Assembly: GCF_947498345.1 (NCBI RefSeq)
Contig: NZ_CANMJY010000009.1
Span: 62,001-126,000 of the forward strand
Direction of reading: 5' to 3'
From: an uncultured Winogradskyella sp.
GTDB lineage: Bacteria; Bacteroidota; Bacteroidia; Flavobacteriales; Flavobacteriaceae
DNA length: 64,000 nt
Shown here: piece after piece, positions 1-64,000 of the stretch
Numbering within the stretch: the stretch's first letter is position 1
Layout: each line of letters begins with the position of its first letter
Program-made: the position numbers and the translations under genes
The notes under the pieces: model-generated
Database searches by the model: none
Told to the model about the DNA's origin: nothing
Seen by the model: the letters and a program-made list of their open reading frames with translations, nothing else

Positions 1-170
1 CATGGATTAATTCTTTTGCATATACTTTTTGGAAAGGTATTGGTGTTGGTTTTGATTTTGGATTACGTAGTAATAGACAAGAAGCAGCGAACTTTCAAGG
101 TGTAGATTTAGATGATGCAGACAACGATTTACAGAGTTATTATACTGTAGGATTAAGCTATAAGTTCTAA
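1..170 (+). CDS. C-terminal end of an outer-membrane beta-barrel-like protein (partial)
   Basis: The window opens inside a plus-strand frame that reads through to a TAA at 168-170. The last 55 residues alternate polar and hydrophobic/aromatic residues (WKGIGVGFDFGLRSN, then YYTVGLSYKF). They end in phenylalanine, the usual final residue of an outer-membrane beta strand. The start and most of the protein lie outside the window, so the family cannot be fixed. A DUF3078-type flavobacterial outer-membrane protein next to hflX is one possibility from memory, not proven here. The gene converges on hflX across a shared terminator. Confidence 0.6.
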   Translation, partial: WINSFAYTFWKGIGVGFDFGLRSNRQEAANFQGVDLDDADNDLQSYYTVGLSYKF

Positions 171-183
171 ATTCATCAGAGAT

Positions 184-221
184 AAAAAAAGAGGTCTAAT
201 TTAAATTAGACCTCTTTTTTT
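184..221. terminator. Bidirectional intrinsic terminator
   Basis: A 17-bp perfect stem (A-run plus gaggtctaat, pairing with attagacctc plus a T-run) closes on a 4-nt loop. It has A and T tracts on both sides. It sits between two convergent genes and can stop both; its right arm overlaps the hflX stop codon. Confidence 0.9.
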
Positions 222-1431
222 ATATTATGTCTTCTACGTCTGGATAAAGAAAATGATTATATGGAAATCTGGTGATATGGATTTCTCTTACTTCTTTATA
301 AACCCGTTTTCTAAATTCATCAAGATTTTCTTTTTCTAATGCAGAGATAAACAATACGTGATCACCTAATTTTGCCATCCATGTTTTTTTCCACTCCTCT
401 ATGGAGTAATTGGCTTTAGTACGCTCAATAACCAAATTATCATCATCATAAGGTTCGGCTTCATAGACGTCAATTTTATTAAACACCATAATAGTCGGTT
501 TGTCTTTACTATCAATCTCATCTAATATTTGATTGACAGAATCTATATGCTCTTCGAAATTTGAGTGCGAAATATCTACCACATGGAGCAATAAATCTGC
601 TTCTCTAACTTCATCAAGTGTGCTCTTAAAAGATTCTACTAATTGTGTTGGTAGTTTTCTAATAAAACCAACAGTATCGCTAACTAAAAAAGGAAGATTA
701 CCAATAACCACTTTTCTAACTGTAGTGTCTAAAGTTGCAAAGAGTTTATTCTCAGCAAAGACTTCACTTTTACTAATAACATTCATTAATGTAGACTTCC
801 CAACGTTTGTATAACCCACCAAAGCAACACGCACCATTTTGCCACGATTACCACGTTGTACAGCCATCTGCTTATCAATGGTTTTTATTTTTTTCTTTAA
901 CAATGAGATTTTATCGCGAACAATACGTCTATCGGTTTCTATTTCGGTTTCCCCAGGACCACGCATACCAATACCACCCTTTTGCCGTTCCAGGTGTGTC
1001 CACATACCTTTGAGCCTTGGCAGCAAATATTCGCATTGTGCCAACTCTACTTGTGTTCTGGCATAGCTGGTTTGAGCACGTTGTGCAAAAATATCTAGAA
1101 TAAGGTTGGTTCTATCTAAGATTTTACAATTAAGAATTTTACTAATATTTCGTTCTTGAGCAGGAGATAATTCGTCATCAAAAATTACGGTTCCAATATC
1201 ATTTTCCTTAACAAAATGCATTACTTCGTCCATTTTTCCTGTCCCTATAAAAGTTTTAGGATTAGGCATGGTCATTTTCTGGGTATAGCGTTTTACGACT
1301 TCCCCACCTGCAGTGTAGGTTAAAAATTCTAATTCATCGAGGTACTCTTTAGATTGTTCTTCATTTTGATCTTGAGTTATTATACCTATAAGAACAACCT
1401 TCTCTAAATTAATATCCTTTTTTTCTATCAT
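220..1431 (-). CDS. hflX: GTPase HflX
   Basis: HflX is a ribosome-associated GTPase that splits or rescues stalled ribosomes under stress. The 403-aa product has the N-terminal HflX domain and the family signature RGPGETEIETDRR with the GGIGM lead-in. The G domain follows, with GYTNVGKST (G1), DTVGFI (G3) and NKID (G4). A start six codons further upstream is possible, but the ATG at 1431 beginning MIEKKDINLEKVVL fits family members better. A TAACTTTG -7-like box lies just upstream. The gene is transcribed away from the neighbouring nuclease gene at 1504. Confidence 0.96.
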   Translation of the reverse strand: MIEKKDINLEKVVLIGIITQDQNEEQSKEYLDELEFLTYTAGGEVVKRYTQKMTMPNPKTFIGTGKMDEVMHFVKENDIGTVIFDDELSPAQERNISKILNCKILDRTNLILDIFAQRAQTSYARTQVELAQCEYLLPRLKGMWTHLERQKGGIGMRGPGETEIETDRRIVRDKISLLKKKIKTIDKQMAVQRGNRGKMVRVALVGYTNVGKSTLMNVISKSEVFAENKLFATLDTTVRKVVIGNLPFLVSDTVGFIRKLPTQLVESFKSTLDEVREADLLLHVVDISHSNFEEHIDSVNQILDEIDSKDKPTIMVFNKIDVYEAEPYDDDNLVIERTKANYSIEEWKKTWMAKLGDHVLFISALEKENLDEFRKRVYKEVREIHITRFPYNHFLYPDVEDII

Positions 1432-1446
1432 ACATAAATTAAAGTG

Positions 1447-1454
1447 CAAAGTTA
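1447..1454 (-). promoter_or_regulatory. Putative -7 box of the hflX promoter
   Basis: On the minus strand this reads TAACTTTG, an exact match to the Bacteroidota -7 consensus TAnnTTTG, about 15 nt before the chosen hflX start. No good TTTG -33 element is seen at the usual distance, so support is moderate. Confidence 0.4.
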
Positions 1455-1503
1455 AGTAAATGTAGTATTCTAAATACGCTTTAAAAAACCTATATTTAAT
1501 CCC

Positions 1504-2454
1504 ATGAATAATTCTTTAGATACTTACACTATTGCATTCTATAATATTGAAAACTTATTCGATGTAGAAAATGACCCGCTAACCAATGATGATGATTTTT
1601 TACCGATTTCTGCAAAGCGTTGGACACCCAGGCGTTATGAAAATAAGCTAAGAAAACTTGGTACAGTAATTTCAAAAATTGGAGATGAGGATGCTGAGGA
1701 AGCACCTATAATTATTGGTTTGGCAGAGGTAGAAAACAAAAGAGTATTATTAGACTTAGTAAGAAGTAAAAACCTTATTGAAGAAAACTATAGCTATGTG
1801 CATTACGATTCGTCAGATGAACGAGGAATTGATGTCGCTCTCCTTTACAAAAGTGATACTTTTAAAGTAGAAAGTTCTGAGACATTTTCAGTATATCTAC
1901 AAACAGAATCTGGCGAACGCGATTATACTAGAGATATTCTATTAGTACAAGGGAAGTTAAAAGAAGAGCGCTTAAATATCATTGTTAATCATTGGTCTTC
2001 AAGACGCGAAGGCGAGAAGGAGACAGAACATAAACGCATAGCAGCAGCCCGCAAAGTAAATTCTATTATTAAAAGATTAAATAAAGAAGAGGTCAATACA
2101 AAAATTATTGTAATGGGTGATTTCAATGATAACCCAAATAATGACAGCCTGTCTTTAATAGAGAAGGAAAGTAGCTTATATAATCCATTTAAAACCGTTT
2201 GGTCAAGAGACAAGGGCAGTTTAAATCATGATTTTCAATGGAATTTGTTTGATCAAATCTTATTTTCAACTAATTTTTTTGACGCAGCAAATTCGATTTT
2301 ATCATATAAAGGGGCGGATGTTTATAATAATAAATCGTTAACTCAATATCATGGTAAATATAAAGGACAGCCTTTTAGAACTTATGTAGGGAAAAAATAC
2401 AAAGGCGGTTATAGTGATCATTTTCCTGTTTATATACAATTGAAAACTTCCTAA
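1504..2454 (+). CDS. Endonuclease/exonuclease/phosphatase (EEP) family hydrolase
   Basis: The 316-aa protein has the DNase I-like/EEP fold: an early N-I-E-N motif (YNIENLFD), the metal-binding glutamate in LAEVEN, RGIDVALLY, NHWSSRREGE, the catalytic GDFNDNP and the terminal SDHFPVY. These are the conserved metal and catalytic positions of Mg-dependent phosphodiesterases of this fold. There is no signal peptide, so it is probably cytoplasmic. The substrate (nucleic acid, lipid or inositol phosphate) cannot be told from sequence. It is divergent from hflX, with 72 nt between the start codons, and is followed by a 211-nt gap before the T9SS module. Confidence 0.88.
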   Translation: MNNSLDTYTIAFYNIENLFDVENDPLTNDDDFLPISAKRWTPRRYENKLRKLGTVISKIGDEDAEEAPIIIGLAEVENKRVLLDLVRSKNLIEENYSYVHYDSSDERGIDVALLYKSDTFKVESSETFSVYLQTESGERDYTRDILLVQGKLKEERLNIIVNHWSSRREGEKETEHKRIAAARKVNSIIKRLNKEEVNTKIIVMGDFNDNPNNDSLSLIEKESSLYNPFKTVWSRDKGSLNHDFQWNLFDQILFSTNFFDAANSILSYKGADVYNNKSLTQYHGKYKGQPFRTYVGKKYKGGYSDHFPVYIQLKTS

Positions 2455-2504
2455 ACCTTTTATCGATTAATACGGTAGTTAGTCTATTATAGCAATGTTA
2501 ACAT

Positions 2505-2533
2505 CTTGTTAATAGGCATTTTTTATATATTCG
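2505..2533 (+). promoter_or_regulatory. Possible promoter for the T9SS surface-protein operon
   Basis: CTTG, 17 nt, then TATATTCG approximates the Bacteroidota pattern TTTG-N19-TAnnTTTG with one mismatch in each box. It lies about 130 nt before the 1500-aa secreted protein, in the only sizeable gap upstream of it. A 10-bp direct repeat TCGATTAATA occurs at 2463 and again just before the start codon at 2656. Confidence 0.35.
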
Positions 2534-2665
2534 AGTGGGCAAAAAAGAACGACTAACCAACGTAATTAAATACCCAACTAAGCCTCATTTATTTTTTAAA
2601 AAAACAATGCCTTTATAATCAGTGTGTTATAGAGGGTAAAATAATTTCTAATAAATCGATTAATA

Positions 2666-5600
2666 ATGAAAAAGATTACTCTAATTTTATTGCTTTTGTG
2701 CTTTTCCTTTTCAGTAAGTGCTCAAGTACTTAATCAGCCTGCAGCCTGGCCAAATACAAATTGGACAGTTACAGGTGTATTTAACACAGATCCTGCTGCA
2801 TATGAAGCAGATCCTACTCTGACTGCTAATTTCGCGTTCGACGATGATGATGCAGGTAATGGTAGTGACGATGATATTGCTGCAGAGTCACCAGTTATTG
2901 ACCTTTCAGCAGCATTTGCAGCTGGGGAAACCTGGTTGTTTGTCAACGTAGATTATACATACAACGACTTAGCTGATACCTTAACTCTAGAATATTGGGA
3001 TGCTGACGCTGGCATATGGGTAACATGGCAACAGTTTGTAGCTTCAGGAGATCAACCATTTGATAATTTTTGTGGAGGTGTACGAGATAGCTTTGTGAGT
3101 GATCAATTAAATATAGCTGGTTTTACCGCAACCCAATTGTCAGGTTTTCAATATAGAATATCATTTTTAGATGATGGTGGTGCAGGTGGTGCAGCTTTTG
3201 AATGGGGATTTTGTTTTGATTCTCCAACGATAACATCGCAGACTCCACCTACATGTCCAGATCCAGATATGTTAACTGTTGATAATATTATGGAAACAAG
3301 TGTAGACTTACAATGGACTGAGACAGGTTCTGCAACCTTATGGAATATTGAATGGGGATTAGCAGGTTTTGTCCAAGGAACAGGTACTACAGTTTCTGGA
3401 CTTACAGCTACAACTTATAATTTAGCAACCTTAACAGCAGGTACATCATACGATTTTTATGTGCAAGCAGATTGTGGTGGCTCAGGTACATCCAATTATA
3501 TAGGGCCATTTAATTTTGTTACCGCCGTACCAGGTGGCACATGTGCCAATGCATTTGCTATGACAGTTGAGACAGATTGTGATACTGCAACTCCAGTTAC
3601 ATTTGACTTTGCCAACGCAGAAGATATAGATGCCAACGGTGAGAATCCGTCTTGTGATGGGTTTGGAAATTTTGGCTACTGGGTAAGCTTTACAGCGCCA
3701 GCTGTGGGTTCTGTTGTGTTTAACTTTGGTGGTGCAGCTAATGGTGTTGGTCTAGAAATCTTAGATGCTTGTGGTGGTACAACTATAGGGAATTGTGAAA
3801 ACAATACGTTTGATACTGGCGAAAGCTCAGATGTTATAGGTGGTCTTATACCAGGAAACACTTATGTAGCCGTAATTTGGAGAGATGGACAAGCAGAAAC
3901 TGCTGATGTATGTATCGAAGAAGGGCCAACATGTCCATTTCCTATAGACTTAGATGCTTTAAATATAGGTGAGGATTCAGCAGATTTAAGTTGGACTGAA
4001 AATGGAGCAGCTACTACTTGGAATATTGAGTGGGGACCATCAGGTTTTGTTCAAGGAACAGGTACAACCGTTAATGGTGTAACAACAAACCCTTACAATT
4101 TAACTACATTAACACAAAATACAGAATACGATTTTTATGTACAAGCGGATTGTGGTGCTGAGACTTCTGATTTTTCTGGACCTTTTACATTCACCACAAC
4201 CCCTCAATCTAATTTTACACTAGATTGTGTTTCAGGAGGACCATTAACTCAAGATTATTGCTATGAAAGTGGTGGTGAAACGACTCCTTTTATATTTACA
4301 TTTACCAGTAATGATGGTACACCTTTAAATCTTGTATTTAATTCAGGTTCAGTAGAAAATAATTATGATGAACTTGTAGTATTAGATTCTGACGGTACTC
4401 CTTTCCTAGGTTATGAGCCTGGTCCACCAGGTTTTGGTAATGGAAATACTGGAAATGCTGGTGATATAGGAGGTTTAACATTTCAATCTACTGGAGATAC
4501 GATTTCTTTCTATATTAATTCTGATGGGTCTGTAAGTTGTGGAGCTGGAAGTGCAGGGTTAACAGCTGGGATTAACTATACCGTTTCTTGTGCTACATGT
4601 ATTAATCCTCAAGCTATTTATACTGTGGTTGATGATTGTGATAATGGGGATCAATTTTTAATAGATGTAGATATTACTTCTATAGGTGATGCTACGTCTC
4701 TAACAATATCTAATAATATAGACGCTAATACAGTTCCAGTGACGGCAACTGGCGTATATCAAATAGGGCCATTCCCTTTTAACGTAGATGTTGTGGTAAC
4801 TGTTAGTAATGATCAAGATGTAAATTGTGTAATTAACAGTACTGCAATACAATTATTGGCTTGTCCTCCAGAAAACGACAATCCATGTAATGCTACTGTA
4901 GCTGTTGTTAATGATGATATTCTATGTGTTAACAGTACACCTGGTAGTCTTATAGAGGCTACACCTTCAGGAAATGCTGACCCATCTTGTGGTGGTGATC
5001 CAGATGACGATGTTTGGTTTCAATTTGTGGCAACAAATGAATCACACTTAATATCACTGGCTAATATAGCTGGTAGTACAACAACTGATGTTGATCACTC
5101 CGTATATTCGGGTACATGTGATAATCTAACTGAGATTGCATGTGTTTCAGATTTTGCAGAACTATCTAGCGTTGCTTCTGGATTGACCGTTGGGGAAACT
5201 TACTTTATTAGAATTTACTCAGGAGGTTCTGATGCAGAAACTACAACATTTGATCTCTGTATCACTCCATATAATGCTCCAAGCAATATTGAATGTGATA
5301 CCGCAGCAAATTTCTGTAGTGGTAGTGATGCTACAGATATATTATATAGTTATAATACTATAGGTATGCCAGATAATACATCAATTGACTGTTTGGGGAC
5401 ATCACCTAACCCAACATATAGTGTTTTAGAAATTGGAACTTCTGGTGATATTTTAATTGAAATGGTTCAAAACTCTGCTTTTGATGCTGATGATAACCCA
5501 ATAGGAGATGAGTTGGATGTTGATTTTATACTTTGGGGGCCTTATGGACCAGATGATGATTTGTGCGTTCTTGGATCTGTTGTAGATTGTAGTTATTCTG

Positions 5601-7168
5601 CTGCACCAGTAGAAAATGTTACACTTACAGGAGCAGTACAAGGTGAAATTTATTTATTATTAATAACCAATTTTGAGGCAGAAGCGGGTGTAATACAAGT
5701 ACGTCAAACCAATGTTGGAGCACCTGGTTCTGGTAGTACAATAGCAGATATTGAGGCAGAGATTATAAGTGCTGAAGTATTTATAGATCCAGATAACGAC
5801 CCTATGGAAACAGATGAGGTTTCTGTTTGTGGATTCCCTTCAGTTACTATTGAAGCAGATTCACCTTTCGCTGATGATTATGTGTGGTATGAAGATGGTT
5901 TTGTAATCCCTGGTCAAACTTCGAGTACACTGACAGTTCCAATTGGAGGATTTGGACTAGGAGCTACTAACTATCAAGTACAGGCATTTGATGGGCAATG
6001 TGGTACTAACACTTTTTCTCAAATAGTAATTGTAAATCTATATGACGAGCCTAGCGCTCTTGCACCACAAACTCTTGTGGTATGTGATGGTCCTGTGGCA
6101 GATGGCGAAGAAACTTTTGATTTAGATGCTTTTAGTACGTCACTTGGTTATAGTGCAGATTTTACGATTAGTTATTATACAAATATGACAGATGCTAACA
6201 CAGCAATGAATGCAGTACCAACACCTTACACATCATCAGGTGAAACTTTAATCATAAGAATAGAGGATGTAGACGCTGCTAATAATGGTTTCTTAGGATG
6301 TAGACAACTATCTGAAGTACAATTAGTCGTTAATGCTAATCCGGTTATTAATCAACCAATGGATTTTATAGTTTGCGATGATGCAGATGGTAATGTTGAC
6401 GGTTCAACACAGTTTAATTTAACCTCAATCGACACTGAGGTTACTACTGATGCTAATGTCACTGTTACTTATCATATGTCTCAAGATGATGCAGATGATG
6501 GTGTAGGTGCTTTAACAAGTCCTTACACAAGTAGTGGTGAAACAGTATTTGTTAGAGCAGAAGATAACACTACAGGTTGTCATAGTACAACATCATTTAA
6601 CCTTGTTGTTAATGTTGTGCCATTATTTTCTATTAACACTGATGTATTTTATTACGATGCCGATGATGATGAATTTTTATTATGTCCACAAACTGAATCT
6701 GGTGCTATCTTAACAATAATACCTAATGGCTTTAATGTTTCAGAAGTATCTATACAATGGTTATTAGATGGTATGGATATAGCGGGAGCAACAGGTTTAT
6801 CTTATGAAGCTAATACTTCAGGTGATTATGCTCCTAGAATAACATTTAATGATACAGGATGTTCTAATATAGTATCGGATAATACGGTTACAGTTGTTGA
6901 ACTTGATAATTGTATTATTCCTGAAGGTATATCTCCTGGAGTTTCCCCTGGCTTTAATGATAGCTTTGACTTAAGGTATTTTAATGTTACCCGACTCGAT
7001 ATTTTCAATAGAAATGGAACTCTTGTTTATTCTAAGAAAAATTATTCTGATGAATGGGTAGGACAGACTAATGATGGCGAAGAACTTCCTGTTGGTACAT
7101 ATTTCTATACCATGACATACGAAGGCGGTGCCAAACAAAAAAGTGCTTGGGTATATATAAACAGATAA
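2666..7168 (+). CDS. Large secreted multidomain surface protein with T9SS type B C-terminal domain
   Basis: The 1500-aa protein begins with a Sec signal (MKKITLILLLLCFSFSVSAQ). Two fibronectin type III-like modules at about 195-285 and 422-510 share TWNIEWG and YDFYVQADCG motifs. Around them are Cys-containing beta-rich modules resembling PPC/CUB domains (about 290-420, 520-635, 735-870, 874-1010), an Ig-like stretch (about 1060-1120) and two tandem modules with VVCD...YTSSGET (about 1135-1320). The last 80 residues (FNDSFDLRYFNVTRLDIFNR ... GTYFYTMTY ... KSAWVYINR) match the gliding-motility-associated CHU_C/type B sorting domain. It should be exported by T9SS and held at the cell surface, as an adhesin or binding protein. 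The next gene is a SprF-like partner 35 nt downstream. The ligand is unknown. Confidence 0.9.
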   Translation: MKKITLILLLLCFSFSVSAQVLNQPAAWPNTNWTVTGVFNTDPAAYEADPTLTANFAFDDDDAGNGSDDDIAAESPVIDLSAAFAAGETWLFVNVDYTYNDLADTLTLEYWDADAGIWVTWQQFVASGDQPFDNFCGGVRDSFVSDQLNIAGFTATQLSGFQYRISFLDDGGAGGAAFEWGFCFDSPTITSQTPPTCPDPDMLTVDNIMETSVDLQWTETGSATLWNIEWGLAGFVQGTGTTVSGLTATTYNLATLTAGTSYDFYVQADCGGSGTSNYIGPFNFVTAVPGGTCANAFAMTVETDCDTATPVTFDFANAEDIDANGENPSCDGFGNFGYWVSFTAPAVGSVVFNFGGAANGVGLEILDACGGTTIGNCENNTFDTGESSDVIGGLIPGNTYVAVIWRDGQAETADVCIEEGPTCPFPIDLDALNIGEDSADLSWTENGAATTWNIEWGPSGFVQGTGTTVNGVTTNPYNLTTLTQNTEYDFYVQADCGAETSDFSGPFTFTTTPQSNFTLDCVSGGPLTQDYCYESGGETTPFIFTFTSNDGTPLNLVFNSGSVENNYDELVVLDSDGTPFLGYEPGPPGFGNGNTGNAGDIGGLTFQSTGDTISFYINSDGSVSCGAGSAGLTAGINYTVSCATCINPQAIYTVVDDCDNGDQFLIDVDITSIGDATSLTISNNIDANTVPVTATGVYQIGPFPFNVDVVVTVSNDQDVNCVINSTAIQLLACPPENDNPCNATVAVVNDDILCVNSTPGSLIEATPSGNADPSCGGDPDDDVWFQFVATNESHLISLANIAGSTTTDVDHSVYSGTCDNLTEIACVSDFAELSSVASGLTVGETYFIRIYSGGSDAETTTFDLCITPYNAPSNIECDTAANFCSGSDATDILYSYNTIGMPDNTSIDCLGTSPNPTYSVLEIGTSGDILIEMVQNSAFDADDNPIGDELDVDFILWGPYGPDDDLCVLGSVVDCSYSAAPVENVTLTGAVQGEIYLLLITNFEAEAGVIQVRQTNVGAPGSGSTIADIEAEIISAEVFIDPDNDPMETDEVSVCGFPSVTIEADSPFADDYVWYEDGFVIPGQTSSTLTVPIGGFGLGATNYQVQAFDGQCGTNTFSQIVIVNLYDEPSALAPQTLVVCDGPVADGEETFDLDAFSTSLGYSADFTISYYTNMTDANTAMNAVPTPYTSSGETLIIRIEDVDAANNGFLGCRQLSEVQLVVNANPVINQPMDFIVCDDADGNVDGSTQFNLTSIDTEVTTDANVTVTYHMSQDDADDGVGALTSPYTSSGETVFVRAEDNTTGCHSTTSFNLVVNVVPLFSINTDVFYYDADDDEFLLCPQTESGAILTIIPNGFNVSEVSIQWLLDGMDIAGATGLSYEANTSGDYAPRITFNDTGCSNIVSDNTVTVVELDNCIIPEGISPGVSPGFNDSFDLRYFNVTRLDIFNRNGTLVYSKKNYSDEWVGQTNDGEELPVGTYFYTMTYEGGAKQKSAWVYINR

Positions 7169-7203
7169 CAGATAATCAACTAACTGAATCAACTTAAATT
7201 ATA

Positions 7204-8115
7204 ATGAAAAAACTCTCTATTATAGCGGTTTTGCTTTTAGCATTTCAAATGCATGGGCAACAAGACCCTCAGTACACACAGTACATGTATAATATGAATA
7301 TTATCAATCCAGCCTACGCTGGCTCTAGAGAAAACCTCTCTTTTGGACTGTTATACAGAAATCAATGGGCTGGTGTAAGTGGTGGACCAGAAACAGGAAC
7401 ATTTTTTGGTCACTCACCAATTGGTAATAATTTAGGATTAGGTGTATCTCTTATTGCCGATCAAATCGGTCCTGTTAAAGAAACCAATGCATATGTTGAT
7501 TTATCATATACATTAAAGCTAGGTGGCGAACATCGCTTAGCTTTTGGTGTTAAAGCAGGAGCAACATTTCATGATATCAATCTAACAAGCGGTAATGTAG
7601 ATGTTATTGATGATGGAGATCCTTTCTTTGGCATAGGTATTAACGAAACCACACCTAATATTGGCGCAGGTTTCTTCTACTATACCAATAAGTATTATTT
7701 ATCTTTATCGGTTCCTAACATGTTATCATCTGTGCATTTAGATTCTAATGGTAATAAAATTGGTTCTGAAACACAGCATTATTTCTTAACTGGTGGCTAT
7801 GTTTTTGATTTGTCACCAAATACAGAACTTAAGCCATCATTTATGTTAAAGTCAGCTTTTGATGCTCCGACTTCTTTTGATGTTAACTTAAACGCTAGGT
7901 TCTTTAAGAAGTTTGAAATTGGTGCATCATACAGATTAGATGATTCTGTTTCTGGATTAGTAAACTTTGCATTATCACCATCGATAAGAGTGGGATATGC
8001 TTATGATGCTGTTTCTTCAGAAATAAAAGCATTTGCACCAGCATCGCATGAAGTTATGTTGTTATTCGACCTTAACTTCCCTAAGCGAGTTTCTCGTTCA
8101 CCTAGATACTTTTAA
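7204..8115 (+). CDS. PorP/SprF family type IX secretion system membrane protein
   Basis: The 303-aa protein has a signal peptide ending near MHGQ, followed by the family hallmark QDPQYTQYMYNMNIINPAYAGS. The rest has repeated beta strands typical of an outer-membrane barrel (GLLYRNQWAGV, LGLGVSLIADQIGP, LRVGYAYD-like end). Members of this family act with a specific T9SS substrate carrying a type B C-terminal domain, as SprF does for SprB in Flavobacterium johnsoniae. The position between the 1500-aa protein and the OmpA protein (gaps of 35 and 20 nt) suggests a dedicated export module. It is a paralogue of the core PorP, not necessarily PorP itself. Confidence 0.93.
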   Translation: MKKLSIIAVLLLAFQMHGQQDPQYTQYMYNMNIINPAYAGSRENLSFGLLYRNQWAGVSGGPETGTFFGHSPIGNNLGLGVSLIADQIGPVKETNAYVDLSYTLKLGGEHRLAFGVKAGATFHDINLTSGNVDVIDDGDPFFGIGINETTPNIGAGFFYYTNKYYLSLSVPNMLSSVHLDSNGNKIGSETQHYFLTGGYVFDLSPNTELKPSFMLKSAFDAPTSFDVNLNARFFKKFEIGASYRLDDSVSGLVNFALSPSIRVGYAYDAVSSEIKAFAPASHEVMLLFDLNFPKRVSRSPRYF

Positions 8116-8135
8116 TCCGTTAAGCTAAAACAATT

Positions 8136-10055
8136 ATGAAAAACTTAAAAACACTTTTATTTATTACGTTGATGAGTAGTAGTTTATGCTTAACTGCTCA
8201 AAACAAAAACACTAAGAAAGCCGACAAAGAATTTGCCAGATTTGAATATGTCGATGCTGCAGAAAGCTATAAAAAACTTATAGACAAAGGAGATGGTTCT
8301 TCTTACGTTTATGGGCAATTAGCAGAATGCTATTATAATATTTTTAATTCAGTTGAGGCCGAAAAATGGTATGCTAAGGCTTTAGAATCTAGTGATGACC
8401 CAGAGATGATTTTTAAATATTCTGAAATGCTTAAGGCTAACGGAAAATATGAAGAATCTAATAAGCAAATGGAAAAATTCGCTTCAATGCGCCCATCAGA
8501 TAATAGAGCGACTGCTTTTAGAAAAAACCCTAATTATCTTCCTAAGATTTTAGAACAAGGAAAAAAGTTTAATGTACAAGATGCAGGTTTTAACACAGCA
8601 CAATCAGATTTTGGTGGTGTAACACAAGATGGTAAACTATATATTACTTCTGCAAGAAACGATAACCGTAAAACTTATGGATGGAATGAAGAACCTTTTT
8701 TAGATATTTATACATTGACTAAAAATTCTGACGGATCGTACCAAGGAGCAACCTTAATGAACGATCAGATTAATACAAAATACCATGAAGGATTAGTGTC
8801 ATTCTCACCAGATGGGGAGACTATGTATTTTTCTAGAGAGAGTTATTTTGAAAAAGATTTTCAAAAAGATTCTCTAAGTAGAGTGCGTTACAGCCAACTA
8901 TATTTATTTAAAGCAACAAAACTTGGAAATGATTATGATAATGTTGAAAGCTTATCTATCAATAGTGAAAACTATTCTGTAAAGAATCCTTCTGTTAGTG
9001 CTGATGGTACTACCTTATACTTTTCATCTGATATGCCTGGTGGTTATGGACAATTTGATATTTATAAAGCACCAATTAATTCTGATGGAACAATTGGAGA
9101 ACCTGTAAATATGGGGCAAAAAGTTAATACAGAGGCACAAGAAATGTTCCCTTATATAAGTAGTAATAATACGCTTTATTTTTCTTCTAATGGTCATTTA
9201 GGTCTTGGTGGAATGGATGTATTCTACACCAAAGAAGTTGACGGAAAACTTGCACCTGTTAGAAATATAGGTATTCCAATTAGTAGTAACGGAGATGATT
9301 TTGCGTTTACTATTGATGAAGAAGCAGAAGAAGGTTTTGTGTCTTCTAATAGAGAAGGAGGCCAAGGAAGTGACGATGTATATGCTTTTAAAAAGTTACA
9401 GCCATTATGCGATGTATTAATTATGGCTACTGTATTAGATGATAAAACCAGAGAACCTGTAAATGGTGCATCTGTGACATTGTATGATGCAGAAGGAAAC
9501 AAAGTGGTAACCAAAACTACAAATGCAGAAGGCATTGCTGAGTTTATTGTAGAATGTGAACAAGATACTGAGCTCGAAGTAGTAATGGAAGATTTTGAAA
9601 GCAAAAGGGTACCAGTTAAAGGAAGTAATGAACAAGAATTAGCTGTGCAAATCTCCTTAGATCCTATAGAAAAAATCGTTACACCTGAAGAGATTGTGCT
9701 AAACCCTATTTATTTTGACTTTGATAAGTCTAACATTACAGCTCAAGCAGCTTTTGAATTAGATAAATTAGTTCAGGTAATGGATAAGTACCCAGATTTA
9801 GTGATTAACGCAACGTCTCATACAGATAGCAGAGGTTCTGAATCCTATAACCAGAGACTTTCTCAACGTAGAGCAAAAAGCACACAGCAATATGTGATTT
9901 CTAAAGGAATAGACAAGTCCCGTATTTCAGCTGAAGGAAAAGGAGAGAGCGAACTTAAAGTTAAATGCGGTTCTAACTGTACTGACGAAGAACATCAACA
10001 GAATAGACGCTCAGAATTTTTGATTGTTGCTGGCGGACCACAGAATCAAAAATAA
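8136..10055 (+). CDS. OmpA family protein with TPR, PD40 and carboxypeptidase-regulatory-like domains
   Basis: The 639-aa protein has a signal peptide (to about residue 21) and TPR-like helices (about 25-130: ADKEFARFEYVDAAESYKKL). WD40-like PD40 beta-propeller repeats cover about 150-420 (FSPDGETMYFSRE, SADGTTLYFSSDMPGG, YISSNNTLYFSSNG). A CarboxypepD_reg-like beta domain follows at about 430-510. A C-terminal OmpA peptidoglycan-binding domain lies at about 525-635 (YFDFDKSNI, SHTDSRGSESYN, LSQRRAKS, NRRSEF). This PorE-like layout is typical of genes next to porP/sprF. It likely links the T9SS or surface complex to peptidoglycan in the periplasm. It is the last gene of the trio and is followed by a strong terminator. 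Confidence 0.93.
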   Translation: MKNLKTLLFITLMSSSLCLTAQNKNTKKADKEFARFEYVDAAESYKKLIDKGDGSSYVYGQLAECYYNIFNSVEAEKWYAKALESSDDPEMIFKYSEMLKANGKYEESNKQMEKFASMRPSDNRATAFRKNPNYLPKILEQGKKFNVQDAGFNTAQSDFGGVTQDGKLYITSARNDNRKTYGWNEEPFLDIYTLTKNSDGSYQGATLMNDQINTKYHEGLVSFSPDGETMYFSRESYFEKDFQKDSLSRVRYSQLYLFKATKLGNDYDNVESLSINSENYSVKNPSVSADGTTLYFSSDMPGGYGQFDIYKAPINSDGTIGEPVNMGQKVNTEAQEMFPYISSNNTLYFSSNGHLGLGGMDVFYTKEVDGKLAPVRNIGIPISSNGDDFAFTIDEEAEEGFVSSNREGGQGSDDVYAFKKLQPLCDVLIMATVLDDKTREPVNGASVTLYDAEGNKVVTKTTNAEGIAEFIVECEQDTELEVVMEDFESKRVPVKGSNEQELAVQISLDPIEKIVTPEEIVLNPIYFDFDKSNITAQAAFELDKLVQVMDKYPDLVINATSHTDSRGSESYNQRLSQRRAKSTQQYVISKGIDKSRISAEGKGESELKVKCGSNCTDEEHQQNRRSEFLIVAGGPQNQK

Positions 10056-10075
10056 TTTTTAAACGATAAAATTGT

Positions 10076-10110
10076 AAGCCTATCATTTTATTAAAATGAT
10101 AGGCTTTTTA
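10076..10110 (+). terminator. Intrinsic terminator after the T9SS trio
   Basis: A 13-bp stem (aagcctatcatttt pairing with aaaatgataggctt) with a short loop is followed by a T-tract. It lies 21 nt after the OmpA-family stop codon. Confidence 0.85.
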
Positions 10111-10147
10111 CTGAATAAATTTTAATGCTATTAAATTCTTGTTTTCA

Positions 10148-10612
10148 ATGAAAAAAATATTTTTAATTTTTACCTTAATAGGCTTTTCATTACAATTATC
10201 TGCTCAAGAAAACATCCTATCTTCGGGTTCTAATAATGAGTCTGCATCTGGTAAAGTTACTTATTCTGTGGGACTAATTCATTATAAAGAAGCTACAGGA
10301 ACTGGAGGAAGTGCATCAGTTGGAGCTCAGATTCCTTTTGAGGTTTCTGAAGTATTGAGTATAGATGATTTTAGTAGTTCGGTTGCTAAGGTTTTTCCTA
10401 ATCCAACGGATAATGTCCTAAATGTTCATTTAACATCAGTCGAGAATCTTAAGTATCAGCTTATTGATTTGTCCGGAAGAAAAGTAACATCTGGTCATCT
10501 AAATGCACTTCAATCAAAAATAGAGTTAACATCTTTAGAAACATCAATTTATATTTTAAATATCCTTAAGGACAATACAATTATTAAATCTTATAAAATT
10601 TCAAAAAAATAA
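10148..10612 (+). CDS. Small secreted protein with T9SS type A C-terminal sorting domain
   Basis: The ATG at 10148 starts a 154-aa protein with a Sec signal (MKKIFLIFTLIGFSLQLSAQ); an in-frame TTG three codons earlier is less likely. The mature N-terminal half (about 60 residues, SSGSNNESASGKVTYSVGLI) is typical of short flavobacterial T9SS cargo and has no assigned function. The C-terminal half (VFPNPTDNVLNVH, YQLIDLSGRKV, YILNILKDNTIIKSYKISKK) is a Por_Secre_tail/type A sorting domain, removed on export through T9SS. It lies 3 nt before the next gene and probably shares its transcript. The passenger role is unknown. Confidence 0.85.
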   Translation: MKKIFLIFTLIGFSLQLSAQENILSSGSNNESASGKVTYSVGLIHYKEATGTGGSASVGAQIPFEVSEVLSIDDFSSSVAKVFPNPTDNVLNVHLTSVENLKYQLIDLSGRKVTSGHLNALQSKIELTSLETSIYILNILKDNTIIKSYKISKK

Positions 10613-10615
10613 TCC

Positions 10616-11680
10616 ATGAAAAAGTTTTTTACTATTATACTTTTGTTTAGTATTACTTTCATTTCTCTTGCTCAAGCGCCAGAATTAATGAGTTACCAGG
10701 CTTTAATAAGAAACGCTGATGGTAATCTTATACAAAACACTTCAGTTGGTGTAAGAATAAGTATACTATTAAACTCTGATACTGGTACAGCAGTATATAC
10801 AGAAACGCATACTGAAACAACTAATGATAATGGCTTGTTGACTTTAGCTATAGGTTCTGGTTCTACATCAGATGATTTTTCTTCTATAGATTGGGGAGAT
10901 GGCAGCTATTATATTAAATCAGAGACAGACCCAACAGGAGGTACTAATTATAGTATTACAGGAACTAGTCAATTGTTAAGTGTGCCATATGCTTTGTATG
11001 CAAAAAACTCTGGGGATAGTGATAATGTGAGTTCGCCTAATCCTGTTTCTGATGTAATAACTACTCAAATTAAGGCAGGGAAACAAATAGTAGTTTATAC
11101 TAATACTACAGCTTATGGATTTACACAATTCAATGGTGGAAGCGGTAATTGGGATTCTCAAGCCCTTTCAGGAACCGTATTAGGCGCTGTTGCATCAGAA
11201 AATGGAATAGTGATATATACAACGACTAATGCTTATGGATTTACTCAGTTTGATGGAGGAAGTGGTAACTGGGATTCTCAGACACTCTCAGATGAACCCT
11301 TAGGCGCAATTAGTTCTAAAGACACTATTGTAATATATACAACGACAAATGCTTATGGATTTTCACAATTCAATGGTGGAAGTGCGAATTGGGATTCTCA
11401 AACCCTTTCAGGACTTCCATTGGAAGCTGTGAGTTCTAATAATAATATAGTGGTGTATACAAATACTACAGCTTACGGTTTTTCTCAATTTAATGGCGGA
11501 AGTGGTAATTGGGATTCTCAAACCCTCTCAGGTGAACCTGTATCTGCTGTAGCGAATGATGCAACTATTGTAGTGTTGACGACGACAAATGCTTATGGGT
11601 TCTCACAATTCAATGGTGGAAGTGGTAACTGGGATTCTCAAACTTTATCTGGTACACCTGAAGGTATTGTAGGACATTAA
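10616..11680 (+). CDS. Secreted protein with five 40-residue repeats
   Basis: The 354-aa product has a signal peptide (about 1-20). It is followed by a domain common at the N-terminus of Bacteroidota surface and tail-fibre-like proteins (residues 21-130: MSYQALIRNADGNLIQ, GVRISIL, SQLLSVPYALYAK). Residues 158-354 are five consecutive repeats of 40 residues with the core AYGFxQFNGGSGNWDSQTLSG; the last lacks its final 3 residues. The repeat length and WDSQ/YGF pattern suggest a beta-propeller or beta-solenoid, possibly five blades, but this is inference. There is no T9SS sorting domain, so release or anchoring is unclear. It ends just before a bidirectional terminator. Confidence 0.8.
   Translation: MKKFFTIILLFSITFISLAQAPELMSYQALIRNADGNLIQNTSVGVRISILLNSDTGTAVYTETHTETTNDNGLLTLAIGSGSTSDDFSSIDWGDGSYYIKSETDPTGGTNYSITGTSQLLSVPYALYAKNSGDSDNVSSPNPVSDVITTQIKAGKQIVVYTNTTAYGFTQFNGGSGNWDSQALSGTVLGAVASENGIVIYTTTNAYGFTQFDGGSGNWDSQTLSDEPLGAISSKDTIVIYTTTNAYGFSQFNGGSANWDSQTLSGLPLEAVSSNNNIVVYTNTTAYGFSQFNGGSGNWDSQTLSGEPVSAVANDATIVVLTTTNAYGFSQFNGGSGNWDSQTLSGTPEGIVGH
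11087..11677 (+). repeat. Five tandem coding repeats, exactly 120 bp each
   Basis: Recurring blocks such as gggattctca fall at 11151, 11271, 11391, 11511 and 11631, an exact 120-bp period. The last unit is 9 bp short. The AYGF...NWDSQ half of each unit is strongly conserved in DNA and protein, while the linker (for example GTVLGAVASENG against GEPVSAVANDAT) varies. This indicates recent internal duplication or homogenisation, with diversification confined to one face of the repeat. Confidence 0.95.
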
Positions 11681-11687
11681 ATCCTAT

Positions 11688-11724
11688 AAAAAATGCTCTG
11701 AATTATTTGTCAGAGCATTTTTTT
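11688..11724. terminator. Bidirectional intrinsic terminator
   Basis: aaaaaatgctctga pairs with tcagagcatttttt around an 8-nt loop, with A and T tracts on both sides. It lies between the repeat-protein gene and the convergent YciI-like gene. Confidence 0.9.
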
Positions 11725-11727
11725 GTT

Positions 11728-12261
11728 TTACCTAAGAGGAAATCCTTTTGCTGCCCACCATGGATGAACCTCTATAATAAGTCGGCCAGCTTTAACCATA
11801 GGATCGGCATTTGCTAAACTATCGGCCATTTTTAAAGTTGGTACATTATAAATGGTAATACCTCTAATATCTCCATCATCACCAAAAGGTCCGGAAATAT
11901 CTGCATAGCCTAACTCGTACATTTTACCTAAATGTGCCAAATGTTCGCTTTGAAGACGATTAGCTTCTTCTTCGTTTTGATTGCGGATAGGACCGCGTTT
12001 TAAAAAAGCGATGAAGTATTGTTGCATTAGTGTGGTATCTTTTGTTTTTTCATCTACATAATCAAAAACTTGATAGCCGTCTTTAACCAGTTTTGTTTTA
12101 AGCTCTGCTATAGATTGTTCTTTTATGGTTTCTAGGTCTTTATTTGACGGGTCTAAAAGATCTTCTTCAGTCACGATGCCTTTTTCTGGGCTAGACTTAA
12201 CTTCATTTTTACAAGCCAATAAGCAAGCGAATAATAACAGTAATGTTAGTGATTTTTTCAT
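11728..12261 (-). CDS. YciI-like (YCII-related) domain lipoprotein
   Basis: The chosen ATG at 12261 gives MKKSLTLLLLFACLLACK, a lipoprotein signal with the lipobox LLAC, so the protein is probably membrane-anchored. The 177-aa chain has an acidic linker, then a YCII-related ferredoxin-like domain at about 75-175 (QQYFIAFLKRGPIRN, EHLAHLGKMYELGYADISGPF, ADSLANADPMVKAGRLIIEVHPWW). The His/Asp positions of YciI-like enzymes are present in RLQSEHLAHL and DPMV. Its start overlaps the stop of the CYTH gene (TAATG), implying translational coupling. The substrate is unknown; a lipid-anchored YciI-like protein is somewhat unusual. Confidence 0.8.
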   Translation of the reverse strand: MKKSLTLLLLFACLLACKNEVKSSPEKGIVTEEDLLDPSNKDLETIKEQSIAELKTKLVKDGYQVFDYVDEKTKDTTLMQQYFIAFLKRGPIRNQNEEEANRLQSEHLAHLGKMYELGYADISGPFGDDGDIRGITIYNVPTLKMADSLANADPMVKAGRLIIEVHPWWAAKGFPLR

Positions 12262-12734
12262 TAGTTCCATGTATTATATGGTTGTTTACTTAATTGAGAA
12301 TTATAATATTTGATGTCTCCGGTAACTTCTTTGCCCAGCCATTCAGGTTTTTCAAAAGTTTCATTTATAGTGTTAAGCTCAACTTCGGCAACTATTAAAC
12401 CTTCGTTCTCACCAAAAAATTTATCAACTTCAAAGGTGTGATTCCCAAATTTAACTTCATAACGCTTTTTATTAATTACCCCTTCCTCGCATAACTTTAA
12501 AAGACTTTCGGCTTCAGTTTTAGATATTTCCTTTTCCCATTCAAAACGCAGTAAACCATTCTCAGTCGATTTTCCTTTTACGGTTAAATAGCCTTTGTTC
12601 TTTTTTAGCCTTACACGAACTGTACGCTCTTTATGACTGTTTAAAAACCCTTGTTTAATATCAAAACTATTGTAGGCTTCGTTTATAAAAACTTCTGATG
12701 TTACTAAAAATTTACGTTCTATTTCTGTGGCCAC
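12261..12734 (-). CDS. CYTH domain protein (triphosphate tunnel metalloenzyme family)
   Basis: The 157-aa protein begins with MATEIERKFLV, the ExExK signature of CYTH/TTM enzymes, with a GTG start at 12734. Further charged tunnel residues follow: RVRLKKNKGYLTVKGK, RFEWEKEI, KKRYEVKFGNHTFEVDKFFGENEGLIVAEVEL. Members hydrolyse inorganic triphosphate, thiamine triphosphate or make cAMP; short bacterial forms like this one are usually tripolyphosphatases, but the substrate cannot be fixed here. It is coupled to the downstream YciI lipoprotein and divergent from dinB, with a palindrome in the 43-nt gap. Confidence 0.88.
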   Translation of the reverse strand: MATEIERKFLVTSEVFINEAYNSFDIKQGFLNSHKERTVRVRLKKNKGYLTVKGKSTENGLLRFEWEKEISKTEAESLLKLCEEGVINKKRYEVKFGNHTFEVDKFFGENEGLIVAEVELNTINETFEKPEWLGKEVTGDIKYYNSQLSKQPYNTWN

Positions 12735-12751
12735 AAATGATACTATTTAAA

Positions 12752-12766
12752 AGGCATTTAATGCCT
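12752..12766. promoter_or_regulatory. 15-bp palindrome between divergent CYTH and dinB genes
   Basis: AGGCATTTAATGCCT is a perfect inverted repeat (7-bp arms around one base). It ends where a TAAATTTA -7-like box for dinB begins, 11 nt before the dinB ATG. The position suits an operator controlling dinB or both genes. The binding protein is unknown. Confidence 0.45.
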
Positions 12767-12777
12767 AAATTTACATT

Positions 12778-13890
12778 ATGATTAACGATTTACCAATAAG
12801 AAAGATAATTCATGTGGATATGGATGCATTTTATGCCTCTGTTGCACAGATGGATAATCCTAAACTTAGGGGTAAACCTATCGCTGTTGGTGGTGGAGGA
12901 AAACGTGGAGTAATTAGTGCCGCAAGTTATGAGGCGCGTAAGTTTGGTGTAAAAAGTGCTATGTCTGGTCGTTTAGCAGAAAAGCTTTGTCCCGATCTTA
13001 TTTTTGTAAGGGCTGATTTTGAACGCTACATCGAAATATCAAAACGTATTCGAAAGATTTTTTACGATTACACAGATTTGGTAGAGCCTTTGTCACTTGA
13101 TGAAGCTTACCTAGATGTTACTGAAAATAAGATAGGGCTACCAAGCGCTACTTTAATTGCTCAAAAGATTAGGCAGCGTATTTATGATGAAGAGGGTTTA
13201 ACAGCTTCGGCAGGTATATCTATTAACAAATTTATTGCTAAAATTGCCAGTGACTATAACAAACCTAATGGGCAAAAAACTGTAAACCCAGAAGATGTGC
13301 TTCAGTTTTTAGAAGATTTGGATATTAGAAAGTTTTATGGTGTTGGCAAAGTTACAGCTGAGAAAATGTATCAAAAAGGAATCTTTACAGGAAAGGATTT
13401 AAAATCAAAATCGCTTGAATATTTAGACGAGCATTTTGGAAAATCTGGTCGTTATTACTATTATATAGTTAGAGGAATTCAAAATAGTGAAGTAAAACCC
13501 AATCGCATTAGAAAATCTCTAGCTGCTGAACGCACTTTTAGTGAAAATCTCTCTTCCGAAATTTTTATGCTCGAAAAACTAGACCATATAGCAAAAGAAG
13601 TTGCTAAACGCCTAGATAGAAGTAAGGTTGCTGGTAAAACGGTGACACTAAAGATAAAGTATAGTGACTTTACGCTTCAAACACGAAGTAAGACTTTACC
13701 TTATTTTGTAAGCGATAAAATCATAATTTTAGACACTGCAAAAGACTTGTTGTATCAAGAAAGGTTAAAGAATTCTGTTAGACTATTAGGTATTTCGCTT
13801 TCTAATCTAAATACAGATAGGTCTAACTTGACTAAAGTATCAGAGGACAAGGAAAAATCTGTTAGCGTACAGTTAAAGTTCGATTTTTAA
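12778..13890 (+). CDS. dinB: DNA polymerase IV (Y-family translesion polymerase)
   Basis: The 370-aa protein has the Y-family palm motifs IIHVDMDAFYASV and EPLSLDEAYLD, supplying the metal-binding acidic residues. It also has the finger YEARKFGVKSAM, the helix-hairpin-helix region IRKFYGVGKVTAEKM and a little-finger domain. The extreme C-terminus QLKFDF resembles a beta-clamp-binding peptide. It copies past DNA lesions at low fidelity. A palindrome in the promoter region suggests damage-linked or other repression. Confidence 0.97.
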   Translation: MINDLPIRKIIHVDMDAFYASVAQMDNPKLRGKPIAVGGGGKRGVISAASYEARKFGVKSAMSGRLAEKLCPDLIFVRADFERYIEISKRIRKIFYDYTDLVEPLSLDEAYLDVTENKIGLPSATLIAQKIRQRIYDEEGLTASAGISINKFIAKIASDYNKPNGQKTVNPEDVLQFLEDLDIRKFYGVGKVTAEKMYQKGIFTGKDLKSKSLEYLDEHFGKSGRYYYYIVRGIQNSEVKPNRIRKSLAAERTFSENLSSEIFMLEKLDHIAKEVAKRLDRSKVAGKTVTLKIKYSDFTLQTRSKTLPYFVSDKIIILDTAKDLLYQERLKNSVRLLGISLSNLNTDRSNLTKVSEDKEKSVSVQLKFDF

Positions 13891-13937
13891 TCTATAGTAT
13901 TTCTTAAGTTTATAGAGCTAACTAAAAGCAATTAAAA

Positions 13938-14914
13938 ATGAAGTTCTTAAATTCTACTTTAGTTGTGCTTTTAATCTTTTCTTTTTCATCCTGTAAAGAA
14001 AATGAAGAAAAAAAGAAACATATCGCAGAACCCGAATCTGAAATTGAAATAAAAAATGATGTACAACCCTTTGCTAAACATATCTTTTCTCAATTTACCA
14101 ATGTAAGAGATTTTACTATGGATGTTGATGAAACAGAAGCTTATTTTACACTTCAAAGTCCCGCACGAGAACTTTCAGTAATCATGAAGATTGAAAACAA
14201 AGGAGGTAAATGGCAAGAACCAAAAATTAGCAGTTTCTCAGGAAAGTATACAGATTTAGAACCTTTTTTATCTCCAGATTATTTAAAGCTATATTTCGTG
14301 TCTAATAGACCTATATCAAAGGATAGTACAAACACAAAAGATATGGATATTTGGTATGTTGAGCGGACAACAAAACAGAGGCTTGGTCTGAGCCTAAAAA
14401 CATAGGTGTGCCTATTAATACCGAAAGAGATGAATTCTATCCTGCAGTAGCTAAAAATGGCAACCTCTACTTCACCACCATTAAAGAAGAGCTCGAATCT
14501 GCAGACGATATCTTTGTTAGTAAATGGAAAAACGGTGCTTATAAAGAACCAGAAATTTTAGAAGGAGGTGTCAACACAAAAGGTGCAGAATATAATGCTT
14601 TTATTGCTCCAGATGAGTCTTACATTATCTTTGGCGGTTGGCGACGACCTAATGGTTTAGGCTCTGGTGATATGTATATCAGTGAAAACGTAGATGGTAA
14701 ATGGTCAACTGCTAAAAACCTTGGAGATAAAATTAATTCTAAATACATGGAGTTTTGCCCCTTTGTAAATAATGGAATACTCTATTTTACGAGCCGAAGA
14801 AGTAGTGTATCATCTAAGGAAAATGGCTTTACTAGTACAAAAGAACTAATTTCTGAGCTAAATAAATATGATAATGGATCGAGTAGGATTTATCAAGTAA
14901 AATTAAGTGATTAA
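13938..14914 (+). pseudogene. PD40 (WD40-like) repeat lipoprotein with a frameshift
   Basis: The first part (155 aa, to a TAG at 14403-14405) has a lipoprotein signal (VVLLIFSFSSC) and PD40 repeats (FLSPDYLKLYFVSNRP). It loses homology after DMDIWYVER. The next frame, open from 14363, carries the natural continuation DNKTEAWSEPKNIGVPINTE and more PD40 repeats (VAKNGNLYFTTI, YIIFGGWRRPNG, GILYFTSRR) to a stop at 14914. Restoring one base after 14365 joins both parts into a 325-aa protein (VERDNKTEAWSEPKN). So this is a single gene broken by a 1-nt deletion or a sequencing error. Intact homologues are putative periplasmic propeller lipoproteins of unknown role. Confidence 0.85.
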
Positions 14915-15002
14915 CGCTTTTAATTTTCTATAAATTTCCTCAGCATTTTGTTATGATAAGATATTTAAACAGGTTATTGCTGAGGTTGTAACATATTTTT
15001 GA

Positions 15003-16664
15003 ATGAAAAACTTTACTTTTTTGTTATTGATTCTATCTTTTGGATGCTCTTCACAGACAAAAGCAAGTATTGAAGCTGAAACAGAATCAAAAAATCACCC
15101 TAAAGTTGACAGCATTATTAATGCCATCAAATCTAAGTATGACTTGTCAGGCATATCGATAGCTATGGTAAATCCTGAGTCTGAAACTTTATTAAAAAAT
15201 ATAGGGTATACAAATAGCAATTCTAAAAAAGAGATTACAGATACAACACTATTTAGTGCTCAATCAATCAGTAAAATCTTTACGTCTTTGGCATGTCTTA
15301 GTGCAGTAAAGGAGGGGTTTTTGGATTTAGATATTTCAATAACAAAATATCTGCCAAATTTTAGCATTAATAGTGCTCATGAAGAGTATGCCGCATCAAA
15401 GATTACACTAAGACATTTGTTATCTCATATGTCTGGATTACCACCAGATGCACCAGATGGAAATATTTTCACTCCCCAATTTAAAGGCAATCTATATACT
15501 ACTTTGAATCAACGTATAAAAAGTATGAAGCATCTTTGGTTGAGAACAAAAGTTGGTTCTCAATATAATTACTCAAATATTGGTTTTGATCTCGTTGCAA
15601 GAATTATTGAAGTATCATCAGGGAAAAGTTTTCACGAATATGTACAGCAAAAGGTACTTAATCCACTCAATATGAAGTATAGTACTTTCAACCTCGATGC
15701 AATTCAATATTCATTAAATGTAGCACAAGGCCATTGCAACAATTTTGATGGTTTGATTCCTGTTAGATTTTCATCAATTGGATCAGGCGGACTATATACT
15801 TGCTCAAGAGACATGGCAAATTTCTTAAATTCTTCTTTAAAGGGGTTCCCAGAAATTTTAGATGACGATCAATTAAGTGAGTTGACGACCATACCTTTTT
15901 CTAACGCATCGAATGGATATGCCTTGGGGTTAACTATAAACCAGATTCAATATTGCACTCCAACATATGGACATACAGGAAATGGCTTTGGATTTACATC
16001 GCTTGTTTTATGGATTCCAGAGTACAAAATAGGTATTGCAATAATGTGTAATCGCGAATCTGCCTTTTCTGGACTGCAAAAAATCCAACGGGTTCTACTT
16101 AATAAATTTATGCCATCTGAGATTGCGGATTTACCATGTCATAGCTTAGCTGAGTATTCCAGTTATTTCAAAAAAGATGACGAAACGTATTATAAATATA
16201 TTGCTGGGGATTATTCAAACGGTAATGTTACTCTTACATTTGAAACCAGAGATAATACTTTTGGTGTTTTAGCACCAAATGATGGGAGCTACAGAAATGT
16301 TTACTTTCTTTCCAAAAATGAATGGTTTATAAAAGACAGCGAAATCGTTCAATTCTTGTATAAAAATGAGCAAATCATAAATTTGAATAATGGTATGACT
16401 TTCGTTAAGATTGATGTTAATCCAATAGAAAAGGGACCGAATAATCCTAATTGGAACGAATATACAGGAAGATACCGCTCCTATGCCTATGGTGTTTTGG
16501 AATCAACGGAATTCATAGATATAGAAAATGGCTACTTAACCCTTAATAACAGCCTACTAAAGGAATATATTCCAGATGTGTTTTTTGATCAATTTGGACA
16601 AATAGTTGATTTTAGAAATGAAACAGTTCAAATTGAATATGGTAGGTATATGAAAATCGATTAA
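15003..16664 (+). CDS. Serine hydrolase, class C beta-lactamase/penicillin-binding-protein-like lipoprotein
   Basis: The 553-aa protein has the lipobox FGC at Cys15. The catalytic domain has SxxK at Ser88-Lys91 (SISK), YSN at 190-192 and a C-terminal HTGNGFG motif in place of KTG. These are the landmarks of the DD-peptidase/esterase/AmpC-like family. About 190 further residues form beta-rich lipocalin-like extensions (about 380-550). It probably acts in the periplasm or at the surface on peptides or esters; real beta-lactamase activity is not implied. It starts a same-strand group with an AraC regulator, S9 peptidase and HEAT-like protein. An 8-bp inverted repeat (CCTCAGCA/TGCTGAGG, 14938-14985) lies just upstream. 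Confidence 0.88.
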   Translation: MKNFTFLLLILSFGCSSQTKASIEAETESKNHPKVDSIINAIKSKYDLSGISIAMVNPESETLLKNIGYTNSNSKKEITDTTLFSAQSISKIFTSLACLSAVKEGFLDLDISITKYLPNFSINSAHEEYAASKITLRHLLSHMSGLPPDAPDGNIFTPQFKGNLYTTLNQRIKSMKHLWLRTKVGSQYNYSNIGFDLVARIIEVSSGKSFHEYVQQKVLNPLNMKYSTFNLDAIQYSLNVAQGHCNNFDGLIPVRFSSIGSGGLYTCSRDMANFLNSSLKGFPEILDDDQLSELTTIPFSNASNGYALGLTINQIQYCTPTYGHTGNGFGFTSLVLWIPEYKIGIAIMCNRESAFSGLQKIQRVLLNKFMPSEIADLPCHSLAEYSSYFKKDDETYYKYIAGDYSNGNVTLTFETRDNTFGVLAPNDGSYRNVYFLSKNEWFIKDSEIVQFLYKNEQIINLNNGMTFVKIDVNPIEKGPNNPNWNEYTGRYRSYAYGVLESTEFIDIENGYLTLNNSLLKEYIPDVFFDQFGQIVDFRNETVQIEYGRYMKID

Positions 16665-16700
16665 AATTAAGTCTGATTTATATTAAAAATATATTATTCT

Positions 16701-17747
16701 ATGAATTTACTAGTTTTTATTATTGGCTATGCGACCATCCAGAGTATTTTGCTTATTTGTCTACTAAGTTCGGTTAAAAGAAAACTAGATAAAGGAATTT
16801 ATTATTTAATTCCTTTGTTAATAGTTACAACATTTATTGGAGTTCAGTACATGTTTATTAACTTAGGGTATTATCAGTTTTATCCAAAATTATTTGCACT
16901 TGGTTTTTCTCCAATGTTTTTGATTCCGCCACTATTTTACTTGTTTAGTTCAAGCAATTTTAATTATCAAAGGTTATCATTGAAAACTATGCTGCATTTT
17001 ATGCCTTTCGTTTTTGTGTTAATTGTACAGTTTATTGATTTAAGGTCACCATTTAAGAAGATACTATTTTCATTATTTGTTGCTCAATTACTAGGCTATA
17101 GTATTGAAAGTTATAGAATAATGAGAAAGGGGAGAAAACACAATGCAGAACCATCCAGAGTTTTAAAGTTTTTAACGCTGTGTATGCTTATTTTTGCTAT
17201 TTGTACATTTATACTATTTATAACAAAAATAGGTTTAGATATTAATAGTGTAAATATAACAACTCTGGTTATAGCATTTTTAATTGGCTTTGTGACAATT
17301 CTTGAAGTAGCTATGGTTAAAGGATTAAACACATCGTATGATTTTATTACACTTCAAAATAAAAAATATAAGATATCTAATTTACAATCGCAGAATTTAA
17401 ACACTTTAAACGAAAAAGTAATAGAGTTATTGAGCCATAAAAAGGTGTTTCTTAATTCGGGATTAAATGCAAATGACATGGCAAATCAATTGGGGATTAG
17501 TAGGCACCAACTAACCGAGTTTCTCAATCAAGAATTGAAATGTAGTTTTAATGTATTAATGAATACATATAGAGTTGACCATGTTAAAGATGCATTACTA
17601 AATAAAAACAAAAAACATTTATCAATTTCAGGACTTGCTAATGAATCAGGTTTTAAAAGTACAGCGACTTTTTATAGAGTATTTAAAAACCAAACAGGAT
17701 TAACCCCTTTAGAGTATATCAAGGAACATTCTCAATCTTCAAAATAG
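16701..17747 (+). CDS. Membrane-anchored AraC family transcriptional regulator
   Basis: The 348-aa protein has two parts. Residues 1 to about 215 contain roughly seven hydrophobic spans (for example FIIGYATIQSILLICLL, GIYYLIPLLIVTTFIGV and ITTLVIAFLIGFVTILEVAM), so it is integral to the inner membrane. Residues about 235-345 are an AraC-type double helix-turn-helix (NDMANQLGISRHQLTEFLN; ISGLANESGFKSTATFYRVF; TGLTPLEY). A DNA-binding domain tethered to a 7TM-like sensor suggests direct sensing of a membrane or periplasmic signal. The flanking serine hydrolase and S9 peptidase (gaps of 36 and 87 nt) are likely co-regulated or involved in the signal. Confidence 0.9.
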   Translation: MNLLVFIIGYATIQSILLICLLSSVKRKLDKGIYYLIPLLIVTTFIGVQYMFINLGYYQFYPKLFALGFSPMFLIPPLFYLFSSSNFNYQRLSLKTMLHFMPFVFVLIVQFIDLRSPFKKILFSLFVAQLLGYSIESYRIMRKGRKHNAEPSRVLKFLTLCMLIFAICTFILFITKIGLDINSVNITTLVIAFLIGFVTILEVAMVKGLNTSYDFITLQNKKYKISNLQSQNLNTLNEKVIELLSHKKVFLNSGLNANDMANQLGISRHQLTEFLNQELKCSFNVLMNTYRVDHVKDALLNKNKKHLSISGLANESGFKSTATFYRVFKNQTGLTPLEYIKEHSQSSK

Positions 17748-17769
17748 TTCTTATTCGTACGAATGAGAA
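17748..17769. promoter_or_regulatory. 22-bp palindrome between AraC regulator and S9 peptidase
   Basis: The sequence has 9-nt arms TTCTTATTC and GAATGAGAA around GTAC, with one T/G wobble. It starts directly after the AraC stop codon. It could be a hairpin (weak terminator or processing site) or an operator for the S9 peptidase gene, whose start is 65 nt downstream. Confidence 0.5.
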
Positions 17770-17834
17770 TAGTATATTTTCATAGCATAACTATTTGAAG
17801 CTATTTTAGTCCTTAGATTAAAATAACTACTGTA

Positions 17835-19733
17835 ATGATTCATAAAAATGAAGTGACTGTATTTTTATATGGTATGTTAACCCTTTCTTTTGTACTTATG
17901 TGTAATTGCACTATAAGTGAAAAAGAAAAAGTATCTATAAAAAATTATACTCCAGAACAATTTGCAAAAAACAGGTATATATCTGGAGGATCTTTTTCAA
18001 AAAAAGGACATAAACTTTTGTATACTAGTGATGAAACAGGTTTGCCTGCAGCGTGGACTTATAATATAAAAACTTCAAAAAAAACATTACTACAAAGAGA
18101 TTCTCTTAATGCTGTTTACTCTTTAACGCTTTACGGTGAAGATGATAATTTAATATACATCATGAATCCTAATGGTGGAAGATCTATGCATATTTATGCT
18201 AAAGAAGGAGTACAAACTACTAATATAACACCTGGAGAAAATATAAGAGCTACATGGCGAGGTGTAAATAATGATTTCTCAGGTATTTATTATCTGTCTA
18301 ATGTGCGTTCTCCTCGAAAGTTTGACAGGTATGAATATAACTTTACGACAAAAACATCTCAATTAATATTTCAAAACGACACAAAATATAGTACGAGTTA
18401 TAACTCTAATAATCGCAAATATATTTTATTACACGAAAGAATAACTGAAGAAATAACTAATTTATACTTATATGATATAGCTAACAAAAGAAGAGTCTCT
18501 TTATCGCCAGCAGATAATGACTCTTATTTTTATGGAAAAGGGTTTTCTTTAGAAAGCAACGAAGTATATTATTTAACTAATTTCAATAATGAATTTGCTT
18601 ACTTCGAAAAGTATAATATTAAAACAAAAGAAAGAACTCTTATTGCAAAAGAAGATTGGGATATTGTTAACGTTACTTTTTCTCGAGATCATAATTTTCT
18701 CGCTATTTATACAAACGAAAATGGAAGGGCTAGAGTTAAAGTTAAAGATTTAAAAAAGAACAGGTTTTTAGATATCCCATTTCTAAAAACTGCTGAAATA
18801 GAAAAGATAAGATTTGGTCCTAAAAACAGATATATGTCTTTGCAAGTTGCGGGGTATAATCAACCGAAAAATATTTGGTTGTTAAATCTACAAACTGGTG
18901 AGGCAAAACAGATAGTCTCAAGCCTTAATCCAGAAATAGATGCAAATGATTTATCATATCCCATAGATACCACCATTACTTCTTTTGACGGTATAAAAAT
19001 CCCGGCTTTTCTATACCTTCCTAAAAACAAAGCTAAGAAAACAGATGCAGCATTAGTATGGACCCATGGTGGACCTGGCGGTCAATTTCGTACAAACTAT
19101 AATCAGTATATACAATACGTCGTAAACCAAGGTTATACAGTTTTAGCAATAAACAATAGAGGGAGCAGTGGATATGGCAAAACATTTAAAGCCTTAGATA
19201 ATCAAAAACATGGTTTAGACGATCTACAAGACATAATAGAAGGGAAAAAATTATTAGCATCGATGAAAGATATCGATGAAAACAAAATAGGAATTGTCGG
19301 TGATTCTTATGGTGGCTATTTAGTGCTTGCTGCATTGACCTTTCACCCCAATGAATTTGCTATTGGAATAGATATGTTTGGAATTTCGGATTGGTTACAT
19401 GTTCTAAATAGCATCCCAGCTTTTTGGGAAACCAGAAAAAAAGCACTTTATGAGGAAATAGGTCATCCTAAACATGACTCTATCAAACTATATAATAAAT
19501 CACCTTTATTTTTTAGTGATAATATAAAAAAACCATTAATGGTAGTTCAAGGAGCTCATGACCCTAAAGTATTACAAAGTCAATCAGATAGTATCGTAGC
19601 AAGAGTTAAATCTAACAATGTGCCGACAAAATATATTTTATTTGATGATGAAGGACACGGTATTAGAAAAAAGGAAAATCAAATTGAAGTAATGAGAGAA
19701 ATCGGTGAATTTTTAAACCAATATTTGAATTAA
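17835..19733 (+). CDS. S9 family (prolyl oligopeptidase-like) peptidase
   Basis: The 632-aa protein begins with a hydrophobic signal containing Cys residues (VLMCNC), probably a lipoprotein or secreted protein. Residues about 40-375 form a beta-propeller of DPP-IV/acylaminoacyl-peptidase type. Residues about 380-632 are the alpha/beta-hydrolase domain: WTHGGPGGQ, catalytic Ser491 in GDSYGGY, Asp576 in GAHDPK and His608 in DEGHGI. All three catalytic residues are present. It should trim peptides in the periplasm. It lies 87 nt after the AraC regulator and 11 nt before the HEAT-like gene, so an operon with the latter is likely. Confidence 0.93.
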   Translation: MIHKNEVTVFLYGMLTLSFVLMCNCTISEKEKVSIKNYTPEQFAKNRYISGGSFSKKGHKLLYTSDETGLPAAWTYNIKTSKKTLLQRDSLNAVYSLTLYGEDDNLIYIMNPNGGRSMHIYAKEGVQTTNITPGENIRATWRGVNNDFSGIYYLSNVRSPRKFDRYEYNFTTKTSQLIFQNDTKYSTSYNSNNRKYILLHERITEEITNLYLYDIANKRRVSLSPADNDSYFYGKGFSLESNEVYYLTNFNNEFAYFEKYNIKTKERTLIAKEDWDIVNVTFSRDHNFLAIYTNENGRARVKVKDLKKNRFLDIPFLKTAEIEKIRFGPKNRYMSLQVAGYNQPKNIWLLNLQTGEAKQIVSSLNPEIDANDLSYPIDTTITSFDGIKIPAFLYLPKNKAKKTDAALVWTHGGPGGQFRTNYNQYIQYVVNQGYTVLAINNRGSSGYGKTFKALDNQKHGLDDLQDIIEGKKLLASMKDIDENKIGIVGDSYGGYLVLAALTFHPNEFAIGIDMFGISDWLHVLNSIPAFWETRKKALYEEIGHPKHDSIKLYNKSPLFFSDNIKKPLMVVQGAHDPKVLQSQSDSIVARVKSNNVPTKYILFDDEGHGIRKKENQIEVMREIGEFLNQYLN

Positions 19734-19744
19734 AAAGCACAACA

Positions 19745-20767
19745 TTGAAAATAAAAAAACCATATAAAAGAGCTCTTATATTATTCTTAATAATATTTAA
19801 CCCTATTACTGCAATTGCACAAGAGTATGGGATAACAGTATTTGGAACCAACCTTATCATTAAAGAGGATATAATAAAAAATCATACAGAAGAATTAGAT
19901 ACATTGAAAATTTTGTACACTCGAGATCGGGATAAATACAAGAAAAAGAAAGCTGATTTGGAAAATAAGTTAATGACATTTGGTGACTTTTCACTAATCA
20001 ATGTACAATTGATTAAAAGTTATACAGGTAAGTATGATTTTATTCTTGACCTTGTTGAAACCAGTGATGCAAAAACACGACTTAACTTCCGGGAAATAGA
20101 TACGATACACTTTGATGATCCAGATAATTTGATAGCTAAATGGCAATCATATGAAGATTATAGTTATAGATTATTTAAAGATGGGGAAATTAAGGATTAT
20201 AGCTGTCCTGTTATTCATTGCCTATGGTCATTTAATCACCTTAAATTAAAATCATATTTAGAGTTTTTTAATACTTATGCTCCAAAGCACAAAGACAGGC
20301 TTATCGAAATATTAAATTCAAGTAAATCACCAAATAAAAGAGCTTCTGCTGCCTTCTTATTAGCGCACTCAGAAATAAGTAATGAAGACTTATTAAAAAT
20401 TCTTATGCCTAGTATTTACGACCCAGAAAGGAATGTAAGAAATAATAGTATGCGAGTAATTTATTATATAGTTCGTGCATATCCAGATATTAAATTTGAT
20501 ATATCGAAAGTCATTGACGCACTAGATTTCCCCAGCTTTACGGATAGAAATAAAGCATTGGTTATTTTAAGATCTATCTCATTAGATAATTTAAAAAAGG
20601 AAGATTCAAAAAGATTATCTCGCATTCTCGTTGAAATTTTAGAGAAGAAAGATGCTCACAATTATAAAAATGCATATATAGTTATAAAAAAGCTAAGCAA
20701 AAAAGATTTTGCTATAGATGCTATTGAGAACTGGGGAAAATGGCAAAAAACTTACTTTAAAGATTAA
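19745..20767 (+). CDS. Secreted HEAT-repeat-like protein of unknown function
   Basis: A TTG start gives a 340-aa protein with a signal peptide (ALILFLIIFNPITAIAQ). The N-terminal 170 residues are unrecognised and include a charged stretch (RDRDKYKKKKADLENK). The C-terminal half has helical repeats resembling HEAT/armadillo units (KRASAAFLLAHSEISNEDLL, DPERNVRNNSMRVIYYIV, TDRNKALVILRSI). It follows the S9 peptidase by 11 nt and is probably co-transcribed, perhaps as a periplasmic partner or scaffold. It is followed by 132 nt with only a weak 7-bp hairpin (TGATTAA/TTAATCA, 20780-20798). Confidence 0.65.
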   Translation: MKIKKPYKRALILFLIIFNPITAIAQEYGITVFGTNLIIKEDIIKNHTEELDTLKILYTRDRDKYKKKKADLENKLMTFGDFSLINVQLIKSYTGKYDFILDLVETSDAKTRLNFREIDTIHFDDPDNLIAKWQSYEDYSYRLFKDGEIKDYSCPVIHCLWSFNHLKLKSYLEFFNTYAPKHKDRLIEILNSSKSPNKRASAAFLLAHSEISNEDLLKILMPSIYDPERNVRNNSMRVIYYIVRAYPDIKFDISKVIDALDFPSFTDRNKALVILRSISLDNLKKEDSKRLSRILVEILEKKDAHNYKNAYIVIKKLSKKDFAIDAIENWGKWQKTYFKD

Positions 20768-20899
20768 AAATAATTCTTGTGATTAATTGTTTTAATCAAA
20801 TAAGATAACACCTTTTTACAACTCATTATACTGTAACTACGGAATATAAACTATATTATAGCTCATAAATCACACTAAATAAATACTTTGTAAAACTCT

Positions 20900-22339
20900 C
20901 TAAAAACTACAACTCTCAATCTCAGTTACGCGGAGCGTGTTTACCATACCTTTAGCTTGTATTGGCATAGCGGCTAAACTAATTAACATGTCTCCGACTT
21001 CGAGGTAACCCTTTTTACAGGCAATAGCATTTACATCTTCAATAGTTTCGTCTGTGCTTACAAATTTATCATAGTAAAAAGCCTCTACTCCCCAAAGTAA
21101 ACTCAGTTGGGTTAAAATACGTTTATTAGAGGTAAATACTAAAATATGAGATTGTGGTCTCCATGCTGAGATTTGAAACGCTGTATAACCACTATTAGTC
21201 AATGTGGAAATTGCTTTAGCATTAATCTCATTAGCCATATTTGCAGCATGATAACATATGGACTTTGTGATATAACGCTTGGTTCGAATATGTGGTGGAG
21301 ATTGTGGAACTTCAATCAATGGCGAATCCTCAACACTACGAATAATATTTGCCATTTGACGAATTACCTGCACAGGATATTGTCCAACAGACGTTTCACC
21401 AGATAGCATTACAGCATCTGCTCCATCCATTACCGAATTCGCAACATCATTAACCTCTGCACGTGTTGGAGTTAGACTGGTAATCATGGTTTCCATCATT
21501 TGCGTAGCGATAATAACAGGAATTCGGGCACGCTTTGCTCTCAATACTAATTTCTTCTGTATGAGTGGTACTTCTTCTGCAGGGATTTCTACACCCAAAT
21601 CACCCCGAGCTACCATTAATCCGTCACAATATGCTACAATTTTATCAATATTCTCAACCGCTTCAGGTTTTTCAATTTTGGCAATAATTGGAATTTTATG
21701 ATCACTATGCTCATTGATCAACTTTTCGAGCTGCATTAAATCTTCTGCGTGTCTTACAAAGGATAATGCTATCCAATCTACTTTTTGTTTAATGGCAAAA
21801 ATTGCGTCTTCAATATCTTTTTCGGTTAATGCAGGTTGTGAGATATTTGTATTTGGTAGGTTAACCCCTTTTTTAGACTTTAATGGTCCACCTTGAATAA
21901 CTTCAGCTTTAACTTCTTTTTTACCGTCAGTAGAAACCACTTCAAAAATGAGTTTACCATCATCGAGAAGAATACGTTCACCCGGTTTTGCATCTTGTGG
22001 AAAGTTCTCGTAAGTCATATAGACCCGCTCTTTTGTGCCTTCAAAACGTTTTCCTGTGGCAAAAACAATTTCATCACCTTCATTGACAATGACTTCACCT
22101 TTCATTACACCAACTCTTAGCTTAGGCCCTTGTAAATCCCCTAATATAGCTGCGTTGTAACCATATTCATCATTAAGTTCTCGTATCATTTTTATGCGTG
22201 CTTCTACATCTTTGTAATCAGCATGTGAAAAGTTGATTCTAAATACATTAGCTCCTTCATCCAACATTGCCTTAAGTGTTTCTTTGTTACTCGTTGCTGG
22301 ACCTAATGTGGCTACTATTTTTGTTTTTTTATTTGACAT
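20900..22339 (-). CDS. pyk: Pyruvate kinase
   Basis: The 479-aa enzyme (ATG at 22339; a TTG one codon earlier is less likely) converts phosphoenolpyruvate and ADP to pyruvate and ATP. Motifs seen: TKIVATLGPAT, FRINFSHAD, the active-site region IIAKIEKPEAVENID, MVARGDLGVEIP and MMETMI...PTRAEVNDVAN. It has the standard A, B and C domains. It is last in the acpP-fabF-rnc-IPExxxVDY-pyk series, with a 4-nt gap to the preceding gene, so it is almost certainly co-transcribed with it. Confidence 0.97.
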   Translation of the reverse strand: MSNKKTKIVATLGPATSNKETLKAMLDEGANVFRINFSHADYKDVEARIKMIRELNDEYGYNAAILGDLQGPKLRVGVMKGEVIVNEGDEIVFATGKRFEGTKERVYMTYENFPQDAKPGERILLDDGKLIFEVVSTDGKKEVKAEVIQGGPLKSKKGVNLPNTNISQPALTEKDIEDAIFAIKQKVDWIALSFVRHAEDLMQLEKLINEHSDHKIPIIAKIEKPEAVENIDKIVAYCDGLMVARGDLGVEIPAEEVPLIQKKLVLRAKRARIPVIIATQMMETMITSLTPTRAEVNDVANSVMDGADAVMLSGETSVGQYPVQVIRQMANIIRSVEDSPLIEVPQSPPHIRTKRYITKSICYHAANMANEINAKAISTLTNSGYTAFQISAWRPQSHILVFTSNKRILTQLSLLWGVEAFYYDKFVSTDETIEDVNAIACKKGYLEVGDMLISLAAMPIQAKGMVNTLRVTEIESCSF

Positions 22340-22343
22340 CAAT

Positions 22344-22823
22344 TCAAAAAATTAAGTGGTCTTTTGATTTTAATTGTTTCGGGTTAACCGAATAACTTGT
22401 AATAATCTGAGGAATAATCTGCAGCTTATTCAAGATCAATTTTTCGTTTACATTCTGAATTTCATCAGAAATCTTAATAAAATAATCTACCTTTTTAAAT
22501 TCTGGGACAAGATTAAAGGTTTTTAATACTTTTTCGTTAGTTTGAAATAATGTCCCCGAACTATATAAACTTGCTTCCTCTTTCTTGCACACATTAGAAA
22601 TTAAGTTCCAAGTTATATATTGCGAAGTATTATTCCATTCGAAAATACTGTATGAAGATTTTAAATACTCAAAATCTAAATCATCTGGTTTGCGTTTTAA
22701 GTTTAGCTCTAAACTTTGATTAAGTAAATAAGCCAAACGGTAATCTTCTAGCCCGCAATGAATGGCAATGAGTTTGTAGGTGTCATCATAGAAATCATCA
22801 ACTAGAAGTTTGTGTAAAGCCAT
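22344..22823 (-). CDS. IPExxxVDY family protein
   Basis: The 159-aa protein carries the eponymous motif as LVPEFKKVDYFIKI near residues 111-125. The N-terminus is HKLLVDDFYDDTYKLIAIH. The family is confined to Bacteroidota and usually sits between rnc and pyk, exactly as here; its function is unknown. There is no signal peptide or membrane span. The 123-nt gap to rnc is the largest in this gene series, so an internal promoter is possible. Confidence 0.9.
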   Translation of the reverse strand: MALHKLLVDDFYDDTYKLIAIHCGLEDYRLAYLLNQSLELNLKRKPDDLDFEYLKSSYSIFEWNNTSQYITWNLISNVCKKEEASLYSSGTLFQTNEKVLKTFNLVPEFKKVDYFIKISDEIQNVNEKLILNKLQIIPQIITSYSVNPKQLKSKDHLIF

Positions 22824-22946
22824 ACAGTTATAACTTTGAAATGTAAATATAGAATATAAATAGCTTAGAATAATTAACTTTTGGTTAATCTTAACCCTTA
22901 AAATCTACGAAAACGTTATAGTTTGGTAAGAATTATTAAAGACCAA

Positions 22947-23690
22947 TTAAATAAGCTTAGTAATTTGCTTTTGGAACGCAAAAAAGGCACGTTTAGAAGC
23001 TTTTTCTTCTGCCTTTTTTTTAGATGTTGCTCTTGCTTTAGAAACAACTTTATCGTTAATACTTAATTTAACCGAGAAGTGTTTTAACTCATCATTTCCT
23101 GTGTCTTCATATACTTCGTAATCAAAAGTGTTTTTTTCTTTTTGGCACCATTCTATAAGCAAGCTTTTATAACTAATAACTTTACCTTCTAAGGTTTCAA
23201 TATCTACATGCGGATTAATAACACGGTTATAGATAAACTTTTCGCAAGCTTTAAAGCCTTTATCTAAATAGATAGCACCTACCAAAGCTTCAAATAAGTT
23301 ACCGTGAATATTGTTTCCAAAATTATTTTTTGGGATTCTGCTTTTTACTAAATCAATGAGCATGAGCTCTTTACCAAGTTCATTTAGATGTTCTCTACTT
23401 ACCACTTTCGAACGCATTTTAGTAAGATAACCTTCATCTCCATGTGGCACTTGTTCAAAAAGATATGCTGCAATTACAGAACTTATCATTGCATCTCCAA
23501 CAAACTCAAGACGTTCATAGTTAATAGGATTACCCGTTTTATCCTTAATATTCATAGAACGGTGGGTAAAGGCTTTTGTATAAAGCGATTTAGATTTTGG
23601 TTTAAAACCTAGAATATCTTTTAGTTGTAAAAAAAAATTCCCGTCTTCTTGAGTACGGGAATTTTTTAATATGTTACGAATGAAGCTCAT
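22947..23690 (-). CDS. rnc: Ribonuclease III
   Basis: The 247-aa endonuclease cleaves double-stranded RNA (rRNA precursors, structured mRNAs). The catalytic domain has the signature NYERLEFVGDAMISSVIAAY and the second acidic cluster LFEALVGAIYLDKG. The C-terminal dsRNA-binding domain includes YKSLLIEWCQKEK and KKKAEEKASKRAF. Its start lies 7 nt after the fabF stop, so it belongs to the acpP-fabF transcript. Confidence 0.97.
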   Translation of the reverse strand: MSFIRNILKNSRTQEDGNFFLQLKDILGFKPKSKSLYTKAFTHRSMNIKDKTGNPINYERLEFVGDAMISSVIAAYLFEQVPHGDEGYLTKMRSKVVSREHLNELGKELMLIDLVKSRIPKNNFGNNIHGNLFEALVGAIYLDKGFKACEKFIYNRVINPHVDIETLEGKVISYKSLLIEWCQKEKNTFDYEVYEDTGNDELKHFSVKLSINDKVVSKARATSKKKAEEKASKRAFFAFQKQITKLI

Positions 23691-23697
23691 TCGGGAT

Positions 23698-24948
23698 TTA
23701 ATCTAATTTTTTAAATAATACACAAGCGTTATGACCGCCAAATCCAAATGTATTACTCATTGCGACTTTAATATCTCGTTTCTGTGCTTTATTGAGTGTT
23801 AAATTTAATTCAGGGTCTATGTTTTCGTCAACCGTTTCGTGGTTGATTGTTGGTGGTACAATACCATGCTGCATAGCCATAATAGAAGCAATAGCCTCAA
23901 TAGCTCCAGCAGCACCTAACAAGTGACCAGTCATAGATTTAGTAGAATTAATGTTTATGCTCTTAGCATGACTGCCAAATACCTCTGATATAGCTTTCAA
24001 TTCGGCAACATCACCTAATGGTGTCGATGTACCGTGTGTATTAATATGATCTACATCTTCAGGATTTAATCCAGCATTTTCTAAACAATTTTTCATTACT
24101 GCAACAACACCTATACCATCAGGATGTGGTGCTGTCATGTGATAAGCATCCGAGGACAAACCTCCGCCTACAACTTCAGCGTAAATTTTAGCTCCTCTGG
24201 CTTTTGCATGTTCGTATTCTTCTAAAACAATAGAACCTGCTCCTTCGCCTAATACAAAACCATCACGGTTAGCATCAAAAGGTCTAGACGCTGTTTCTGG
24301 ACTATAATTTCTAGTACTCATAGCATGCATAGCATTGAAACCTCCCATGCCTGCAATAGTTACTGCAGCTTCACTTCCGCCAGTAATTACAACATCACAA
24401 TGACCTAAACGAATCGTGTTTAAGGCATCGATCATTGAATTAGCAGAAGATGCGCAAGCAGATACTGTGGTGTAGTTTGGTCCCATGAAACCATATTTAA
24501 TAGATATGTTTCCTGGTGCTATATCAGCAATCATTTTTGGAATGAAACGTGGGTTAAATCGAGGTGTACCGTCACCTTTAGCATAGTTTAACATTTCTTC
24601 TTGAAATGTTTCTAAGCCTCCAATACCAGCTCCCCAAATTACTCCTACTCTCAATTTGTTTACCGCGTCAAGATCTAGTTTTGAGTCTGCTATAGCTTCA
24701 TCAGAAGCAACCATGGCATACTGCGAAAACTTATCCATTTGGCGTGCCAATTTTCTATCAATAAAGTCAGTAACTTCAAAGTTTTTTACTTCACAAGCGA
24801 ACTGTGTTTTGAACTTTTCAGCATCAAAATGTGTTATAGGTGCAGCACCACTCTTACCATTAACAAGACCATTCCAATATTCATCTTTGGTATTGCCAAT
24901 TGGTGTAAGTGCACCTAGACCAGTAACTACGACTCGCTTTAATTCCAT
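23698..24948 (-). CDS. fabF: 3-oxoacyl-[acyl-carrier-protein] synthase II
   Basis: The 416-aa condensing enzyme elongates acyl-ACP with malonyl-ACP in fatty acid synthesis. The catalytic Cys lies in VSACASSANSM, the two His residues in NTHGTSTPLGD and TGHLLGAAGA, and the C-terminus has NTFGFGGHNACV. It starts 13 nt after acpP, whose product is its substrate carrier. Confidence 0.98.
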   Translation of the reverse strand: MELKRVVVTGLGALTPIGNTKDEYWNGLVNGKSGAAPITHFDAEKFKTQFACEVKNFEVTDFIDRKLARQMDKFSQYAMVASDEAIADSKLDLDAVNKLRVGVIWGAGIGGLETFQEEMLNYAKGDGTPRFNPRFIPKMIADIAPGNISIKYGFMGPNYTTVSACASSANSMIDALNTIRLGHCDVVITGGSEAAVTIAGMGGFNAMHAMSTRNYSPETASRPFDANRDGFVLGEGAGSIVLEEYEHAKARGAKIYAEVVGGGLSSDAYHMTAPHPDGIGVVAVMKNCLENAGLNPEDVDHINTHGTSTPLGDVAELKAISEVFGSHAKSININSTKSMTGHLLGAAGAIEAIASIMAMQHGIVPPTINHETVDENIDPELNLTLNKAQKRDIKVAMSNTFGFGGHNACVLFKKLD

Positions 24949-24961
24949 AAAAATAAAGTTC

Positions 24962-25195
24962 TTATTTTGCTTCTTCTATATAAGAAATAGCTTGACCAAC
25001 TGTTGCAATGTTTTCAGCTTGATCGTCTGGGATTTGAATATCAAATTCTTTTTCAAATTCCATTATTAATTCTACAGTATCTAATGAATCTGCACCTAAG
25101 TCGTTTGTGAAGCTAGCTTCAGTTACAACTTCGTTTTCATCAACACCTAATTTGTCTACGATAATCGCTTTTACTCTTGATGCAATGTCTGACAT
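24962..25195 (-). CDS. acpP: Acyl carrier protein
   Basis: This 77-aa acidic protein has the phosphopantetheine attachment Ser37 in [10 protein letters not shown]. It carries growing acyl chains for FabF and other fatty-acid enzymes. It is the first gene of the minus-strand acpP-fabF-rnc-IPExxxVDY-pyk series, with a TATTTTTG box about 35 nt upstream. Confidence 0.98.
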
Positions 25196-25226
25196 AATCT
25201 TTTAATTTTAAGTTTTAATTAGACCG

Positions 25227-25234
25227 CAAAAATA
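25227..25234 (-). promoter_or_regulatory. Putative -7 box of the acpP-fabF-rnc promoter
   Basis: On the minus strand it reads TATTTTTG, an exact TAnnTTTG match, about 32 nt before the acpP ATG in an A/T-rich gap. No clear TTTG -33 box sits at N19. Confidence 0.45.
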
Positions 25235-25376
25235 AAAAACTTTATTTTAAAAATCACCTTTACCGATAAAATGTGCCTTTAAATGCAAAAAATCAGTAGA
25301 AGTATTTTGGTTTTGCGTCTAATTGTTAATTATTATTCTTTTTTTTGTTTTGAATAATAAACCAATATACCTGTAA

Positions 25377-25943
25377 ATGAAACGTATTGTAATTTTTGCG
25401 TCCGGAAGCGGATCAAATGCTGAAAATTTAATTAAGTTTTTTCACAACAGCGATAATGCGTCTGTTATTCAGGTATTGACTAACAATCCTCATGCCAAAG
25501 TTTTAGAGCGCTGTAGAAGATTGAAAACTAGTGCATTATCGTTTAATAGAATTGCATTTTCAAAATCTAATGATGTACTAAACATTTTAAAAATAGCACA
25601 ACCAGATTTAATTGTTTTAGCAGGGTTTCTCTGGAAATTCCCCGAATTTATTTTAAGGGAATTTGAAAACAAGGTTATAAATATTCATCCTGCATTACTG
25701 CCAAAATATGGGGGGAAAGGCATGTATGGTATGCATGTACATAAAGCTGTAGTAACTAACAAAGAAACTGAAACAGGTATAACCATACATTATGTAAATG
25801 AAAATTATGATGAAGGAGCCATTATTTTTCAAGCAAAATGCGAAGTCGAAACATCAGATACTGCTGAAGATGTGGCTGCTAAAATTCATAAATTAGAGAT
25901 GGAACATTTTCCAAAGGTGGTTGATAAGCTACTATATAATTAA
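25377..25943 (+). CDS. purN: Phosphoribosylglycinamide formyltransferase
   Basis: The 188-aa GART enzyme uses 10-formyl-THF in purine synthesis. Motifs: N-terminal IVIFASGSGSNAEN, the active-site INIHPALLPKYGGKGMYG with the catalytic Asn/His, and ETGITIHYVNENYDEGAII with the conserved Asp. It is divergent from acpP. Another purine gene, purF, is 1.8 kb downstream. Confidence 0.97.
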   Translation: MKRIVIFASGSGSNAENLIKFFHNSDNASVIQVLTNNPHAKVLERCRRLKTSALSFNRIAFSKSNDVLNILKIAQPDLIVLAGFLWKFPEFILREFENKVINIHPALLPKYGGKGMYGMHVHKAVVTNKETETGITIHYVNENYDEGAIIFQAKCEVETSDTAEDVAAKIHKLEMEHFPKVVDKLLYN

Positions 25944-25947
25944 AAAA

Positions 25948-26032
25948 TAGTTCTCGATACCTTGCTAGATTCAATTCGGACTGACGTCACTTCGAGGAAA
26001 ACCAAAGTAATGAGGTTTTGTGTCGAGAAGTT
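25948..26032. repeat. Imperfect palindromic intergenic element (REP-like)
   Basis: The ends GTTCTCGATAC and GTGTCGAGAAG are imperfect inverted repeats. An inner pair AAAACC/GGTTTT flanks a 10-nt loop. Pieces such as tcggactgacgtcacttcgag resemble a palindromic intergenic repeat common in flavobacterial genomes. It fills the gap after purN and may also act as its terminator. The comparison with other genomes is from memory. Confidence 0.5.
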
Positions 26033-26052
26033 ATTTTAAAACCTATTAAACT

Positions 26053-26694
26053 TTGTCTAAAAAGAAAAAAAAATATTACACCGTTTGGAAAGGTCATAAC
26101 GCAGGTGTCTTTGAGTCTTGGGATGACTGTAAAGCCCAAATTAAAGATTTTAAAGGAGCACAGTATAAATCTTTTACGACTTTTGAGGCTGCTAAAAAAG
26201 CATATAAAGAAGGACCCAAAAATTATATAGGTAAGTCCAAAACCTTTAAAAGCGAGCTGTCTGATGCGCAGCTTAAAAAAATAGGACAACCTAATTACAA
26301 TTCTATTTGTGTAGATGCGGCATCGAGTGGTAATCCAGGTAAAATGGAGTACAGAGGAGTAGACACAAAAACAAAAAAGCAATTATTTATTCAAGGACCT
26401 TTTGATGAGGGTACTAACAATATTGGCGAATTCTTAGCCATAGTTCATGGTCTAGCCTTTTTAAAACAACATAATAGCGATCGTATTATCTACACAGATT
26501 CTAAAACCGCAATGAGTTGGGTGCGTAAAAAATTATGTAACTCTAAACTAGAACGTAACGCTAAGAATAAACCTGTCTTTGATTTGGTTGATCGTGCCGT
26601 AAAATGGCTCAAAAATAATCAATATACGACTGCCATAGTAAAATGGGAAACTAAAGCTTGGGGTGAAATACCTGCTGATTTCGGGAGGAAATAA
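26053..26694 (+). CDS. Ribonuclease H family protein with N-terminal viroplasmin domain
   Basis: A TTG start gives MSKKKKKYYTVWKG. Residues 5-50 form a caulimovirus viroplasmin/RNase H1 N-terminal hybrid-binding domain (VWKGHNAGVFESWDDCKAQI, YKSFTTFEAAKKAY). Residues about 85-213 form the RNase H fold, with Asp in VDAASSGNPG, Glu in NIGEFLA, Asp in YTDSKTA and Asp in PADFGRK, so the catalytic DEDD set looks complete. It degrades RNA in RNA-DNA hybrids. It is separated from purN by a palindromic element and from the PfkB gene by a consensus promoter. Confidence 0.92.
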   Translation: MSKKKKKYYTVWKGHNAGVFESWDDCKAQIKDFKGAQYKSFTTFEAAKKAYKEGPKNYIGKSKTFKSELSDAQLKKIGQPNYNSICVDAASSGNPGKMEYRGVDTKTKKQLFIQGPFDEGTNNIGEFLAIVHGLAFLKQHNSDRIIYTDSKTAMSWVRKKLCNSKLERNAKNKPVFDLVDRAVKWLKNNQYTTAIVKWETKAWGEIPADFGRK

Positions 26695-26755
26695 CAGTAT
26701 TTGTAAAATTGTTTTTTACACATAAATTTTTGCATGCTAAATGCCAATTATTGGT

Positions 26756-26786
26756 TTTCACAAGGAATATATTTTATGTAAATTTG
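26756..26786 (+). promoter_or_regulatory. Promoter of the PfkB kinase gene (and possibly purF)
   Basis: TTTC, 19 nt, then TAAATTTG: an exact -7 box and a one-mismatch -33 box at consensus spacing, ending 22 nt before the PfkB start codon. Confidence 0.65.
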
Positions 26787-26808
26787 CACCTTAATTCAAA
26801 CTTAGGTA

Positions 26809-27735
26809 ATGGGTAAATTAGTGATTGTTGGTACAGTAGCTTTTGATGCTATTGAAACCCCTTTTGGTAAAACCGACAAAATTCTTGGGGGTGCTGGTAC
26901 TTTCATAGGCTTAGCTGCTTCAAACTTCAATGTAGATTCTTCTGTAGTTTCAATTGTGGGTGGAGATTTTCCTCAAGAGTATTTAGACCTTATGTCTGAT
27001 AAAAATATTGATGTTTCAGGGATTGAAATCGTAAAAGAAGGAAAAACATTCTTTTGGAGTGGTAAATACCATAACGATATGAATTCGCGAGATACCTTAG
27101 CAACAGAGTTAAATGTATTAGCAGATTTCGAACCTAAAGTGCCTGAAAATTATAAAGATGCCGAAGTAGTTATGTTAGGGAATTTGCACCCATCTGTTCA
27201 AATGAGTGTATTAAACCAAATGGCAACAAAGCCAAAAATTGTAATTCTCGATACAATGAATTTTTGGATGGATTGTGCTTTAGAAGAATTACACAACACA
27301 ATTAAGCATATTGATGTCATTACTATTAATGATGAAGAGGCAAGACAATTAACTGGTGAATATTCGTTAGTGGTTGCAGCAAGAAAGATTCATGAAATGG
27401 GACCAAAATATGTAGTTATTAAAAAAGGGGAACATGGCGCATTATTGTTTCATGATGATAATGTATTCTATGCGCCTGCTTTACCATTAGAAGAAGTATT
27501 TGACCCAACAGGTGCTGGTGATACTTTTGCTGGTGGTTTTGCCGGTTACTTAGCCAAAACTTCTGATTATTCCTTTGAGAATATGAAAAAGGCTGTAATA
27601 TATGGCTCAACCCTTGCGTCCTTCTGTGTAGAAAAGTTTGGTACAGAACGAATGCAAAACCTAACGGCTTCTGAAATACATAAACGTTTAGACCAATTTA
27701 AAAGTCTAACACAATTTGAAATAGAATTAACTTAA
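26809..27735 (+). CDS. PfkB family carbohydrate/nucleoside kinase
   Basis: The 308-aa ribokinase-fold protein starts MGKLVIVGTVAFDAIETPFG with the substrate-side GGAGTFIGLAASNF. It ends with the PfkB signature DPTGAGDTFAGGFAGYLA, which carries the anion hole and catalytic Asp. The phosphorylated substrate is not evident. Its place directly before purF, 42 nt away, hints at a nucleoside or ribose-related role, but that is inference. The cytoplasmic product is followed by a strong terminator hairpin. Confidence 0.9.
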   Translation: MGKLVIVGTVAFDAIETPFGKTDKILGGAGTFIGLAASNFNVDSSVVSIVGGDFPQEYLDLMSDKNIDVSGIEIVKEGKTFFWSGKYHNDMNSRDTLATELNVLADFEPKVPENYKDAEVVMLGNLHPSVQMSVLNQMATKPKIVILDTMNFWMDCALEELHNTIKHIDVITINDEEARQLTGEYSLVVAARKIHEMGPKYVVIKKGEHGALLFHDDNVFYAPALPLEEVFDPTGAGDTFAGGFAGYLAKTSDYSFENMKKAVIYGSTLASFCVEKFGTERMQNLTASEIHKRLDQFKSLTQFEIELT

Positions 27736-27741
27736 AACCTG

Positions 27742-27767
27742 CGCGCTCAAAATTGAGCGCGTTTTTT
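27742..27767 (+). terminator. Intrinsic terminator between PfkB kinase and purF
   Basis: cgcgctcaa pairs with ttgagcgcg around AA and is followed by T6. The GC-rich stem ends only 10 nt before the purF ATG, so it may work as an attenuator for purF, or purF may have a promoter inside the upstream gene. Confidence 0.85.
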
Positions 27768-27777
27768 ATTATATAAC

Positions 27778-29676
27778 ATGAGTGATGCTTTAAAACATGA
27801 GTGTGGGATAGCACTTATTAGACTTTTAAAACCATTAGAATATTATAAAGAGAAATACGGAAGTGCATTTTATGGTGTTAACAAAATGTACTTAATGATG
27901 GAGAAGCAGCACAACCGTGGGCAGGATGGTGCTGGTTTTGCGAGTATTAAATTAGACACCAACCCAGGTGAACGCTACATTAGTAGAGTACGATCTATTG
28001 CTCAGCAACCTATACAAGATATTTTTTCGCAAATTAATGAGCGTATAAACCTAGAGTTAACACAACATCCAAACTATCAAGACGATGTCGCTTTGCAAAA
28101 AAGGCATATTCCCTATGTAGGAGAACTTTTATTGGGTCATGTTCGTTATGGCACTTTTGGAAAAAATAGTGTAGAAAGTGTTCATCCGTTTTTAAGGCAA
28201 AACAACTGGATGCACAGAAACCTCATTGTAGCGGGTAACTTTAATATGACCAATGTAAATGAGCTCTTTGATAACTTGGTTGAAATTGGACAACATCCTA
28301 AAGAAAAAGCTGATACTATTACAGTAATGGAAAAAATAGGTCATTTTTTAGATGATGCTGTTTCTAAAATATATAAAGACCTTAAAAGAGAAGGGTATTC
28401 AAAAATAGAATGCTCTCCTTTAATAGCTGAGCGATTAAAAGTGCACAAAATTTTAAAGCGTGCAGCAAAAAATTGGGATGGTGGCTATGCTATGGCTGGG
28501 TTACTAGGTCACGGTGATTCATTTGTACTGAGAGATCCTGCGGGTATTAGACCTGCTTATTATTATAAAGATGATGAGGTCGTTGTTGTCGCTTCTGAGC
28601 GACCAGTAATACAAACGGTATTTAATGTACCTTTTGAAGATGTTAAGGAGTTAGATCCTGGTCATGCTATTATTACAAAAAAGTCGGGCTCTACTGCTAT
28701 TAAAAAAATATTAGAGCCCCTAGAGCGAAAAGCGTGTTCGTTTGAACGCATTTATTTTTCTAGAGGAAGTGATGCAGAAATTTACGAAGAACGAAAAGAA
28801 CTAGGTAGATTATTAATGCCAAAGGTTCTTGAAGCTATAGATAACGATACAAAGAATACAGTATTTTCTTTTATTCCTAACACAGCCGAAACGTCTTTCT
28901 TTGGAATGATTGATACAGTAGAAGAGCACCTTAATCATAAGAAAACACAAGCCATACTTAAAGGACAAAGGGAGTTGTCAGCTAAGAAAGTTGAAGAAAT
29001 TTTATCCGAAAGACCAAGAATAGAAAAAATAGCAATTAAGGATGTTAAGCTAAGAACCTTCATTACTGAAGACAGTAGTCGAGATGATTTAGTTGCCCAT
29101 GTTTACGATGTTACATATGGTGTTATAAAACCTTCGGATAATTTAGTAATTATTGATGATAGTATTGTTAGGGGAACAACGCTAAAAAAGAGTATCATTA
29201 AAATGATGGATCGTTTAAATCCAAAGAAAATAGTTGTTGTTTCCTCAGCGCCTCAAATTCGCTATCCAGACTGTTATGGTATTGATATGGCTAATCTTGA
29301 AAGCCTTGTCGCCTTTAGAGCAGCTTTAGAACTTTTAAAAGACCATAATAAATACCATATTATAGAAGAGGTTTATCAAAAATGCTTAAAACAAGTACAT
29401 CTAAAAGATAAAAATGTTGTGAACTATGTTAAAGAGGTTTATGATAATTTTACGGATGAACAAATCTCAGGTAAGATTTCAGAATTGCTTAGCGATGAAG
29501 ATGTTAATGCAGAGGTGAAGATTATTTTTCAACCAGTAGATAATCTTCATAAGGCTTGTCCAAAAAACTTGGGCGATTGGTACTTTACAGGTAATTACCC
29601 TACAGTTGGTGGTAATCGAGTAGTCAATAGAGCATTTATTAATTTTTACGAAGGAAATAAAGAACGTGCTTATTAA
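27778..29676 (+). CDS. purF: Amidophosphoribosyltransferase, long Bacteroidota form
   Basis: PurF makes phosphoribosylamine from PRPP and glutamine, the first committed step of purine synthesis. The 632-aa protein has an Ntn glutaminase domain. The presumed nucleophile is Cys9 (KHECGIALIRLL), exposed after removal of an 8-residue propeptide. The domain also has EKQHNRGQDGAG and GHVRYGTFG. The PRPP site is NLVIIDDSIVRGTTLKKS. It is longer than the roughly 500-aa E. coli enzyme because of insertions in both domains. The start codon is 10 nt after a terminator, so transcription needs readthrough or an internal promoter. Confidence 0.94.
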   Translation: MSDALKHECGIALIRLLKPLEYYKEKYGSAFYGVNKMYLMMEKQHNRGQDGAGFASIKLDTNPGERYISRVRSIAQQPIQDIFSQINERINLELTQHPNYQDDVALQKRHIPYVGELLLGHVRYGTFGKNSVESVHPFLRQNNWMHRNLIVAGNFNMTNVNELFDNLVEIGQHPKEKADTITVMEKIGHFLDDAVSKIYKDLKREGYSKIECSPLIAERLKVHKILKRAAKNWDGGYAMAGLLGHGDSFVLRDPAGIRPAYYYKDDEVVVVASERPVIQTVFNVPFEDVKELDPGHAIITKKSGSTAIKKILEPLERKACSFERIYFSRGSDAEIYEERKELGRLLMPKVLEAIDNDTKNTVFSFIPNTAETSFFGMIDTVEEHLNHKKTQAILKGQRELSAKKVEEILSERPRIEKIAIKDVKLRTFITEDSSRDDLVAHVYDVTYGVIKPSDNLVIIDDSIVRGTTLKKSIIKMMDRLNPKKIVVVSSAPQIRYPDCYGIDMANLESLVAFRAALELLKDHNKYHIIEEVYQKCLKQVHLKDKNVVNYVKEVYDNFTDEQISGKISELLSDEDVNAEVKIIFQPVDNLHKACPKNLGDWYFTGNYPTVGGNRVVNRAFINFYEGNKERAY

Positions 29677-29706
29677 TTATCACTCAAATTAACGTTTAAT
29701 CCGAAA

Positions 29707-29744
29707 AAATAGGTATTTCACCCAAGAAATAGGTATTTCATCCA
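29707..29744 (+). repeat. Two tandem palindromic boxes upstream of the small-RNA genes
   Basis: AAATAGGTATTTCACCCA and AAATAGGTATTTCATCCA follow each other with a 20-bp period; each contains the palindrome AAATA-GG-TATTT. They end about 10 nt before the -33 region of the first small-RNA gene, as expected for a tandem activator or repressor site. Confidence 0.6.
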
Positions 29745-29783
29745 TTATATGTATTGTTTTAACAAATAACATTTACATTGGTA

Positions 29784-29857
29784 TCACCATAACATAAGTA
29801 GGTTAAGTTCATGGTAGATTTGGGGCAAAAAAAGGTGAACATTGTTCACCTTTTTTT
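29784..29857 (+). ncRNA. Candidate small RNA, copy 1 of a tandem pair
   Basis: A -7-like box TACATTGG (29774-29781) and a TTG about 17 nt upstream precede a transcript of about 72 nt. The conserved body contains ACCAT...ATGGT arms (potential stem) and GATTTGGGGC. It ends in a terminator hairpin ggtgaac/gttcacc with A7 and T7 tracts (29827-29857). The body is repeated 234 bp downstream with one substitution and one indel in about 57 nt. No conserved reading frame spans both copies. The long gap 29677-30226 otherwise holds only the second copy, tandem boxes upstream and the sod terminator. Confidence 0.7.
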
Positions 29858-30017
29858 ATAGATATAATTAAAGTAAAACTTTAAGTAAATTAAAAGTTGT
29901 TAGTCTTGTTTCATAGCTAAAGCTAGTTTAATCATAGAGGTTTCCACGCTTAGACTAATATATAGGTCGTTTATCCAATAAATTTACGAGTTAAAATAAT
30001 GTAAACTTATATTTGAC

Positions 30018-30091
30018 TCACCATAACATAAGTAGGTTAAGTTTATGGTAGATTTGGGGCAAAAAAGGTGAACTCTCTGTTCACCTTTTTT
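30018..30091 (+). ncRNA. Candidate small RNA, copy 2 of a tandem pair
   Basis: A perfect -7 box TATATTTG (30008-30015) directly precedes the repeat body. The terminator stem GGTGAAC/GTTCACC is identical to that of copy 1, but the loop differs (tctct against att), as expected when an RNA hairpin is conserved. The predicted transcript is about 70 nt. An ATGG-initiated frame is 8 codons here against 16 in copy 1 and runs into the terminator, so coding is unlikely. A further 7-bp hairpin (ATACCAG/CTGGTAT, about 30097-30119) lies just downstream without a T-tract. Confidence 0.72.
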
Positions 30092-30166
30092 CATTTTATA
30101 CCAGTGTTAGGCTGGTATCTTTCATTTTAGCTTTTCTTATTTTTAAATCTTAAAAACACTCAAAAT

Positions 30167-30202
30167 AATAAAATCCAAGCCTATACAAGCTTGGATTTTA
30201 TT
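30167..30202. terminator. Bidirectional terminator downstream of superoxide dismutase
   Basis: A 14-bp perfect stem AATAAAATCCAAGC/GCTTGGATTTTATT with an 8-nt loop lies 25 nt beyond the sod stop on the minus strand. It separates sod from the small-RNA genes. Confidence 0.85.
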
Positions 30203-30226
30203 TCTATAATAGTAAGTTCTTAAACT

Positions 30227-30835
30227 TTATTTAGCTTCAGCATAACGTCTTTCAACTTCATTCCAATTGATTACTTTAAAGAAAGCGTCTATATAGTCAG
30301 GTCTTCTATTTTGGTAATTTAAGTAATAAGCGTGTTCCCAAACATCTAAGCCTAAAATTGGTGTGCCACCACATGTAACACCAGGCATTAATGGGTTATC
30401 TTGATTTGGCGTAGAACACACTTCTACTTTTCCTCCTTTATGTACACACAACCAAGCCCATCCAGAACCAAATTGTGTTGCAGCTGCCTTAGAAAAAGCC
30501 TCAACAAATGCCTCTTTAGATCCAAACTCAGCTTCTATGGCATCTTTTAAATCTCCTGAAAGATAACCTCGGTCTTCTGGATTCATCACTTCCCAAAACA
30601 ATGAATGATTGTAAAAACCGCCACCATTATTTCTCACACCAGAATTACTCATGTCTAGATTGGTCAAAATATCTTTAATAGATTTCCCTTCCAAATCTGT
30701 TCCTTCAATCGCTGCATTCAATTTTGTTGTATATCCATTATGATGCTTAGAATGATGTATTTCCATAGTGCGTGCGTCAATATGAGGTTCTAAAGCATCG
30801 TATGCGTATTTTAATTTTGGTAGTTCAAAAGCCAT
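30227..30835 (-). CDS. Superoxide dismutase (Fe/Mn family)
   Basis: The 202-aa enzyme dismutates superoxide to H2O2 and O2. Metal ligands are visible: His27 (MEIHHSKHH), His77 (FYNHSLFW), Asp164 and His168 (LDVWEHAYY). It has GSGWAWL and no signal peptide, so it is cytoplasmic. Iron, manganese or cambialistic use cannot be decided from these motifs. It is transcribed alone between a -7/-33 promoter and a bidirectional terminator. Confidence 0.97.
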
Positions 30836-30872
30836 GATATTTATGTTTTAGTGTTAAAAAATTAAATTTTAA

Positions 30873-30906
30873 CAAAATTACAATTTTGAAAACAAGATTT
30901 TCCAAA
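30873..30906 (-). promoter_or_regulatory. Promoter of superoxide dismutase
   Basis: On the minus strand: TTTG, 22 nt, TAATTTTG. The -7 box is exact; the spacing is slightly longer than the usual 19. It lies about 38 nt before the sod ATG. Confidence 0.5.
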
Positions 30907-30949
30907 TTAATTATTAAGATTACCTATTTTGGTATAAAATTTATCTTTT

Positions 30950-33900
30950 TTGCAAAATTCAGCTTTTAAAATATATAATGCTTCCGCAGGTAGTGGTAAA
31001 ACATTTACGCTAGCGAAATCTTATATTAAAATATTGGTAGCCGCTAAAAATTATGACCAGTTTAAATCTATTCTTGCGATAACATTTACTAACAAAGCGG
31101 TTGGTGAAATGAAAGCTCGCATTATTAATATGTTAATAGGCTTTGCTTTAGAAGAAAGTTTTAGTGCTCCTCATCCTATGTTTACAGCCATATGCGATGA
31201 AATGTCTATAACACCTAAATACCTTCATGATAAATCCAAACATATACTTAAACATATTATCCACAACTATGGCGCTTTTGATATTTCTACGATAGATGGT
31301 TTTACGCATCGGGTTATTAGAACCTTTGCTCACGATCTTCAGCTTTCTGTAAACTTTGAGGTAGAGCTCGATCAAGAGCGATTGCTAAACGAAGCTGTTG
31401 ATAGTTTAATAGCAAAAGCAGGAAGTGATGATCAACTCACCCAAGTACTTGTTGATTTTGCAATTGAAAAAGCAGATGATGATAAAAGCTGGGATATCAG
31501 TTACGATTTCAATAAAATCGCAAAGCTTCTGGTAAGCGAAAATGATTTACCAGCGATTGAGACTTTAAAAGATAAAACGTTTGAAGATTTTAAGCAATTA
31601 AAATATCAATTAGTAAGTAAGATTGAGGTGTTAGAAAAAGAAATTAAAAAGACTGCTGATAATGTATTAAAATTAATAGAAACGTGTAATCTACAATTTG
31701 ATGATTTTAATAGAAAATCGCTTCCTAACCATTTTAAAAACCTAAGCCAAAACAAAATTGATATAAGCTTTAATACGTCTTGGCAAAACGATTTAATAGA
31801 AGGCAATGTACTTTCTCCAAAACGAGTTACAGATACTATAGCGTCTATTATTGAGAATATTCAGCCAAACCTGGCGGAAGCCTTTCTTAAAACCAAATCT
31901 TTGGTTTATGAACTAAAGTTAAAAAAAGGATTTTATAAACATATTACACCACTTTCTGTTTTAAATGCAATTAAAAATGAATTAAATGCATTAAAGGAAG
32001 ACCAAAATAAAATGCTTATCTCTGAGTTTAATAAAATTATAAGTGCAGAGATAAAAGACCAACCAACTCCATTTATTTATGAACGTCTGGGAGAAAAATT
32101 TAAGCACTATTTTATAGATGAATTTCAGGATACATCAAAAAAGCAATGGGAGAATTTAGTTCCCCTTTTAGATAATGCCTTATCCGCTTCAAACGGTTCT
32201 GCGATGATAGTTGGAGATGCTAAACAAGCTATTTACAGGTGGCGCGGAGGTGAAGCGGAGCAATTTATGGATCTTTACAACCAAGTACAAAATCCGTTTC
32301 AGATTGAAGCCGAAATATTAGCACTTGACACCAATTATAGAAGCGCAAAAGCGATTATAAAATTTAACAATGCGTTCTTTAAATATTTAGGCGAAAATTA
32401 TTTAACAGATAAGGACTATGGGAAGCTTTACGAAACTGCAAAACAAAAAGCAAAAAGAGATATAGAAGGCTACGTTAATTTCACGTTTTTAGAAACTGAA
32501 AAAAATGAGGATAATACTGAGCTATATACTTCTAAAGTTTTTAAAACCATTGAAGAATGTCAAAAAAATGGCTTTGCTTTAAATGATATTTGTGTTATTG
32601 TTAGGAAAAGAAAAGAAGGTATTACTATTGCTAATTATCTTAGTGAAAAAGGTATTAGAATCACTTCTTCAGAAACCTTGCTTTTAAAGAATTCAGATAA
32701 AATTAATTTTATTGATTCGTTTTTAAAGCTATTAATTCAGCCTAATAATGATTTGTTAAAAATCAAAGTCTTGTCGTTTTTAGCAGAGAAAAATAAGATT
32801 GAAGACAAGCACACCTTCTTTGTAAAACACCTAAAGACAAATCTTAATGATATGTTTGAAAGTCTTAAGGCTATAAATGTTATAATTCATAAAAATAAGT
32901 TACTTCGATTACCGCTTTACGAACTTGTTGAGCACCTTCTAAGAGTTTTTAATCTTCATAATGCTTCTGATGCTTACCTTCAGTTTTATATGGATGCTGT
33001 CTTAGAGTTTACACAAAAACAAAATTCAGATTTAGCCGCTTTTTTAGAGTATTTTGAAAAGAAAAAAGATAGCCTTAGTGTCATTTCAACAAATGATATG
33101 AATGCGGTAAAAATAATGACAATCCATAAGTCTAAAGGGCTTGAGTTTCCTGTTGTGATTTTCCCTTTTGCAGACCTTAACATTTATAGAGAATTAGAAC
33201 CTAAAGTCTGGTTTTCTGTTGAAAAAGATATGCATCACAATTTCGAAACTTTACTTCTTAATTATAATAAAGATCTAGAGTATTTTGGTAATGTTGGTAA
33301 ACAGCTATACGATACTCGTCAATCGCAATTAGAGTTAGATAACATCAATTTATTATATGTTGTTTTAACCAGATCTGTTGAGCAGCTATACGTAATTTCA
33401 AAAAAAGATATCAATTCAAAAGGAGAAGCCAATGTTAGCACATATTCAGGAATGTTTATTTCCTACCTACAAAATATAGGCAAATGGAGAGATAACAAAT
33501 TAACTTATAGCTTTGGCAAATTAACCTCAAAAAATCACAAACAAGAAAAAGAAGAGATATCTAAACTACTCAAAATTATCTCAGTACCTAAAGAAGCTCA
33601 TAATCTAAATATCATTACAAAATCTGGATTGTTATGGGACACTAAACAACAAAGCGCAATAGAGCGTGGTAATTTAGTGCATTTCATTATGTCAAAGATT
33701 AAAACAATCGAAGATATTGATTTTACATTCAATGATTTGGTCGCTTCTGGAGAGGTTTCAAAGAGTTATATGACGGAATTAAAACTATTAGTGCTAAAGG
33801 TAATTGAACACCCAAAACTAGAGCCATATTTTAAAGATAATTTTAAGATCTATAATGAAAGAGATATCATTACCAGCACGGGCCAACTATTGAGACCAGA

Positions 33901-34081
33901 TCGTTTAAATATCAGTTCAAACAATGAAGCTGTAATCATAGATTATAAAACTGGAGAACAAAAACCATCACATAGATTACAGCTTAATAAATACGAAACT
34001 GTTTTAAATGAAATGAATATGAAAGTTATGCGCAAAATTTTGGTTTACATAAATGATACTATTGATGTCATTGAAGTCTAA
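30950..34081 (+). CDS. addA: AddA-like UvrD helicase/nuclease
   Basis: The 1043-aa protein starts at TTG (MQNSAFKIYNASAGSGKT, Walker A). It carries superfamily 1 helicase motifs: AITFTNKAVGEMKAR, IDEFQDTS, GDAKQAIYRWRGG, LDTNYRS, TIHKSKGLEFPVV and LLYVVLTRS. The C-terminal 120 residues form a RecB-type nuclease (RGNLVHFIM, LRPDRL, IIDYKTG). With AddB, about 3 kb downstream on the same strand, it should process double-strand breaks for recombination. The two subunits are split by kbl and an ompA gene, unlike the adjacent addBA of many Firmicutes. Confidence 0.92.
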   Translation: MQNSAFKIYNASAGSGKTFTLAKSYIKILVAAKNYDQFKSILAITFTNKAVGEMKARIINMLIGFALEESFSAPHPMFTAICDEMSITPKYLHDKSKHILKHIIHNYGAFDISTIDGFTHRVIRTFAHDLQLSVNFEVELDQERLLNEAVDSLIAKAGSDDQLTQVLVDFAIEKADDDKSWDISYDFNKIAKLLVSENDLPAIETLKDKTFEDFKQLKYQLVSKIEVLEKEIKKTADNVLKLIETCNLQFDDFNRKSLPNHFKNLSQNKIDISFNTSWQNDLIEGNVLSPKRVTDTIASIIENIQPNLAEAFLKTKSLVYELKLKKGFYKHITPLSVLNAIKNELNALKEDQNKMLISEFNKIISAEIKDQPTPFIYERLGEKFKHYFIDEFQDTSKKQWENLVPLLDNALSASNGSAMIVGDAKQAIYRWRGGEAEQFMDLYNQVQNPFQIEAEILALDTNYRSAKAIIKFNNAFFKYLGENYLTDKDYGKLYETAKQKAKRDIEGYVNFTFLETEKNEDNTELYTSKVFKTIEECQKNGFALNDICVIVRKRKEGITIANYLSEKGIRITSSETLLLKNSDKINFIDSFLKLLIQPNNDLLKIKVLSFLAEKNKIEDKHTFFVKHLKTNLNDMFESLKAINVIIHKNKLLRLPLYELVEHLLRVFNLHNASDAYLQFYMDAVLEFTQKQNSDLAAFLEYFEKKKDSLSVISTNDMNAVKIMTIHKSKGLEFPVVIFPFADLNIYRELEPKVWFSVEKDMHHNFETLLLNYNKDLEYFGNVGKQLYDTRQSQLELDNINLLYVVLTRSVEQLYVISKKDINSKGEANVSTYSGMFISYLQNIGKWRDNKLTYSFGKLTSKNHKQEKEEISKLLKIISVPKEAHNLNIITKSGLLWDTKQQSAIERGNLVHFIMSKIKTIEDIDFTFNDLVASGEVSKSYMTELKLLVLKVIEHPKLEPYFKDNFKIYNERDIITSTGQLLRPDRLNISSNNEAVIIDYKTGEQKPSHRLQLNKYETVLNEMNMKVMRKILVYINDTIDVIEV

Positions 34082-34100
34082 TTTTTACATAGTATCTTTG
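34070..34100 (+). promoter_or_regulatory. Promoter of kbl
   Basis: ATTG, exactly 19 nt, then TATCTTTG: an exact -7 box and near-exact -33 box at consensus spacing. It overlaps the end of addA and ends 21 nt before the kbl ATG. Confidence 0.7.
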
Positions 34101-34121
34101 TTGTAACTAACACAAAAAATC

Positions 34122-35315
34122 ATGTACGGAAATATAAAAATACATCTACAACAAGAAATAGAATCCATTAAAGAAGCAGGGCTTTTTAAAGAAGAACGTA
34201 TTATAACCTCACCTCAAGGTGCTGAAATTACACTAAGTACAGGACAAAAAGTTTTAAATTTCTGCGCTAATAATTACTTAGGCTTATCATCACACCCAGA
34301 TGTAATACAAGCGGCAAAGGATACAATGGATTCTCATGGATATGGGATGTCTTCGGTACGATTTATTTGTGGCACACAAGATATACATAAGGAATTAGAG
34401 CAAAAAATTGCTGCTTTTTATGGTACAGAAGATACTATATTATACGCAGCAGCTTTTGATGCTAATGGTGGTGTTTTTGAACCGCTATTAACTAAGGAAG
34501 ACGCTATTATTTCAGATGCGCTAAATCACGCTTCAATTATTGACGGTGTAAGACTATGTAAAGCAGCTCGATATCGTTATCAAAATAATGATATGATAGA
34601 TTTAGAAAAACAACTTATTGCTGCTAATGAAAATGGTACGCGTTTCAAAATAATAGTTACAGATGGGGTGTTTTCTATGGATGGCTTGGTAGCACCATTG
34701 GATAAAATCTGTGATTTAGCTGATCGATATGATGCTATGGTAATGATAGACGAGTGCCATGCTACAGGCTTTATAGGCGAAACAGGTATCGGTACATTAG
34801 AAGAAAAAGGGGTTCTGGGAAGAATTGATATTATTACTGGTACTTTAGGTAAAGCAATGGGTGGTGCTATGGGGGGTTATACTACCGCCAAAAAAGAGAT
34901 TATTGAAATTTTACGTCAACGTTCTAGACCTTATTTGTTTTCAAACTCGTTAGCGCCTGCAATTGTAGGAGCATCTATCAAAGTTTTTGATATGCTCAAA
35001 AAAGACACTTCATTAAGAGATAAAGTAGATTGGAATACAAAATATTTCAAAAAAGGAATGAAAGATGCAGGTTTTGATATTGTTGATGGGGATTCTGCAA
35101 TTGTACCAGTGATGTTATATGATGCTAAATTGTCTCAAACTATGGCAAATATGTTATTAGATGAAGGGGTGTATGTGATAGGTTTCTTTTATCCTGTGGT
35201 GCCTAAAGAAAAAGCAAGAATTAGAGTACAATTATCTGCAGCACATAATAAAGACCAACTAGATAAAGCAATTTCAGCCTTTATCAAGGTAGGGAAAACA
35301 TTAGAAATTATTTAA
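34122..35315 (+). CDS. kbl: Glycine C-acetyltransferase (2-amino-3-ketobutyrate CoA ligase)
   Basis: The 397-aa PLP enzyme of the alpha-oxoamine synthase family splits 2-amino-3-ketobutyrate with CoA to glycine and acetyl-CoA in threonine breakdown. Seen: [43 protein letters not shown] with the PLP-pairing Asp, and the Schiff-base Lys in [14 protein letters not shown]. No threonine dehydrogenase gene is in the window. It has its own promoter inside the addA end. Confidence 0.96.
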
Positions 35316-35361
35316 AATGGTTACAAACTCGCTATTTTAGGGCGATATAACAATATTTTTA

Positions 35362-35369
35362 TATATTTG
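35362..35369 (+). promoter_or_regulatory. Putative -7 box of the ompA-family promoter
   Basis: TATATTTG is an exact TAnnTTTG match, 70 nt before the ATG, implying a leader of about 65 nt as is common for major outer-membrane protein mRNAs. The -33 region is not convincing. Confidence 0.45.
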
Positions 35370-35439
35370 TCTTTGTTAATAGTATTTAACAACTTACATT
35401 TGTCAACAATTAACACTTAAAATTAAAATTAATTAGAAT

Positions 35440-36837
35440 ATGAAAAATCTTAGCAGATTACTTTTTGTCGCAGTGCTTCTTATGAGTTTTAGCACTACAC
35501 ATGGTCAAGACAAGAACAATCCATGGGCTATAACAATTGGAATGAATGCGGTTGACCCATATCCAGTTGGTGAAGACGCGCCTCAAGGAGATTATTTTGA
35601 CGAATACTTTAACGCAACTGATCATTGGAATGTTGTTCCATCGCTATCTACATTATCTGTATCTAGATATTTAAGCGACGGTTTTACTTTTACTGCTACG
35701 GGATCGTTTAATAGAATTGATAAATTTGGAACCAATTTAAATCCTGATGGAACTGAAGCTGGAACAAATAAAGTTAATGACTTAACGTATTATGGTGTTG
35801 ACGGTAGAGTATCATACAGCTTTATGAAATTAATTAAGTCTAAAAGTTTAGATCCTTCTTTAGGTGTTGGTGGTGGTTACACTTGGTTAGATGAAATAGG
35901 AGCTGGTACACTTAATGGATCTGTAGGTCTTACATATTGGTTCAGTGATAAAGTAGGACTTAATGCACAATCTACTTATAAGCATGCTTTCGAAGATTAT
36001 TTACCTAAGCATTTCCAACATTCTATTGGTGTAACATTTAAGTTTGGTGGAACTGATACTGATGGTGATGGTATATATGACCAAGATGATGCTTGTCCTG
36101 AAGAAGCTGGTTTAGAAATTTTTAATGGATGCCCAGATTCTGATAATGATGGTATTCAAGATTCTAAAGACGATTGTCCTAATACTGCTGGTTTAGCTGA
36201 ATTTAATGGTTGCCCAGATGGTGATGGTGATGGTGTTATGGATAAAGATGATAAGTGTCCTACAGTTGCTGGTTTAAAATCTCTTATGGGTTGTCCAGAT
36301 GCTGATGGTGATGGTGTTGCTGATGGTGATGATAACTGTCCTAACGAATCAGGTCCTGCAGCTAATAATGGTTGCCCTTGGCCAGATACTGATGGTGATG
36401 GTATATTAGACAAAGACGATAAGTGTCCTAACGAAGCTGGTACTGCTGCTAACAATGGTTGTCCAGAAGTTAAGCCTACTCAAGAAGTTATCGATACTTT
36501 AAATAGTTATGCAAGAACCATATTATTTGATACAGGTAAAGCATCTTTCAAAAAAGAAACTGACCAAGTATTACAAGCTATGGTAGCGATATTCAAAGAA
36601 TACCCAAGAGCCGATTTTGCAATAGAAGGTCATACGGATAGTGTAGGTTCTAAGTCTACAAATCAAGCTTTATCTGAAAGAAGAGCTAATGCAGTAAGAG
36701 ATTACTTAATCGCTAACGGAATTAGTGCTGACAGATTGACTGCTGCTGGTTATGGTGAAGATAACCCAATTGCTACTAACAAAACTAGAGCTGGTCGAAA
36801 AGAAAACAGACGTGTAGAGGTTAAGTTGAAAAACTAA
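35440..36837 (+). CDS. OmpA family outer-membrane protein with thrombospondin type 3 repeats
   Basis: The 465-aa protein has a signal peptide ending near THGQ and an N-terminal eight-strand barrel-like domain (to about residue 200). Calcium-binding TSP3 repeats (DTDGDGIYDQDDACP, DGDGDGVMDKDDKCP and others, about 205-345) link to a C-terminal OmpA peptidoglycan-binding domain (FDTGKASF, IEGHTDSVGSKSTN, LSERRANAVRDYL, NRRVEVKL). This layout is that of abundant flavobacterial P60-type porin-like proteins that tether the outer membrane to the wall. It is followed by a strong terminator. Confidence 0.94.
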   Translation: MKNLSRLLFVAVLLMSFSTTHGQDKNNPWAITIGMNAVDPYPVGEDAPQGDYFDEYFNATDHWNVVPSLSTLSVSRYLSDGFTFTATGSFNRIDKFGTNLNPDGTEAGTNKVNDLTYYGVDGRVSYSFMKLIKSKSLDPSLGVGGGYTWLDEIGAGTLNGSVGLTYWFSDKVGLNAQSTYKHAFEDYLPKHFQHSIGVTFKFGGTDTDGDGIYDQDDACPEEAGLEIFNGCPDSDNDGIQDSKDDCPNTAGLAEFNGCPDGDGDGVMDKDDKCPTVAGLKSLMGCPDADGDGVADGDDNCPNESGPAANNGCPWPDTDGDGILDKDDKCPNEAGTAANNGCPEVKPTQEVIDTLNSYARTILFDTGKASFKKETDQVLQAMVAIFKEYPRADFAIEGHTDSVGSKSTNQALSERRANAVRDYLIANGISADRLTAAGYGEDNPIATNKTRAGRKENRRVEVKLKN

Positions 36838-36867
36838 TAATATCTCAAACAAAATAAAATACATTTT

Positions 36868-36897
36868 AAAAACGCTCCGAATTCCGGAGCGTTTTTT
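36868..36897 (+). terminator. Intrinsic terminator after the OmpA-family gene
   Basis: CGCTCCG/CGGAGCG stem extended by A-T pairs, 5-nt loop and T6 tract, 12 nt before the addB ATG. Confidence 0.88.
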
Positions 36898-36908
36898 ATT
36901 TTTATAAA

Positions 36909-39671
36909 ATGATAAGTTTTATAAAAACTGTATTGCTAGATCTAAAAGCAAAAGAAACTAAACTCGAAGATCTATACTTTATCCTCCCAAGCAAGCGTGC
37001 AGGTGTTTTTTTAAAACATCAACTTTCGACATTATTAGAATACCCTATTTTCTCTCCTCAGATCCTTAGTATAGAAGAGTTTGTAGAAGATCTGTCTGGT
37101 CTTCAAAAGCTTTCAAATGCAGATTTACTTTTTAGATTTTACGATTCATATAAAACGTTAACTCCAAAAGTAGATCAAGAACCTTTTGAATCGTTTACTA
37201 AGTGGGCACAAATGTTATTACAAGATTTTAATGAGATCGACCGTTTTCTTGTTCCACAAGAACATATTTTTGACTATTTACATGCTATTAAAGAATTACA
37301 CCATTGGTCTTTAGAAAATGAGCAAACAGACTTAATAAAAAACCATTTACAGTTTTGGAGTAAACTTAAGGAGTATTATCTAATATTTACGGAAAAATTA
37401 TTACAATCTAAACTAGGTTACCAAGGCTTGATTTATAGAGAAGCTGCTGAAAACCTAGAAATCTATATAGAAAATAACAAATATAAGCATCATGTATTCA
37501 TGGGTTTTAATGCTCTTAATACAGCAGAGTCACAAATTATACAAGGTTTACTACAAAATGATTTAGCTCACATTTATTGGGATATTGATAAAGTGTTTAC
37601 TGATGATGATATACATAGCGCTGGGCTATTTATAAGAGCACATAGAAACCAATGGAATTATTTTAAAAAACAATCTTTTAATTGGGTAACCCCTCACTAT
37701 AGTGAACCTAAAAACATACAAGTTATTGGCATTCCTAAACTTGTAGGTCAGGCAAAATATATTGGGCAAATATTAGAGGATATTAGTTTACATAATAAAG
37801 AACTTAAGAGTGTAGCTATTGTCTTAGGCGAAGAACATCTGTTAATGCCTGTGCTCAATTCTATCCCTAATAATGTACCTCAGCTTAATATTACCATGGG
37901 TTTGCCATTAAAATTTGTTCCTTTGGCATCATTATTTGAACAACTTTTTTCTATTCATAGACATAAGACAGATAAATTTTACTTTAAAGATATTATAGAT
38001 ATCGTTTCTCATCCATCAATTTACAATCTGTTTGAAATAAACCATAAAAACTCATCTAATGCCATAGTTGAGCATATTCAAAAGAATAACTTGGTTTATG
38101 TTACTACTCAAGAACTAAAACAGATTGCCAATAATACTTCTGATGAGCTTATTGAGTTACTATTTCATTCCTGGGAAGACAAACCTAAAATAGGCTTGGT
38201 CAATTGCTTAAATATCATTTTAAGGATTAAAAAGCATCTAAGCGAAAACAAAAACATTAACCGTTTAGAATTAGAATATTTATATAGATTTAATACTTTG
38301 TTTAATCAGTTATTAGAGTTAAACTATAATTACGGCTATCTTAATTCGGTTAGCTCAGCATATAGTATTTATAGAGAATTATTAAGTGTAGAAACTTTAG
38401 ATTTCAAAGGTGAACCACTCGAAGGTCTTCAGGTTATGGGTATGCTTGAGTCACGTGTTTTAGATTTCGAAACCGTTATTATAAGTTCTGTTAACGAAGG
38501 TATTCTCCCATCAGGAAAAACCAACAATTCCTTTATTCCTTTTGATGTAAAAATAGAAAACAACTTACCTACTTATAAGGAGAAAGATGCTGTCTATACG
38601 TATCATTTTTTTAGACTCTTGCAGCGTGCCAAAAATGTTTATATCCTTTATAATACAGAAGTTGATGCCCTAAAGGGAGGTGAGAAAAGTAGGTTTATCA
38701 CTCAATTAGAAATAGAAAGGATACACCATATAAAACATTATGTAATTTCACAAGAAGTTCCAGTTATAGAAAAAAAGTTACAACATATATCTAAAACCCA
38801 ATCTGTATTAGACAAATTAAAGGATCTGTCTTTAAAAGGGTTTTCTCCATCTTCTTTAACTAACTACATAAGAAACCCTATTGATTTTTACTACGAGAAA
38901 ATACTTGAGATTAAAGAATTTGAAGATGTTGAAGAAACTATAGCTGCCAATACCCTAGGATCAGTAATCCATAATACATTAGAAGATTTTTACAAACCTT
39001 TAGAAGGGAATTTTTTAACGCTAGAGCATTTAAATACGTTTAAATCTAAAATTGAAAAAAAGGTAACTAAGCATTTTAAAGCTTTGTACAAATATGGGGA
39101 TTTTACACAAGGTAAAAACCTTATCATTTTTGAAATAGCTCAACGTTATATTTCTAATTTTATTAATTCTGAAATTGAAAGTTTAAAACTAGGAAATGAA
39201 ATAAAAATTATAGCTATTGAGACAAATAATACTATAGAGTTAAAAATTGAAGGTATAGATTTTAATGTTAAACTCACTGGAAAAGTAGATAGAGTAGACC
39301 AGTTTAATGGTGTAACAAGAGTTATTGACTATAAATCCGGGAAAGTGGAGCAAAACAAAGTTGAGCTTGTCAATTGGGAAGATTTAACGACAGATTATAA
39401 TAAATATAGTAAATCCTTTCAAGTGCTATGTTATGCCTACATGATGCATCAAAAGCGAAAGATACAATTGCCTGTCGAAGCAGGTATTATATCATTTAAA
39501 AATCTTAATGCTGGATTTTTAAAGTTTGGCAAAAAACAGTCAGCTTTTAGCAGGATAAAAGAACAATTAATTGCGGAAGAAACATTAAACAATTTTGAAA
39601 TTGAACTAAAAAAACTCATTTTAGAAATCTGTAATCCAGACATAGATTTTATTGAAAAAGAAATGGATTGA
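36909..39671 (+). CDS. addB: AddB-like PD-(D/E)XK nuclease subunit
   Basis: The 920-aa protein opens with a degenerate helicase-like region (FILPSKRAGVFLKHQL, where the P-loop is poorly conserved, as in AddB). It includes LQVMGMLESRVLDFETVIIS and NEGILPSGKTNNSFIP. The C-terminal RecB-type nuclease domain has GSVIHNTLEDFY, GKVDRVDQF and VIDYKSGKVEQ. It is the expected partner of AddA. Its stop codon overlaps a TTG that begins the adjacent, broken hydrolase frame. Confidence 0.88.
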   Translation: MISFIKTVLLDLKAKETKLEDLYFILPSKRAGVFLKHQLSTLLEYPIFSPQILSIEEFVEDLSGLQKLSNADLLFRFYDSYKTLTPKVDQEPFESFTKWAQMLLQDFNEIDRFLVPQEHIFDYLHAIKELHHWSLENEQTDLIKNHLQFWSKLKEYYLIFTEKLLQSKLGYQGLIYREAAENLEIYIENNKYKHHVFMGFNALNTAESQIIQGLLQNDLAHIYWDIDKVFTDDDIHSAGLFIRAHRNQWNYFKKQSFNWVTPHYSEPKNIQVIGIPKLVGQAKYIGQILEDISLHNKELKSVAIVLGEEHLLMPVLNSIPNNVPQLNITMGLPLKFVPLASLFEQLFSIHRHKTDKFYFKDIIDIVSHPSIYNLFEINHKNSSNAIVEHIQKNNLVYVTTQELKQIANNTSDELIELLFHSWEDKPKIGLVNCLNIILRIKKHLSENKNINRLELEYLYRFNTLFNQLLELNYNYGYLNSVSSAYSIYRELLSVETLDFKGEPLEGLQVMGMLESRVLDFETVIISSVNEGILPSGKTNNSFIPFDVKIENNLPTYKEKDAVYTYHFFRLLQRAKNVYILYNTEVDALKGGEKSRFITQLEIERIHHIKHYVISQEVPVIEKKLQHISKTQSVLDKLKDLSLKGFSPSSLTNYIRNPIDFYYEKILEIKEFEDVEETIAANTLGSVIHNTLEDFYKPLEGNFLTLEHLNTFKSKIEKKVTKHFKALYKYGDFTQGKNLIIFEIAQRYISNFINSEIESLKLGNEIKIIAIETNNTIELKIEGIDFNVKLTGKVDRVDQFNGVTRVIDYKSGKVEQNKVELVNWEDLTTDYNKYSKSFQVLCYAYMMHQKRKIQLPVEAGIISFKNLNAGFLKFGKKQSAFSRIKEQLIAEETLNNFEIELKKLILEICNPDIDFIEKEMD

Positions 39672-40507
39672 TACAAATAGAAAAAAATATCATATTCAAA
39701 AGGTAAAGTAAGAAACCTATTCTTATAGATGTATTTTATTCAAAACATAAAATCAATCAGCCCATAGTTATTTTCTGCCATGGCTACAAAGGTTTTAAAG
39801 ACTGGGGAGCTTGGCATATTTTAGCAAAATCTATAGCTAAAGCAGGGTTTTGTTTTATAAAGTTCAATTTCTCTCATAATGGAGGTACAATAGAAGATCC
39901 CATCGATTTTCCAGATTTAGAAGCCTTTGGTAATAATAGTTACACAAAAGAATTAGAAGATTTACATGATGTTATAGATTGGTCTCAAAACTATTTTCAA
40001 AATAACCCATTAATAAACACATCCCAGCTTTGTCTAATTGGTCATAGTCGAGGAGGAGGTATAGCCATTTTAAAATCATCAGAAGATAGTAGAATCTCTA
40101 AGTTAATTACTTTGGCGAGTGTAAGTGATTTTGAAAAACGTACTTCAACTACAGGGGATTTAGACGAGTGGAAAAATAAAGGAGTAAAGTATGTACTTAA
40201 CGGGAGGACAAAACAGCAAATGCCTCACTATTATCAATTCTATGAGGACTTTATGACCAATAAAAAACGATTGCATATTGAATCTGCTGAAAAACGACTT
40301 ACAATCCCACATCTTATTATTCATGGTAATGAGGATATCTCTGTTTCAATTAATGAAGCCATGGAGTTAAAAAAATGGAATCCTAAAAGTCGGTTAGAAA
40401 TCATTGAAGGAGCTAATCATGTCTTTAATACGAAACATCCATGGAAAGACATGGAAATGTCAAAAGAATTAAAAGCAGTAAGTCAGTTAATTCTTAATTT
40501 TGTTTAA
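39668..40507 (+). pseudogene. Alpha/beta hydrolase (dienelactone hydrolase-like), broken at the 5' end
   Basis: One frame runs from a TTG at 39668 to 40507 with a single in-frame TAA at 39704 (codon 13). Beyond it 266 codons are uninterrupted and clearly hydrolase-like: PIVIFCHGYKGFKDWGAW, nucleophile GHSRGGG, acid HGNEDIS and base GANHVFNTKHPW. No ATG, GTG or TTG occurs in this frame between the TAA and 40112, which is after the nucleophile, so a normal internal start cannot rescue it. Either the TAA is a nonsense change or sequencing error, or a rare ATT/ATA start is used. The natural N-terminus IEKNIIFKR then SKKPILIDVFY reads through the stop in frame. A short product starting at 40112 would lack the active site. 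Confidence 0.75.
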
Positions 40508-40531
40508 TTAGAAAACAAAACACTATAAAAT

Positions 40532-40562
40532 AAAAAAGCATTCCATGTCGGAATGCTTTTTT
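40532..40562. terminator. Bidirectional intrinsic terminator
   Basis: AAAAAAGCATTCC pairs with GGAATGCTTTTTT around a 5-nt loop, between the convergent hydrolase and rplY genes. Confidence 0.9.
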
Positions 40563-40584
40563 AAATATTTGAAATAAAGATGAT

Positions 40585-41232
40585 TTATTCTTGAGCTGTT
40601 TCAGCTGCAGGTGCTGCATCTGCTGCTCCCGCTTCAGTTGTTTCTTCGCCTTCTTCTTCATCTCCTTCTTCTTCATCAACAATTGCTAGTCTACTACGTC
40701 TTACTTGACAAACAACCGTATTGTCTGGGTGAAGGAATTTGTAGTCTTCGTTTTCTAACTCTGTGATGTAAAGCTTTGTGCCGATTTTTAATGGAGTAAT
40801 ATCTACTTCAATAAAATCTGGAAGTTTAGATGGTATAGCTTTTACTCTTAACTTACGGAAAGGTCTTCTTAAATTCCCACCATTTCTTACACCTATTGAG
40901 GTACCTGTAAGTTGTACAGGAATATCCATAGTAATTGGTTTGTCTTCAAAAATTTGATAAAAATCTATATGAAGAATTCTATCTGTTACAGGATGAAACT
41001 GAATATCTTGCATTATAGCATTATATTCTTCTCCGTTATCTAGGGCAATCACAACTGTATGCGCATTTGCGGTATATACAAGTTTAGAGAATGCCAACTC
41101 TGGTGCAGAGAAATGTAGTGGCTTGTCTCCTCCGTATAGTACGCAAGGAACCTGACCAGCATTACGTAAGGCTTTTGTTGACGTTTTGCCTACGCTTTCT
41201 CTTTGAGATCCATTGATTGTAATTGATTTCAT
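40585..41232 (-). CDS. rplY: 50S ribosomal protein L25 (Ctc family)
   Basis: The 215-aa long form binds 5S rRNA through its N-terminal L25 domain ([42 protein letters not shown]). A C-terminal TL5/CTC beta domain follows. It ends in a low-complexity acidic tail ([15 protein letters not shown]) rich in Ala and Glu. It is separated from prs, which lies upstream on the same strand, by 146 nt containing its own -7 box, so it may be transcribed alone or with prs, a pairing common in bacteria. Confidence 0.95.
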
Positions 41233-41280
41233 TTCAGAAATTTTTAGTTTATATTATTAATTACCTCATTTTGAGGGCTG

Positions 41281-41288
41281 CAAATTTA
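41281..41288 (-). promoter_or_regulatory. Putative -7 box of rplY
   Basis: On the minus strand TAAATTTG, an exact TAnnTTTG match, lies about 50 nt before the rplY start. The leader between them carries a small hairpin CCTCA/TGAGG (41264-41276). Confidence 0.45.
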
Positions 41289-41378
41289 TAAATATATTAT
41301 GGAAATGCTAGTATATTTAAGCTATTTTTTGCTTATTAGGCAACTAGATGATGTGAAATGGAGCAAGTCCCTCTAATT

Positions 41379-42320
41379 TTACATCACAAATTTATTACTA
41401 ATGGATTTATTGTGATGAACATTATGCATAACTTCAGCAAATAAATTAGCGCAGCTTAAGACTTTTAGCTTCTTACTAGTTTGTTTTACAGGAATTGAGT
41501 TTGTGACTATTAATTCCTCGAGTTTAGAATTTTCTAGTCGTTCGTATGCACTACCAGATAAAATAGGATGCGTACAAATAGCGCGTACACTTTTTGCACC
41601 TCGTTCCATCATTAGATCTGCTGCTTTTGTAAGTGTGCCAGCAGTATCAACCATATCATCTACTAAAACAACATTCTTTCCTGTTACATCTCCAATGAGC
41701 TCCATGTGAGAAATAACATTGGCTTTAGCACGTTGTTTATAGCAAATAACAACATCGCTTTTTAATGCTTTAGAATAAGCATAAGCACGTTTAGAACCAC
41801 CCATGTCAGGTGATGCTATAGTTAGGTTATCTAAGTTAAGACTTTTCAAATACGGTAAAAATATAGTCGAAGCAAACAAGTGATCTACTGGTTTTTCAAA
41901 AAAACCTTGTATTTGGTCTGCGTGCAAATCCATTGTAATAATTCGAGTTGCACCAGCGGCCTCTAACATCTTGGCTATTAACTTAGCCGCAATTGGTACC
42001 CTTGGTTTATCCTTTCTGTCTTGTCTTGCCCAGCCAAAATAAGGCATAACAGCAGTGATATGTCTAGCAGATGCGCGTTTTGCAGCATCAATCATTAAAA
42101 GCATCTCCATCAAATTTTTTGGGCCAGGATGCGTAGAACCAATAATAAAAATTCGTGTTCCTCGAATAGATTCTTCATAAGAGGGTTGAAACTCCCCGTC
42201 ACTGTATGTAGATGTAATAACATTGCCTAGTTTAACTCCATAAGCAGTAGCGATTTGCTCTGCTAAATCTTTACTTTGAGTACATGTAAATATTTTTGCT
42301 TCTATAGTATTGTTAGGCAT
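41379..42320 (-). CDS. prs: Ribose-phosphate pyrophosphokinase (PRPP synthetase)
   Basis: The 313-aa enzyme makes PRPP, the substrate of PurF and other phosphoribosyltransferases. Motifs: the ATP-binding region FGWARQDRKDKPR, TMDLHADQIQGFF, SPDMGGSKRAYAYSK, and the PRPP loop VVLVDDMVDTAGTLTKAADLM. It is upstream of rplY on the same strand. An exact -7 box (TAAATTTG on the minus strand) lies at 42369-42376. Confidence 0.97.
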   Translation of the reverse strand: MPNNTIEAKIFTCTQSKDLAEQIATAYGVKLGNVITSTYSDGEFQPSYEESIRGTRIFIIGSTHPGPKNLMEMLLMIDAAKRASARHITAVMPYFGWARQDRKDKPRVPIAAKLIAKMLEAAGATRIITMDLHADQIQGFFEKPVDHLFASTIFLPYLKSLNLDNLTIASPDMGGSKRAYAYSKALKSDVVICYKQRAKANVISHMELIGDVTGKNVVLVDDMVDTAGTLTKAADLMMERGAKSVRAICTHPILSGSAYERLENSKLEELIVTNSIPVKQTSKKLKVLSCANLFAEVMHNVHHNKSISNKFVM

Positions 42321-42368
42321 TTGTAATCAGGGATTTAAAGCGTTGTTGGTTGTTTTATTAGTAAAAAC

Positions 42369-42376
42369 CAAATTTA
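42369..42376 (-). promoter_or_regulatory. Putative -7 box of prs
   Basis: TAAATTTG on the minus strand, about 49 nt upstream of the prs ATG; the -33 position at N19 reads TGTT, only a partial match. Confidence 0.4.
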
Positions 42377-42442
42377 GAAAAATATTTGTTGGGTTAACAT
42401 ATTAAACCTACTATTTTTATGTAATAACATATTTATATAATA

Positions 42443-42479
42443 AGAGACCTCTCATTTTTTAAATGAGAGGTCTCTTTTT
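42443..42479. terminator. Terminator of the rplM-rpsI-rpsB-tsf operon
   Basis: A 15-bp perfect stem AGAGACCTCTCATTT/AAATGAGAGGTCTCT with a 3-nt loop lies 25 nt beyond the tsf stop. The T-run is stronger on the plus strand; on the minus strand it is followed by TATTATAT, still adequate. Confidence 0.75.
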
Positions 42480-42503
42480 GCTAATTGCTTTTATGCAACG
42501 TAT

Positions 42504-43478
42504 TTATCCGACTGTAGCTCTTTTAAATCCAATAACTTCAACCTCGCCATAAGATTTAACATATTCTGCAACAGTTTGCTTTTCGTCTTTAATAAACTTC
42601 TGATCTAATAAACATTGTTCTTGATCTAAAGTTGTATTGTCAGAAATAAAACGCTCCATTTTACCTGGTAATATTCTATCCCAGATTTGCTCTGGTTTAC
42701 CTTCAGCTTTTAACTCAACCTTAGCTGCTTCTTCCGCTTCAGCCAAAACTTCTGGAGTTAATTGTGCCATAGAAATATACTTAGGTACATTCTTTAAAGT
42801 TTTGCCTAAACGTCCTAATTCTATATTATCTTTTTCGATAACAGCGATGCGAGCTTCAGTTTCTGAAGCCACATAAGCTGGATCAAAATCTTTGTAAGAT
42901 AATGTGGTTGCTCCCATAGAAGCTACTTGCATAGCTACATCTTTTACTAAAGTTTCAGCATTATCTACTTTAGCAGACAAACCTACTAAAGCAGCAATCT
43001 TATTAATGTGAACATATTGTCCTACGAAAGGTGCCTCTAACTTTTCAAAAGCAGTGATATCTAATTTTTCACCGATAACACCAGTTTGCTCAGTTAATTT
43101 TTCAGCAACGGTCATTCCGCCGAAATCACCAGCTAAAAATTCTTCTTTTGTATTATAGTTTAATGCAGCTTCACCTAATTCATTAGCAAGCTTTACAAAA
43201 TTTTCGTTTTTACCTACGAAATCAGTTTCGCAACCTAAAACGATAGCAACTCCTGATGTGTTATCTGAATTTATTTTTGCAACAGCAGCGCCTTCAGAAG
43301 AATCCCTGTCAGCTCTTTTTTCTGCTACTTTTTGACCTTTTTTACGTAAAACTTCAATGGCTTTATCAAAATCACCACCTGCTTCAACTAAAGCTTTTTT
43401 ACAATCCATCATACCAGCACCAGTTGCTTGTCTTAGCTTGTTTACTTCTGCTGCTGTAATTTTTACAGTGTTTTCCAT
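42504..43478 (-). CDS. tsf: Elongation factor Ts
   Basis: EF-Ts exchanges GDP for GTP on EF-Tu. The ATG at 43478 (MENTVKITAAEVNKLRQATG) is the family start; an upstream in-frame ATG at 43505 lies inside an intercistronic hairpin and is rejected. The 324-aa protein has the N-terminal UBA-like domain (GAGMMDCKKAL) and the core ADRDSSEGA ... CETDFVGKNENFVKLA. It is last in the ribosomal operon after rpsB, as in most bacteria. Confidence 0.97.
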   Translation of the reverse strand: MENTVKITAAEVNKLRQATGAGMMDCKKALVEAGGDFDKAIEVLRKKGQKVAEKRADRDSSEGAAVAKINSDNTSGVAIVLGCETDFVGKNENFVKLANELGEAALNYNTKEEFLAGDFGGMTVAEKLTEQTGVIGEKLDITAFEKLEAPFVGQYVHINKIAALVGLSAKVDNAETLVKDVAMQVASMGATTLSYKDFDPAYVASETEARIAVIEKDNIELGRLGKTLKNVPKYISMAQLTPEVLAEAEEAAKVELKAEGKPEQIWDRILPGKMERFISDNTTLDQEQCLLDQKFIKDEKQTVAEYVKSYGEVEVIGFKRATVG

Positions 43479-43492
43479 AGTTTTAAAATTTA

Positions 43493-43540
43493 AAAAGTCA
43501 TTCAATTAATTTTCGAGTTGAAAAGAATTAAATGACTTTT
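43493..43540 (-). terminator. Intercistronic hairpin between rpsB and tsf (attenuator-like)
   Basis: AAAAGTCATTCAATT and AATTAAATGACTTTT form a 15-bp stem with one mismatch. Inside the loop, TTTTC/GAAAA can form a smaller stem. On the minus strand it is followed by TTTTTAAATTTT, so it could partially terminate transcription or stabilise the rpsB message. Confidence 0.6.
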
Positions 43541-43559
43541 AATATTGTATAAATGTTAT

Positions 43560-44345
43560 TTATTCTTCTTCTTGAGCTGCTACTGGAGCTTTTTCAGCTT
43601 TCTTAGCTGCTGGTTTTGCTTCAGCATTTGCTTTATTGTCTTTATCAGCACGTTCAGCTTTTCTTTCATTAAGACCATCTTCTACTGCAGATGTAACAAT
43701 AGATAATATCTTGTTGATAGATTTTGAAGCATCATCATTTGCCGGGATTAAATAATCAACCTCTCGTGGATCGGAGTTGGTATCTACCATTGCAAAGATT
43801 GGAATGTTTAATTTCTGGGCTTCTTTAATAGCAATGTGCTCACGCATAATATCAACTACAAATAAAGCTCCTGGTAAACGTGTCATATCTGAGATAGAGC
43901 CTAAATTCTTCTCTAATTTAGCACGTAAACGATTTACTTGTAAACGTTCTTTCTTAGATAAAGAGTTAAATGTACCATCTTTCTTCATTCTGTCAATAGA
44001 AGCCATTTTCTTAACGGCTTTTCTAATTGTAACGAAGTTTGTTAACATTCCACCTGGCCAACGCTCAGTAATATAAGGTTGGTTTACAGCACCTGCTTTT
44101 TCTGCAACGATGTCTTTTGCTTGTTTTTTAGTAGCTACGAATAAGATTTTCTTTCCTGATGCTGCAATTTTGCTTAATGCTGCACAGGTCTCTTCAATCT
44201 TAGCTGCTGTTTTGTAAAGGTTGATAATATGGATGCCATTACGTTCCATATAGATGTATGGAGCCATGTTTGGGTTCCATTTACGTGTTAGGTGACCAAA
44301 GTGTACACCTGCTTCTAGTAGTTCTTTTACTTCTACTTTTTCCAT
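43560..44345 (-). CDS. rpsB: 30S ribosomal protein S2
   Basis: The 261-aa protein has the S2 start VKELLEAGVHFGHLTRKWNPNM, the signature ITERWPGGMLTNFVTIRKA and the C-terminal VDTNSDPREVDYLIPANDDA. A Lys/Ala/Glu-rich tail follows (AKPAAKKAEKAPVAAQEEE). It lies between rpsI and tsf, preceded by a 209-nt leader with several stems. Confidence 0.98.
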   Translation of the reverse strand: MEKVEVKELLEAGVHFGHLTRKWNPNMAPYIYMERNGIHIINLYKTAAKIEETCAALSKIAASGKKILFVATKKQAKDIVAEKAGAVNQPYITERWPGGMLTNFVTIRKAVKKMASIDRMKKDGTFNSLSKKERLQVNRLRAKLEKNLGSISDMTRLPGALFVVDIMREHIAIKEAQKLNIPIFAMVDTNSDPREVDYLIPANDDASKSINKILSIVTSAVEDGLNERKAERADKDNKANAEAKPAAKKAEKAPVAAQEEE

Positions 44346-44372
44346 TTTTGTAATAGTTTACGTTCTGTTGAA

Positions 44373-44444
44373 TTAGCAATGATTAAGTGGTTGCTTTTGC
44401 TCGCCTTAACCATTTAGATGCTAAACTAAATCCTCACATTTAGT
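44373..44444 (-). ncRNA. Structured mRNA leader upstream of rpsB (candidate autoregulatory element)
   Basis: Read on the minus strand, a first hairpin ACTAAAT/ATTTAGT (44425-44444) is followed by a long-armed structure. TTAGCA pairs with TGCTAA (44373-44424), enclosing GGTTAAG pairing with CTTAATC (one G-U) around a GC-rich apex (GCGAGCAAAAGC). It ends 27 nt before the rpsB start. Nested complementary arms upstream of an r-protein gene fit an autogenous control site, but no family was recognised. Confidence 0.5.
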
Positions 44445-44507
44445 GATGGACAACAATAACTGGTTTTAATTTTGCTGAATTATTCAGCGATTTCAATAAA
44501 ATAAAGT

Positions 44508-44539
44508 AATTCAGAATCTGAATATTCAGATTCTGAATT
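44508..44539 (-). terminator. 32-bp perfect palindrome between rpsI and rpsB (terminator/attenuator)
   Basis: AATTCAGAATCTGAA-TA-TTCAGATTCTGAATT is an uninterrupted palindrome, 16 nt after the rpsI stop. On the minus strand it is followed by ACTTTATTTTATT. A second short stem GCTGAA/TTCAGC (44474-44488) follows. It probably causes partial termination that sets the ratio of rplM-rpsI to rpsB-tsf. Confidence 0.7.
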
Positions 44540-44554
44540 AAGTGTTGTTGGATA

Positions 44555-44941
44555 TTAACGTTTAGAGAACTGGAATTTTTTACGCGCTTTCTTCTGACCG
44601 AATTTCTTACGCTCTACCATTCTTGGATCTCTTGTTAATAGACCTTCTGGCTTTAATATTGCTCTGTTTTCAGCATCAACTTCGCACATTGCGCGCGATA
44701 ATGCTAAACGTATTGCTTCTGCCTGGCCGGTGATACCACCTCCATATACGTTAACAGTAATATCAAAGTTGCCATCATTGTTAGTCATGGTTAAAGGTTG
44801 GTTTACTTTGTACTGCAGTGGTGCAGTAGTAAAGTATTCCGCCATGTCTTTTTTGTTCACGGTAATGTTACCTTTTCCTTTGGCAACATACACACGAGCA
44901 ACAGCCGTCTTTCTACGGCCAATTTTGTGAATTACTTCCAT
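44555..44941 (-). CDS. rpsI: 30S ribosomal protein S9
   Basis: The 128-aa protein has IGRRKTAVARVYV near the start, YGGGITGQAEAIRLALSRAM in the middle and the conserved C-terminal RKKFGQKKARKKFQFSKR, whose final Arg reaches the decoding centre. It overlaps the rplM stop by one base (TAATG), giving translational coupling. Confidence 0.98.
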   Translation of the reverse strand: MEVIHKIGRRKTAVARVYVAKGKGNITVNKKDMAEYFTTAPLQYKVNQPLTMTNNDGNFDITVNVYGGGITGQAEAIRLALSRAMCEVDAENRAILKPEGLLTRDPRMVERKKFGQKKARKKFQFSKR

Positions 44942-45396
44942 TAGTTAATTTCGTTTAAGTTAATTGCCTTTGGCTTTTGAGCTTCGTGAGCGTGCTCAGT
45001 ACCAGCGACAACAGTTAAATTTCTAAAAAGAATTGCACCTAATTTGTTTTTAGGTAACATTCCTTTTACTGACTTTTCTACTAATCTGGTTGGGTCTTTC
45101 TCAAACATTTCAGTAGCAGTCAAGCTTCTTTGACCACCTGGATAACCTGTATGACGGATATAACTTTTATCTGTCCACTTGTTACCAGTTAAGTTGATTT
45201 TTTCTGCGTTTACAACAATAACGTTATCACCGCAATCAACGTGTGGCGTAAAGTTAGGCTTGTGCTTACCTCTTAAAAGTATTGCTACTCTCGAAGCTAA
45301 ACGACCTAAAGTTTGTCCTTCAGCATCAACTAAAACCCACTCCTTATTAACGGTAGCTTTGTTAGCAGAAACTGTTTTGTAGCTTAATGTATCCAC
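44941..45396 (-). CDS. rplM: 50S ribosomal protein L13
   Basis: A GTG at 45396 gives the 151-aa family-typical protein [20 protein letters not shown]; the longer upstream frame would add 11 unrelated residues. Motifs: [49 protein letters not shown] and [10 protein letters not shown]. It is the first gene of the rplM-rpsI-rpsB-tsf operon, with a consensus promoter 70 nt upstream. Confidence 0.97.
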
Positions 45397-45465
45397 ACTA
45401 ATTTGATTTAATATTGTGCTTAATAGCACAAAAGATTATACATTCCTCTTCCGAAAAAGAGTTTG

Positions 45466-45496
45466 CAAATTTACGATAAACTATTGGATTACCAAA
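45466..45496 (-). promoter_or_regulatory. Consensus promoter of the rplM-rpsI-rpsB-tsf operon
   Basis: On the minus strand: TTTG, exactly 19 nt, TAAATTTG. Both boxes and the spacing match the Bacteroidota sigma-ABfr consensus exactly. It is the clearest promoter in the window and lies about 70 nt before the rplM GTG. Confidence 0.85.
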
Positions 45497-45554
45497 CGCC
45501 TAATGCTATTTTTTTATCCTGAAAATCAGCAAGTTTTAGTACTACTTTTTTAGT

Positions 45555-46514
45555 TTAATTTTTTGTGGCTCTAGAAAGTCTATCGTTTATAGATTTACCT
45601 AGCCCAAAATCTGGAAGTCGTTCTGCAATGATAATGTCTAAATCTTCTTTGTCTAATTGATGTAATGCATCATAAAGCTTTGATGCCGCTTCTTGAAGAT
45701 TCTTTTCTTTAGACAATACGATTTTAAAGTCGATGATTTCATCATTCAAAAGATCATCATATAGGAGTAAGCCAATTCGTCTACCTTTATAATCTTTAAT
45801 AGCTTTTTGAAGATTATCCGTTAGTATGGTTTTTGTTTTTGGCGCATAGTGACGTTCTAACATACCTGGAGCATCTGGTGCAATGTCTTTTTTGTTTTTG
45901 ATCGCAATCTTACCAACTATATTTTCAAGATCTTCAATTGGTGTTGATCCTAAGCGATAGATAATGGGTTCATCATTTTCAAAGCCAATAATGGTAGATT
46001 CAATTCCACTTTTACATGGTCCACCATCCAATACCATTTTTATTTTTTCCTTAAAGTAGTCTTCTACATGCACGGCTTTAGTAGGACTAATACGATTAAA
46101 TGGATTAGCGCTTGGTGCTGCTAAAGGAAAACTTAATTGATTTAATAGCTCTAAGGTTGTAGGGTGATTAGGAACTCTTACCGCAACAGTATCTTTTCCA
46201 GCAGTAATTATATCTGGGATTGTGTTTTTCTTTTTTAGAACTAAAGTTATTGGTCCTGGCCAGAAAGCATTGGCCAATAGTTTTGCTTTTTCAGGAATGT
46301 AATCGACAATTTTCTCTAGATAATCTAATGAAGGTATATGAACAATGAGTGGATTAAAACGAGGACGTTGTTTAGTTTCAAAAATTGATGTAATTGCTTT
46401 TTTAGAATAAATATTACCTGCTAAGCCATAAACTGTTTCAGTTGGTATGGCAACCAATTCTTCTTGGTTTAAAAGCGCTACTGCTTTTGATATGTCTTTT
46501 GAAATAATGCTCAT
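45555..46514 (-). CDS. L-threonylcarbamoyladenylate synthase (Sua5/YciO/YrdC family)
   Basis: The 319-aa enzyme makes threonylcarbamoyl-AMP for the t6A37 modification of ANN-decoding tRNAs. The YrdC domain has AIPTETVYGLAGN, KQRPRFNPLIVHI, WPGPITLVL, VAVRVPNH, LAAPSANPFNRISPT and the SGIESTIIGF signature. A C-terminal Sua5-type domain (about 215-319, PGMLERHYAPKTK) makes it the long Sua5 form rather than short TsaC. It lies upstream of nothing obvious on its strand; the next gene begins 43 nt away. Confidence 0.95.
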   Translation of the reverse strand: MSIISKDISKAVALLNQEELVAIPTETVYGLAGNIYSKKAITSIFETKQRPRFNPLIVHIPSLDYLEKIVDYIPEKAKLLANAFWPGPITLVLKKKNTIPDIITAGKDTVAVRVPNHPTTLELLNQLSFPLAAPSANPFNRISPTKAVHVEDYFKEKIKMVLDGGPCKSGIESTIIGFENDEPIIYRLGSTPIEDLENIVGKIAIKNKKDIAPDAPGMLERHYAPKTKTILTDNLQKAIKDYKGRRIGLLLYDDLLNDEIIDFKIVLSKEKNLQEAASKLYDALHQLDKEDLDIIIAERLPDFGLGKSINDRLSRATKN

Positions 46515-46556
46515 CCTCTAATCAGACTGCAATATTACTTCAAAAAAGTGAAAGTT

Positions 46557-48185
46557 TTATTTTAAATCACTTAAGTAACGATGAATCATACTTACTACAA
46601 CCGAACCTTCGCCTACAGCTGAAGCAACACGTTTAACAGAATCATGTCTTACATCGCCAACTGCAAAAATCCCCGGAATACTAGATTCTAAAGATTGAGG
46701 CTCGCGATTAGAATAGATATTACATTTGGTTAAATCCTTTTTAAGTAATGACATTCCGGTACATATAAAACCTCTTTCGTCTGTGACCACAATACCTTCC
46801 ATCCATTTTGTATTTGGTTTTGCTCCTATAAAAGAAAACACATTCGAAACTTCCATTTCACTTCGTTCACTTTTATTTGATATGGTGATTGATTCTAAAT
46901 GGTGATCACCTTTGAGTTCAACAATTTCTGTATTTCTAAGAATCTGTATTTTTTCTGAAGCTTCTAATCGCTGTACTAAATAATCACTCATTTTTGCACC
47001 TAAGTCATTACCTCTTATCATCACATAAACCATTTTGGCGTGGTTAGATAAAAACATGGCAGCCTGCCCGGCAGAATTACCACCACCAACAATAACTACA
47101 GGTTGATTAATGCAATTACTTACATCCATACCTGTAGCAGAATAGTAAATACCACTACCTTCATAATCACTTATGTTGTCAATTGGTAAGCGTCTGTAAG
47201 CCGCACCTGTAGCGACGATAATAGCTTTCGATTTTATAACTTTATCATTAGTAGCGTAAACTGTAAAATGATCTTGATTGTATTCTAAACTTTTAGCACG
47301 ATGAGGAATAGAAATATTACATCCAAATTTCTGAGCTTGTATGTATGCTCTGTTTGCTAAATCTCCGCCAGAAATACCCGTCGGAAAGCCTAAATAGTTT
47401 TCAATTTTAGAACTCTTACCTGCTTGTCCACCTGGTGACTCACTATCAATAGTAACAACTTCTAATCCTTCTGAGGCGGCATATACACTTGCTGCTAAAC
47501 CTGCTGGTCCAGCACCAATAACAAGCACATCAAACACTTTGTCTTCAAAATCCATAAGTACACCACTATACCTTGCAACTTCATCTACAGATGGTCTCAC
47601 ACAGACTTTAGATTCGCTATTAATTAAAATAGGTAGATCGTTTTCAGATAAATCAAAACTTTCAAGTAGTTCTAAAGCATCAGCTTCTGAGTCTGTATCT
47701 ATAAAGTTGTGCCAAATATGATTCTTTTCTAGAAAATCTCTAATTTGATATGTCGCATTAGACTTGCCAGAACCTACTAATTTTAATCCACCGGACATTT
47801 CGGATAAAACAGTTTGTTGGCGTAGTAAAAAGGCATTTAATAACACATCACTAATGTCACTATTTTTTGAGATGGCCTCTCTTAGTTTACTAGGCTTTAT
47901 CCTTAGTAAACTAGTATCTGGTATGGTATCTGCATGAAATTGTGCAGCTCTATTAGACAACATACCACTATCTCCAGTAAATTCGTATTTACCGTGAGTA
48001 ACTATAGTGGTTTTATTATATGGGTCATTAATATCAACAGCACCTTTGAGGATTACAAAAAAGTCATAGAGATTGTCACCAAGTGCAAATACTCGGGTTG
48101 GGTCATCATAATCTTCAATTATCCCATAATCTTTAAGTTTTGTAACTTGGTTATGTGTTAATTCTGGAAACCTTGGGTCTTTCAT
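46557..48185 (-). CDS. Fused cyclic-nucleotide-binding / thioredoxin-fold / thioredoxin-reductase-like flavoprotein
   Basis: The 542-aa protein has three parts. Residues 1 to about 125 form a cNMP-binding (Crp-like) domain (ALGDNLYDFFVILKGAVDI, TGDSGMLSNRAAQ). About 135-205 is a thioredoxin/glutaredoxin-like domain without a CxxC (SNATYQIRDFLEKNHIWHNF). About 215-542 is a two-dinucleotide-domain FAD/NAD(P)H oxidoreductase (VLVIGAGPAGLAASVYAA, ESPGGQAGKSSKIENYLGFP, VVIVGGGNSAGQAAMFLS, IFAVGDVR). At the place of the TrxR redox CxxC there is YYSATGMD, so it is not a functional thioredoxin reductase of the usual type. It directly follows a UBP zinc-finger gene with a 2-nt gap. Electron acceptor and signal are unknown. 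Confidence 0.88.
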   Translation of the reverse strand: MKDPRFPELTHNQVTKLKDYGIIEDYDDPTRVFALGDNLYDFFVILKGAVDINDPYNKTTIVTHGKYEFTGDSGMLSNRAAQFHADTIPDTSLLRIKPSKLREAISKNSDISDVLLNAFLLRQQTVLSEMSGGLKLVGSGKSNATYQIRDFLEKNHIWHNFIDTDSEADALELLESFDLSENDLPILINSESKVCVRPSVDEVARYSGVLMDFEDKVFDVLVIGAGPAGLAASVYAASEGLEVVTIDSESPGGQAGKSSKIENYLGFPTGISGGDLANRAYIQAQKFGCNISIPHRAKSLEYNQDHFTVYATNDKVIKSKAIIVATGAAYRRLPIDNISDYEGSGIYYSATGMDVSNCINQPVVIVGGGNSAGQAAMFLSNHAKMVYVMIRGNDLGAKMSDYLVQRLEASEKIQILRNTEIVELKGDHHLESITISNKSERSEMEVSNVFSFIGAKPNTKWMEGIVVTDERGFICTGMSLLKKDLTKCNIYSNREPQSLESSIPGIFAVGDVRHDSVKRVASAVGEGSVVVSMIHRYLSDLK

Positions 48186-48187
48186 TT

Positions 48188-48466
48188 CTAGTATTTTTTA
48201 ATCAATTTATGCTCATAACACCACATCCATTTTTCATTTGGCTCTGCAGAACTCGCTACTGGATGACTGTATGATGAGGCATGTTTGCTGGCATGTTTGT
48301 TTGGCGAACTATCACAGCACAAAGTCACCCCACAAGATTGGCAGGTTCTTAAATGTAACCAAGTGTCACCTGTTTTTACACATTCTTGGCATTGGTATAC
48401 TTGTGAAGGCTTAACTTCTGAAATGCCATTTAGATGTTCGCAGGTTTTAAGTTTAAATTTTGACAT
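48188..48466 (-). CDS. UBP-type zinc-finger protein
   Basis: The 92-aa protein has an array of zinc ligands fitting the ubiquitin-binding zf-UBP fold: CEHL, CQECVKTGDTWLHLRTCQSCG, CCDSSPNKHASKHASS, HPV and a C-terminal WCYEHKL. In eukaryotes this finger binds the ubiquitin C-terminal Gly-Gly. The bacterial protein has no other domain, and no ubiquitin-like gene is in the window. Its stop is 2 nt from the start of the cNMP-domain flavoprotein, so the two are expected to act together. Confidence 0.88.
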   Translation of the reverse strand: MSKFKLKTCEHLNGISEVKPSQVYQCQECVKTGDTWLHLRTCQSCGVTLCCDSSPNKHASKHASSYSHPVASSAEPNEKWMWCYEHKLIKKY

Positions 48467-48600
48467 TGAAGAAACAGTTAGTAATGTAAAGATAATGAAA
48501 GGTGAAATAAATATGGATTTATTATAGCCCTAAAAAAGTAAATAATAACATCATAATTGTAAATAAAATTACGTATCTTACAAATTACGTTTCCTCAATT

Positions 48601-48628
48601 TTTGCGTTATCTGTATTATGTAACTTTG
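48601..48628 (+). promoter_or_regulatory. Putative promoter of the TonB-plug-like protein
   Basis: TTTG, 16 nt, TAACTTTG; the -7 box is exact but the spacing is shorter than usual. It lies 113 nt before the ATG at 48742. Confidence 0.45.
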
Positions 48629-48741
48629 TCATTAGAGGAATAATAATGTAGATGTATAAGGCATAGTTTTTGATTTATTTAACATGTCTTTTTAAGATTT
48701 TAAATTATATTATAAACCAATTAGTAATTAAAATATTTATT

Positions 48742-49377
48742 ATGAAACACTTAACTACACTATTGCTTTGCTTCTTAATGGTTTTTTCCATTTCTAATGC
48801 CCAGCAAAAAAGTAAAACAGTAATTAAAGGAACGGTTACAGATTCTCTTGGGCAACCTGTTAAAAATGCTGTGATTTTTCTTGATGATGTAAAGACGAAT
48901 AAGACTACAAATAAGAAAGGTGAGTTTAAAATAAAGGTTAAAGAATTGCCAGAAACCGTTTCTGCTTTCTCTGAAGACCAAGGGTTTGAAACTGTGGGTT
49001 ACGATGAAACAATTAACATAAAATTTAATGTAAACAGTATTAAAAAAGGGGAATATGTTGCCTTTATGGCAAAATACGCCAACGCAAAAAACGAATCTAG
49101 GAAGAACCAACAGGTTTTTACGGATATCTATGATCTTTTAAGAGCTAGAATTCCTAATTTACTTATTGATGGTAATAATCAAATTAGAGTGCAAGGACAA
49201 TCAGGTAGCTTTAACAGCTCTAATGAACCATTATTTATTGTTAATGGTGCTCCAACCAATGATATTGAACAATTAGTACCAGATAATATTAAAAGCGTTA
49301 CACTATTAAAAGGCTCAACTGCTGCAATTTACGGATCAAGAGGTGCGAATGGTGTGATAGTTTTTGAAACTAAGTAA
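48742..49377 (+). CDS. Stand-alone CarboxypepD-regulatory plus TonB-receptor plug protein
   Basis: From the ATG at 48742 (MKHLTTLLLCFLMVFSISNAQ, a signal peptide) the protein has 211 aa; an in-frame ATG 24 codons earlier would precede the signal. Residues about 25-90 form a CarboxypepD_reg-like domain (IKGTVTDSLGQPVKNAVIFLDD, NKKGEFKIKV). Residues about 125-211 resemble the SusC/TonB-receptor plug (NLLIDGNNQIRVQGQS, PLFIVNGAP, IKSVTLLKGSTAAIYGSRGA, NGVIVFETK). It stops at the end of the plug, with no beta-barrel. It may be a free plug-like periplasmic protein, or a TonB-dependent receptor that lost its barrel. No barrel-like frame follows: 49378-49410 is followed by polA on the other strand. 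Confidence 0.82.
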   Translation: MKHLTTLLLCFLMVFSISNAQQKSKTVIKGTVTDSLGQPVKNAVIFLDDVKTNKTTNKKGEFKIKVKELPETVSAFSEDQGFETVGYDETINIKFNVNSIKKGEYVAFMAKYANAKNESRKNQQVFTDIYDLLRARIPNLLIDGNNQIRVQGQSGSFNSSNEPLFIVNGAPTNDIEQLVPDNIKSVTLLKGSTAAIYGSRGANGVIVFETK

Positions 49378-49410
49378 TACCAATACTTTTTTACGTTTTT
49401 ATTAAAGAAT

Positions 49411-52263
49411 TTAATGCGCCTCTAACCAATTTGAACCAATGTCTAAATCGACATCTAAAGGTACAGATAGGTTATAGGCGTTTTCCATTTCGGTTTTAAT
49501 AAGATTTTTTAAGCCTTCTAACTCTGGTTTATACATATCAAAAACCAATTCATCATGCACTTGTAAGAGCATTTTAGATTTGTAATTACCAGCCTTAAGT
49601 TTTTCATGAATATTAATCATGGCGATTTTAATGATATCTGCAGCACTTCCTTGTATTGGCGCATTTACAGCGTTTCGTTCTGCAGCTCCTCGTACTACAG
49701 CATTGCGAGAATTGATATCTTTTAAGTAACGACGGCGACCTAAAACTGTTTGCACATAACCATTATCTCTGGCAAAATCTACTTGTTTACTCATATAGGC
49801 TTTCAACTTAGGGTAAGTCTCATAGTAGGTGTCAATCAAAGCTTTAGATTCTGAACGCGATAAGTTGGTTTGATTACTCAACCCAAAAGCCGAAACTCCA
49901 TAAATAATCCCGAAATTAACCGTTTTGGCATTACTACGTTGCTCTCTTGTAACTTCATTAATAGGGACATTAAATACTTTTGATGCTGTAGAGGCATGAA
50001 TATCTTCTCCATTTTTAAAAGCTTCAATCATGGTTTCTTCTTCACTCAAAGCAGCGATAATTCTCAATTCTATTTGTGAGTAATCAGCAGCTAATAAAGT
50101 GTAATCTTCATTTCTTGGAATAAAAGCTTTTCTAACCTGGCGACCACGTTCTGTTCGGATAGGAATATTTTGCAGATTCGGATTATTACTACTCAAACGT
50201 CCTGTAGCAGCAACGGTTTGCATATAATCGGTATGTACACGTCCTGTGCTTTCTTCAACTTGAAGTGGTAAAGCGTCTACATAAGTGCTTTTTAGTTTGC
50301 TAAGTCCTCTGAAATCTAAAATATTTTGAATGATTTCATGGTCTTTTGCGAGGTAGCTCAATACATCTTCAGCAGTAGAATATTGACCTGTTTTGGTTTT
50401 TTTAGGCTTATCAACCAGCTTCATTTTTTCAAATAAAATCACACCTAATTGCTTTGGGGATGCAATATTGAATTCTTCGTTGGCAGCTTCATAAATTTTC
50501 TTTTCAAGATTGGCGATATCACTATTCAATTCTTCAGACAATGAATTTAAAAAGTCTTTATCCAAGTTAATACCTTCTAATTCCATAGTTGCTAATACAC
50601 GTAGAAGAGGCACTTCAATCTCATCAAACAACTTTTTTGTATTGGCTTCGCCAAGTTCCTTTTCAAAATGTTCTTTGAGTTGTAATGTAATATCAGCATC
50701 TTCAACAGCATACTCAGTTTGCTTTTCAATTGGTACTTCTCGCATTGAGAGTTGGTTCTTACCTTTTTTACCAATGAGTTCATTAATTGAAATAGGTGTG
50801 TAATTGAGATACGTCTCAGCTAGTACATCCATATTATGGCGCATATCTGGATTAATCAAATAATGTGCTAACATGGTGTCAAACAAATTGCCTTTAACTT
50901 CAATATTATATTTTGCTAAAACCTTAATATCGTATTTTAAGTTCTGACCAATTTTTTCAATAGCCTCACTTTCAAAAAACGGTCTTAGTTCTTCAATAAG
51001 TACTTGTGCTTCATCTCGGTCTTCTGGGAAAGGTATATAAAATCCTTTGCCAGCTTCCCAAGAAAATGCAATACCAACAAGTTCTGCTGTCAACGGATTG
51101 AGGCCAGTTGTTTCTGTATCAAAGCATACTGAAGTTTGGTTCATTAAATTTTTTGCAAACAATTTTGTTGCCATACCTGACGCCACACTTTGATAAAAAT
51201 GCGATGTTGTTTCTACTGTCTTTCTTGTAAATGCTGTACTTGTTTCAGTATTTGTTTCAGATGAATCATCACCTCCAAATAATGAAAACTGACCTGCTCC
51301 AGCAGACTTTTGTTCTTTTGGGGTTACCTTTGGTAATGTTTTCTTTTCTGAAATCTCAGCAGTTGGTAGAGTATTGGCTTCTACTGAAAATGTCTTTAAG
51401 AAGTTATCGGTTAATCGTCTGAATTCTAGATTTTGAAATATCTCTTTAACTTTTTCAATATCGGGATGATCGAGTTCAAAATCTTTGGCATTAAACTCAA
51501 CAGGAACATCGAGCATAATAGTGGCCAACTTTTTAGATAACAAGCCAAGTTCACCATTTGCTTCGACTTTTTCTTTCATTTTTCCTTTTAACTGGTCTGT
51601 ATTTGCCAGCAAACCTTCCATACTACCAAATAGGTTGATAAATTTCTTAGCAGTTTTTTCACCAACGCCAGGAAGCCCAGGAATATTATCACTAGAGTCT
51701 CCCATCATACCCAAAAAATCAATCACCTGCATAGGATCACTTACTTCAAATTTCTTTTGTACTTCAGGTATTCCCCAGGTTTCGTAACCTCCGCCAAAAA
51801 CGGGCCTGTACATAAAAATGTTTTCCGTAACTAATTGTGCAAAATCTTTATCGGGTGTTACCATATAGGTTTTATAGCCTTCTTTTTCAGCTTGTCGCGA
51901 CAAAGTACCTATAACATCATCGGCTTCGTAACCTTCCTTAACCATAATAGGAATATGCATGGCTTTTAGTATCTCATAGATATAAGGAACAGCAGTTTTT
52001 ATACCTTCGGGTGTTTCATCTCTATTGGCTTTGTATTCTTGGTACATTTCCACGCGATCAACACTCCCGCCTTTATCAAAACAAACGGCTAAATGATCTG
52101 GGCGTTCACGTTTTATAACATCTAGTAATGAATTCATAAAGCCCATAATGGCTGAGGTGTCTTCACCTTTAGAATTGATTCTCGGATTTTTTATAAAAGC
52201 ATAATACCCACGAAAAATTAAGGCGTATGCATCGACAAGAAAGAGACGTTTTTGGTCTGACAT
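49411..52263 (-). CDS. polA: DNA polymerase I
   Basis: The 950-aa protein has all three domains. The 5' nuclease covers about 1-300 (LFLVDAYALIFRGYYAF, YEADDVIGTLSRQAE, GDSSDNIPGLPGVGEKTA). The 3'-5' proofreading domain is active-looking at about 350-540 (CFDTETTGLNPLTAE, GQNLKYDIKVL, YAVEDADITLQL). The polymerase domain covers about 560-950 (LLAADYSQIELRIIAALS, RSNAKTVNFGIIYGVSAFGLS, LLQVHDELVFD). It is a single gene, with an exact -7 box (TAGCTTTG, minus strand) at 52357-52364. The gap before it carries a 24-nt sequence (52291-52314) like a fragment of the flavobacterial palindromic repeat. Confidence 0.98.
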   Translation of the reverse strand: MSDQKRLFLVDAYALIFRGYYAFIKNPRINSKGEDTSAIMGFMNSLLDVIKRERPDHLAVCFDKGGSVDRVEMYQEYKANRDETPEGIKTAVPYIYEILKAMHIPIMVKEGYEADDVIGTLSRQAEKEGYKTYMVTPDKDFAQLVTENIFMYRPVFGGGYETWGIPEVQKKFEVSDPMQVIDFLGMMGDSSDNIPGLPGVGEKTAKKFINLFGSMEGLLANTDQLKGKMKEKVEANGELGLLSKKLATIMLDVPVEFNAKDFELDHPDIEKVKEIFQNLEFRRLTDNFLKTFSVEANTLPTAEISEKKTLPKVTPKEQKSAGAGQFSLFGGDDSSETNTETSTAFTRKTVETTSHFYQSVASGMATKLFAKNLMNQTSVCFDTETTGLNPLTAELVGIAFSWEAGKGFYIPFPEDRDEAQVLIEELRPFFESEAIEKIGQNLKYDIKVLAKYNIEVKGNLFDTMLAHYLINPDMRHNMDVLAETYLNYTPISINELIGKKGKNQLSMREVPIEKQTEYAVEDADITLQLKEHFEKELGEANTKKLFDEIEVPLLRVLATMELEGINLDKDFLNSLSEELNSDIANLEKKIYEAANEEFNIASPKQLGVILFEKMKLVDKPKKTKTGQYSTAEDVLSYLAKDHEIIQNILDFRGLSKLKSTYVDALPLQVEESTGRVHTDYMQTVAATGRLSSNNPNLQNIPIRTERGRQVRKAFIPRNEDYTLLAADYSQIELRIIAALSEEETMIEAFKNGEDIHASTASKVFNVPINEVTREQRSNAKTVNFGIIYGVSAFGLSNQTNLSRSESKALIDTYYETYPKLKAYMSKQVDFARDNGYVQTVLGRRRYLKDINSRNAVVRGAAERNAVNAPIQGSAADIIKIAMINIHEKLKAGNYKSKMLLQVHDELVFDMYKPELEGLKNLIKTEMENAYNLSVPLDVDLDIGSNWLEAH

Positions 52264-52407
52264 TTTAAAAGTTTAAGTTGAAAAATGAATGTCAGCTCGA
52301 GCGTAGTAAAGAGGTATTTATATAATACACAACCATACCCTAACAGACAAGAAACTCAAAGCTACGAAAAGTTATGCGTTTGAATGAAAAATTTAAATAT
52401 TCAATTT

Positions 52408-53775
52408 TCACTTAACGATTATTTTTTTATAACTCGATGACTCAGCATTACTCACTTTTAAAATATAGATTCCAGAACTTAACGTATTTATATTTATATG
52501 TGTTGTTCTATTATAAATTGATTGTCTTAAAACAGAACGACCATTTATTGATACAATTTCTAAAGTATAATTAGAGCTTAAGTTTGTATTTGTTTTGAGC
52601 GTTAAAAAACCTTTTGCAGGATTTGGAAAAACCTTAAAGCTATTATTGTTGAATGTTTCAAGGCTCAAAAAATCATTGTTTTTAAGTTCAATAATCTTGT
52701 CGTCGTCAGCATTTGGGGTTCCTGCAAAATCCTTGTTGGTAGTACATATAAAAATTCTACCATCAGGCAAAACTAGCACATCTCTAAGTCGTCCTCTAGT
52801 ATTGATAAGGTAACTATTTTCTTCTATAACTGTATTGCCATCAGCACTAAGTTGTAGCTGAATCAATTTTTTATCTTTGAGTACAGCTAATAACAATGAG
52901 TTTTGCCACTCTGGTATAGAAGGATGGTCAAAGTAATCCATTCCGCAAGGTGCTATAGCAGGTGTCCACGCCCAAATAGGTTCGACAACATTTTCGTTAT
53001 TACAGAATGCCATTTCTGAAGATAAATCACAATACCCCTCAACGTTTGGCCAACCAAAATTGGCATTTTCTTCGATGATATTTATTTCATCATTGTTTGA
53101 TGTACCATGTTCTGAACTGTATATTTTTCCGTTTCCTGAGCATAAACCTTGAGGATTTCTATGACCAAATGACCAGATGTAACTATTAGTAATAGGGTTA
53201 TCTGCAGGAATAGAACCATCTAGATTTAATCTAAGAATATTTCCGTTTAGAGTACTGAGATCCTGAGCTGTGGTAGGATCGATATAACCGTCTCCAATAG
53301 TAATGAATAGCTTATCGTTTTCAATTAACATTCTAGAGCCATTATGCGATACGCTTCCTGGAATGTTATCGATTATTGTTAATGGACTCGATAAAGTGTT
53401 ACTATCAATACCATAAGTATATCGTACGAGTTTAGAAGTTGTAGCAGTATTGGTGTAATGAACAAATAAATAAGGTGTTGTTGGAAAATCTGGATGAAGT
53501 ACAATAGAATGCATGCCAGCACTAAAGCCAAAAACTTCAACATCTGGGACGGAATGTATGGGTTGTAATTCGTTGGTATCTGGATTTACTCGGTTGATAT
53601 TTCCAGATAGTTCAGTAAACCAAATCCATCCATCATTACTATAAGTCATGTCCCAAGGTACAGTAAGGTTTGTGGCTATGACACGTTCGGAAACTAAGGT
53701 GTTATCTAATTGTATTTGTGAGAAACTAGTATAACAAGTTAAAATTAAAGTGAGAAAGCAGATTTTTTTTGTCAT
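52408..53775 (-). CDS. Secreted PQQ-dependent sugar dehydrogenase-like protein with T9SS sorting domain
   Basis: The 455-aa protein has a signal peptide (FLTLILTCYTSFSQ). A six-bladed glucose/sorbosone dehydrogenase-type propeller follows (about 25-365): VPWDMTYSNDGWIWFTELSG, GMHSIVLHPDF, FGHRNPQGLC, EHGTSNNDEINIIEENANFGWP, LRDVLVLPDGRIFICT. Residues about 383-455 are a type A T9SS C-terminal domain (VFPNPAKGFLTLKTN, SGIYILKVSN). It should be exported to the surface or medium, where it may oxidise sugars using PQQ or simply bind glycans. PQQ-synthesis genes are not in the window. It is divergent from the isoaspartyl peptidase gene with only 36 nt between starts. Confidence 0.88.
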   Translation of the reverse strand: MTKKICFLTLILTCYTSFSQIQLDNTLVSERVIATNLTVPWDMTYSNDGWIWFTELSGNINRVNPDTNELQPIHSVPDVEVFGFSAGMHSIVLHPDFPTTPYLFVHYTNTATTSKLVRYTYGIDSNTLSSPLTIIDNIPGSVSHNGSRMLIENDKLFITIGDGYIDPTTAQDLSTLNGNILRLNLDGSIPADNPITNSYIWSFGHRNPQGLCSGNGKIYSSEHGTSNNDEINIIEENANFGWPNVEGYCDLSSEMAFCNNENVVEPIWAWTPAIAPCGMDYFDHPSIPEWQNSLLLAVLKDKKLIQLQLSADGNTVIEENSYLINTRGRLRDVLVLPDGRIFICTTNKDFAGTPNADDDKIIELKNNDFLSLETFNNNSFKVFPNPAKGFLTLKTNTNLSSNYTLEIVSINGRSVLRQSIYNRTTHININTLSSGIYILKVSNAESSSYKKIIVK

Positions 53776-53811
53776 TTTTGTTATGCTTTTTTTTAAATGT
53801 AATAAAATATT

Positions 53812-54741
53812 ATGAAAGTATTTTCAATAGCAATCCATGGAGGAGCGGGAACCTTAGTAAAAGGGATGATGACGCCAGAGCTAGAGGCAAGGTATAAATT
53901 AGCCTTAAAAATAGCCTTAGATGCAGGTTATAAAGTTTTAGATGATGGTAAATCTTCAATCGAAGCTGTTGAAATTGCAGTAAAGCTATTAGAAGACTCA
54001 CCATTATTTAATGCTGGAAAAGGGAGTGTTTTCACAGCTGAAGGTACCCACGAAATGGATGCTGCCATTATGGACGGGAAGTCTCTAAATGCTGGAGCTA
54101 TATCCTTAATTACTGGAATTAAAAACCCTGTGAGTTTAGCAAAAGATGTTATGGAAAAAAGTGAACATGTATTTTTAGCAGGCGAAGGTGCGATGCAGTT
54201 TGCCAAAGAATTAGATTATAAATTTGAAGATGACCATTATTTCTATGATGAATTTAGATATAATCAATGGCAAGAGATAAAAGATACAGATAACTTTCAA
54301 TTAGATCATTCCACTAAGAAAGACTCAAAATTTGGAACCGTTGGCGCAGTAGCATGTGACCAAGATGGTAATATAGCTGCAGCGACATCGACTGGAGGAA
54401 TGACTAATAAAAAATGGGGACGTGTTGGAGATAGTCCAATGATTGGAGCAGGTAATTATGCAAATAATAAGACTTGTGCAGTAAGTTGTACTGGAAGTGG
54501 TGAGTTCTTTATTCGTGGTGTTGTGGCGTATGATGTATCATGTTTAATGGAGCATAAAGGTTTAAGCTTACAAGAAGCTTCAGAAGAAGTTATCCATAAA
54601 CGTGTTTTAGAAATAAATGGTGATGGAGGGCTTATTGCAATTGATGCCCAGGGTAATATTACTATGCCATTTAATACTGAAGGTATGTACAGAGCTTGTA
54701 AATCTTCGGGTGGGAAAGAAGATATTTCAATATATAAATAG
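53812..54741 (+). CDS. iaaA: Isoaspartyl peptidase/plant-type L-asparaginase
   Basis: The 309-aa Ntn hydrolase is made as a precursor and cleaved before Thr176 (FGTVGAVACDQDGNIAAATS). Other family motifs: IAIHGGAGTL, NAGKGSVFT, GGMTNKKWGRVGDSPMIGAG and CTGSGEFFIR. It splits beta-aspartyl dipeptides, including beta-Asp-Arg released from cyanophycin. The context supports this: cyanophycinase and cyanophycin synthetase lie within 3 kb. The next gene starts inside its stop codon (TAGTG overlap), so the two are translationally coupled. The symbol is by function; no signal peptide is present. Confidence 0.92.
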   Translation: MKVFSIAIHGGAGTLVKGMMTPELEARYKLALKIALDAGYKVLDDGKSSIEAVEIAVKLLEDSPLFNAGKGSVFTAEGTHEMDAAIMDGKSLNAGAISLITGIKNPVSLAKDVMEKSEHVFLAGEGAMQFAKELDYKFEDDHYFYDEFRYNQWQEIKDTDNFQLDHSTKKDSKFGTVGAVACDQDGNIAAATSTGGMTNKKWGRVGDSPMIGAGNYANNKTCAVSCTGSGEFFIRGVVAYDVSCLMEHKGLSLQEASEEVIHKRVLEINGDGGLIAIDAQGNITMPFNTEGMYRACKSSGGKEDISIYK

Positions 54742-55433
54742 TGGTAGTCAGGCATTTAGGTGATACGGATTTTAATCAGATTATGAAATGCTTCTTATTG
54801 GCATTCGAAAATTACTTTGTAAAAATGCCAACGGATTATAATTACTACAAAAAACGTTGGGAAGCTGCAGGTGTGAGATATGATTTATCTTATGGAATGT
54901 TTGATAATGAAACATTGGTGGGTTTTATTATTAATGCCATTGATGAACGCCAAGGTTATTTAACAGCATATAATTCTGGCACAGGTGTAATACCTAAGTA
55001 CAGAGGGCAACGTATTGTAAAATCTATTTACGATTATGCTATACCAAAATTAATCCAATATGGTATTACAAAATGCCAACTCGAAGTGATAACCGAAAAT
55101 ATAAAAGCCATTAAGTCTTATGAAGGCATCGGTTTTAAAATTTGTAAACGATTTAAATGTTATAAAGGAACACTTTCAACTAAAAGCAAAGAGGATTTCA
55201 GTTTGAATAAAGTTTCATTTAAGGATATGAATTGGGATGTTTTTCCTAACCAAAATTTATATTCTTGGGATAATCAGAAAGAGAGTTTAGTAAATACTAA
55301 TTATGAGTTTTATCAAGTTGAAGTTGATAATAAATTACAATCCTACTTTATTATAGATTCCAAAAGTGGATATATCGCTCAATTAGAAGCCATAGAAGAT
55401 TCAATTTCTCAATGGCGAACTCTATTTTCATGA
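54741..55433 (+). CDS. GNAT-family N-acetyltransferase in the cyanophycin locus, probably truncated
   Basis: A GTG start overlaps the preceding stop codon. The 230-aa protein has a GNAT core (about 45-145): GTGVIPKYRGQRIVKSIYDY is the acetyl-CoA loop (Q/RxxGxG/A-like) and ENIKAIKSYEGIGFKICKRF the following helix/strand. Residues 150-230 form a second, unassigned domain. The TGA at 55431 is followed in the same frame by 44 more sense codons to a TAG at 55566 with coding character (NNIDNRLTDKIKAVETAG, FEMELFLNQ). The original protein was probably about 275 aa. The substrate is unknown; position suggests arginine, aspartate or a cyanophycin breakdown product. Confidence 0.75.
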   Translation: MVVRHLGDTDFNQIMKCFLLAFENYFVKMPTDYNYYKKRWEAAGVRYDLSYGMFDNETLVGFIINAIDERQGYLTAYNSGTGVIPKYRGQRIVKSIYDYAIPKLIQYGITKCQLEVITENIKAIKSYEGIGFKICKRFKCYKGTLSTKSKEDFSLNKVSFKDMNWDVFPNQNLYSWDNQKESLVNTNYEFYQVEVDNKLQSYFIIDSKSGYIAQLEAIEDSISQWRTLFS

Positions 55434-55610
55434 GTACAGTCCATTAATTCAGATATTAGAATTAATAATATAGACAATAGATTAACCGATAAGATTAAAG
55501 CAGTAGAAACAGCTGGATTGAAAAATACTGTTGATCAGTTTGAGATGGAATTGTTTTTAAATCAGTAGATTTTACTTGCTTGCCATTTGTTGACTAAAAC
55601 ATAGTTAAGA

Positions 55611-56471
55611 CTAAATAAAAGGAGCTTCGATAGGCAACACTTCTACTTTCTTCTTTTTGATATTAAAACGATCGCCATTAGATAAAATATGAGTTCTCAT
55701 ATTAGTTAATGACATTGGTGTGCCCTCATTTAAGATACTGTGATTATTATGCTTAATTTTTCTACCATCAAAAACAATGACCATCCCAGAGCCAATAACC
55801 TCAAAAGTATTATTCTTAATTATTAATCCAGTATCTTCAGCTAAGCCTAATCCCACAAGTTTAGGAAATTGAGCAACCGCTTCAGAAACTCTACCAAAAC
55901 GTCCACGTCTGATAAAGTGGGTATCAATAATTAATTCAGGAATGAGACTAAGTCCCTTATACATCTTAACTGCACCTTTAATGAAGGATTCAGAGGCGCT
56001 TCCTCCGGCAATCATTTCATTAGCCATAACCATAGCACCTGCACTAGTACCAGCAATAACAAAACCTTTCTCATTTTTATAACGCTTAGCTAAAATTTTA
56101 TGTATTGTTGTACCACCAATCTTGTCAGTAATCTTAGACTGATTACCTCCAGAAAACATAATACAGTCAGCATTTTTTATGAGTTTTATTGCTTTTTCAG
56201 TCTCGGAATCTTCTTTAGAGCGAATATCTAAAACTTCAACATTCTTGCAGCCTAAAGTAGAAAATGCAGTTAAATAGTTTTCACCAACTTCAACAGGTAT
56301 ACTCGATGCCGTAGGAATGATTACGATATTAGCATCAATACCGCCAGCTTCTCTAACTACGTGAAATAGAATGCCTTCCTCAATAAACTCTAATGTGTAC
56401 ATTTCATCTGCTTCAATACCTTTGTCCTCATTTCCTCCAATAGGTATTAAAGTGCCCTTAGCCTTCTGCAT
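55611..56471 (-). CDS. cphB: Cyanophycinase
   Basis: The 286-aa peptidase of family S51 hydrolyses cyanophycin to beta-Asp-Arg dipeptides. Seen: GTLIPIGGNEDKG near the start, NIVIIPTASS, CIMFSGGNQSKITD, the nucleophile Ser in VIAGTSAGAMVMAN, and IIDTHFIRRGRFGRVSEAV. It lacks a signal peptide, so it acts on internal granules. It is divergent from cphA with 91 nt between the start codons and a TATTTTTG box on its side. Synthesis and breakdown genes may therefore be oppositely regulated from one region. Confidence 0.93.
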   Translation of the reverse strand: MQKAKGTLIPIGGNEDKGIEADEMYTLEFIEEGILFHVVREAGGIDANIVIIPTASSIPVEVGENYLTAFSTLGCKNVEVLDIRSKEDSETEKAIKLIKNADCIMFSGGNQSKITDKIGGTTIHKILAKRYKNEKGFVIAGTSAGAMVMANEMIAGGSASESFIKGAVKMYKGLSLIPELIIDTHFIRRGRFGRVSEAVAQFPKLVGLGLAEDTGLIIKNNTFEVIGSGMVIVFDGRKIKHNNHSILNEGTPMSLTNMRTHILSNGDRFNIKKKKVEVLPIEAPFI

Positions 56472-56493
56472 AATTTTAATCTAAAATATTGCG

Positions 56494-56501
56494 CAAAAAT
56501 A
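56494..56501 (-). promoter_or_regulatory. Putative -7 box of cyanophycinase
   Basis: On the minus strand TATTTTTG, an exact TAnnTTTG match, lies 22 nt before the cphB start. The matching plus-strand -7 for cphA is less clear (TATATTTA at about 56528). Confidence 0.45.
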
Positions 56502-56562
56502 AGCCAAATTTTCTATTGAAAAATACTATATTTATAATCTTTCACTAATAAAACCAACTATA

Positions 56563-59202
56563 ATGGAGATAAGAAGTATAAATGCCATGCGAGGACCAAA
56601 CTATTGGTCAGTTAGAAGACATAAGTTAATTGTAATGGTTTTAGACCTTCAGGAAATGGAGGAATTACCATCTAATAAAATAGATGGCTTTCCAGAACGA
56701 TTAAAAGCCATGTTTCCTTCTATGTACTCGCATCGTTGTTCCGAAGGTTGTGAAGGAGGCTTTTTTATGCGTGTTGATGATGGGACTTGGATGGGACATG
56801 TTATTGAGCATATTGCCTTAGAAATTCAAACACTAGCAGGAATGGATACTGGTTTTGGACGAACACGAGGTTATGGAGAGGAAGGGGTTTATAATGTTGT
56901 GTTCTCCTATATGGAAGAATCTGTTGGTCGTTATGCAGCAAAAGCAGCAGTTAGAATATGTGAAGCTCTAATTGCAGGAGAGGATTATGATCTAGCTGAA
57001 GATATTCAGGAAATGCGTGAGCTTCGCGAAGCTGACCGTTTAGGACCTAGTACAGGTTCTATCGTTGCAGAAGCCGAAGCTAGAGGTATACCTTGGATTC
57101 GATTAAATAAGTATTCGTTGTGTCAGTTGGGTTATGGCGCTAACCAAAAACGAATTCAAGCTACAGTCACTAGTGAAACTAGCAGTATTGGAGTAGAGTT
57201 GGCCTGCGATAAAGAAGACACAAAGTATTTATTGGAACAAGCTGAAGTTGAGGTACCTAGAGGTGATATTATTCGTCGTGAACGTAGTTTAGAAGAAGCT
57301 TGTCGCTATGTTGGTTATCCTTTGGTGATAAAACCTATTGATGGCAATCATGGAAGAGGAATTACTGTTGATATTCAAAATTATGATGAGGCTTTAGTAG
57401 CGTTTAGACATGCTAAGGAGAGCTCTCGGAGTGGCGCAATAATTGTTGAAAAATTCATTGTTGGTGAAGATTATAGATTGTTAGTAATTAACAATAAGTT
57501 GGTTGCTGCGGCTTTACGTTCACCTGCGCATGTGGTTGGAGATGGAAAATCGACAGTCCGGGAATTGATTGATGAGGTAAATAAAGATCCTCGTCGTGGT
57601 TATGGACATGAAAAAGTTTTAACACAGATTTCTGTCAATGAGTTAACTCAAACGATTATTAAAGACGCAGGTTATACTTTAGAGTCTGTGTTAGCTGATG
57701 GAGAAAAACTAATCTTAAAAGACACAGCCAATTTGAGTACTGGTGGTACTGCAGAAGATGTTACAGATATTGTACATCCTGCAAATGTGAGTATGGCAGA
57801 GCGTATTTCAAAGATTATTGATCTAGATATTTGTGGCATAGACGTAATGACTACAGATATTTCAAAGCCTCTATCAGAAACAGGAGGTGCTGTTTTAGAA
57901 GTTAATGCAGGCCCAGGATTTAGAATGCATTTAGCGCCAACAACAGGTTTGCCACGTAACGTAGCTGCACCTGTTATCGATAAGTTATTTCCTGTGAAAG
58001 GGGATACAGGACGTATACCTATTGTAGCTATTACAGGTACTAATGGAAAAACAACAACGTCTCGTTTAATCTCTCATATTGCAAAAATGAAAGGTTATCG
58101 TGTGGGATATACAACGAGTGATGGAGTTTATATTCAGAATAGACTTTTAATGACAGGAGATTGCACTGGACCAGCAAGTGCCGAATTTGTACTTAAAGAC
58201 CCAACGGTTAATTTTGCTGTTTTAGAATGCGCTCGTGGCGGTTTATTACGTGCAGGATTGGGCTTTAAAAAATGTGATGTTGCTGTAGTAACCAATGTTG
58301 CTGCAGACCATTTAGGCCTAAAAGGGATCCATACCGTAGAGCAATTGGCTAAAGTAAAAGGCGTAGTGCCAGAAACAGTTCTACCAGATGGATATGCCAT
58401 TTTAAACGCTGATGATGATTTAGTTTACGATATGCGTAGAAGTGTAGATTGTAATGTGGCACTTTTTTCAATGGACGAAAATAACCCAAGGATTAAGGCT
58501 TTACAGCGTTTACATGGCATTACAGCAGTTTATGAAAATGGTTATGTTACTATTTGCCGAGGAGAATGGAAAATGCGTATTATGAAAGCAGAAAACATTC
58601 CATTGACTTATGGTGGGAAGGCTAAATTTATGATTCAGAATGTATTAGCAGGGATTTTAGCAGCTCATGTACAGGGTATTAGTATCGAAGATATGAAAGC
58701 GGGCTTAGAAACCTTTATACCTTCTGCTGCGCAAACACCTGGAAGATTAAACCTATTTAAGTTTAACAACTTTAATATATTATTAGATTATGCACATAAT
58801 GCAGCCGGAATGCGAGCACTCCAGAAATTTACGGATGAACTGGACGCAACGGTTAAAGTAGGTATTATTGCAGGTATTGGAGATAGACGTGTAGAAGATA
58901 ATAATGAAATGGGGAGTATTGCTGCTGAAATGTTTGATGAAATTATTATTCGTCAGGACAAGCGTTTGCGTGGTAAAACAGAAGAAGAACTCATTAAGAT
59001 GCTAAATGATGGTATTAAAATGAAAGACCCTAACAAGAAGACTACTATAATTCCATCAGAAAAAGAGGCGATTAAACATGCAGTTAAACATGCAGTAGAA
59101 GGATCATTGATTATTCTTTGTAGTGATGTAATACCAGATGCATTAGATTTGGTTAAAGAACTAAAGGAAAAAGAATCTAGAGGAGAATTAAACTTAGTAT
59201 AA
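56563..59202 (+). CDS. cphA: Cyanophycin synthetase
   Basis: The 879-aa enzyme polymerises Asp and Arg into multi-L-arginyl-poly-L-aspartate using ATP. Order of parts: N-terminal domain (about 1-160: GPNYWSVRRHKLIVMVLDL, GHVIEHIALEIQTLAG); ATP-grasp domain (about 215-480: GYPLVIKPIDGNHGRGITV, VEKFIVGEDYRLLVI, VLEVNAGPGFRMHLAP), adding Asp; Mur-ligase-like domain (from about 490: AITGTNGKTTTSRLISHI, TNVAADHLGLKGI, LDYAHNAAGMRAL), adding Arg. The length and all three ATP sites match the full CphA1 type. With the flanking cyanophycinase and isoaspartyl peptidase it forms a complete storage and recovery pathway. Confidence 0.96.
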   Translation: MEIRSINAMRGPNYWSVRRHKLIVMVLDLQEMEELPSNKIDGFPERLKAMFPSMYSHRCSEGCEGGFFMRVDDGTWMGHVIEHIALEIQTLAGMDTGFGRTRGYGEEGVYNVVFSYMEESVGRYAAKAAVRICEALIAGEDYDLAEDIQEMRELREADRLGPSTGSIVAEAEARGIPWIRLNKYSLCQLGYGANQKRIQATVTSETSSIGVELACDKEDTKYLLEQAEVEVPRGDIIRRERSLEEACRYVGYPLVIKPIDGNHGRGITVDIQNYDEALVAFRHAKESSRSGAIIVEKFIVGEDYRLLVINNKLVAAALRSPAHVVGDGKSTVRELIDEVNKDPRRGYGHEKVLTQISVNELTQTIIKDAGYTLESVLADGEKLILKDTANLSTGGTAEDVTDIVHPANVSMAERISKIIDLDICGIDVMTTDISKPLSETGGAVLEVNAGPGFRMHLAPTTGLPRNVAAPVIDKLFPVKGDTGRIPIVAITGTNGKTTTSRLISHIAKMKGYRVGYTTSDGVYIQNRLLMTGDCTGPASAEFVLKDPTVNFAVLECARGGLLRAGLGFKKCDVAVVTNVAADHLGLKGIHTVEQLAKVKGVVPETVLPDGYAILNADDDLVYDMRRSVDCNVALFSMDENNPRIKALQRLHGITAVYENGYVTICRGEWKMRIMKAENIPLTYGGKAKFMIQNVLAGILAAHVQGISIEDMKAGLETFIPSAAQTPGRLNLFKFNNFNILLDYAHNAAGMRALQKFTDELDATVKVGIIAGIGDRRVEDNNEMGSIAAEMFDEIIIRQDKRLRGKTEEELIKMLNDGIKMKDPNKKTTIIPSEKEAIKHAVKHAVEGSLIILCSDVIPDALDLVKELKEKESRGELNLV

Positions 59203-59218
59203 TCTCTTTCGAATAAAC

Positions 59219-59251
59219 AAAAAAGCCGAAACATTTATGTTTCGGCTTTTT
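59219..59251. terminator. Bidirectional terminator after cphA
   Basis: AAAAAGCCGAAACAT pairs with ATGTTTCGGCTTTTT around TT, between the convergent cphA and the small secreted-protein gene. Confidence 0.9.
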
Positions 59252-59272
59252 AAATGGTTAATAGCATATTAA

Positions 59273-59533
59273 TTAACAAAGCTTTTTAGTCTTTACTTTA
59301 ATTTGTAAGCTCTTTCGGTAAGCTTTGATACTTATAATTTCATTACTTTTTTTACGATTAATTTTTAAAACTTTAGCCTTTACTTTAGCAGAAATAACAG
59401 TTTTTTTTACCTCAGGCTTTTCAGCTTTAGGGGTTTCAATAAGCTCAGTCTCAACATTACTTACAACATCTTGTTGAGCATATCCTGCAAAAGATATTGT
59501 TAAGAATAATAATATGACTAAACCTTTTTTCAT
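59273..59533 (-). CDS. Small secreted basic protein of unknown function
   Basis: The 86-aa protein has a clear signal peptide (MKKGLVILLFLTISFAGYAQ). A short acidic segment (VSNVETELIETPKAEKPE) precedes a Lys-rich half with basic repeats (VISAKVKAKVLKINRKKS, IKVKTKKLC) and a terminal Cys. No domain is recognised. Composition suggests a periplasmic protein that could bind polyanions, but this is only inference. It shares a terminator with cphA; upstream are 270 nt without a complete gene. Confidence 0.6.
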   Translation of the reverse strand: MKKGLVILLFLTISFAGYAQQDVVSNVETELIETPKAEKPEVKKTVISAKVKAKVLKINRKKSNEIISIKAYRKSLQIKVKTKKLC

Positions 59534-59629
59534 AATTGTTAAATTGTTTTTTGTTTTAACTTCGGTTCAAAGAAACGGTAGATATTTACTGTAGGTAAAA
59601 TTTTTGGACGAAATAAGGCGATAATTAGA

Positions 59630-59796
59630 TAACTGGTATTTGTTAGTAAAAAACATCGATGAAATACACAAAATGGGCTCACAGCCCTTTAAAAAGGGTA
59701 ATTTTATAGATAAAAAAGCCTAAGATTTAGACCAAATGAAGCTGTTTACCAATAACCTCGATGAAATGCATGGTATAGGTATAATTTTATAAAAAG
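59630..59796 (+). other. Intergenic stretch with possible gene remnant
   Basis: The gap 59534-59803 has no complete gene. One plus-strand frame reads WYLLVKNIDEIHKMG ... FIDKKA, stop, DLDQMKLFTNNLDEMHGIG, stop. The two halves share N-[IL]-D-E-[IM]-H-x-[MI]-G and the DNA repeat TCGATGAAATRCA (59656 and 59758). A palindrome CCCTTT-AA-AAAGGG lies between them. This looks like a decayed duplicated fragment; regulatory repeats are an alternative. Confidence 0.3.
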
Positions 59797-59803
59797 TATA
59801 TAA

Positions 59804-61216
59804 ATGATAGATTATAGAGATAATCCCTACTTTGATTTGTTTCTAAAACAGAAAGAGAATCAATATAAAGTTGCTCAGAGTACATATAGTCAAAGGATTA
59901 GAAAGCTCAACAAACTTCATAACGCTCTAGAATATACATATAGAAAGCAAATTAAAGAAGCATTGTATAAAGATTTAAAGCGACCTATTATAGAATCTGA
60001 CTTAGTTGCTATCTATCTCGTCATTAAAGAAATAAAACATGCTAAGGCCAACCTCCATCGTTGGTTAAAGAAAAAAAAGGTTAAATCTGATCTTGTATTG
60101 TTAGGTACAAAATCGTGGATAAAGTACGAACCAAAAGGTGTTTGCTTAATTATGTCTCCATGGAATTATCCTGTTAATCTTACGTTTTCACCTTTAGTCG
60201 CAGCAATTGCCGCAGGTAATACTGTAATAATAAAGCCTTCAGAAATATCAGCAAATTGTTCTGAGTTAATGGAAGTTATAGTAAAGGATTTATTTGAAGA
60301 AGATGAGATTGCATTAATACAAGGAGATGTTGATGTCGCTCAAAATTTATTACAACTACCTTTTAATCATATATTTTTTACGGGTTCTATTCCTGTGGGT
60401 AAAATAGTGATGAAAGCTGCAGCGAGACATTTATCCTCTGTAACTTTAGAACTAGGAGGAAAGTCGCCAGTAATAATAGATAAATCTGCAGATGTAAAAT
60501 TAGCAGCAAAAACTGTAGTTTGGCTAAAACACTTTAATTGCGGACAAACCTGTATAGCGCCTGATTATGTATTTATACAAGAGAAAATTTTAGAATCATT
60601 TATAACACATTATAAGTATTATCTAAATAAATTTTATGGATCAGATATTTCAAGCTCTGAAAGCTATGGACGAATCATAAATAAAAAACACTTTAATAGA
60701 TTGATTTCCTATATTGATAATGCTAAGGCATCGGAGTCAGAATTTTTAATAGAAGGCAAAATTAATAAAGAGGAGCAGTTTATAGGTCCTACAGTAATTT
60801 CAAATCTAAAACAGGATGCTCTTTTAATGCAAGAAGAAGTTTTTGGTCCAATTTTACCAGTAAAAACTTATGATCATAAAGAAGAAGTTATCAATTACTT
60901 GAAAGATAAGGATAAACCTCTAGCGTTATATGTATACTCAAAATCAAGCTTTTTCACCGATTTAATTATTAACAATACCAGGGCTGGCACAACCTGCATT
61001 AATGGTAATGGTATACAATTCTCTAATCATCATTTACCATTTGGCGGTAGTAATAGTAGTGGTATTGGTAAAGCACATGGTTTTTATAGCTTTAAAGCGT
61101 TTTCTAATGAACGTGCAGTGTTAAAACGGTATGCCTCAGGACCTGTGACATTGCTTTTTCCTCCATATACTACTTTTAAAGAGAAGTTAGCAAAATTAAC
61201 TGTTAAGTGGTTTTAA
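59804..61216 (+). CDS. Aldehyde dehydrogenase family protein (class 3-like)
   Basis: The 470-aa NAD(P)-dependent enzyme oxidises aldehydes to acids. Seen: GVCLIMSPWNYPVNLTFSPL, VIIKPSEISANCSELM, FTGSIPVGKIVMKAA, general-base Glu in TLELGGKSPVI, nucleophile Cys in KHFNCGQTCIAPDYV, and EEVFGPILPV. The short N-terminus and LPFGGSNSSGIGKAHGFYSFKAFSN ending place it near the class 3/fatty-aldehyde group. Its stop codon overlaps the 3' end of the convergent glycosylasparaginase gene by 4 bp. The substrate is unknown. Confidence 0.93.
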   Translation: MIDYRDNPYFDLFLKQKENQYKVAQSTYSQRIRKLNKLHNALEYTYRKQIKEALYKDLKRPIIESDLVAIYLVIKEIKHAKANLHRWLKKKKVKSDLVLLGTKSWIKYEPKGVCLIMSPWNYPVNLTFSPLVAAIAAGNTVIIKPSEISANCSELMEVIVKDLFEEDEIALIQGDVDVAQNLLQLPFNHIFFTGSIPVGKIVMKAAARHLSSVTLELGGKSPVIIDKSADVKLAAKTVVWLKHFNCGQTCIAPDYVFIQEKILESFITHYKYYLNKFYGSDISSSESYGRIINKKHFNRLISYIDNAKASESEFLIEGKINKEEQFIGPTVISNLKQDALLMQEEVFGPILPVKTYDHKEEVINYLKDKDKPLALYVYSKSSFFTDLIINNTRAGTTCINGNGIQFSNHHLPFGGSNSSGIGKAHGFYSFKAFSNERAVLKRYASGPVTLLFPPYTTFKEKLAKLTVKWF

Positions 61217-62223
61217 GCCTTATTAAAAAAATCCGATTGAATTTGCTCATTAACTCCATTTTGAAACTTCGTCATACTAAACCATTGGTGTATAGAATAA
61301 GACCCTGTTTCCCCTTTTTTATTTACGGCTATATAGCCAACTTGAAAGTCTTTATAGTTGCTATTGGGTTTGTTAACAATTCTGCTTATGGCTTCTTCAC
61401 AAGCTTCTTGAGGAGATTTACCTTGACGCATCAATTCTACCACAAGAAAGCTCCCCACCGTTTTTACGACTTCTTCGCCTAAACCTGTAGCTACTGCAGC
61501 ACCAATTTCATTATCCACAAATAAACCAGAACCTATAATAGGTGAATCACCAACACGACCTCCCATTTTGTATGCCAAGCCACTTGTAGTACAAGCTCCA
61601 GAAATATCCCCATTTTTATCTATGGCAAGCATGCCGATAGTATCGTGATTTTCTATGTTAATAATGGGTTTATATTTAGCCTCAACTTTCCATTTTTCCC
61701 AGGCTTCTTTTGAAGCATCTGTTAATAAATCTTCTGGTTTAAATCCACTTGAAATGGCAAATTGCTTAGCGCCTTCACCTGCTAACATTACGTGCGGAGT
61801 GTCTTCCATAACTTTTCTTGCTACTGAAACTGCATGCGTAATATTTTGAAGATAAACAACAGCCCCACAGTTACCATGTTTGTCCATAATACAGGCATCT
61901 AGGGTTACATTGCCGTCTCTATCCGGCAATCCACCTTTACCAACAGACTGACCTTTTTCATTAGCTTCTTCGACTCTGCAGCCTTGTTCTACTGCATCAA
62001 GTGAGTTTCCGTCAGCTTGTAGAACTTCCATAGCCTTCGCTGTTGCTTCCTTTACATGCCATGTAGCGATGACCAAGGGCAGACCTTGTAAATCGGCAAT
62101 AGCCTCATTATTTTCTTGAATATTTTTTTTAGAATCAGATTCATCACAACTTATAATTGCGTTTCCAACGGCTAATCCAACACCAGTTAATGACGCATTT
62201 TTAATAAATTTTCTACGGTTCAT
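61213..62223 (-). CDS. Glycosylasparaginase (N4-(beta-N-acetylglucosaminyl)-L-asparaginase) family protein
   Basis: The 336-aa Ntn hydrolase has a twin-arginine leader (MNRRKFIKNASLTGVGLAVG) and a possible lipobox (AIISC), so it is exported folded and may be lipid-anchored. Autocleavage is expected before Thr195 (ENHDTIGMLAIDKNG). Other motifs: DGNSLDAVEQGCRVEE, CTTSGLAYKMGGRVGDSPIIG and VATGLGEEVVKTVGSF. It releases Asp from GlcNAc-Asn in N-glycan breakdown. The upstream sugar transporter gene, 42 nt away on the same strand, fits a role in GlcNAc-peptide use. Confidence 0.9.
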   Translation of the reverse strand: MNRRKFIKNASLTGVGLAVGNAIISCDESDSKKNIQENNEAIADLQGLPLVIATWHVKEATAKAMEVLQADGNSLDAVEQGCRVEEANEKGQSVGKGGLPDRDGNVTLDACIMDKHGNCGAVVYLQNITHAVSVARKVMEDTPHVMLAGEGAKQFAISSGFKPEDLLTDASKEAWEKWKVEAKYKPIINIENHDTIGMLAIDKNGDISGACTTSGLAYKMGGRVGDSPIIGSGLFVDNEIGAAVATGLGEEVVKTVGSFLVVELMRQGKSPQEACEEAISRIVNKPNSNYKDFQVGYIAVNKKGETGSYSIHQWFSMTKFQNGVNEQIQSDFFNKA

Positions 62224-62241
62224 CGAAAAGTTTGTTTTACG

Positions 62242-62259
62242 TTTCCGCGAAAGCGGAAA
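62242..62259. repeat. Hairpin between MFS transporter and glycosylasparaginase genes
   Basis: TTTCCGC-gaaa-GCGGAAA is a perfect 7-bp stem with a GAAA tetraloop on the plus strand, followed by TCTTTTTTA. It resembles a short palindromic repeat seen in many flavobacterial genomes (from memory). In the minus-strand message it could protect one cistron. Confidence 0.6.
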
Positions 62260-62265
62260 TCTTTT

Positions 62266-63942
62266 TTAATACTCTACACCTTGCTTATCTAATACTTTTT
62301 TTGTTCTAAAGGCATAAAACAACAAGTATGCAAAACAAGCTACAGCAATCCAATAAGACGATTGAATGCTAAAGATATCAGCAATTTTTCCTTGTAAAGG
62401 TGGGATTATAGCACCACCTAAGATCATCATAATTAAAAATGCCGAACCTTGAGAGGTATATTTCCCTAAACCAGCAATACTTAATGTAAAAATACAAGGC
62501 CACATTATAGAGCAGAATAACCCACCAGATAAGAATGCGAATAAGGCCAAATTACCAGTTGTGAATAACCCAACCAACATTCCTATAACGCCTAAAACAC
62601 TAAAGATTTTTAAAGTTCTTACAGGATTATCCTTAGCTAAGAAGAAACCACCAATTTGAACAGCTACACATATTGCAAAAAACAAAATTTCATTGGTAGA
62701 GAAACTTTTCCCACCTGCATAATTAGCCACAAGAATAACTCCAAATGCTATATAAGGAACGATAATTAATAGTGCTTTTTTTAACCCTTTACTTGGATCG
62801 AAGACAGTGATAGCTCCTACCCATCGTCCAATCATTAATCCTCCCCAATATAATGAGATAAATGGTGCAATTCCGGCATCATTTAAAACTGGTAATCCTA
62901 AAGGGTTTAACTTGTTGACTTTATCGGCTACCGTTTTTAGAAGCTCACCTAAATTACTTTGAATGGTAACTTCCACGCCAACATAAGTGAATATGGCTAA
63001 CATACCTAAAACTAATTGAGGATATTTCATGGCGCCCCAACCTTTAGGGTTTTTTGATGCGCTACTATTAGCAATAAAAACAGAAACAATAACAGCTATC
63101 AAAGCGATAAAAAGTAAAACTAATCTTGTGTTTTCTACTTCTTCAGATGCTGAGGTGTCGCCAGAATAGGTGCTAAAAATATATCCGAAACAGGCTGCAA
63201 TAATTAAAGTTAGAATTATCAGTAAATTTCTTGCCTTATTAGCAGGTTCGAATACTGTTTCAGATTTTAAAGCAGGTAGTTTTTTTGAAAAATAAAAAAG
63301 AGCAGCAGCAACTAAAAATAAACCACCTACACCAAGATATAGTAATTGAACTGTAGTAAGAGTGATTTCATTATTTTTTATCATTCTTACTAATTCCTCA
63401 GGACTTACTGCTGCAGTACCAAATAGAACTAGTGCAACAACGATAGGTCCTATAGTTGTACCAAACGAATTAATACCTCCAGCCAAATTAAGACGATGAG
63501 AGCCTGTCTCTGGATCACCAAGTGCAATTGCAAAAGGATTTGCGCCAGTTTGTTGTAGCGAAAATCCTAGGCCAACTATAAACAAAGCAATTAAGACAAA
63601 ATAGAACACTGCTGTTTGACCCTGTTCTGCTCCAGCAGTAGCAGGATACATGATAAAGGCACCAATAGCAGATAATAAAAGACCATATATTATAACCTTT
63701 TTATAGCCCCAAGAATTGACGATATCTTTTTTAATCGAACTAGAAATAATAAATAATAAGAGCGCTCCTATATAATATGCTCCATAAAATGCAAAATCCA
63801 CCAATTGCGATTGAAACTGATCGATATTAAAATAGGTTTTACAAAAAGGGATAAACACACCATTAGATGCTGCAATAAATCCCCAGAAAAAGAAAACCGT
63901 TACTAAGGTTGCTAATGCCGATTTGTTGTTTTGATTACTCAT
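62266..63942 (-). CDS. Sugar MFS transporter (FucP/GluP/NagP-like)
   Basis: The 558-aa inner-membrane protein has FHS-family features: [22 protein letters not shown] in the first helix, [15 protein letters not shown], and [20 protein letters not shown] with the conserved QxGANP-like motif. It also has [17 protein letters not shown] and [20 protein letters not shown]. It is about 120 residues longer than typical FucP proteins because of an insertion at about 230-310 holding two extra hydrophobic spans ([37 protein letters not shown]), so about 14 spans are predicted. The substrate is a neutral or amino sugar. It precedes the glycosylasparaginase gene and probably shares its transcript. Confidence 0.9.
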
Positions 63943-63964
63943 ATTTAGTTGTTGTTAGTTAGTT

Positions 63965-64000
63965 TTATTTTATCGAAATTTCATCAACAAAAATCCAGCT
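63965..64000 (-). CDS. Last residues of another minus-strand gene (partial)
   Basis: From the window edge one minus-strand frame reads SWIFVDEISIK and stops at 63965-63967, 22 nt before the MFS transporter start. The VDEISIK ending resembles that of beta-sandwich carbohydrate-binding modules of secreted enzymes. Only 11 residues are visible, so this is tentative; if right, it would be the upstream gene of the same sugar-use operon. Confidence 0.4.
   Translation of the reverse strand, partial: SWIFVDEISIK

Follow-up and report, generated by a model that had tools for sequence, protein, structure and literature searches.

Two near-identical blocks, flanked by a purF-like and a superoxide dismutase gene in a Winogradskyella window (the 64,000-nucleotide stretch of DNA analysed here), are most probably two genes of one trans-acting, base-pairing small RNA (sRNA). 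The sRNA probably targets a gene that is not linked to it and encodes a peptide of about 26–45 amino acids. A sequence complementary to the sRNA is present in the leader of this gene, where it reaches as far as the start codon, and it recurs inside the first codons in one branch of the peptides (NLPE(Q)PT).

The probable tandem sRNA locus and its conservation

Both gene copies lie on the plus strand, copy 1 at 29786–29857 and copy 2 at 30020–30091. Each is predicted to yield an RNA of about 72 nt, with ends deduced from the sequence, and the core model matches them at G000:C9:91785-91832 and G000:C9:92019-92066, respectively. As an earlier note on this DNA had described, the blocks are spaced by 234 bp from start to start. 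They differ by a C/T exchange at 29810/30044 and in the length of an A-tract. The conserved upstream neighbour (27778–29676, plus strand) is a purF-like gene, for which Pfam supports a glutamine amidotransferase domain only. The conserved downstream neighbour (30227–30835, minus strand) encodes an iron/manganese superoxide dismutase with the Pfam domains Sod_Fe_N and Sod_Fe_C.

The earlier note had postulated that each copy is an sRNA gene with its own promoter and terminator, and comparative evidence supports this prediction. Boxes of the TAnnTTTG type are equally spaced in both copies and end four bases 5' of a conserved ACCAT (TACATTGG at 29774–29781 and TATATTTG at 30008–30015, both plus strand). 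These putative -7-type promoter boxes keep their position in relatives: TAnnTT[TAC] is present at the expected position in 174 of 229 distinct upstream regions, compared to a mean of 47.8 and a maximum of 60 after shuffling. Both copies end in a predicted intrinsic terminator (29827–29857 and 30061–30091, plus strand), a GGTGAAC/GTTCACC hairpin followed by a T-tract, in which the stems are the same and the loops differ. In all 229 distinct tails 3' of the core, an exhaustive stem finder, which allowed G-T pairs and was run with no shuffled control, detected a stem of 5 bp or more followed by a T-run, amounting to 64 different stems. Here, GC, AT, CG and TA pairs occur at the same positions, i.e., the stems vary and stay paired. 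The folding z-scores are -3.85 for copy 1 (0/200 shuffles as good) and -3.50 for copy 2 (1/200).

The 5' stem that had likewise been proposed is possible, with 11 predicted pairs, and gained nothing from covariation: no double compensatory change was observed in 30 sequences, while 12 sequence-pair cells were one-sided changes to G-U and 6 were broken or gapped. Stop codons are present in all three sense frames of the core, in agreement with the absence of a conserved protein frame noted before. The element thus appears to be intergenic and non-coding, with a promoter-like box and an intrinsic terminator, as is expected of an sRNA gene. Within the whole window, ARAGORN gave no match, nor did Rfam at its curated (gathering) thresholds; the relaxed Rfam matches that were viewed as alignments are supported largely by the terminator.

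The seed guessed in the earlier note, GATTTGGGGC, is supported, as its complement is found in the leader of a conserved gene. A second seed, CATAAGTAGG, had been missed; it is complementary to CCTACTTATG, which includes the start codon. In copy 1, seed 1 (CATAAGTAGGTTAAGTT, 29793–29809, plus strand) is complementary to AACTTAACCTACTTATG, including the start codon, and seed 2 (GGTAGATTTGGGGC, 29813–29826, plus strand) to GCCCCAAATCTACC of the target leader. The same complementarities are present for seeds 1 and 2 of copy 2 (30027–30043 and 30047–30060, plus strand).

Conservation of the block is far above chance. Within Winogradskyella, 45 of 46 columns of the sRNA core are invariant over 38 aligned copies, which represent a selection from the available copies of the genus. 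The copies of loci L003–L032 were extracted with an exact 25-base core, and a search allowing six edits had given identical sequences; each of these loci carries two copies, the first with C and the second with T (30/30). Six more diverged relatives were also compared: the order C, T is found in L083, L084 and L087, both copies of L085 have T, and L086 and L088 have a single copy each in the core search. A DNA search of 60 relatives gave a match in 36/36 genomes of the same genus; 35 of these 36 have the sRNA, since in G022 (78% complete) the only match falls on the target gene.

The earlier note had suggested searches of Rfam and of flavobacterial genomes; the former gave nothing at threshold, and the latter matched widely. 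Using a 48-position model (R1) at E ≤ 0.01 in Infernal, with stricter filters by which weak matches are lost, a match was obtained in 201/249 Flavobacteriaceae genomes and 191/235 genera. The best E value was 5e-8 or lower in 200 of the 201 matching genomes; the sole match of the remaining one, G074 (1.2e-5), may represent a target site. Genomes have up to 7 matches each, among which there can be target sites, as in G010. The fetched stretches contain one to five tandem copies, the maximum of five being reached at locus L212.

A pattern scan of genome contigs gave at least 115 stretches with 181 matches. Since the pattern fixes 25 bases, independent evidence is provided by the remaining positions only; directly after the pattern, GGGGCAAA is present in most of the 181 matches listed. 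Among the matches listed are the genera Aquimarina, Flavobacterium, Salegentibacter, Christiangramia, Kordia, Formosa, Lacinutrix and Dokdonia, unclassified Flavobacteriaceae, Flavobacteriales, Bacteroidetes or Bacteroidia, and one metagenome-assembled genome, Algicola sp. Across 30 diverse sRNA copies 35 columns are invariant. A PurF-like match is present in 95 and a superoxide dismutase match in 89 of 115 pattern-fetched stretches (at least 115 in all), and 9 of the 115 showed none of the sought neighbours. The synteny of the sRNA is fixed, which points to vertical inheritance. One of the 115 stretches, L177, was rejected as an sRNA, being the target gene. In a draw from the order, 29/196 genomes match the sRNA model, three of them outside the family (E 0.0048 to 0.0075), and in a draw from the phylum 17/198, two of them outside the family (E 0.0027 and 0.0056); these matches outside the Flavobacteriaceae are weak and are taken as chance.

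The peptide gene and further candidate targets

In the genome of the window, the peptide gene is located at C2:96488-96613 (L033) and encodes MKTTKSNLPEPTLNENVMFSNLKNTMRVISGVLKLTKKIFML. A coenzyme A transferase gene is located upstream of it, and an oligopeptide-type ABC transporter gene is convergent with it. Judged by eye, an apparent terminator hairpin takes its 5' arm from the codons of the last peptide residues (IFML) and its 3' arm from the end of the convergent transporter gene, and at some other peptide loci a different downstream sequence pairs with the same IFML codons. Searches of Pfam and NCBIfam with the 14 peptide members first aligned gave no match better than E 0.06. Dispersed BLAST matches, considered as extra copies of the sRNA, were rejected as such: they are antisense, and those that were parsed (16 of 25 loci) are the leader of the peptide gene.

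The sRNA has a conserved seed complementary to mRNAs encoded elsewhere, and its predicted pairing with the peptide leader of the same genome takes in almost its full length and reaches the start codon, with -44.1 kcal/mol. In a scan of start regions (3888 candidates, 0.85 Mb of this genome) the peptide gene ranks first with -40.5 kcal/mol, followed by a candidate with -28.6. The best values of three shuffled sRNAs were -25.2, -26.9 and -28.8 kcal/mol, and the peptide gene alone is clear of them. Mean energies over 61 distinct peptide loci, part of which were found via sRNA similarity and all of which passed an [NT]LP filter, were -36.1 at the leader site (shuffled sRNAs, -14.3), -30.0 in codons 2–18 (-13.5) and -17.0 in the region from -130 to -49 (-13.5). 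In all 61 loci, the leader window (-48 to AUG) surpasses the shuffled mean by 8 kcal/mol or more, which fits a control of translation. A fairer set is given by 41 distinct loci from protein searches, to which a further one, L259, was not added, and of which G000 and G010 were already known; here, a shuffled sRNA was as good in 0/820 cases for the leader site and in 1/820 for the coding site. The coding site spells NLP(E/K)(Q)PT.

The sRNA and the peptide gene also occur together. With the first protein model, the peptide gene was found in 87/249 genomes of the family, all 87 of which have an sRNA match; with a wider model it was found in 134/249, with an sRNA match in 132. The peptide matches of the two exceptions have E values of 0.0062 and 0.0093, and at E < 1e-5 the sRNA is matched in 90/90 genomes. 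The hypergeometric P values of 6e-11 (first model) and 4e-16 (wider model) ignore shared ancestry and are therefore inflated. A few of the listed peptide matches are incomplete or interrupted by an in-frame stop.

On protein level, the last six codons of the peptide are constrained (pN 0.075, pS 0.558; 52 ORFs, some of which are the same locus fetched twice, 1326 pairs). The middle of the peptide is mildly constrained, with pN 0.422 and pS 0.654, and the resulting pN/pS of 0.645 has to be read with pS nearly saturated. A second branch comprises peptides of 29-amino-acid type (e.g., MKHLLRSVHNTLHLLKNVLYVAKKVFLLM); its leaders read TCCCAAAT...AACTTAACCTACTTATG and show complementarity to seed 1 as well as seed 2. 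Leaders of a third branch (MEAQMNQ type) are mostly weak in complementarity. Of the weak peptide matches examined, 17/42 have a leader z below -3, and several of the others possibly do not belong to the family.

Searching the genome of the window for the complement of seed 1 pointed to the leader of a gene for a CAP-domain lipoprotein (C5:4895; Pfam CAP), the lipoprotein assignment being judged from the signal sequence. Among the leaders of this gene from 30 of the 37 Winogradskyella genomes with the protein, the genome of the window included, CCCAAA or ACCAAA is present in 30/30 and CCTACTTATG in 21/30; six of the nine leaders lacking the latter have CCTACATTATG. The pairing energy in the genome of the window, -25.9 kcal/mol, does not exceed that of the best shuffled sRNA, and it is the conservation, not the energy, on which this mRNA is considered a likely further target.

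Genome-wide, the target words show no enrichment, so that the regulon is probably small. In the genome of the window, CCCAAATCTACCA with up to two mismatches was found 129 times compared to 165 for a reversed control, and the seed-1 complement with up to three mismatches 21 times compared to 36, both counts including the two sRNA copies. CCTACTT stands directly 5' of ATG at 2 of 1212 starts (716 plausible genes), and five permuted words do so at 0 to 1. For CCCAAA, 16 of the 1212 starts have the word upstream, compared to 0 to 10 for five other words. Possible further targets, each in one genome, are L060 (a 75-amino-acid membrane protein), L342 (177 amino acids), C2:244311 (56 amino acids) and C2:354403. 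Two small CxxC proteins with an FGHNY motif were also observed, one encoded at C9:45590 (L431; 79 amino acids, DUF1660), with CCTACTT directly 5' of ATG, and one downstream of C9:51749 (L361), with ACCTACTTC just 3' of ATG; both are possible targets as well.

Proposed mechanism and alternative readings

Transcription, repression, direction of control and a shared regulator are inferred here from sequence, conservation, complementarity and co-occurrence. The sRNA would fold into a weak 5' hairpin whose loop exposes the central part of seed 1 (CAUAAGUAGG...), followed by seed 2 (GGUAGAUUUGGGGC) in single-stranded form and the terminator. It would pair through both seeds with leaders of the type CCCAAAUCU...ACCUACUUAUG, cover the start codon and block the initiation of translation. 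This would take place on ribosomes that, according to the excerpted text of PMC9976891, do not recognize Shine-Dalgarno sequences in Bacteroidia. The main target would be the mRNA of the unlinked peptide gene, and the NLPE(Q)PT branch would offer a second binding site within the first codons, which itself encodes the NLP motif. A further mRNA with a similar leader would be that of the CAP-domain lipoprotein in Winogradskyella. Taken together, a tandem trans-acting sRNA that represses the translation initiation of the peptide and the CAP-lipoprotein is considered the probable reading, with good confidence. The complementarity as such would be compatible with control in either direction, negative or not, or with the peptide mRNA acting as a sponge.

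Both partners may in addition be under a common regulator. Upstream of copy 1, 20-bp direct repeats, GTATTTCACC / GTATTTCATCC (AATAGGTATTTCA), are located at 29701–29744 (plus strand) and represent a candidate operator that the sRNA may have in common with the target genes. The element TTCCACGCTTAGACTAATATATAGGTCGTTTATCC upstream of copy 2 (29942–29976, plus strand), which is alike in the Winogradskyella rows listed, is possibly an operator of the same kind. The word [GC][TC]ATTT[CT][AG][TC]C, picked after viewing the sequences, many of which are closely related, lies upstream of 46/71 peptide genes (base-shuffle mean 0.6) and of 51/141 first sRNA copies (mean 0.7), and is rare before later copies (7/94). 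By eye, it is often repeated about 20 bp apart, and it occurs twice upstream of the CAP-lipoprotein gene. A related word, counted over the whole genome of the window, was no more frequent than its reverse (17 compared to 23). These observations suggest that the sRNA and the peptide gene, and perhaps the CAP-lipoprotein gene, share a regulator, in which case repressor and target would be produced together.

A somewhat unlikely alternative is that of an unlinked pair resembling type I toxin-antitoxin systems, with a small, amphipathic, membrane-active peptide and the multi-copy sRNA as its antitoxin. The peptide is small (under 60 amino acids) and the leader of its mRNA is complementary to the sRNA, the predicted leader pairing is at least as extended as the 18 nt given for ZorO-OrzO in the excerpts of PMC3919570, and up to five tandem sRNA copies occur (L212). 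Furthermore, seven of nine peptides have a net charge of +4 to +6 and a hydrophobic moment of the C-terminal 22 residues above that of shuffles (p 0.007–0.04), but the two MEAQ-type peptides are not amphipathic (p 0.41 and 0.22) and have a net charge of -1. The genes are also not adjacent: on one and the same contig they lie far apart in G088 (C1:65856 vs C1:252311), G200 (C1:851939 vs C1:1030519) and G213 (C1:980517 vs C1:1456747). Fixed sRNA synteny, which suggests vertical inheritance, and the likely second target, the CAP-lipoprotein, also speak against a toxin-antitoxin pair.

For the coding site, it can tentatively be imagined that the binding site was copied into the peptide coding sequence, so that pairing dictates NLP(E/K)PT and the mRNA is target, sponge and message at once. 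That the peptide mRNA is chiefly a sponge, its tandem sites titrating the sRNA away from its real targets, appears unlikely. In its favour, AAATCTACC-like sites (one substitution, -150 to +60) occur twice in 42/61 loci, three or more times in 14/61 and once in 5/61, the coding site is near-complete in several loci, and there is a candidate antisense RNA in G028 (L050). Against it, the constraint on the C-terminus of the peptide acts on protein level, and the leader window surpasses the shuffled mean in every one of the 61 loci. The L050 stretch itself (G028:C58, plus strand, about 1440–1530), observed in one genome, contains two sRNA-complementary sites followed by a hairpin and T-run of its own, and is possibly a sponge or an antisense RNA.

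The FopS/GibS family of Bacteroides was examined on account of a local sequence resemblance (UUCAUGGU...AGAUUU, 21.8 bits), and both it and the sRNA described here are multicopy and directed at translation starts (for FopS/GibS, as given in the excerpts of PMC11697453). Nevertheless, it is very unlikely that the sRNA is a flavobacterial branch of this family. The score is far under the gathering score of 56 bits, and the model exceeds its cut-off in 0/198 genomes of the phylum draw, with 1/14 in a control under the stricter filters by which weak matches are lost. In addition, it matches on the sRNA in 0/10 Flavobacteriaceae genomes having both kinds of matches, and the FopS-model matches in the genome of the window are on C6 and C8. 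In another family of the same order, a FopS-model match of 43.9 bits (cut-off 56) was observed at G053:C1:2970447-2970515 (L279), which may be distantly related to FopS. The tandem duplication, with one to five copies per fetched stretch, could also indicate a mobile repeat or palindromic element that lacks an RNA function; this reading can practically be dismissed, because synteny is fixed, promoter box and terminator are kept, the copy-specific base (C/T) is kept in 30/30 loci, and searches gave no plasmid match and five phage records matching the terminator part alone.

Relation to known systems

An sRNA that is strongly conserved in most searched genera of the family, and that has a conserved target, would provide a directly testable entry to RNA control in a setting where ribosomes work without Shine-Dalgarno recognition. 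In addition, a small-protein family without a convincing Pfam or NCBIfam match has been revealed, and the site in its coding sequence looks like a case of RNA pairing shaping a protein sequence.

In the main texts of the open-licence PMC literature, including text searches with short pieces of the core sequence, no earlier description of the sRNA was found. It probably represents a new family of trans-acting sRNA with an unusual target. Rfp18 of Flavobacterium psychrophilum is likewise a conserved flavobacterial sRNA, reported in a study of 85 new RNAs; in the excerpts of that study it has a strong structure, pairs through its third stem-loop and targets metalloproteases (PMC9723704). The sRNA described here differs from Rfp18 as described in structure and targets.

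FopS and GibS of B. thetaiotaomicron (RF04319, RF04182) resemble the sRNA in being short RNAs of Bacteroidota that possess a terminator besides a 5' seed and pair with translation start regions, and FopS is multicopy as well. In contrast, sequence, neighbourhood and targets differ, the targets of FopS being mostly SusC-like PUL genes according to the excerpted text of PMC11697453, and the sRNA described here has two seeds.

The pair of sRNA and peptide gene has close counterparts in ZorO-OrzO and the similar, unconventional type I toxin-antitoxin pairs TisAB-IstR and ShoB-OhsC, where a small sRNA also pairs with the leader of an mRNA encoding a peptide of less than 60 amino acids; for ZorO-OrzO, homologous sRNA copies (OrzO, OrzP) are present, too. 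In type I pairs such as ZorO-OrzO the sRNA gene adjoins the toxin gene, as stated in the excerpts of PMC3919570 and PMC8309996. Here, on the contrary, the partners are unlinked, the predicted binding site extends to the start codon and is present again in the coding sequence, and a further target is likely.
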